DNA from: a virus
IMG/VR virus record: IMGVR_UViG_3300042938_001493
Coordinates: 1-25,656 of that record
Direction: 5' to 3' (one strand)
Length of the DNA stretch: 25,656 nt
The translations under genes were made by a program, and so were the position numbers. Of this stretch, positions 1 through 25,656 are shown in pieces. Position 1 is the stretch's first letter. Each line of letters starts with the position of its first letter. A model generated the notes under the pieces. The model made no database searches and was not told the DNA's origin. It was given only the letters and a program-made list of their open reading frames with translations.

Positions 1-202
1 GAGTGCCAGTCATAATATCACCAGTTCTAGCTACTCGATCCCATCCGATTGGTATTATAGAATTTGCGGTAGTACCAGAAGCGTATAAAATAACATCAGC
101 AAAATTTAGTGCCAATTCTTTTAATTCTAAATCACCATCACTAGGTACTTTACCTGGTACATTTGAACCTTTTAATAATAATTTATTTTTCCTAACACTC
201 AT
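1..202 (-). CDS. Tail fibre protein, N-terminal part (runs off the window)
   Basis: An open frame of 67 codons starts at the ATG at 200-202 and continues past the left edge. It begins MSVRKNKLLLKG and contains ELALNFADVILYASGTTANS followed by RVARTGDIMTG. This is the N-terminal pattern of many Bacteroidota phage fibres, where a 'GELALN..DG.LY' motif precedes a repeat-rich shaft. The fibre at 1041-2591 starts the same way (MAIRKTTHILKN ... GEPLVNLFNGILYFSGTSGG), so the two are probably paralogues at the attachment end. The start lies inside the last codons of the upstream homing endonuclease gene (11-nt overlap, different frame), so the two may be translationally coupled. Function as a virion fibre is inference from sequence style; the receptor-binding end is outside the window. 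Confidence 0.7.
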   Translation of the reverse strand, partial: MSVRKNKLLLKGSNVPGKVPSDGDLELKELALNFADVILYASGTTANSIIPIGWDRVARTGDIMTGT

Positions 203-899
203 AGTTAATGTTGTAAGACCATTTATAATTTTTATGTGTTTTACCCTTACCTAAAGCAACTGCACTAACTTTTTTAAAGTTAAAACCATCTTTGGTTACT
301 TCACTTAAAAAATCATATTCTTTAATTAAATTATTATTTAAATCAAACTTATATACTTTTTTTCTATTTGTAGGTTTACCATAATTATTACCATTTTTAC
401 CTATCTGTTTTAGACTAATTTTAATTTTAGTTTCATTAGAACAAGGTAATCTCTTCCTTAGTTTAGCGGATATACTCAACTTTTCTTTATGTTCTTTAGT
501 TAATTTTTTATTTTTATTCCAAGAAGCCGGTAATTTTAATCCCTTATTCCAAGCTATTTGTTTAGTAATATGTTTTATACCGGAATTATTAGGGCAAGCT
601 AGTTTAGCTATATTATAACCAATATCTTTATTATATGGTTTATATAAATCTAAATAATATTGTTCTAAGATCATTAAATTATCTTGTGTAGTGTGTTCTA
701 TTATTTCAAAATTAAAATTAATTTCACTATGTTTATTCCAAGAATTTTGTAATATTTTGTTACAATGTTTATTATTCCGTAAATGATTTAAATGGGTATA
801 TTTCCTAAGATGGAAATTATTAGTACTACCAATATAGATTTTATTAGTTATTAAATTTGTTATTTTATAAATAACAGGTGTTTTTATCTTATCAGCCAT
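192..899 (-). CDS. GIY-YIG homing endonuclease with NUMOD-type DNA-binding tail
   Basis: This 235-residue protein is a free-standing mobile endonuclease of the Seg/GIY-YIG type. Residues about 8-26 carry the signature VIYKITNLITNKIYIGSTNN, where IY and YIG give the family name, followed by a conserved Arg and an EQYYLDLYKP segment near 79-88 that supplies the catalytic Glu. Residues about 132-150 (LTKEHKEKLSISAKLRKR) resemble a NUMOD3 DNA-binding motif, repeated more weakly at about 154-166. The C-terminus (VYKFDLNNNLIKEYDFLSEV ... NYKWSY) resembles the NUMOD1/ENOD class. The gene sits between two fibre genes with a hairpin terminator and a palindrome upstream, as expected for an inserted selfish gene. 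It ends inside the start of the next fibre gene without visibly breaking it. The GIY-YIG family call is secure; the target site is unknown. Confidence 0.9.
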   Translation of the reverse strand: MADKIKTPVIYKITNLITNKIYIGSTNNFHLRKYTHLNHLRNNKHCNKILQNSWNKHSEINFNFEIIEHTTQDNLMILEQYYLDLYKPYNKDIGYNIAKLACPNNSGIKHITKQIAWNKGLKLPASWNKNKKLTKEHKEKLSISAKLRKRLPCSNETKIKISLKQIGKNGNNYGKPTNRKKVYKFDLNNNLIKEYDFLSEVTKDGFNFKKVSAVALGKGKTHKNYKWSYNINYEC

Positions 900-921
900 A
901 TTGATGGTTTAAAATAATTCT

Positions 922-935
922 ACTCTATATAGAGT
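922..935. promoter_or_regulatory. 14-bp perfect palindrome upstream of the homing endonuclease
   Basis: ACTCTATATAGAGT is a perfect inverted repeat 23 nt upstream of the endonuclease start. It could be an operator for a dimeric repressor or part of a promoter. No regulator binding such a site is recognised in the window, so the role is open. Confidence 0.35.
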
Positions 936-964
936 TTATGTTTTAATGGTTATATAACCTAAAG

Positions 965-972
965 ATAAATAT
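965..972 (-). promoter_or_regulatory. ATATTTAT leader element (candidate phage promoter box)
   Basis: On the minus strand this reads ACATATTTATC, 65 nt upstream of the GIY-YIG gene. The same 11-mer occurs upstream of the plus-strand gene at 24216. It is one of a set of similar elements at operon heads in this window. Confidence 0.35.
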
Positions 973-984
973 GTCTTAATAAAA

Positions 985-1010
985 AAAAGGATGAGATAAC
1001 CCATCCTTTT
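985..1010 (-). terminator. Rho-independent terminator after the fibre gene
   Basis: A perfect 9-bp stem (AAAAGGATG pairing with CATCCTTTT) encloses an 8-nt loop. On the minus strand it is followed by a run of eight T residues in total (988 to 981). It lies 31 nt past the end of the fibre gene at 1041-2591, so it would stop transcription before the homing endonuclease. The A-rich left flank means it could also act weakly on the plus strand. Confidence 0.8.
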
Positions 1011-1040
1011 ATTAAAATAAAAAGTTAATAGTATCCACCA

Positions 1041-2591
1041 TTAATAGGTTCCCCCATCGAGTCGATCCCATTCGCATAAGACCCTTACCCCATTCGGAGC
1101 TCCATTGTTAAAATTAGTATTTCTAATAACGATATCATTTAATTGTGTTAACCAACCCCTATTATTATAACCTTCACTACCAGTGTATTCTGTAACATCA
1201 GGTATTTGTGTCCCTGTTAAACCAGTTAAAGTGTTTAATTGGGTGATAGTAAAATAAGTGTCACCAGAGGTTATACCGGATAGTAATCCAGCTCCATTTT
1301 GAATTCTAATACCAGAGGCTAAAGATGTTATTGAAGTGTCACCAGTTGGATTATAGTTTAATGTTATTTGTGGGTCTTCAACATATAATTCATTTGTAGC
1401 TACAGTTGTACCAGTACCAAATACTATAAAATTACCATGGACTATTAAGTCCCCAATACCAGGGGTACTAATTGATCCGTTTGAACCAATAGTTAAACCA
1501 CCTTGTCCAAATTTTACCGGACCATCAGAAAGTCCGTTATTAACAACTAAGTTACCACTAGTAGTTCCAAGTGTTAATGTGTTCGTTGAATCATCATACG
1601 CGAATTCACCGGTAGTATCAGTTTTTAATTCTCCACTAACACCCGCGTAAACAACTTGACCAGAAGTTAAATTACCAATAGATATACCAGAAAATGATGT
1701 TATATATTGTGTTAAATCTGGTTCACCCTGATTCCTACTTATAGTTAATGAATTATTAGTTCCATTATAAGTGAAACCTGTAACATATGTATCATTTATA
1801 TCTATATTACTTAAATCTACACTATAATTTACCCCATCATTTCTTTTAAAATCAATTGAAGATGTACCTGAATTATATGTACCACCAGTTGTATAGGTAT
1901 TTTGGAATGGTAATGTGTGTGGGATATTAAGATTTTTATAATATAATCCAATTGTCGCTGAATTTGTATTATTTGTAGCTGGTACTGAAACTGTACCACC
2001 TGTTACATAAATTTCATTTGTATTGACATATCCAGTTAAATAACCAACATTAGTTATTTCTAATGGATTTGTTCCTAAAACTGTGGGGTTATAATAACTT
2101 AAACTTTCAAGTGTAGTTGTACCAGTAACATTTAAATTACCTTTAACAACATTATTACCATATAAATCAATATCAGTGAACGCACTTAGAGTTACCGGTA
2201 CATTTGGTTTACCATTATTTAAACTAATGGTTAATGTATTTGGTGACCACGTAACACCTGTAACGTAACTATCCACACCAGCGATTGATGTTATATCCGC
2301 TAAAACAAAACCATTTGTTGATCCTGATAAAAATTTACCGGTTAAATTGGTAACACCACTATAAGAAGTTATTTGATCCCTAATAACTAAATTATTGATA
2401 TTAGAACCAACTTCAAAATAAGTTGAATTATTATCACTTGGTGTGAAATTCCCACCACTTGTTCCAGAGAAATATAATATACCATTAAATAGATTTACTA
2501 ATGGTTCACCCATTTCAATACCATTTGATGGTAATGATTTATTATTTGTTTGGGTATTTTTTAATATGTGTGTCGTTTTCCTTATAGCCAT
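1041..2591 (-). CDS. Tail fibre protein with beta-strand repeats
   Basis: This 516-residue protein is low in Cys and Lys and rich in Gly, Thr, Asn and Ser, typical of trimeric phage fibres. Its N-terminus (MAIRKTTHILKN ... GEPLVNLFNGILYFSGTSGG) matches that of the partial fibre at 1-202. The shaft has recurring units of the form 'YVTGxTxxxxxNTLTISxNxG', for example at about 88-107 and 270-287. Residues about 380-420 read GDLIVHGNFIVFGTGTTVAT followed by ELYVEDPQITLNYN, a block I recognise from other phage fibres. The C-terminus is CEWDRLDGGTY. The next gene upstream ends in a similar LNGGTW, so this may be a shared end motif. It acts at the virion surface, probably in adsorption. The ligand is not predictable. 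Confidence 0.75.
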   Translation of the reverse strand: MAIRKTTHILKNTQTNNKSLPSNGIEMGEPLVNLFNGILYFSGTSGGNFTPSDNNSTYFEVGSNINNLVIRDQITSYSGVTNLTGKFLSGSTNGFVLADITSIAGVDSYVTGVTWSPNTLTISLNNGKPNVPVTLSAFTDIDLYGNNVVKGNLNVTGTTTLESLSYYNPTVLGTNPLEITNVGYLTGYVNTNEIYVTGGTVSVPATNNTNSATIGLYYKNLNIPHTLPFQNTYTTGGTYNSGTSSIDFKRNDGVNYSVDLSNIDINDTYVTGFTYNGTNNSLTISRNQGEPDLTQYITSFSGISIGNLTSGQVVYAGVSGELKTDTTGEFAYDDSTNTLTLGTTSGNLVVNNGLSDGPVKFGQGGLTIGSNGSISTPGIGDLIVHGNFIVFGTGTTVATNELYVEDPQITLNYNPTGDTSITSLASGIRIQNGAGLLSGITSGDTYFTITQLNTLTGLTGTQIPDVTEYTGSEGYNNRGWLTQLNDIVIRNTNFNNGAPNGVRVLCEWDRLDGGTY

Positions 2592-2603
2592 TGTTTATTT
2601 TAT

Positions 2604-2611
2604 TTAAATAT
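2604..2611 (-). promoter_or_regulatory. Imperfect ATATTTAT leader element
   Basis: The minus strand reads ATATTTAAAT 12 nt upstream of the fibre gene at 1041-2591, one mismatch from the consensus. It lies in a 36-nt gap, so the fibre could equally be read from an upstream promoter. Confidence 0.2.
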
Positions 2612-2627
2612 CATTAATTTTTAATTT

Positions 2628-2984
2628 TTACCAAGTACCGCCATTTAAAATATCGTCTTGAATTATTGAATTTTCCGCTGTTATTTGTCTTGTATTACCA
2701 CTTAGATCTAAACCTAAATCTAAAATTGGTGTATAAATTATCCCAGTAGCTGTCCATATTGTAGTTGTCCCACTAGCTGTGTTAACATCTCTAAATCTTC
2801 TACTTGGTGTACCTAAATCAATTATACCATCGTTAATGGGTAATAATGAGTCACTAAACGTAATACCAGTTAAAGAACACGAATTAATTTCATCTGTATT
2901 TACTACATCACAAGCTGATGGGTAATCATCAATAATATATGTTTTAATTATTTCACCATTAGTACCACATCCGTTACTACTCAT
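2628..2984 (-). CDS. Small fibre-like virion protein
   Basis: This 118-residue protein starts MSSNGCGTNGEIIKTYIIDD and then reads DGIIDLGTPSRRFRDVNTAS, SGTTTIWTATGIIYTPILDL and NSIIQDDILNGGTW. The 'DLGTPSRRFRD' block and the Gly-Gly-Thr-aromatic C-terminus are fibre-like, and the ending parallels LDGGTY in the 516-residue fibre downstream. Its ATG overlaps the stop of the upstream structural gene (ATGA, 4 nt), so the two are co-translated. It may be a short fibre, a fibre tip or a fibre-attachment protein. Family not identified. Confidence 0.6.
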   Translation of the reverse strand: MSSNGCGTNGEIIKTYIIDDYPSACDVVNTDEINSCSLTGITFSDSLLPINDGIIDLGTPSRRFRDVNTASGTTTIWTATGIIYTPILDLGLDLSGNTRQITAENSIIQDDILNGGTW

Positions 2985-4009
2985 ATTAATAATCCATTTA
3001 AAGTAATTGTCGCTTCATAGTTAGTATTTCGTACTATATGAATACCTAATTCGTCACCCGCATTTATTGGGAATGGGGCTGTGACTGGTGTACCATTCAC
3101 ACTTAATGTGTAACTATTAATATTTACTGTTGAAATCGCGTTATAAGTAGCGGATTCATTTAAAATTATATTAACACTATTCTTATTTGTTCTAAAAACA
3201 ATGTTTAACATTATTGAAACACCATCTGGTAAAAATTTCTTACTAAGTAATACATTACTAACTTTTTCATCTAATTCCACTAAATTCATATTTCTTGTTA
3301 TCGCAGGGATAACTTTAAAATCATCTTCACATAAAAGATATCCTTGTAATTTAATTTCATAAAGTTGAACATAATATCTTTTTGATTCAAAATCTTCAAT
3401 TTGACTTTCGTCACCAATTGATTCCAATATCAATGGCATTGGGTGTCCATTTACTTTAATGTAAGCTTGTAACGATTTAAATGTTCTCATTATCTTACTA
3501 TTCAAAAGGTTAAGATCTCTCATTTTACTACAAAAAAATCTAACTTCATAAGTTAAATTAATTGGTACTGGTTGAGGTATTTGATACATATCAAATCCTT
3601 TTACACCATCATTAAATGTTGGTACTTTCATATATGTATATGTAGGTGTCCCAGGTATATTCCAATAACCAGCTTGATTTTCACCACGTTGGGCGTCAGG
3701 TTTTCTAGTAATAGTTACAAAAGGTAATTTAACATTTTTCCATTCATCAACATTAGTCCAATCTCTTACAAACTCAACCCATCTTTGAATACCAATTAAA
3801 TAAACCGGAACTTTTTGACCATCAATAGATATTTCTAAATCTTTTTCAACAAAATCATTAAATGTTTTATCCATATCCTCATGGGTAATTCCTCTTGGTA
3901 AATAAGTTCCATTATCGGAAATACCATCCAACCATTCTTGTCTTCTTTCAACCCCTTCTTTAGGTGGATTAATATTTATATTTGTTAAAAATTTTTTAGG
4001 TAAAGACAT
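2981..4009 (-). CDS. Putative tail or baseplate structural protein
   Basis: This 342-residue soluble protein has no signal or membrane segment. The central region (about 80-250) is well-folded mixed alpha/beta sequence, including PQPVPINLTYEVRFFCSKMR, then KIMRTFKSLQAYIKVNGHPM and an acidic ESIGDESQIED stretch. The last 90 residues are a beta-rich tail (SVNGTPVTAPFPINAGDELG). It is the first gene of a group with the small fibre-like protein (4-nt overlap) and follows another structural-looking gene. I think it belongs to the neck, tail-completion or baseplate class of myovirus proteins, but no T4 homologue can be named from sequence alone. The start is the ATG at 4009, with an A/T-only leader. 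Confidence 0.5.
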   Translation of the reverse strand: MSLPKKFLTNININPPKEGVERRQEWLDGISDNGTYLPRGITHEDMDKTFNDFVEKDLEISIDGQKVPVYLIGIQRWVEFVRDWTNVDEWKNVKLPFVTITRKPDAQRGENQAGYWNIPGTPTYTYMKVPTFNDGVKGFDMYQIPQPVPINLTYEVRFFCSKMRDLNLLNSKIMRTFKSLQAYIKVNGHPMPLILESIGDESQIEDFESKRYYVQLYEIKLQGYLLCEDDFKVIPAITRNMNLVELDEKVSNVLLSKKFLPDGVSIMLNIVFRTNKNSVNIILNESATYNAISTVNINSYTLSVNGTPVTAPFPINAGDELGIHIVRNTNYEATITLNGLLI

Positions 4010-4029
4010 TTTAATTATTTGTTTACTAT

Positions 4030-4037
4030 ATAAATAT
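4030..4037 (-). promoter_or_regulatory. ATATTTAT leader element
   Basis: The minus strand reads AACATATTTATATAG, 20 nt upstream of the structural gene starting at 4009 and immediately after the stop of the preceding gene. It shares ACATATTTATA with the element near 15353. Confidence 0.35.
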
Positions 4038-4038
4038 G

Positions 4039-4557
4039 TTAAGGTAGGATTTCGTTAGATAAAGCTGGTGTACAAATAATTGTTCTATAAAATCCTTTGT
4101 AACCTAAAATTGTGTGTGAATTATCAGATATAATTTTACCATCATTTACTACCGTAAAATATTTTATTGTGAATTCATTTTCTGGATACGCTATATAATC
4201 ACCATATTTAACATCCACTTCCAATTCATCTAATTGTTCTTGATATAAACTAAATGTTAATTTACCAGGTTCAAGGTTTCTAAGACCACCTTTACTCCAC
4301 GTTTTATTCTCAGGAAGTTCAATTTTAATTAAACCAACTAACTCTACCGGTGGTAAAAATCTTAATTCTGATGAATTAACTTCACCATATAATGAATCAA
4401 CATTAGTAGCTATTGGATCAATACGATACAAAATTACTGACATATTTAAATCACCTTCAAGGTATTCTCTACCCATATCTATTTCTAAACCAAAATCTTC
4501 CTGTGAAAAAAATTTGTTTAATCTAGTGATTGGGACTTTATTTTTGTTCAATGACAT
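4039..4557 (-). CDS. Putative neck/baseplate virion protein
   Basis: This 172-residue protein starts MSLNKNKVPITRLNKFFSQE. It contains VILYRIDPIATNVDSLYGEV and RFLPPVELVGLIKIELPENK, then YGDYIAYPENEFTIKYFTVV. The pattern of a subunit contact strand followed by 'GD-I-Y-P-E-x-E-F-x-I-x-Y-F-x-V' recalls T4 gp14-type neck proteins, but the resemblance is weak. It is the first minus-strand gene before a divergent junction with the SNF2 helicase gene and probably leads the structural group downstream. The assignment to the virion rests mainly on neighbours. Confidence 0.45.
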   Translation of the reverse strand: MSLNKNKVPITRLNKFFSQEDFGLEIDMGREYLEGDLNMSVILYRIDPIATNVDSLYGEVNSSELRFLPPVELVGLIKIELPENKTWSKGGLRNLEPGKLTFSLYQEQLDELEVDVKYGDYIAYPENEFTIKYFTVVNDGKIISDNSHTILGYKGFYRTIICTPALSNEILP

Positions 4558-4564
4558 ATTATAT

Positions 4565-4581
4565 TATTTATTAATAAATAT
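4565..4581. promoter_or_regulatory. Palindromic TATTTATTAATAAATA element at a divergent junction
   Basis: The 16-bp perfect palindrome TATTTATTAATAAATA (4565-4580) lies between the divergent structural gene (start 4557) and the SNF2 gene (start about 4613). It contains ATATTTAT on the minus strand (4574-4581). The same palindrome with matching flanks recurs at 19129-19144. A bidirectional promoter or operator is possible. Confidence 0.4.
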
Positions 4582-4612
4582 TGTTTTATACAATCAAATT
4601 CATATTATTATT

Positions 4613-6418
4613 GTGATTCAAGCGGAAGATATTAAAATAAAAAAAATTACGGATAAATTACTATTATATAGTGGTTTTAACCCATATATTATTTACTTGA
4701 AAAAAAAGGTAAATTCTAGTAATCATCAATTAACTAAAACTCAATTAGAATATATTAGTAAAAATTATGACAGAGATATTGTTAAAATTAATAATATTGT
4801 AGGTATAACATCATTTTTCGGTAATGAACTTCAAAAGGAATATAATTTAAAAAAAGTTCCGGAAAAAATTATGGTTGAAAGTGTTATTGGTGAAAGTGAT
4901 AAAGCGTATCATGTTTTAGGTAAGTTTTATAAAAACCAAGAGGATATTAAATTATTTTGGTTACCTAAAACCCAATTAATTGATGATTTATACACTAAAT
5001 ATGATGATGTCACCATTGATTTTGATAAGTATGAAGAAATGGATAAGTTGGGTAGGAAATACTTTGATCATCAAAAAGAGGGTGTTAAATTCTTATTAGA
5101 TAGAAAAAAATGTATTTTGGCTTTAGATATGGGTTTAGCTAAAACGGCCACATCTGTTATGGCCGCCCTTGAAACAGGGGCTAAAAGGATATTGGTTGTG
5201 TGTCCATCTTCACTTAAAATTAATTGGCAACGAGAGATTGAGATTTATACTGAACCAGAAGATGTTAGTATCATTAGGGGTAGTAATTGGGAACCGGCTA
5301 AATTTACAATTATTAATTACGATATACTTAAAAATTTCCATACCGTTTTACAAAAGGGTAAGGAATATAACCCAAAAAGAATTAGTCGAGAACTTATTAA
5401 TGAGAATTTTGATGTAATTATATTGGATGAATCACATTACATTAAAAATTCAAAATCTAACCGTGGAAAAATTATACAAGAAATCGTTAAGGAATGTAAC
5501 CCAAAATATATGTGGTTACTTACTGGGACTCCAATCGCAAATAGACCTAGTGATTATTACAATTTACTTAATCTCATTAAAGTACCTATAGCTTCAGATT
5601 GGTCTTATTATATAAGAAGATATTGTGGTGGTAGACAAATAAAAACAAAGATTAAAGGTGTATTGAGAACTATTTGGTTAAGTGATGGTGCGTCCAATTT
5701 AGTTGAACTATCTGAAAGAACTAAAAATACTATTTTAAGAAGGAAGAAGGAAGATGTGTTAGATTTACCAGAAAAAATTATTGAACCAATATATCTGGAA
5801 CTTGAAAATAGAGTTAAGTATGATGAAGTATTTGACAAATATTTAGAGTGGAGAAAATTACAAGGTAAAGGTGGTAATGTTGTGAAACATTTAGTTGAAT
5901 TAGTTTTATTAAGGAAATTTATCGCCATAGAGAAAGTTAAACATTCCATTGAGATAGCGGAGAACGCGATTGAAAATGGTAAGAAAGTTTTAATTTTTAC
6001 AAATTTTAGAGAAGAGTTAGAATGTTTTAAAGAACATTTTGGTAAATTAGGTGTCTATCTGGATGGTAGTACCAGAGAAAAAGATCGACAAAAAGCTGTG
6101 GATAATTTCCAAAATGATGAAAAAGTAAAAGTATTTGTTGGTCAAATAAAGGCCGCTGGTGTAGGTTTAACATTAACTAAGGCGGAAGTCGTAATTATAA
6201 ACTCCTTGGATTGGGTTCCAGGTAATTTAGAACAAGCGGAAGATCGGGCTTATAGAATTGGTCAATTAAAAAATGTAATTGTATACTACCCATTGTTTGA
6301 TGATACAGTTGATACTTTGGTGTGGGGTGTACTTAAAAATAAAAAAACCATTATTAATACCATAATTGGTGATATTGATGATGAAAATATAATAGAAAAT
6401 ATAATTGAAGATTTATGA
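4613..6418 (+). CDS. SNF2-family helicase-like ATPase
   Basis: The two RecA-like domains of an SNF2 ATPase are complete. Counting from the GTG at 4613 (601 aa), motif I is LALDMGLAKT at about 169-178, motif Ia VVCPSSLKINW at about 195-205, motif II DESH at 272-275, and motif III LLTGTP at about 302-307. Motif IV (KVLIFTNFRE) is at about 458-467, and motifs V-VI (IKAAGVGLTLT ... QAEDRAYRIGQ) at about 513-551. The second Gly of the usual GLGKT is Ala here (GLAKT). Such proteins translocate on double-stranded DNA and remodel forks or recombination intermediates. An upstream ATG at 4514 would overlap the divergent gene and add a hydrophobic, non-conserved leader, so the GTG start is preferred. 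It overlaps the glutaredoxin gene by 4 nt. Confidence 0.85.
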   Translation: MIQAEDIKIKKITDKLLLYSGFNPYIIYLKKKVNSSNHQLTKTQLEYISKNYDRDIVKINNIVGITSFFGNELQKEYNLKKVPEKIMVESVIGESDKAYHVLGKFYKNQEDIKLFWLPKTQLIDDLYTKYDDVTIDFDKYEEMDKLGRKYFDHQKEGVKFLLDRKKCILALDMGLAKTATSVMAALETGAKRILVVCPSSLKINWQREIEIYTEPEDVSIIRGSNWEPAKFTIINYDILKNFHTVLQKGKEYNPKRISRELINENFDVIILDESHYIKNSKSNRGKIIQEIVKECNPKYMWLLTGTPIANRPSDYYNLLNLIKVPIASDWSYYIRRYCGGRQIKTKIKGVLRTIWLSDGASNLVELSERTKNTILRRKKEDVLDLPEKIIEPIYLELENRVKYDEVFDKYLEWRKLQGKGGNVVKHLVELVLLRKFIAIEKVKHSIEIAENAIENGKKVLIFTNFREELECFKEHFGKLGVYLDGSTREKDRQKAVDNFQNDEKVKVFVGQIKAAGVGLTLTKAEVVIINSLDWVPGNLEQAEDRAYRIGQLKNVIVYYPLFDDTVDTLVWGVLKNKKTIINTIIGDIDDENIIENIIEDL

Positions 6419-6675
6419 TAAAAAGAATATTGGTTTATAGTATGAAAAATTGTGGATATTGTACCACATTAAAAGGAAAATTAAAAGAACTTGATATTAA
6501 ATATATTGATAAAGATATAGATATCTATAAGGATGAATATGAAAAAGTACTTAATGAACTGGGTACTGATTTAATACCTTTAGTTTCTGTTGGTGGTACT
6601 TGGCTAATTCCGGAGAAAGATTTTTCAACAATAGATGGTTGTGTAGAAAAAATTAACGATTTAATATTTAATTAA
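6415..6675 (+). CDS. Glutaredoxin
   Basis: This 86-residue thioredoxin-fold protein has the full glutaredoxin plan: strand ILVYSMKN, redox motif C13-G-Y-C16, helix TLKGKLKELDIKY, the cis-Pro strand LIPLVSVGG at about 53-61, and a final helix with IDGCVEKINDL. Phages use such proteins to reduce ribonucleotide reductase, or as general dithiol donors. No reductase gene is present in the window. The length (80-90 aa) is normal. It is translationally coupled to the SNF2 gene through an ATGA overlap, which suggests expression with the DNA-replication set. Its stop lies only 2 nt from the stop of the convergent gene. Confidence 0.85.
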   Translation: MIKRILVYSMKNCGYCTTLKGKLKELDIKYIDKDIDIYKDEYEKVLNELGTDLIPLVSVGGTWLIPEKDFSTIDGCVEKINDLIFN

Positions 6676-6677
6676 TT

Positions 6678-6989
6678 CTATTGTCTTGGATAATTCTCTC
6701 TACTAATAATAGAAGAAATCATTTCTAAAAGTGCTAAAATATTACCATCATTTTTATGGTTGAAACCACCATCACTAACACTACCCATTGGGTGACGAAT
6801 AATATCTAATACCCTAATTAGTGTCTCATTACATTCTTTTTGGTCTACTTGTTGTGTTAATGTTTCTAAATATCTAACCGTATCAACTAATGAGCTTGTA
6901 GCTTTTTTTAATAGATCTACTGAACTATCATGTCTAATTAGATCGTGGTGTTCAACTAAATTTTTACGTATAATTTTTTTAATATCCAT
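6678..6989 (-). CDS. Small helical protein of unknown function
   Basis: This 103-residue protein starts MDIKKIIRKNLVEHHDLIRH. It is mainly helical and amphipathic, with a DLLKKATSSLVDTVRYLETL segment and a loop rich in Gly, Asn and Asp (SVSDGGFNHKNDGN) before a last helix. An in-frame ATG at 7007 would add six residues, but the ATATTTAT element (6996-7003) would then fall inside the gene, so the inner start is preferred. It is convergent with glutaredoxin and divergent from the structural gene at 7031. No family recognised. Confidence 0.6.
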   Translation of the reverse strand: MDIKKIIRKNLVEHHDLIRHDSSVDLLKKATSSLVDTVRYLETLTQQVDQKECNETLIRVLDIIRHPMGSVSDGGFNHKNDGNILALLEMISSIISRENYPRQ

Positions 6990-6995
6990 CAAAAG

Positions 6996-7003
6996 ATAAA
7001 TAT
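6996..7003 (-). promoter_or_regulatory. ATATTTAT leader element, minus side of a divergent pair
   Basis: The minus strand reads GATATTTATC 6 nt upstream of the ATG at 6989. Together with the plus-strand copy at 7008-7015 it makes a back-to-back pair between divergent genes. Confidence 0.3.
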
Positions 7004-7007
7004 CCAT

Positions 7008-7015
7008 ATATTTAT
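7008..7015 (+). promoter_or_regulatory. ATATTTAT leader element, plus side of a divergent pair
   Basis: The plus strand reads CATATATTTATT, 15 nt upstream of the ATG at 7031. The sequence after it (AAAAAAGAATAATT) is an A-rich leader with no clear Shine-Dalgarno. Confidence 0.35.
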
Positions 7016-7030
7016 TAAAAAAGAATAATT

Positions 7031-8185
7031 ATGGCCTGTATTTCAGATGAAGAAAAAAATTGTCTATATGACATTGTTAGAACTGAGTTAGGTTCACCTA
7101 TTAGGAAAATTGAGTTAACTAACGATATGTTGGATATTTTACTTAAAATATCTATTGAAGATTATACTCGTTTAGTTCAAAACTGGTTAATTGATAATCA
7201 ATGGCCTGGATTAGTTGGTCTTGATGTTGGTAACGCGGATGTAGCTTTCGCCTTAACAACAAGATCTTTAAATTTTGTTGATCAATTTACTTATGCGTAT
7301 TCTAAAATAACTGGTAATCAAACTAGGGGTCCATGGGAATTAAAAAAAGATTTCGTAACCGTTAGAGATGGTGTACAAGTATATCAAATACCTAGTGGTA
7401 GAGAAATCAATGAAGTTTTATGGATGACTCCACCTTCAATTGATCACGCCCTATATTCATATTATGGATTTGGTGGTGGTGCTGGTTTTGGTGGAGGTTT
7501 AGGTATGGGTGCTCAAACTGGTTATGGTGATGGTGGTGGTGGTGGATATGGTACTGGTGGTTTTTATATGGCCCCTGCGTATGACATATTATTACGTGCC
7601 GCTGATTTTAATTTAAAACGAAGAATTGTTAAAAGTGATTTAATATTTAAAGTGACTGCCGGACCGGATGGTACAAGATTATTACATTTAATGTCAACAC
7701 CTGGTTCTAAACTTAGTTTTGGTCAAGGTACTGGTGGATCAATTGGGTTAAGTGGTTCTAAAGTATGGTATCATTATTACGATACTACAGCTGAAAATGT
7801 TGACGCTTGTAGAGCTGCGAATAAAGATATTATTAAATTACCAAATGAAGTTCCATTATCTAAATTAGATTATTGTGATTTTAATGAACCAACAAAGATT
7901 TGGGTTCGTCAATATTTAGTAGCTAAATCTAAAGTTACCCTTGGAAGAGTTAGGGGTAAGTATAGTGGTGCGTTAAAAGTACCTGAAGGTGATGTTACAA
8001 TGGATTATGAAAGTCTATTAACTGAAGGTAAAGAAGAAATTAAAACATTAACTGATGAATTAACTGGACCTGAAGGTAGATTAATTAAGTTGGGTACTGA
8101 AAAACAATTAGAAAGACAAGCTAATGAAGCTTTACATTTAAATAACTCATTAAAATTTAGACCATTACCTATTATTGTAATATAA
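7031..8185 (+). CDS. Conserved phage virion-type protein with Gly-rich loop
   Basis: This 384-residue protein has an N-terminal helical region (IELTNDMLDILLKISIEDYT), a conserved-looking block GPWELKKDFVTVRDGVQVYQ then IPSGREINEVLWMTPP (100-135), and a Gly-rich stretch at about 146-178 with almost no other chemistry. Further on are KSKVTLGRVRGKYSG (299-313) and an acidic helix (SLLTEGKEEIKTLTDELTG). The combination of a helical 'SIEDY' start and the 'ILGR-RGK-S' block is one I associate with uncharacterised structural proteins of large myoviruses, so a neck or tail role is likely but not proven. The Gly-rich segment may be a flexible surface loop. It ends at a strong hairpin. The start at 7031 has an A-rich leader. 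Confidence 0.55.
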   Translation: MACISDEEKNCLYDIVRTELGSPIRKIELTNDMLDILLKISIEDYTRLVQNWLIDNQWPGLVGLDVGNADVAFALTTRSLNFVDQFTYAYSKITGNQTRGPWELKKDFVTVRDGVQVYQIPSGREINEVLWMTPPSIDHALYSYYGFGGGAGFGGGLGMGAQTGYGDGGGGGYGTGGFYMAPAYDILLRAADFNLKRRIVKSDLIFKVTAGPDGTRLLHLMSTPGSKLSFGQGTGGSIGLSGSKVWYHYYDTTAENVDACRAANKDIIKLPNEVPLSKLDYCDFNEPTKIWVRQYLVAKSKVTLGRVRGKYSGALKVPEGDVTMDYESLLTEGKEEIKTLTDELTGPEGRLIKLGTEKQLERQANEALHLNNSLKFRPLPIIVI

Positions 8186-8190
8186 AAAAT

Positions 8191-8217
8191 CCCCCCTAAA
8201 TAAATCAAGTAGGGGGG
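8191..8217. terminator. Bidirectional terminator between convergent genes
   Basis: CCCCCCTA (8191-8198) pairs perfectly with TAGGGGGG (8210-8217) around an 11-nt loop. It is flanked by a run of A residues on the left and TTTATA on the right. It lies in the 38-nt gap between the ends of the virion-type gene and the DNA polymerase gene and would serve both strands. Confidence 0.85.
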
Positions 8218-8223
8218 TTTATA

Positions 8224-11200
8224 CTAAAAGTATTCTGTATCAGTTGGTTCATTAATAATTTCAGTAGGTTCAATTTCCGTGATATACATATATTCCGGAT
8301 TAGCACCAACCTTTTCCCAAAAGTCAATTTCTTTTTGTTCCATAACAAAAACATCATCTAATGTATCCTGATCAATAGGATCTGTTGGGAAACCAGAACA
8401 TAGTTCAAGTTGTTTCTTGGTAAAATATTGTCTTTTTGATGGATTATCAATTAAAATATCACTTCTAATTTCCGGACTAAAACAAACAATTAATGGTTCA
8501 ATCCTAGTGTTAAAAGCCACTAAATATTTAGTGACATTATACTCACCCTTTAAATCTGGATTATTCTCAATTTGATTAGTTAAGATTAACGATGAATTAA
8601 ATTCAATGTCAGTAGTACCATCTTTATTCTTTTTAGCTTTAACATCAGCGTGAGATTTTTTAGTACCGGTATTAATATAATATATTGTGTCACCAAGGTT
8701 AACATTAATATTTTCTTTTAATAAAAGTTCCATATGAGCCTGACGTGGCATAGGATTACCGGCTTTATTCTTCCTTTTAGTATTTTCTTTATAACTTTCT
8801 AATGTTTGTTTTACTTTCCCTTTACTAGCGATTTTAAGTAATGGGATTTCTTGGTTATAAATCATTTCAACATTCTCATAATAAAGTTCAATGAATTCAT
8901 TACCATTACCTTCTAATAACATTCTAATCGCTTTATCTAAAAAATCTTCAATGTACTTTGGCATCTTAGCCGATTTAATTGTATTACCAACTAACTTAAC
9001 TTCACCATCAATTAAATCCGCATAATTTTTTCTTGATAAATTAATAGTTGATTCAATTACCTCATCAATACCTAACTTCATAAAACCTCTCATATACTTT
9101 TCATTGAACTCAGCTAAAGCCGCTTCAATACCATTATATATTTTATCTTTAACAACTGTTAAGTGAGTACCTAAACCAGTGTATGTTAATTCTTTAGCGT
9201 TTTCTGGTATCTTAAAGTTGAAACCATCGGTATTATGGGCGATTATTTTACCCTTACCGATAATAAATGTCCCATCTTCTGTTGAAACATCATAGACAAA
9301 ATTATTTGGACATGGGTTGTCAATATCAGATATATTAGTGATTAAACCTTGACTGACATCCCCATTTTCATAAACATCAATATATTCACCAATTTTTAAT
9401 GATGAAGGTTTTATTTCAACCCCATTTTGAAAAAGTGAATGGTCTTCCGTCACATCAACATTACCCCTATCTTTTATTGAAATTGATTTAATTTGTTTTT
9501 CTGTACCATGTCTATAAACATACTTAATATCTTTCCAACCACTTCTAGTTAATATCTTATATGGTTTATCTGAGTAATCTCTTAATTGATCACCTTCAAT
9601 AGTACCAGTTATATCAAATAAATCTGAAATTGGTAAAATGTCTAATATATCATCACCATATTTAATATAAACAGGTGTGTCATACGTCACACTATCACCT
9701 ACTATTGGTTCAAACCCCTTATCCATAAAGAATTTAATCATCAATCGTAGATATTGTCTACCAGTACAAGTGATCATCGCACCAATGTTAGTATCACCCC
9801 AAGGAAATACATCTGGGGCTGATAATGAACCAAAGTTAGAGTTATTAAGAATTTTAATTGGTAATTGTTTCTTATCAAACATATCAGCCCCTTTATCGTC
9901 CCCTTCTCTTTGAGCTTTTTTCATTAGATTCTTATATAAATCTCGTTCCGCGAATAAATAAGTTAACATACCTTTTAACGCACCGGTAATATCAACTTCT
10001 GGGAATACATCGTGAGTTAATTGTATTGAAGGGTAAAGTGATCCATAATCTAATTTAACTACATTTGGTACGAAACCAATTCTTAATAAACGAGATAATC
10101 CACCAGGAAATTTTTCTTTAGGTTGATAATCAGGTATAGCTAAACCATTCTCATATGACCAAGTACACATCAATACTTTCCATAAGGCCGCTGTACCCAT
10201 TGTAGAGGTTCTTTGTAATGTTGATGGAACTAATTTAGACAATAAAAATGTCGCTTGATTATATTTGTAGTCAACTTGTTCTGTTTCCCATAAATCATCT
10301 ATTAGATATTTCTTAATTATAAATTTACCATCCACTTCTTCCCATCCTTCATAACCAGTTTTATCTTCCGGAACTACCATATACTTACCATCAGATTCGT
10401 TAAATAAGTAAGGACGTTCATCTACCCAAATTTTAGCGATCTTATCGTGACCAACATATACACGATTAGGTTTAGCGATTTTAGAATATTTTGTAATATA
10501 CTTCAAACCAGTTTCTTTGATGTTTGAATTAATGGCTTTAGCTCTTCTAACCGCGTGCCACACATCAATAACGTTATAACCCCATAATACAGTTTGTTGA
10601 TAATACTCCATCTCACCACCTAATTTTAAAGTAGCTTGTTTACGATAAAGTGGCATACCATTCTTAAGTGTCTTAGTAATTTTTTTATAATCTAAATTAA
10701 GTAATTCACAACGACCTAAAATATATGTCCAGTCAAAGTTCTCTGAATTATAACCACAAATAATATCTGGTTTTAATTCATCAATAATATTAAAAAATGT
10801 ATAAATCGCGTTTCGTTCTTCATCATCACTATCAATATCTAATACGTGTTCAAAACCACGATTATCTTTCATACCAATTTGTAAAATTCTACCGGTTTCT
10901 GGTGTTAAAGATGTGGTTTCAATATCAAAAGAAAATCTAACTAAATCCGCGTAATCATCAAACCCTTTAAATAATCTTTTACCACTTTGTATTAAGAATT
11001 GCTCTGTAGGGCCAAGGGTTAAAAAACCCTTCCTATTTTCTTCCTTTTGAATATCAATACCGGATTCTTTAAAAAAGTTAGTAATATTTCTATAACTACC
11101 TCTGGTTTGAACTAAGAACTTAAAACCATTTTCTAAACGTTTGTGGATATTACCATTTTCATCCTCTAATTTAAGGGGTGTAATTGTAATCATGTGTTCT

Positions 11201-11433
11201 CTTAACTTAGTTTTGATAAGTCTACGATCACCTTTAAAAAACTTATCCATATCCGGACTTTTCATCCAAAGGAATGGTTTAAACTTATGTTTTTCAATAC
11301 GTTTCCCAGTAATGGGATCATTTATAATAAGATTAACAAAATTTTGATCGTAGGTTGATTCAATACCAATAATATACTTTTGTGGGTCTCTACCCTCCAA
11401 AAAATCCTTAATTTCTTCTTTACTTAATTCCAT
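8224..11433 (-). CDS. Family B DNA polymerase containing a mini-intein
   Basis: The 1069-residue precursor is the phage replicative polymerase. The 3'-5' exonuclease motifs are FDIETT (D170, E172), GYNSENFD (D234) and YLIDD (Y376, D380). Polymerase motif A is LDYGSLYPSI (D462), motif B is KILNNSNFGS (K527, N531), and a KNY thumb motif follows (802-804). Motif C is split: GD (579-580) is followed by an intein (581-734) and then TDG (735-737). Splicing would restore GDTDG and give a 915-residue enzyme, close to T4 gp43 (about 900 aa). All catalytic carboxylates are present. The leader is short and contains a TAnnTTTG box. The gene is convergent with 7031-8185 and probably monocistronic. Family assignment is firm; it looks T4-like rather than protein-primed. 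Confidence 0.95.
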   Translation of the reverse strand: MELSKEEIKDFLEGRDPQKYIIGIESTYDQNFVNLIINDPITGKRIEKHKFKPFLWMKSPDMDKFFKGDRRLIKTKLREHMITITPLKLEDENGNIHKRLENGFKFLVQTRGSYRNITNFFKESGIDIQKEENRKGFLTLGPTEQFLIQSGKRLFKGFDDYADLVRFSFDIETTSLTPETGRILQIGMKDNRGFEHVLDIDSDDEERNAIYTFFNIIDELKPDIICGYNSENFDWTYILGRCELLNLDYKKITKTLKNGMPLYRKQATLKLGGEMEYYQQTVLWGYNVIDVWHAVRRAKAINSNIKETGLKYITKYSKIAKPNRVYVGHDKIAKIWVDERPYLFNESDGKYMVVPEDKTGYEGWEEVDGKFIIKKYLIDDLWETEQVDYKYNQATFLLSKLVPSTLQRTSTMGTAALWKVLMCTWSYENGLAIPDYQPKEKFPGGLSRLLRIGFVPNVVKLDYGSLYPSIQLTHDVFPEVDITGALKGMLTYLFAERDLYKNLMKKAQREGDDKGADMFDKKQLPIKILNNSNFGSLSAPDVFPWGDTNIGAMITCTGRQYLRLMIKFFMDKGFEPIVGDSVTYDTPVYIKYGDDILDILPISDLFDITGTIEGDQLRDYSDKPYKILTRSGWKDIKYVYRHGTEKQIKSISIKDRGNVDVTEDHSLFQNGVEIKPSSLKIGEYIDVYENGDVSQGLITNISDIDNPCPNNFVYDVSTEDGTFIIGKGKIIAHNTDGFNFKIPENAKELTYTGLGTHLTVVKDKIYNGIEAALAEFNEKYMRGFMKLGIDEVIESTINLSRKNYADLIDGEVKLVGNTIKSAKMPKYIEDFLDKAIRMLLEGNGNEFIELYYENVEMIYNQEIPLLKIASKGKVKQTLESYKENTKRKNKAGNPMPRQAHMELLLKENINVNLGDTIYYINTGTKKSHADVKAKKNKDGTTDIEFNSSLILTNQIENNPDLKGEYNVTKYLVAFNTRIEPLIVCFSPEIRSDILIDNPSKRQYFTKKQLELCSGFPTDPIDQDTLDDVFVMEQKEIDFWEKVGANPEYMYITEIEPTEIINEPTDTEYF
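9232..9693 (-). mobile_element. Mini-intein in polymerase motif C
   Basis: The 154-residue insert starts with Ser581 (SVTYDTPVYI, block A) and has block B VTEDHSLF (T662, H665) and block F VYDVSTEDGTFIIG. It ends IIAHN (H733, N734) before Thr735 of the extein. These are the residues needed for class 1 splicing. There is no LAGLIDADG or HNH domain between blocks B and F, so it is a splicing-only mini-intein. The site, between the two Asp residues of GDTD, is a well-known insertion point in family B polymerases. Splicing should yield a continuous GDTDG motif. Confidence 0.92.
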
Positions 11434-11449
11434 TTTTATAACTTTACCA

Positions 11450-11457
11450 CAAATATA
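11450..11457 (-). promoter_or_regulatory. TAnnTTTG box, host-like -7 promoter element
   Basis: The minus strand reads ACTATATTTGTGG, matching the Bacteroidota -7 consensus TAnnTTTG. It lies 16 nt upstream of the polymerase ATG. I see no convincing TTTG at -33, so the match is partial. It is also one base from the ATATTTAT element seen elsewhere. Confidence 0.4.
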
Positions 11458-11493
11458 GTAAAAAAATTTGATAAATAAAAAGAAGGGAAGAAA

Positions 11494-11859
11494 TTAATTT
11501 ATTACATGGATAAATAGTTTTTCTTGTATTGGGGTAACCAATGTACCCATACCATCTAAAAAATTGATGGTAAATTCACCAATAAATGTTCCAGGTTCTT
11601 TAGTATCCTTTTTTCTCCATTTATATACAATATAATATTCCTCACGAGATGTTAAATCCTCACAAGGAATAATTTTTTTAACAATTTCCGCTGGTCTACA
11701 TGAAATCTTTTTTATATTGTTTTCAGGGTTAAACATAGAGAAAGTGATATCCGCGTTTTGAATTAATTCGTAAAAATTACGAAAATCATTTCTTCCGTCA
11801 AATATTAACTCCATTGTTAAGAGGGGTAATTCACTATTTTTTTTAATGTAAAAATTCAT
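11494..11859 (-). CDS. Baseplate upper protein-like (BppU-type) virion protein
   Basis: This 121-residue protein is a compact beta-rich domain. It starts MNFYIKKNSELPLLTMELIF and has NADITFSMFNPENNIKKISC, then YYIVYKWRKKDTKEPGTFIG and EFTINFLDGMGTLVTPIQEK. The order 'low-complexity ligand, dG.tV.F.m....., Y.W...dt..pG.y..eF.i...dG...t.P' is that of the BppU N-terminal domain (DUF2479-like) used to attach receptor-binding proteins to the baseplate. This is a resemblance from memory. It is the last gene of the fibre operon starting at 15317, 2 nt after the 151-residue protein, which fits a role in adhesin attachment. Confidence 0.5.
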   Translation of the reverse strand: MNFYIKKNSELPLLTMELIFDGRNDFRNFYELIQNADITFSMFNPENNIKKISCRPAEIVKKIIPCEDLTSREEYYIVYKWRKKDTKEPGTFIGEFTINFLDGMGTLVTPIQEKLFIHVIN

Positions 11860-11861
11860 AA

Positions 11862-12317
11862 TTAGTTTATTAAATTCATAGTTAAAATTCTATTGTAAAA
11901 TCTTGAAATACCTATGGAGTTTAACACCTTTGCTGTTACTACCTGACCAACGGCTAATGTAACCACATCTGCAATTGCTATATCTTCTTTAGTGATAACA
12001 TTTGTGTGCTCTCTTGTAGATGTTGGTACTATTACTCCATCAACATAAATTGAAACTTGAACGTTTGATGAGCCTTGATTTGGTGGGTAAATTACACCAC
12101 TCAAAGTAACACTTTCAAAACCTGTAATTGCTCCTGCATTTGTGCCAATATCTCCAACAATAATATTTGTGCCAGCATTTGAAACTGCGCCACCAACTAA
12201 TGGTTGAGCTAATAAATTAGAATATAAATTATTAACATCAACTACACCTTGTTGAGTGATATTTGCCAACGTTGTATTAAATTGAGTGTTTAGTGTGTTT
12301 TTTGAAATGATTTTCAT
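11862..12317 (-). CDS. Short protein with ice-binding-like (DUF3494-type) fragment
   Basis: This 151-residue protein contains VSNAGTNIIVGDIGTNAGAI at 45-64 followed by TGFESVTLSGVIYPPN. 'GDIGTNAGAITGF' is the hallmark of the first half of Bacteroidota DUF3494 (ice-binding) domains. The second half (87-151: VQVSIYVDGVIVPTSTREH ... SRFYNRILTMNLIN) aligns with the C-terminus of the 950-residue fibre upstream (FSLYEGATMVSNSNR ... YLNNRILTIVKL). So this gene repeats the end of its neighbour without the rest of the domain. Base composition here and in the neighbour's C-terminus is richer in G+C than in nearby genes. It overlaps the 48-residue ORF by 4 nt (ATGA). Probable role: surface-binding accessory of the fibre. 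Actual ice binding is not implied. Confidence 0.65.
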   Translation of the reverse strand: MKIISKNTLNTQFNTTLANITQQGVVDVNNLYSNLLAQPLVGGAVSNAGTNIIVGDIGTNAGAITGFESVTLSGVIYPPNQGSSNVQVSIYVDGVIVPTSTREHTNVITKEDIAIADVVTLAVGQVVTAKVLNSIGISRFYNRILTMNLIN

Positions 12318-12460
12318 GGGTTTATAATTTTATTAAAGTGACGTGTTTGAATTTTAGATATTAGTTCTTGTGTTGTTTTAATTTCTGTTTTAATTTCATT
12401 AATATCATTTTTTAATGATTCTACTAAAATAAATAGTTGTTCTAAAGTAATTGGTTCCAT
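12314..12460 (-). CDS. 48-residue helical (coiled-coil) ORF
   Basis: A short frame reads MEPITLEQLFILVESLKNDI then NEIKTEIKTTQELISKIQTR. It is amphipathic with heptad spacing (L, I, I, I at regular positions), so a short coiled coil is likely. The start lies 4 nt after the stop of the 950-residue fibre, and the stop overlaps the next start as ATGA. It exactly fills the gap between the two genes. Tight coupling on both sides supports a real gene. It could be a trimerisation or chaperone helix for the fibre; that is inference. Confidence 0.7.
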   Translation of the reverse strand: MEPITLEQLFILVESLKNDINEIKTEIKTTQELISKIQTRHFNKIINP

Positions 12461-12464
12461 GATT

Positions 12465-15317
12465 TTATAATTTTACTATTGTTAATATTCTGTTATTTAA
12501 ATATACTCTTCCAATATTTGTGCGCCACCTAACAGTTATAGCCTGTGTGCCATCTACCGTTGCAATGCCGCTTAGTATAATATCTCTGGTGTAAGCATCT
12601 ATTTCTTTAAGTCTGTTTGAATTTGAAACCATAGTTGCTCCTTCGTATAAACTAAAATTACTACTGTTACCAAACTGTTGAGAGTTGTCATAAATGTTTC
12701 CATTAAATGTGCTGCTTACAAATATTGAAACTGCCCCAGATGATGTTCCTAAATCACCTGTGATTTGAGCCAACGCTGTATTGCTAACATTTCCAGCGTT
12801 TGTATAACAAAGAAAAGTTTCTAAAATACCCATATTAACAACACTTGCCGTTGTTGGTTTAGTAAGTACTCCTGATTCAAATGCTAATGCTCCACCTGTA
12901 GTAAGTAATCTGCCATTAAAAACACAATTAGCACCCAATGCAGCAGCTGAACCGTTAGATATATAATTACCAACTATATTGTTATTTGCTCCAATACCAA
13001 TTGCGCCACCTGTTGCAACAAAAAATACATTTGCGGATGTTGCTCCTCCTGTAAGACTTATAGTAGTTGCAGCACCTGTGTTAATTGCTCCTGCTACTCT
13101 TATTACAAACAAATCATTGGCGCCACCGTTTAAAGTTAATGTACCAGCAACTGAACCTGCTCCTGCAACGGTGTAAACTCCTGGTCCTAAAATTTCTCCA
13201 CTACCAAAAGTTAAACCATGAGATGATGTTGGTGTTAAATTATTTAAGTATAAATATAACGTCTGTAAATCTAATTGAGCCAAAGCAACTACGTTACCCG
13301 CTATCACTTGGTATTCTCCATTAAAATCTACTTTATAAGTTCCTGCGGGTGGTGTAATAGTCATGCCTGTTGCCACTACATCTGTATTTGATTCTGTGTA
13401 AATTTCGGTATCTGCATTAATTGATTGCCAAGTATTTTCAATAGCAACCACTTTACCGTTAGCATCAACGCCAATTGGTTTACCGTTAGTAGATGGTGAA
13501 GCACTTGTTAAGTTTCTAAGCCGTAAACCCGAATCATTTGTTGTATCCGAAAGAATATCTAGTTTAGTTGTTGGTAATATCGTACCAATCCCTGTATTAC
13601 CTGATGAAGTACAAATATATCTAATAACACCATCACCTTTTGCTAATATGATAGTATCATTTAAACCTGAGTCCAAGCCCAATGTAGATGCACCTATGAT
13701 TGTATTTCTAGAACCTGTAGTTATACCTCTTCCTGTATCTCTTCCAATAATAGTGTTATAATTTCCAGATGTTAATGTTGGTGCAGTATCTGTACCAATG
13801 GCTGTATTATATTCACCTATCGTAATATTCGCACCAGCTCTATATCCTAATCCAACGTTAAAACTATTTAAAGCTGAGTTTAAAGCGTTCCATCCAACCG
13901 CCACATTTCTTTGTCCTGATATATTAGAACGTAACGTATAATACCCTAAAGAAGTGTTTAAAGTTCCAGTAGTCATTACAAGCATAGATTGATTACCAAC
14001 AGCGGTGTTTTGTGTACCAGAAGTTAAATCCATCAAAGAATATGCACCTATCGCAGTATTTTGATGTCCTAAAGAAACCAATAAGGTTTGAGAACCAATA
14101 CCGACATTATCATTCCCTAAAATATTTTGTCTTAATACATTATGTCCTATCCCTACGTTGTTGTCACCACTTATGTTTTTTAATAAAGTTTCAAACCCAA
14201 AAGCAAAATTGTTATCCCCCGTCGTGTTAGCACTTAAAGCATTGACACCAAATACAACATTACTAACTATTTGTGATGGACCTTTTCCAATATTTAATCC
14301 ATTTAACGTAGAATTACCATCATTTCTAACATTAAATAAATTAGCATTTGCGCTATTTTCTACTTTTAAAGCATAATTTGAAGATGTGGAACTACTACCA
14401 ACAACATGAATTTTTGCTGTTGGTGATGCTATGTTAAAACCATTATTTCCATCTCCTCCTAAAACAACTCTCTTTACTGTACCAGTGTAAAATACGTGAC
14501 TGTGAGAACTGCTTGGGGTTATGTAATCTAATTGACCCGCAGAACCACCAAATCCCATGACAGAACCACCATCGTCATATATTATAATTTTTGGGTTCTG
14601 TCCAGCAGTATTTGAGTATTGTCCACCCATATTAATTGCATCAATTGTCGAACCCATCGGTGTTGATGTACGAGTATGATAAACAGATAATAAACTTACT
14701 GGCGTAGTAGTACCAATACCAACATTACCACTTTTTGTGATAGTCATTTTAGTACTACCACTAACTCTAAAATTAATATCTTGATTATCGTTACTACCTA
14801 TATTAATAGAGGTATTTAATTTATTACCATTTTGTAAAATAACAGTACCCCTATATGGTACCCAATTAGTACCATCATATCTATAAGTTGTTAATGTATC
14901 GGTAACAAAAACTGTGTTATCTGTAGTACCAGTGGTATATACCCAATCAGGATTTAACCACTCGGCAATATAATTAGTTTTTCCACTCCATATACCAGTA
15001 CCCCCACTTATCAAATATCTATCACCATCAGTACTACCACTTATTGGTGTGGATACTATTGATATTACTGGAGCTAATTCAGTGATATTAACATTATTAA
15101 ATGGTAACCAACCTACATTACCTTGATTATCTAAAGCGGTTAATATATAACCTTCACTAGAACCATATGTTACTTGTAAATTAGTTGTTTTTGTTTTACC
15201 ACTAACTTCTAATTTTTCAGAGGGTAATGGAGTACCAATACCAAGTTTACCCTCATTAGTTATATAAGATGTTCCTTGTGATATAAAACCATTTTTAATT
15301 ACAAATTCATTTCCCAT
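12465..15317 (-). CDS. 950-residue fibre with YadA-like repeats and ice-binding-like C-terminus
   Basis: Architecture in order: N-terminal shaft with KLGIGTPLPSEKLEVSG (24-40) and GYILTALDNQGNVGWLPFNN (56-75); a 'WVYTTGTTDNTVFV' segment; a second NVGIGTTTPVSLLSV (198-212); about eleven 17-residue repeats of YadA-head type at 353-545 (pattern 'G.xNtaiG..aL..ntt'); a third GIGTILPTTKLDIL (576-589); and a C-terminal module from about 651. This starts GMTITPPAGTYKV and continues with an ALAQLDLQTLYLYLNNL helix, GSGEILGPGVYTVAGAGS, GTLTLNGGANDLFVIRVAG and an NGRLLTTGGALAF strand, then ITGDLGTSSGAV and finally NRILTIVKL. That module matches my memory of Bacteroidota DUF3494 proteins. It heads a four-gene downstream operon. 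A virion adhesin role is likely; the ligand is unknown. Confidence 0.8.
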   Translation of the reverse strand: MGNEFVIKNGFISQGTSYITNEGKLGIGTPLPSEKLEVSGKTKTTNLQVTYGSSEGYILTALDNQGNVGWLPFNNVNITELAPVISIVSTPISGSTDGDRYLISGGTGIWSGKTNYIAEWLNPDWVYTTGTTDNTVFVTDTLTTYRYDGTNWVPYRGTVILQNGNKLNTSINIGSNDNQDINFRVSGSTKMTITKSGNVGIGTTTPVSLLSVYHTRTSTPMGSTIDAINMGGQYSNTAGQNPKIIIYDDGGSVMGFGGSAGQLDYITPSSSHSHVFYTGTVKRVVLGGDGNNGFNIASPTAKIHVVGSSSTSSNYALKVENSANANLFNVRNDGNSTLNGLNIGKGPSQIVSNVVFGVNALSANTTGDNNFAFGFETLLKNISGDNNVGIGHNVLRQNILGNDNVGIGSQTLLVSLGHQNTAIGAYSLMDLTSGTQNTAVGNQSMLVMTTGTLNTSLGYYTLRSNISGQRNVAVGWNALNSALNSFNVGLGYRAGANITIGEYNTAIGTDTAPTLTSGNYNTIIGRDTGRGITTGSRNTIIGASTLGLDSGLNDTIILAKGDGVIRYICTSSGNTGIGTILPTTKLDILSDTTNDSGLRLRNLTSASPSTNGKPIGVDANGKVVAIENTWQSINADTEIYTESNTDVVATGMTITPPAGTYKVDFNGEYQVIAGNVVALAQLDLQTLYLYLNNLTPTSSHGLTFGSGEILGPGVYTVAGAGSVAGTLTLNGGANDLFVIRVAGAINTGAATTISLTGGATSANVFFVATGGAIGIGANNNIVGNYISNGSAAALGANCVFNGRLLTTGGALAFESGVLTKPTTASVVNMGILETFLCYTNAGNVSNTALAQITGDLGTSSGAVSIFVSSTFNGNIYDNSQQFGNSSNFSLYEGATMVSNSNRLKEIDAYTRDIILSGIATVDGTQAITVRWRTNIGRVYLNNRILTIVKL
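12468..13367 (-). other. DUF3494-like (ice-binding fold) module with shifted base composition
   Basis: Residues about 651-950 of the fibre form this module. The N-terminal signature (GDLGTSSGAV) lies after the beta-solenoid-like half, not before it, so the order is rotated relative to a single-domain ice-binding protein. Two hand-counted 60-nt lines inside it (12901-12960 and 13021-13080) are 40-42% G+C, against about 22% in a line from the shaft (14761-14820). Ala codons GCA and GCC are far more frequent than in neighbours. Confidence 0.6.
13683..14261 (-). repeat. About 11 YadA-head-like 17-residue repeats
   Basis: Within the 950-residue fibre, units such as NVGIGHNVLRQNILGND and NTAVGNQSMLVMTTGTL recur every 51 nt with diverged DNA. 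The conserved pattern is Asn-(Thr/Val)-x-(Ile/Val/Leu)-Gly. Such units build left-handed trimeric beta-rolls. Confidence 0.8.
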
Positions 15318-15352
15318 TTTAAAATATTTTCACTTTCCAATATTATTTAAAT

Positions 15353-15360
15353 ATAAATAT
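15353..15360 (-). promoter_or_regulatory. ATATTTAT leader element of the fibre operon
   Basis: The minus strand reads TACATATTTATATTTAAAT, 35 nt upstream of the 950-residue fibre in a 57-nt gap. This is one of few gaps in the long adhesin block, consistent with a new transcription start. Confidence 0.4.
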
Positions 15361-15374
15361 GTAGTTACTTTACT

Positions 15375-16112
15375 TTATAATCCGAATCTTGATTTTGTTG
15401 AATTATAGTTTTGAAGGATTTCTGAAGATGTAAGTGTCCTATCGTAAAATCTTACATCATATATTTTTCCGTTAAGATAACCATCAAATGTTTGACCTAT
15501 AGCGTCAGCTCTACCCAATTTATATGTGTGAACTAAATTATAATCAATTGGAAAACCGGTTGATGTTTGTGATACAAATTGTCCGTTTAGATATAGTGTA
15601 ATGTTATTTGAATCGTAAGTAGCTGTGAGTGAATAAATTTGATTAAGATTTATTAATGGGGTTGACACTTGTTTAGCTAACCCACCAGAGGAAGACATAG
15701 TACCTTCAAAATACCCTGTTAACCCAGATTGTATATAATTAAGAACAACAGCCTCAAAATTAGAAGTTCTTGTATTTTGTCTAAAGACAATATATTGAGC
15801 CACTGTATTACCACCAGTTTTAATTGAAGTATTACTTATTATACTACAAACAACTTCTATTGTGGTTGAGGTTGGTTTAATTCCTATGTTAGTATTAAGG
15901 TAATCGTTAGTACCATCTAATACTATACTACCACCATTATTTGAATTATATGTTGGTCCGTTTATTAATGTACCATTATTACCATTACCACTAATATCTT
16001 TTATTATAGTACTTGATGTATCATAAAATGAATTAGGTGAATTTGGATTTAAATATAAAAATAAACCATCTTTAATTATATTTGGACCTCGCCAATTACC
16101 TATTGTACTCAT
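15375..16112 (-). CDS. LamG/concanavalin A-like adhesin (paralogue 3)
   Basis: This 245-residue protein is a single beta-sandwich of the Laminin-G-3/ConA-like class. It has IIKDGLFLYLNPNSPNSFYD, GNGNNGTLINGPTYNSNNGG and the diagnostic SIVLDGTNDYL, then a strand with TATYDSNNITLYLNGQFVSQ (YLNGQ) and a C-terminal KIYDVRFYDRTLTSSEILQN followed by YNSTKSRFGL. It is one of three related genes here (with 16385-17101 and 17101-17769). Such domains usually bind carbohydrates or act as capping lectins on phage fibres. It overlaps the preceding 90-residue gene by 4 nt. No signal peptide, so it is assembled from the cytoplasm as a virion part. Confidence 0.75.
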   Translation of the reverse strand: MSTIGNWRGPNIIKDGLFLYLNPNSPNSFYDTSSTIIKDISGNGNNGTLINGPTYNSNNGGSIVLDGTNDYLNTNIGIKPTSTTIEVVCSIISNTSIKTGGNTVAQYIVFRQNTRTSNFEAVVLNYIQSGLTGYFEGTMSSSGGLAKQVSTPLINLNQIYSLTATYDSNNITLYLNGQFVSQTSTGFPIDYNLVHTYKLGRADAIGQTFDGYLNGKIYDVRFYDRTLTSSEILQNYNSTKSRFGL

Positions 16113-16381
16113 ATAATTGGAAATGGATTTGGATTAGTCCATTCTGGTGTGGATAATATTGTTAACATTTCTTCATATGTGTACAATCCCTCTTTTGTTG
16201 TTAGGGAATCTACTGATGAGGGAATTTCTATTGAATCCCATTTAACAAATGTTTTAGTTCCGTCAACGGAAAACCTTAATGTATCTTGAGATGTTTCACA
16301 TACTTGTGTAAAATCAATCATTGGTAATTCTGACATATTGAATATCATAAATTTTCTGTTTTCGTAATCTTGTGTTTCCAT
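16109..16381 (-). CDS. Small protein between LamG paralogues, unknown function
   Basis: This 90-residue protein starts METQDYENRKFMIFNMSELP and continues IDFTQVCETSQDTLRFSVDG, TKTFVKWD, then a LTTKEGLYTYEEMLTILSTP helix and a Trp-Pro-rich end. It is soluble and compact, and looks like an intact, conserved small fold rather than a broken fibre. I have a sense of similar proteins beside fibre genes in Bacteroidota phages but cannot name a family. It is inserted between two LamG paralogues, 3 nt after one and overlapping the other by 4 nt. It may be a fibre-assembly or attachment factor. Confidence 0.6.
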   Translation of the reverse strand: METQDYENRKFMIFNMSELPMIDFTQVCETSQDTLRFSVDGTKTFVKWDSIEIPSSVDSLTTKEGLYTYEEMLTILSTPEWTNPNPFPII

Positions 16382-16384
16382 GTT

Positions 16385-17101
16385 TTAAATAAATCTATTT
16401 TTTAAAGCGTTATAATTTTGAAGAACTTCTTGAGATGATAATATTCTATTGTATATTGACACGTTGGATATATTCCCTTTAAATGGAAGGTTATTGAAAA
16501 AGGCGTCAGTTTCAGACCTACCTACATTTAATGGTCTAGTGTAGTCAGATATATTTGGGTTAGCACTCCAACCATTAAATGTTGATTTTAAAATACCATT
16601 TACATAGAATTTAATTTGACCAGATAAACCAGAATATTTTATTGAACAACAAATATGATTCCATTCATTATTATTAAAAGGTGTTGTTGTAATATTTTGT
16701 CCAGTGTTTGCGACATTAGATTTAGCGAACTCAACATATCCAAATGCTAAATAAAGAGCAAACCCAGTGGCACTATTTGGTTCACCCCCATGTTGAACAA
16801 TAACCCCAGCAGACATTGTAGGATTAGGTTTAACCCACGAACATATGGTAAATGAATCACCATCAAAAAATTTTAAAGAATTTGAATTTCCACAATTAAC
16901 ATAATCGTTAGTACCATCAAATTCAATACTTCCACCATTATTTGAATTATATGTTGGATTATTAGTTAAAACCCCATCGTTTTTATAGTATGTTAAATCA
17001 TTCCAAATGGTAGAACCACTCACATATGATTTAGGGTTAGCCCCATCTAAATTTAAAACTAAACTATCTGTTACTATTTTTGAACTTACTTTTCCTGACA
17101 T
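16385..17101 (-). CDS. LamG/concanavalin A-like adhesin (paralogue 2)
   Basis: This 238-residue protein starts MSGKVSSKIVTDSLVLNLDG and has the shared block NPKSYVSGSTIWND and then SIEFDGTNDYVNCG. Residues 80-150 include SFTICSWVKPNPTMS and NNNEWNHICCSIKYS (the 'W.H' strand of LamG domains). The end is ISNVSIYNRILSSQEVLQNY then NALKNRFI. It is the closest relative of 17101-17769 at the N-terminus, where the DNA itself is nearly identical (see the 56-nt repeat). It shares one base with its upstream neighbour (TAATG). Role: probable carbohydrate-binding tail adhesin. Confidence 0.75.
   Translation of the reverse strand: MSGKVSSKIVTDSLVLNLDGANPKSYVSGSTIWNDLTYYKNDGVLTNNPTYNSNNGGSIEFDGTNDYVNCGNSNSLKFFDGDSFTICSWVKPNPTMSAGVIVQHGGEPNSATGFALYLAFGYVEFAKSNVANTGQNITTTPFNNNEWNHICCSIKYSGLSGQIKFYVNGILKSTFNGWSANPNISDYTRPLNVGRSETDAFFNNLPFKGNISNVSIYNRILSSQEVLQNYNALKNRFI
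16997..17052 (-). repeat. 56-nt near-identical repeat, copy 1
   Basis: This segment in paralogue 2 matches 17665-17720 in paralogue 1 at 54 of 56 positions, both mismatches being single-base changes. It encodes the NPKSYVSGSTIWND block. The similarity is well above that of the rest of the two genes, which suggests recent duplication or gene conversion. Confidence 0.85.
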
Positions 17102-17769
17102 TATAAACCAAATCTACCTTTTAAACTATTATAATTTTGAAGTACTTCTGAGGGTGTTAGAGCACGATTATAGACTTGAATGTTAGATATTCCCCCATTA
17201 AAGTGTTGTGAACCATCACCAAGTCTACCGATATCATTCCCAAAATAACTAGAAGATGGTGTCAATACAGTAGAACTAGAATTGTCTTCAACACCATTAA
17301 TATATATTTTAGGGTTCCCATTATTATAAGTAATTGTAATACTATACCATATTAAGTTTTGTAATACTGTATTAGAATACAAATGAACAATATTACCTAA
17401 ATAAAACTTAATAACATTAGTTTGACTATCACTAATCCCAGTAACCCATCCATTATTATCATTACCAAAGTTACTAAAAATTGTTTTACCATTTTGTGAT
17501 GTGTTTAAGTAAATAAAATGATTAACAGAAAATGTGTTAAGATTTCCTATAAAATTATTTACCCCCACATAATCATTAACACCATCAAATATAATACATC
17601 CCCTATTACTAGTATCAAATGTTGGTCCATTGGTTAATGTACCATTATTACTATTTTTACTAATATCATTCCAAATAGTAGAACCACTCACATATGATTT
17701 AGGGTTAGCTCCATCTAAATAAAGAACTAATCCATCTGTTACTATTTTTAGTGAAAAATGAAAACTCAT
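17101..17769 (-). CDS. LamG/concanavalin A-like adhesin (paralogue 1)
   Basis: This 222-residue protein starts MSFHFSLKIVTDGLVLYLDG, then NPKSYVSGSTIWNDIS, SKNSNNGTLTNGPTFDTSNR and CIIFDGVNDYVGV. A middle strand WYSITITYNNGNPKIYINGV carries the 'YING' signature, and the end is ISNIQVYNRALTPSEVLQNY then NSLKGRFGL. Family and role are as for the two downstream paralogues: one ConA-like sandwich, probably a tail lectin. It follows the 444-residue fibre by 1 nt and shares one base with the next gene, so the set is a single operon from 19105. Confidence 0.75.
   Translation of the reverse strand: MSFHFSLKIVTDGLVLYLDGANPKSYVSGSTIWNDISKNSNNGTLTNGPTFDTSNRGCIIFDGVNDYVGVNNFIGNLNTFSVNHFIYLNTSQNGKTIFSNFGNDNNGWVTGISDSQTNVIKFYLGNIVHLYSNTVLQNLIWYSITITYNNGNPKIYINGVEDNSSSTVLTPSSSYFGNDIGRLGDGSQHFNGGISNIQVYNRALTPSEVLQNYNSLKGRFGL
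17665..17720 (-). repeat. 56-nt near-identical repeat, copy 2
   Basis: Partner of 16997-17052 (54 of 56 identical, 668 nt apart). A following CTGTTACTATTTTT stretch is also shared between the two genes. Confidence 0.85.
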
Positions 17770-17770
17770 C

Positions 17771-19105
17771 TTATATTGATCTTACAATTGTTTTAACAGT
17801 CCAAGAATTGGTATTAGCCGATGTTGATAACATCGTAGAATTACCGGATAATGAAACTGAAAATATTATTCCACTAGTATCACCAATACTTGTTGTTGAG
17901 GTCTCACTATATTGAATACTTGTACCACTCCATATTGACATTATATTACCACTTCTAGCTCCAAGGTCACTTAATACTGTATAATCATAAAAAGCTCCTG
18001 TATAACCACTTGAAGGGATTGAATAAATTGATGTAACACCAGAGTTCACCACAACTTTTTTAGTGGTGTTTAAAGAGGGTGAATTAAAATCACCCATTAA
18101 TATTGTATTATCTGAAAACGCTTCAATTACTGGTAAACCAGATATGTCATTTACTGAGAATAATGAACCAATCAAACTATCAGATACACTGAATAATTGA
18201 CCGGAAGATCCTTGAACGTTAAATAGGGGTGATGACATTGAAGAACCAGAACCAATGATTGTTACAACATTGTTAGTTGAACTTGAAAATAAAGCGTCAC
18301 CACTTACGTGTAATTTTTTTGTGGGTGATGTATTACCTATACCGACATTACCACCATTTTCAGATATATAAACATCCCCAGTGTTAACCGGTTGGATATG
18401 TAATGGAGAACAAGAATTTAAATTTGTCACATATAAATCTGTAATACAATCACCAGATGTATTACCAGTAAATGGTGTACTAGAATTTATAGTGACATTA
18501 AAATTACTACCATCAGTTTGGGTTAAAGTTAAAGTATTACCACTATATGTTAACCCAGATACTTTCACATCTGTATAACCTGTTAAAAATCCGTTAACAT
18601 CAAAATTACCCCCATTATTATCATAAAATGTCGCTGTACCGGTTGTGGGGTTGTATGTACCACCAGTCACCGTAATATCTGTTGAACTAACTATTGTTGT
18701 ACTATATGTTGATCCATCATTCTGATATATAGTTAAAGTGTCACCACTATAAGTTAAACCACTGATTTTTGTATCAAATTCCGGTAAAGATATGTTATAT
18801 ATGTCACCATCACCAACTACAGAACCACCACTAAATATTAGATCCCCATTTAATACAACTAATTGACTTCCACCACTTAATTGTAATGTCCCTTCAATAA
18901 TCATATCACCATATATAAAATATTGATAATCGGTCTCTATTGTGACAGTATTCCCAGAGGGGATGTGCCACATATTACCATTATGGATTAAACTAGCAAC
19001 ATTATTTATTGAATTATTTAGACATATGAAGTTATTATCTAACTCAACCCAAGATAATACAGAACCTTTTACTGTTCTTAACGTTAAACACGATGGTAAT
19101 GACAT
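17771..19105 (-). CDS. 444-residue tail fibre with conserved C-terminal head
   Basis: The N-terminus (LSWVELDNNFICLNNSIN) carries an 'ELDNNF..LN' motif common at the attachment end of Bacteroidota phage fibres. The shaft contains two copies of a 20-residue unit (SGLTYSGDTLTIYQNDGSTY at 115-134 and SGLTYSGNTLTLTQTDGSNF at 183-202) and one GNVGIGNTSPTKKLHVSG (252-269). The C-terminus (about 368-444: GAFYDYTVLSDLGARSGNIM ... ETSTTSIGDTSG ... NTNSWTVKTIVRSI) is a compact beta domain that I recognise from other such fibres and that may be the receptor-binding tip. It heads the LamG operon, with a palindromic element upstream. Ligand unknown. Confidence 0.75.
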   Translation of the reverse strand: MSLPSCLTLRTVKGSVLSWVELDNNFICLNNSINNVASLIHNGNMWHIPSGNTVTIETDYQYFIYGDMIIEGTLQLSGGSQLVVLNGDLIFSGGSVVGDGDIYNISLPEFDTKISGLTYSGDTLTIYQNDGSTYSTTIVSSTDITVTGGTYNPTTGTATFYDNNGGNFDVNGFLTGYTDVKVSGLTYSGNTLTLTQTDGSNFNVTINSSTPFTGNTSGDCITDLYVTNLNSCSPLHIQPVNTGDVYISENGGNVGIGNTSPTKKLHVSGDALFSSSTNNVVTIIGSGSSMSSPLFNVQGSSGQLFSVSDSLIGSLFSVNDISGLPVIEAFSDNTILMGDFNSPSLNTTKKVVVNSGVTSIYSIPSSGYTGAFYDYTVLSDLGARSGNIMSIWSGTSIQYSETSTTSIGDTSGIIFSVSLSGNSTMLSTSANTNSWTVKTIVRSI

Positions 19106-19128
19106 ATTTTTATTATTATTCTATAATT

Positions 19129-19145
19129 TATTTATTAATAAATAT
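19129..19145 (-). promoter_or_regulatory. Second copy of the TATTTATTAATAAATA palindrome
   Basis: The palindrome at 19129-19144 is identical to 4565-4580, with the 1 nt before and 2 nt after also shared. It includes ATATTTAT on the minus strand (19138-19145), 32 nt upstream of the fibre gene starting at 19105. The 94-nt gap has no other obvious feature; I see no terminator for the upstream gene. Confidence 0.4.
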
Positions 19146-19199
19146 TTAAAGAATAGTATTAGTGAAATTTATTTTTCCACCTATTTAATCTAAAGAGTT

Positions 19200-20066
19200 T
19201 TAATTAATTCCCCATCTATTTTTTAAGAAATCTATGATACTATTATGGGTTGTTAAATCGTGATAAGTGTTAAAAATTATTAATTCTCCAAAATATCCTT
19301 GATACATTTCATAAGAAGGTCCATCTGTTGCTCCAGCGCCAATTAAAAATGGTATAGAACTTTCTGTTGTCACATTACTCACATTTGTTTGTGTGATAGC
19401 GGTTGTTTCTACCCCATTAATATAAGAAGTTGCTGCTATCGATGTGGTATTTAATGGATCTTTAGTTCTAAGTGAAAAAACTCTAGTATTTTTAGTTTCC
19501 AAATCATTTTCAGAAATATTTATTTCAAATGGTATGTCAATGACATCAGAATTAATACCTAAACGTTTAGACCTAAAATAAATATCTTTATTATCTTTAA
19601 CATACATAGATACGTATCTACCACCAAATAATACGGATGTTTCAATGTCACTAAATATATGACCATCTGAAAAAGAATTACCAGATAAAGGTTTGCCAAC
19701 AAAATATACTGTATACTCATAACCACTCATTGACATAAAACTAATATTTTGGTTGGTTGTATAGTAGGTTGAACAAGTACCAGAACAAGGAGGTGGCCAA
19801 CAACCACCATCAATTCCTGGTATATAAATCATATTCTTACCATCCAAATTTTCCCAAGTACCTACACACCCAGTATCCCCTGAAGCGATATATAAACTAT
19901 CATTGTACTTATAAATTTCTGTTATTGAATCACCAATGTTAGGGGTTGTTGGTGTTAAAAATAATGGGTTATAAGTTTGAAAATATGTATATGGATTTAA
20001 ATCCAATGGATTAATACCAACACTATCTAACGATAATAATGAATTAAAAAAATATCTATTACTCAT
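19200..20066 (-). CDS. LamG-like virion adhesin, divergent
   Basis: This 288-residue protein starts MSNRYFFNSLLSLDSVGINP. Residues about 41-80 (NIGDSITEIYKYNDSLYIAS, GDTGCVGTWENLDGKNMI) precede a small Cys cluster at 92-100 (GCWPPPCSGTC). A ConA-like sandwich follows: MSGYEYTVYFVGKPLSG, VLFGGRYVSMYVKDNKDIYF, TSIAATSYINGVETTAITQT and the ending YFGELIIFNTYHDLTTHNSI then IDFLKNRWGIN. The last motif (G-E-(L/I)-I-(I/V)-F-N ... I-x-x-(F/Y)-L-x-x-(R/K)-(W/Y)-G-I) is typical of the C-terminal strand and helix of LamG-like domains. It sits 1 nt after 20068-20586. Role: probable fibre tip or decoration lectin. Confidence 0.65.
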   Translation of the reverse strand: MSNRYFFNSLLSLDSVGINPLDLNPYTYFQTYNPLFLTPTTPNIGDSITEIYKYNDSLYIASGDTGCVGTWENLDGKNMIYIPGIDGGCWPPPCSGTCSTYYTTNQNISFMSMSGYEYTVYFVGKPLSGNSFSDGHIFSDIETSVLFGGRYVSMYVKDNKDIYFRSKRLGINSDVIDIPFEINISENDLETKNTRVFSLRTKDPLNTTSIAATSYINGVETTAITQTNVSNVTTESSIPFLIGAGATDGPSYEMYQGYFGELIIFNTYHDLTTHNSIIDFLKNRWGIN

Positions 20067-20067
20067 A

Positions 20068-20586
20068 TTATGTATAATTTAAACCATTATTCCAATAAAC
20101 ATTAGTACCATCATAAACAAACGATAGTATATCAATTGAATTAGGAGTTCCAGTCAAACCTAAAGTACCAGAACCATTACCTACAACTAAATGGTTTGTA
20201 GAACTACCATTTAAATTACCAAGTGTTATTCCATAACCACCAACAACATCTTGTTGAATGATTAATGTACCATAATCACCATTTCTAACATTATTTAAAT
20301 CTATTGTTGTATTACCAGTTAAAATAATTTTATAATTAGTACTATTACCACTAATATCCCAAGTAAAACTTGTTGTTGATGGTTCTATATAAAACTCATC
20401 TATAGTATTACCACCTCCGGCTAATACTTGCCAAGTTCCATTACCATCAACATCAGAAGTTAATACATAACCATCTGTAGCTCCAGAGGTCATTTGGAAA
20501 CTTGTTACCACTGTTTTTTCAGAAATATTTAAATCACCAGTAATCGTTTGACTAGGTAAATTATTTATTATGTATTTTGTTACCAT
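20068..20586 (-). CDS. Short tail fibre protein
   Basis: This 172-residue protein starts MVTKYIINNLPSQTITGDLN. It has GATDGYVLTSDVDGNGTWQV (35-54), the same 'GY-x-L-T-S-D/N-x-x-G-N-x-W' unit seen in the 950-residue fibre. The C-terminal beta domain reads NGDYGTLIIQQDVVGGYGIT and SIDILSFVYDGTNVYWNNGL. This 'YGTLIIQQD..GG' / 'DILSFVYDGTNVYW' pair is a recurrent fibre-tip module in phages. Only a short shaft links it to the attachment part, so it may be a short tail fibre. It lies 13 nt after the Cys-rich gene, with an A-rich leader. Confidence 0.7.
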   Translation of the reverse strand: MVTKYIINNLPSQTITGDLNISEKTVVTSFQMTSGATDGYVLTSDVDGNGTWQVLAGGGNTIDEFYIEPSTTSFTWDISGNSTNYKIILTGNTTIDLNNVRNGDYGTLIIQQDVVGGYGITLGNLNGSSTNHLVVGNGSGTLGLTGTPNSIDILSFVYDGTNVYWNNGLNYT

Positions 20587-20599
20587 TTTTTTTCTTTAT

Positions 20600-22198
20600 T
20601 TAACAAATTTTAGTGTTATATTTATTTTTTTCCGTTTTATAATTACATCTTAATTGGGTGACATCTAAAGGCTCAGAGTAAAATCTAAACTTAGAAATCC
20701 CCCCCATAAAACTCCCAGCGAAATTTTCTTGTATTGGTAAATCATAATCTTTTGGGTCAGGACCACCAAATGTTCTTGTTTCAATTAAACCTTGTGTACC
20801 ACCACCTAAACTCATAGTGTATGGAACACCTAATTGTTTTTCTGGCCAATCATCCAAACCTTTAGGTATCATTTCTTTAACAACTCTAACTCTATATTTC
20901 AAATAACCATCAATATAAAATGATAGTTGACCAGGTCTTGAACAATATTGTGGATTTAATGGACTACAAGGGCAATCTAATTTATCTTCCGGTATCATAT
21001 AATCCGCGTCATATCTAACTACAACATGAACCCATTTATCTGATGAGACCATACCTGACATTGAATATGATTCTTCAACAGTATAACCGGTAACATAAGT
21101 ACCACCACTTGTTCTACAACATTCAATAGTTGAACCGGAACATTGACCACTAAAAGATAATTTACGATATCCTATACTACCATCATCTCTAATTCTAAAC
21201 CCTATTATATTGTCTACAACATCAGTGATATAGTCCTTTTCACCATAATATGGATATGAACCGGTATCTGTACATTCACAAACAGAACATTGACAAGTAT
21301 CACAAGTTTGATTATCACAATTTTTTAAAGTGTAATATAAAAATGGATTCATCCCACTCATAGCGTCTGTATGTAAAATAGGTGGGTTTAATGTATGTCC
21401 ACTATCTAAACAAGTTGTATGACCAGTTTCTCCGGAGAAAAAATCCCAAAATTTATTTTCAGCTCTTAACCCCATAGTATGAAAAAATCCGTTATTATTA
21501 GGGTAAATACTATTTAATATATTGTTAGGTATTATAGGGTTAGAATCTTTTTTTAACCAAAATTCTGATGTCCAACCAACACTAAATTTATTAGGTAAAA
21601 CTTGATAATCAATTACTGGATTTGGTAATTCTGGTGGTGGACAACTACAACCATTAGTACAAACATTATCTAAACAATCATTATCGTGAGGAATACAATC
21701 TAAAAATTTATTATCACTTATTTTTTTAATAGGATAATTTTCAAGTTTATAAAACCCTTGATAAAACCCACCATTAAACTGACTGTAATTACCAGAACAA
21801 TCTCCAGTAAATATAATTGGATATTCATATGTGCTACCCGTTACTTGGGTCATATAGAATCTAGGATCTCCACTAGTGATGTATAAAGTTTCACCGGTTA
21901 AATTTGGTACAAACCCATTATCAACACCAGTTAAACCAATATCACATAATGTCAAGCCAGATTTAGGTAAAATGGCGTCTTTCCATGTGGTTAAACTATA
22001 AATTGTGCGACCACTAACACAATCACTATCATTAAAATCAAAATAAACTAAAAGTGTATCACCTGAAATTATATTATTACAGTATAGTGTAGTATGATCA
22101 TACCCTCTCATGTCAGAACTTAATACTAAATCCCAATAATTAACATTAGTTAATCTTAACCTTAAATTTTTAAACGCATAATTGTTAACTATACTCAT
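20600..22198 (-). CDS. Cysteine-rich virion adhesin with LamG-like region
   Basis: This 532-residue protein has about 24 cysteines, unusual for a cytoplasm-assembled virion part. They cluster at 168-186 (C-x6-C-x4-C-x3-C-x-C), 294-309 (CDNQTCDTCQCSVCEC) and 409-419 (CPCSPLNPQYC). Between them are LamG-like strands: KFSVGWTSEFWLKKDSNPII, IIGFRIRDDGSIGYRKLSFS, SDKWVHVVVRYDADY ('W.H' strand) and GQLSFYIDGYLKYRVRVVKE ('FYIDG'). The end SFMGGISKFRFYSEPLDVTQ is a standard LamG closing strand. The Cys pattern could bind zinc or form disulphides after release. It heads the group 22198-19200. The role is probably host attachment; the C-terminal half is a plausible lectin and the N-terminal half is unidentified. 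Confidence 0.7.
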   Translation of the reverse strand: MSIVNNYAFKNLRLRLTNVNYWDLVLSSDMRGYDHTTLYCNNIISGDTLLVYFDFNDSDCVSGRTIYSLTTWKDAILPKSGLTLCDIGLTGVDNGFVPNLTGETLYITSGDPRFYMTQVTGSTYEYPIIFTGDCSGNYSQFNGGFYQGFYKLENYPIKKISDNKFLDCIPHDNDCLDNVCTNGCSCPPPELPNPVIDYQVLPNKFSVGWTSEFWLKKDSNPIIPNNILNSIYPNNNGFFHTMGLRAENKFWDFFSGETGHTTCLDSGHTLNPPILHTDAMSGMNPFLYYTLKNCDNQTCDTCQCSVCECTDTGSYPYYGEKDYITDVVDNIIGFRIRDDGSIGYRKLSFSGQCSGSTIECCRTSGGTYVTGYTVEESYSMSGMVSSDKWVHVVVRYDADYMIPEDKLDCPCSPLNPQYCSRPGQLSFYIDGYLKYRVRVVKEMIPKGLDDWPEKQLGVPYTMSLGGGTQGLIETRTFGGPDPKDYDLPIQENFAGSFMGGISKFRFYSEPLDVTQLRCNYKTEKNKYNTKIC

Positions 22199-22203
22199 AC
22201 CAT

Positions 22204-22211
22204 ATAAATAT
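22204..22211 (-). promoter_or_regulatory. ATATTTAT leader element close to the start codon
   Basis: The minus strand reads TTAATATTTATATGG, only 5 nt upstream of the ATG at 22198. This spacing is too short for a -10 box feeding that ATG, so it argues against a simple promoter role here. Confidence 0.2.
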
Positions 22212-22222
22212 TAACTTAATGG

Positions 22223-22468
22223 TTAAATAGAATAAATAATTGATTCAACTATAGATTTTTGACTTGGTGTTAAATTGGCGATAAACCAATCTTTTTTTGA
22301 TATAATTTCTAAATGTTTTTTATTATCAACAATCCTATTAACATCATTTTCTGTTTTATTGGGGATGTTATTTAAATTATTGATTAAATTAACACTATCA
22401 AATGTTGATGATATTAATTTTTGTATATCATCTTCTGTTAATATTATTTCAAGTGGATTTAGTTTCAT
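22223..22468 (-). CDS. Small helical protein, unknown function
   Basis: This 81-residue protein starts MKLNPLEIILTEDDIQKLIS and is helical throughout, ending NKKHLEIISKKDWFIANLTP then SQKSIVESIIYSI. The 'HLEI ... W-x-x-x-x-L-T-P-x-Q-x-x-x-x-x-x-I' ending recalls small accessory proteins next to phage structural genes, but no family can be named. It sits 23 nt after the 552-residue fibre and 24 nt before the Cys-rich gene, in the same operon. It may be a fibre-assembly chaperone or a structural linker. Low-content call. Confidence 0.55.
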   Translation of the reverse strand: MKLNPLEIILTEDDIQKLISSTFDSVNLINNLNNIPNKTENDVNRIVDNKKHLEIISKKDWFIANLTPSQKSIVESIIYSI

Positions 22469-22491
22469 ATTTGTAATTTAATTTTTAATTA

Positions 22492-24150
22492 TTAGAATGT
22501 TGATAAACCAGATCTTTTCCAGCCAACTGATGTTTTGATGTATATGTAACTATCATCCCAAGCTGTATCACCTTGACTACCATTACTATCTGTAGTACCA
22601 GTTGGTGTATATTGAATTTCCAATCTTAATTGACTAAAACCACTAAGACCTATTAAATGTAATGTTGAGGTTGGTGTACTTATACCTATACCAACATTTA
22701 TAACACCATTACCTAATACCATTGAATCGTTTTGATCAACAATGGCGTTATAACCTACAGCGGTAGCGTTTGTTAAGTTGGTGGTGATACAATCACTACC
22801 TAAACCTAAAAAAGTGTTATAATTACCTGTAGTGTTACTAAGTCCAGAACCCCAACCTATTGATGTGTTACCTAAACCTATTGTATTACCACCTAAAGCA
22901 CCATAACCAATACCAGTATTTATGTTACCAGTGGTATTAGAAGTTATAGATTGATTCCCTATACCAGTATTTTGATAACCAGTAGTATTTTGGAATAAAG
23001 AGTAGTGACCAGCAGAAACATTTTCATAACCACTAACATTATCATGTAACGCATATATCCCTAACCCAGTATTAACATAACCATCAATATTACTAGGTAT
23101 AGAATTATAACCTATTCCAGTATTACCATAACCAATAGTATTACTTTGTAAAGAACCAGAACCAATGGCCGTATTACCACCATTTATAGTGTTTGATTCT
23201 AATGAATAAGTACCAATGGCAGTATTATCAATACCAGTACTATTACTTTTAAGTGCGTAAGTACCAAGACCAGTATTGGAATAACCTATAGTATTAGCAC
23301 TTAACACTTCACTACCAAAACCAGTATTTCTAATACCAGTGGAGTTATAAAATAAAACATCCTTACCTCCAGCTGTATTTGTCACATATGTTGTACCAGT
23401 TGAGCCGACATCACTACCACCAGTACCAAATGTTAAACCTTTTATATATAAATCTCTTATCAAAGATAAAATTCCTTTAATACAAACATCCGATAAACAA
23501 CCCCCAGAAATTACAAAGTCCAATGGTCGCCAAATAGCGTCACCATTTGAGTTAGATGATATTAAGACGTAATCGGTATTCGCCCCATCAATAATGGTTA
23601 AACGATCTGTTTGGGTTCTACCCTTAACTTCATTCCAAGTTGTTGAACCAGACTTTAAAAACCACCAAGGGTATGTTGTTCCGGAAAGGTAGTTTAATAC
23701 ATTAGTGAAAGTTCCCCCTGAAAACTCACCTGGAGAATATTCATCTAGGTTTGTTGGTGTCATATCAAAAGACACACCACTATAATAGATGTCAAAACTA
23801 TTACCATCAACGATTATAGTATTAGTTATACTAAAAGCGTCAACATGTTGAGTTAGTCCACTATTAGAAGCCGTTATCGCGGATAAATAAGGTCCGGCAA
23901 TATCCATATTACTATCATTAAAATAAAAAGTGGTACTACCGGTAGTACCTGTGAAAGTCCCATTAATTATTGGTCCGTAAGTCGCAGTAATACCGGTACT
24001 AGTATTATCTAACCCTAAAGGTAGGTCTAAATAGTCTGTCCCTAAAATAGTATATTGTTGGACATTAACAGAACCTGAAAGTGTACCATCAGTATTTGGA
24101 TATTCTTTTATCTGTGACGAAAAATTAACTTGTGTTCTAAAATTACTCAT
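22492..24150 (-). CDS. 552-residue fibre with 17-residue YadA-head repeats
   Basis: The N-terminal third (1-215) is a folded fibre region containing NVLNYLSGTTYPWWFLKSGS and VKGRTQTDRLTIIDGANTDY, then a 'DYVLISSNSNGDAIWRP' unit. Residues 272-455 are about eleven 17-residue repeats (GYSNTGLGTYALKSNST, GIDNTAIGTYSLESNTI and so on). These are followed by NATAVGYNAIVDQNDSMVLG, NVGIGISTPTSTLHLIG (485-501) and a short C-terminal domain ending SYIYIKTSVGWKRSGLSTF. The repeats match YadA-head trimeric beta-rolls, and the C-terminal 'W.dSYIYI.....WkRs.l' ending is a known fibre-tip pattern. It heads the minus-strand adhesin block and faces a divergent plus-strand set. Role: trimeric adhesin. Confidence 0.8.
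   Translation of the reverse strand: MSNFRTQVNFSSQIKEYPNTDGTLSGSVNVQQYTILGTDYLDLPLGLDNTSTGITATYGPIINGTFTGTTGSTTFYFNDSNMDIAGPYLSAITASNSGLTQHVDAFSITNTIIVDGNSFDIYYSGVSFDMTPTNLDEYSPGEFSGGTFTNVLNYLSGTTYPWWFLKSGSTTWNEVKGRTQTDRLTIIDGANTDYVLISSNSNGDAIWRPLDFVISGGCLSDVCIKGILSLIRDLYIKGLTFGTGGSDVGSTGTTYVTNTAGGKDVLFYNSTGIRNTGFGSEVLSANTIGYSNTGLGTYALKSNSTGIDNTAIGTYSLESNTINGGNTAIGSGSLQSNTIGYGNTGIGYNSIPSNIDGYVNTGLGIYALHDNVSGYENVSAGHYSLFQNTTGYQNTGIGNQSITSNTTGNINTGIGYGALGGNTIGLGNTSIGWGSGLSNTTGNYNTFLGLGSDCITTNLTNATAVGYNAIVDQNDSMVLGNGVINVGIGISTPTSTLHLIGLSGFSQLRLEIQYTPTGTTDSNGSQGDTAWDDSYIYIKTSVGWKRSGLSTF
22786..23337 (-). repeat. 51-bp period repeat array encoding YadA-head units
   Basis: About eleven units of 17 codons, each close to 'G-x-x-N-T-(G/A)-(I/L)-G-x-x-(A/S)-L-x-S-N-T-x'. 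DNA copies are diverged but keep AACCAGTATT-like blocks at 51-nt spacing, so slippage or recombination between units could change fibre length. Confidence 0.85.
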
Positions 24151-24169
24151 ATCAATATATCTTTATGTA

Positions 24170-24177
24170 ATAAATAT
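24170..24177 (-). promoter_or_regulatory. ATATTTAT leader element, minus side of divergent pair
   Basis: The minus strand reads AGATATTTATTAC, 19 nt upstream of the fibre gene starting at 24150. Confidence 0.4.
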
Positions 24178-24187
24178 CTTTATCAAC

Positions 24188-24195
24188 ATATTTAT
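24188..24195 (+). promoter_or_regulatory. ATATTTAT leader element, plus side of divergent pair
   Basis: The plus strand reads ACATATTTATC, 20 nt upstream of the ATG at 24216. The copy at 24170-24177 points the other way toward the divergent fibre gene, so the elements track transcription direction. Confidence 0.4.
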
Positions 24196-24215
24196 CATAA
24201 ATAAGTATTGAACCT

Positions 24216-24854
24216 ATGAAAATTTTAACTAAAAAAGATTTAAAAAAAGAATTTCACACCAAAAAGGTTGTGAATGATACTAAAAAAAAGGTAAAAATTA
24301 TTGACGAATTAGTTGATGAGGATGGTGGGTTAGTAGATGGTGATGAAAATAGTGGTACAGATAAAATAACTACCGGTTGGAATAATCCCCAAACAAGTAG
24401 AGAATTTTCAAGAAAAACATCCCAAGGTCCAAGATTTTATTATAACTCTAGATATGGGCGTCAATTTTATAAAGAAAGTGTTGAAGATAAAACAAAGGGT
24501 GATCTTGATACTATCGCTGAGAATAAGGTAAAAAATATGATTGAAGATATTATGAGAAGAAGTTCTTATGATGATAATGATTTTGTTAGTAATTATGATA
24601 ATTATGAAGTTTCATCAAGAAATGAAAACATACCATTATTTACTGAATTAAAAGATAAACATCAAAAACCTATCTTAGCGAGAAAAACTTTATTTTTGGG
24701 TGATTTAATGAAAAAAGAATCTGTTACCGGTGAGGAATTAGCGATTATATTAAATCATTTATTGAATATGATCCCAAATGTAGAAATACCAGATGACTAT
24801 AAAGAAGAATTGATAAATAAAATTAGTAATGGCGAATTCAAAACTAAGAAATAA
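24216..24854 (+). CDS. Hydrophilic protein of unknown function
   Basis: This 212-residue protein starts MKILTKKDLKKEFHTKKVVN. It is highly charged, with a Lys-rich N-terminus and an acidic stretch (DELVDEDGGLVDGDENSGTD, 30-49). Then come an aromatic Arg/Tyr region (TSQGPRFYYNSRYGRQFYKE), helical sequence and a C-terminal helix (MIPNVEIPDDYKEELINKIS). No membrane segment or recognised motif. The layout is reminiscent of internal or scaffold-type phage proteins, which is only a guess. It is the first of a plus-strand set, and its last 26 nt overlap the next gene in another frame. Confidence 0.6.
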   Translation: MKILTKKDLKKEFHTKKVVNDTKKKVKIIDELVDEDGGLVDGDENSGTDKITTGWNNPQTSREFSRKTSQGPRFYYNSRYGRQFYKESVEDKTKGDLDTIAENKVKNMIEDIMRRSSYDDNDFVSNYDNYEVSSRNENIPLFTELKDKHQKPILARKTLFLGDLMKKESVTGEELAIILNHLLNMIPNVEIPDDYKEELINKISNGEFKTKK

Positions 24855-25242
24855 AAAATATAAATTACCTAAAGACCTAAGTGAAATTATGGGTTCAGAG
24901 GATATTTCATATGAGTATTTAAAGAAAATTAAAAATCATTATGAAAAAATAGATCCTACTTGTAAAAAGTATGGTGGTGATAGTATGAAAAATTTTGTTG
25001 AAAATAATTTAAAAAGTGATCGAAGTGGTATTAAATTAAAATCTAAAATTAAGAGTGAGTATGGTTTAGGTAATGGATTTAAGAAAACACATAGTAAAGA
25101 TAAAAATAATTTTGATTTAACTAATTCTGGTATTAAACCAACAAAAGTAGCTAACACATCTGATAGAATATTTAATGATGAAGCTATTTATGAAGAGATA
25201 GAACGAATCAAAAAACTAATAATATATGAAAGTAAAATTTAA
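24829..25242 (+). CDS. Lysine-rich small protein, unknown function
   Basis: This 137-residue protein starts MANSKLRNKKYKLPKDLSEI. It is very basic in the middle (LKSDRSGIKLKSKIKSEYGL, GNGFKKTHSKDKNNFD) and ends in an amphipathic helix (AIYEEIERIKKLIIYESKI). I have a sense that 'E-I-x-R-I-K-x-L' endings recur in proteins of large Bacteroidota phages, which could make it a shared tag. The start lies inside the previous gene (26-nt overlap). Another in-frame Met at about residue 21 would avoid the overlap, so the start is uncertain. No family recognised. Confidence 0.6.
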   Translation: MANSKLRNKKYKLPKDLSEIMGSEDISYEYLKKIKNHYEKIDPTCKKYGGDSMKNFVENNLKSDRSGIKLKSKIKSEYGLGNGFKKTHSKDKNNFDLTNSGIKPTKVANTSDRIFNDEAIYEEIERIKKLIIYESKI

Positions 25243-25247
25243 TTAAA

Positions 25248-25607
25248 ATGTCAAGATTAGAAGAAATCGGAAAAGAACAAAGGGATAAATTAGCCCCTAA
25301 GAATGTGTATAATAGTAGTGATAATGCTAAAAATTATTCATCTACACATCCAAACTCAAAAGCTCATGATCACGGATCGGACGATCCACGAGATTTAAAA
25401 GGTAAAGGTACTGGTATTTATTTAGATACTAATCCAGATAACATCACAGGTGCTGGTGGGTATCAAGATATCTTTGGAAATGACTCGGACATTAGTACTG
25501 GTAGGATTAATAATCTTAAGGGTAATAAATATAAAAATGGTTCTGGTAATGAATACACACAACCAATTATTGGTGCTAATATAAATCAGTACGTTAACCC
25601 TGGATAA
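25248..25607 (+). CDS. Small Gly/Asn/Asp-rich protein, unknown function
   Basis: This 119-residue protein starts MSRLEEIGKEQRDKLAPKNV. After a short helix it becomes turn-rich (SAxxAxDHGSDDPRDLKGKG-type sequence at about 37-55, then GTGIYLDTNPDNITGAGGYQ) and ends IIGANINQYVNPG. It is low in hydrophobics, so it may be partly disordered or a virion decoration. It follows the previous gene by 5 nt and has an A-rich leader (AATTAAA). It could be an internal virion protein. No family recognised. Confidence 0.6.
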   Translation: MSRLEEIGKEQRDKLAPKNVYNSSDNAKNYSSTHPNSKAHDHGSDDPRDLKGKGTGIYLDTNPDNITGAGGYQDIFGNDSDISTGRINNLKGNKYKNGSGNEYTQPIIGANINQYVNPG

Positions 25608-25619
25608 AAATTTTTTACA

Positions 25620-25656
25620 ATGAAACTTTACGAATCGTTAAAAAGTCTTATATTAG
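25620..25656 (+). CDS. Start of a further plus-strand gene (runs off the window)
   Basis: An ATG 12 nt after the preceding stop opens a frame beginning MKLYESLKSLIL that continues to the right edge. The spacing and the A/T-rich leader are like those of its neighbours. Short N-termini of this type (MKLYE-x-L) are common in phage proteins. Too short to assign. Confidence 0.55.
   Translation, partial: MKLYESLKSLIL

Follow-up and report, generated by a model that had tools for sequence, protein, structure and literature searches.

What forms the end of the tail fibre encoded in this viral DNA, and what would it do there? Over the stretches compared, the window (the whole stretch of DNA analysed, a 25.7-kb IMG/VR record of 25,656 nt) was identical to a 73-kb and a 50-kb contig, the first of which contains it entirely. 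A gene resembling a T4-type tail sheath, as judged by eye, lies on the 73-kb contig. Phage virion/tail-spike PHROGs matched the fibre at aa ~271–525, and DUF2793 at aa 88–153. The fibre gene is followed by a 48-aa ORF, a 151-aa ORF, a 121-aa ORF and DNA polymerase. The ORFs, order and overlaps claimed for this locus in the initial annotation agree with the ORF list, and the 48-aa ORF exists.

The fibre's last ~320 residues form a TNF/C1q-like jelly-roll knob into which, behind strand four, a circularly permuted DUF3494 domain is inserted. The parts, with the evidence that places them, are as follows.

12465–15317, minus strand: tail fibre of 950 aa, carrier of the composite tip (ORF).
13302–13430, minus strand: first half of the TNF/C1q-like knob, aa ~630–672 (insert-free-knob HMM 5–48, iE 7e-14).
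12861–13292, minus strand: DUF3494 α-helix and solenoid coils 2–6, aa ~676–819 (canonical HMM, PF11999, AlphaFold2, Foldseek).
12678–12839, minus strand: DUF3494 coil 1, or N-block, with GDLGT, located after the solenoid, aa ~827–880 (canonical DUF3494 HMM 3–68).
12468–12665, minus strand: second half of the knob, aa ~885–950 (knob HMM match to position 118, iE 2e-11).

The fibre matched PF11999 with E = 9e-20 and 71.7 bits, against a curated Pfam cut-off of 28.7. The isolated C-terminal 300 aa gave two PF11999 stretches (82.6 bits), the best being profile 60–203 at fragment residues 24–164. When coil 1 was moved ahead of the solenoid on paper, the two stretches became one, spanning profile 6–203. 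Two HMMs, independent of each other, were built to place the parts without bias: a canonical DUF3494 HMM from 43 canonical Bacteroidota domains, and a knob HMM from five phage knobs that exist free of the insert (L017, L058, L062, L067, L068). The canonical HMM matched the fibre first with profile 44–199 at aa 662–816 (iE 3.5e-36) and again with profile 3–68 at aa 827–890 (iE 9.6e-13). Canonical DUF3494 copies, analysed likewise, gave profile 1–208 in linear order. The DUF3494 identity of the fibre end and the position of the GDxGT block behind the solenoid, both proposed in the initial annotation, are thus borne out.

The knob HMM matched at aa 631–674 (positions 5–48) and, up to position 118, at aa 871–950. 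The first knob half alone scored 47.8 bits with the knob HMM versus 0.8 with the DUF3494 HMM, and with the insert removed both halves were detected as one knob domain of 88.7 bits. A Pfam alignment starting at aa 621 was considered as a candidate upstream coil 1 and ruled out, as that piece scores as knob. The insertion into the fibre knob and the true circular permutation had both been missed at first. A DUF3494 fold and an ordinary knob had been opposed as alternatives; each identification is correct and they are not mutually exclusive, since the DUF3494 domain is inserted in the knob.

AlphaFold2 was run on the tip with an 11-sequence alignment, giving a pLDDT of 89.9 and a pTM of 0.69; blocks of the helix and coil 2–6 region were mostly at pLDDT 90–97. 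A single-sequence prediction (pLDDT 41) was set aside. The Foldseek comparison suggested in the initial annotation was carried out on the fibre tip against the PDB and matched both DUF3494 structures (5b5h, 3wp9, 6bg8), with a solenoid fold and its braced helix, and knob folds. The alignment to 5b5h had an rmsd of 1.7 Å over ~151 columns, and those to DUF3494 ice-binding proteins covered ~140–160 columns, mostly at about 1.7–2.3 Å. Longer sequential alignments (about 190–205 columns) mostly worsened to 5–8 Å, as a permutation predicts. Among viral models, proteins with no interruption could be aligned over the insert at 1.9–2.3 Å. The canonical order of the coils in space is b1-b6-b5-b4-b3-b2, with coil 1 stacked on coil 6 (PMC7966756), so that the permuted order gives a solenoid that is continuous in sequence, without the jump. 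Judged from the canonical structure, the two ends of the insert should lie side by side, fit for insertion in a loop.

The same arrangement was found in 16 distinct composites, comprising ten phage contigs and six chromosomal genes for secreted proteins from five Bacteroidota genomes. All 16 have the same four-part order: knob 1–49, DUF3494 ~48–200, DUF3494 ~4–55, knob ~50–118. The knob is thus broken at HMM position ~49/50, and the usual DUF3494 order of coil 1, helix and coils 2–6 is replaced by helix, coils 2–6 and coil 1 (16/16). Excision of the insert left one intact knob in every composite except L016, where the detected second half was too short. At least ten viral contigs carry the composite (the window, L003, L010, L014, L015, L016, L048, L050, L063 and L064); they were covered through pattern-seeded scans, and ten is the number found, not an estimate of frequency. 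The carriers differ (a collagen-like fibre in L010, shorter fibre-type proteins in L003, L014 and L016, a 1126-aa protein in L015), and the unit is the C-terminal end of every one.

The six bacterial genes (in G001, G029, G388, G613 and G756) came from about a thousand genome searches, in which some genomes were counted twice; a third G029 copy was seen and lies outside the six fully analysed. By eye, signal-like N-termini were present in most bacterial copies only, and phage carriers start with fibre sequence. At least one source genome is a MAG, for which mis-binning is possible, though L008 has ordinary chromosomal genes as neighbours on its 277-kb contig. The tie to Bacteroidota surface proteins that had been drawn from the window is supported by these five genomes, which carry the composite unit on secreted proteins. 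Searches by tblastn with the tip and with canonical DUF3494 (for the phages, its consensus) returned nothing significant from 50,697 annotated phage records or from plasmids, and a scan with a loose DNA pattern for the solenoid returned unrelated matches only. The literature searched held no description of DUF3494 in a phage fibre, nor of a permuted DUF3494.

The order could also be that of a truncated tandem pair, the solenoid of copy 1 followed by the start of copy 2, which would merely resemble a permutation. Where canonical copies stand in tandem, the local order over their junction is indeed that of the composite, and in the tandem structure 5uyt the alignment spans solenoid 1 together with coil 1 of unit 2. 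However, no coil-1 block precedes the helix in the composites, whose first knob halves reach 18–48 bits with the knob HMM but no more than about 4 with the DUF3494 HMM; a second solenoid is absent downstream, and the confident one-chain model fits a single closed unit. We regard this reading as highly improbable, and the tandem pair is better read as a route to the permutation. One genome, G001, has tandem canonical genes and also a composite. These observations suggest, but do not prove, that a tandem DUF3494 array gave rise to the permuted unit, plausibly with coils 2–6 taken from one copy and coil 1 from the copy after it.

A tree built from the DUF3494 part placed 15 of the 16 distinct composites in one clade (98/80), with L050 outside; holding all 16 as one clade was not rejected (AU p = 0.133). 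The unit probably arose once, and it would then have been exchanged between the fibres of phages and the secreted proteins of bacteria. The composites sit among Bacteroidota canonical domains on this tree, which gives no direction of transfer. Of the original proposal of capture from a host and use in attachment, the link to Bacteroidota and a likely role in attachment hold; transfer from host to phage is not indicated.

As a whole, we consider it probable that the fibre ends in a receptor-binding tip built of one domain nested in another. The knob would begin, and the chain would leave it after the fourth strand, form the DUF3494 β-solenoid and come back to complete the knob. TNF-like knobs usually trimerise; if this one does so, three solenoids would project from the tip and would be the first to touch the cell envelope of a Bacteroidota host. 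In RTX adhesins, ligand-binding domains bud from 'split domains', and the most exposed part of such an arrangement is normally the binder (PMC12077191). Here, too, the host domain gives way to a guest domain and is completed behind it. This analogy, and the location of the unit at the C-terminal end of every carrier, make the solenoid most likely the receptor-contacting part of the fibre.

The receptor site could instead be on the knob, as in TNF-like lectins such as BC2L-C, with the solenoid a rigid spacer or shield. The Foldseek search that recovered DUF3494 also returned TNF-like lectins and phage knobs, tying the knob half to the sugar-binding lectins 2wq4, 9ib6 and 6tid and to a cyanophage short fibre through its CBD domain (8ke9). 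The presumed exposed position of the solenoid, which in split domains normally marks the binder (PMC12077191), argues against a spacer, as does retention of the insert across very different carriers and in bacteria, and we judge this reading unlikely. A further reading is that the DUF3494 domain binds ice, so that virions or the Bacteroidota proteins would stick to ice crystals or shield the host from freezing. Some members of PF11999 truly bind ice; 5uyt, an Antarctic Flavobacteriaceae ice-binding protein, is the closest solved structure in both sequence and fold; and an Arctic survey (PMC11515562) lists three PF11999 genes of viruses as AMGs for cryoprotection. In each of the ten phage contigs, however, the domain is fused into the knob of a fibre-type protein and is not a free secreted protein, and the S-SKS1 record named in that survey gave no PF11999 match at E ≤ 1. 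Ice binding by the tip is possible but unsupported, and we hold it to be very unlikely.

The genes downstream of the fibre were read in the same way.

12314–12460, minus strand: 48-aa ORF between the fibre and the 151-aa gene (ORF; its stop overlaps the start of the 151-aa gene, ATGA).
11862–12317, minus strand: 151-aa gene, a solenoid-less relative of the composite tip (ORF, HMM matches).
12201–12290, minus strand: aa 10–39 of the 151-aa protein, last knob-strand edge and DUF3494 helix (pre-helix/helix HMM).
12078–12191, minus strand: coil 1, or GDIGTNAGAITGF block, of the 151-aa protein, aa 43–80 (canonical DUF3494 HMM 18–63).
11877–12077, minus strand: knob second half of the 151-aa protein, aa ~80–147 (knob HMM 46–115, iE 1.6e-6).

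The 48-aa ORF matched no family above the cut-off in a Pfam search, and its in-frame codon usage is coding-like. The 151-aa protein matched PF11999 below the Pfam cut-off (profile 4–61, 21.9 bits, E = 1.6e-4) and the canonical DUF3494 HMM at aa 43–88 (iE 1.1e-11). Its residues 10–39 scored 22.5 bits with an HMM of the pre-helix/helix segment of the composites, a value reached by none of 1000 shuffles. Coils 2–6 and the first knob strands are absent. A reading of the protein as coil 1 and knob end behind an unrelated 22-aa leader was overturned by the helix-specific HMM. The protein had been said to repeat only the end of the module; the end is indeed present, and 'only' is wrong, as aa 10–39 match what lies before the solenoid, the strand edge and the helix. 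By its sequence, the 151-aa protein is related to the composite tip but is truncated at the 5' side and has no solenoid. The six closest phage tips form a well-supported clade that excludes this protein, which sits on a long branch and shares 34% identity with the fibre; it is therefore no recent copy of its neighbour.

The initial annotation saw in this gene a functional mini-tip supplied in trans, which would cap the fibre or co-assemble with it. The open frame with its coding-like codon usage, the tight coupling through the ATGA overlap and the conserved GDIGTN and NRILT motifs fit that idea. Against it, none of the five solenoid coils is present and the knob lacks its first strands, the branch is long and outside the fibre-tip clade, no relative of the shortened form was found beyond the identical contigs of this phage, and the other composite loci read had no such gene. 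We hold a functional mini-tip to be possible, if on balance doubtful, and lean slightly towards a relic because the gene lacks two parts that a complete knob and solenoid would require. Most likely, it is a remnant of an earlier tip at this locus or diversified after that tip. In a wider scenario, a single old fusion would have made the permuted DUF3494-in-knob, which would circulate as an exchangeable tip between unrelated phages and Bacteroidota surface proteins; most phage 'ice-binding' genes would then be receptor-binding tips, and the solenoid-less mini-tip here would occupy one tip position and tune binding. Taken together, we find this somewhat unlikely.

The tip can be compared with four known systems. 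Like DUF3494 (PF11999) proteins (5uyt, 6a8k, 5b5h, 4nu2), it has a helix, a triangular β-solenoid and the GD(L/I)GT(N/S) motif in coil 1. Unlike them, its domain is circularly permuted, nested in another domain and carried on a virion protein; it is a natural circular permutant that turns a discontinuous β-solenoid into a continuous one, and it offers a concrete, testable role for DUF3494 beyond ice binding. With TNF/C1q-like knobs and lectins (2wq4 BC2L-C N-domain, 9ib6 PLTL, 8ke9 cyanophage A-1(L) short fibre, 3rwn Sf6 needle knob) it shares a C-terminal jelly roll, and the sequence HMM of insert-free phage knobs matches both of its halves; unlike theirs, its knob is broken after the fourth strand by an insert of ~210 aa. 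As in RTX adhesin split domains (PMC12077191), a companion domain is interrupted and a guest domain emerges with adjacent termini. In contrast to the RTX adhesins, the host domain is a TNF-like knob and not Ig-like, the guest is a permuted DUF3494, and the carriers are a phage fibre and Bacteroidota secreted proteins; one shared composite unit connects a putative phage receptor-binding tip with proteins secreted by members of the likely host phylum. In published surveys, viral PF11999 genes are taken for host cryoprotection genes, and the 'cryoprotection AMGs' of the Arctic survey belong to the same Pfam family in viral contigs, there linked to Flavobacteriales (PMC11515562). The three genes of that survey were compared by Pfam family alone; here, the domain is part of a fibre knob. 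Its fusion to fibre-type carriers in these phages argues against the cryoprotection reading here, cautions against taking viral PF11999 matches as cryoprotection genes, and makes it more likely that these viral 'ice-binding genes' encode cell-gripping tips rather than antifreeze.

Three LamG-like (concanavalin-like) lectin genes lie immediately upstream of the fibre gene, and a stretch of DNA is 79% identical between two of them.
Window 15375-17769 (-): three LamG-like lectin genes, near-tandem
This trio is possibly a diversified receptor-binding array.

The composite tip (a TNF/C1q-like knob split by a circularly permuted DUF3494 domain) was also found on other carriers.
Viral contig L015, 1571-4948: 1126-aa protein with the composite tip at its end
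Bacteroidota genome G029, contig 67, 701-4871: tandem array of three genes with the composite tip
The 1126-aa protein is followed by a gene that was judged tape-measure-like by eye, and the tip is thus not limited to classical fibre genes. In G029, the gene after the trio reads like another secreted surface protein.

In the window, the 151-aa gene is followed by these two genes.
Window 11494-11859 (-): 121-aa protein, next after the 151-aa protein
Window 8224-11433 (-): family B DNA polymerase
The 121-aa protein was not matched to any family in Pfam and PHROGs profile searches; by eye, it has the look of a small beta-sandwich in the style of a baseplate upper protein N-domain. In the polymerase gene, ~130 extra residues seem to break the coding sequence close to the catalytic GD.TDG/S motif; they start with SVTYDTPVYIKYGDD and end with IIAHN, before TDGF. 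This insert looks like a mini-intein, and Pfam Intein_splicing matched the polymerase weakly (E=0.0044). Intein-like C-terminal motifs (NGCVSHNS and NNILVHNS) were also seen on L086, the 73-kb sister contig, beside a gene reading like ribonucleotide-reductase.
L086 1312-2944: two open frames with intein-like C-terminal motifs
These motifs suggest that the phage carries further inteins in addition to the polymerase candidate.
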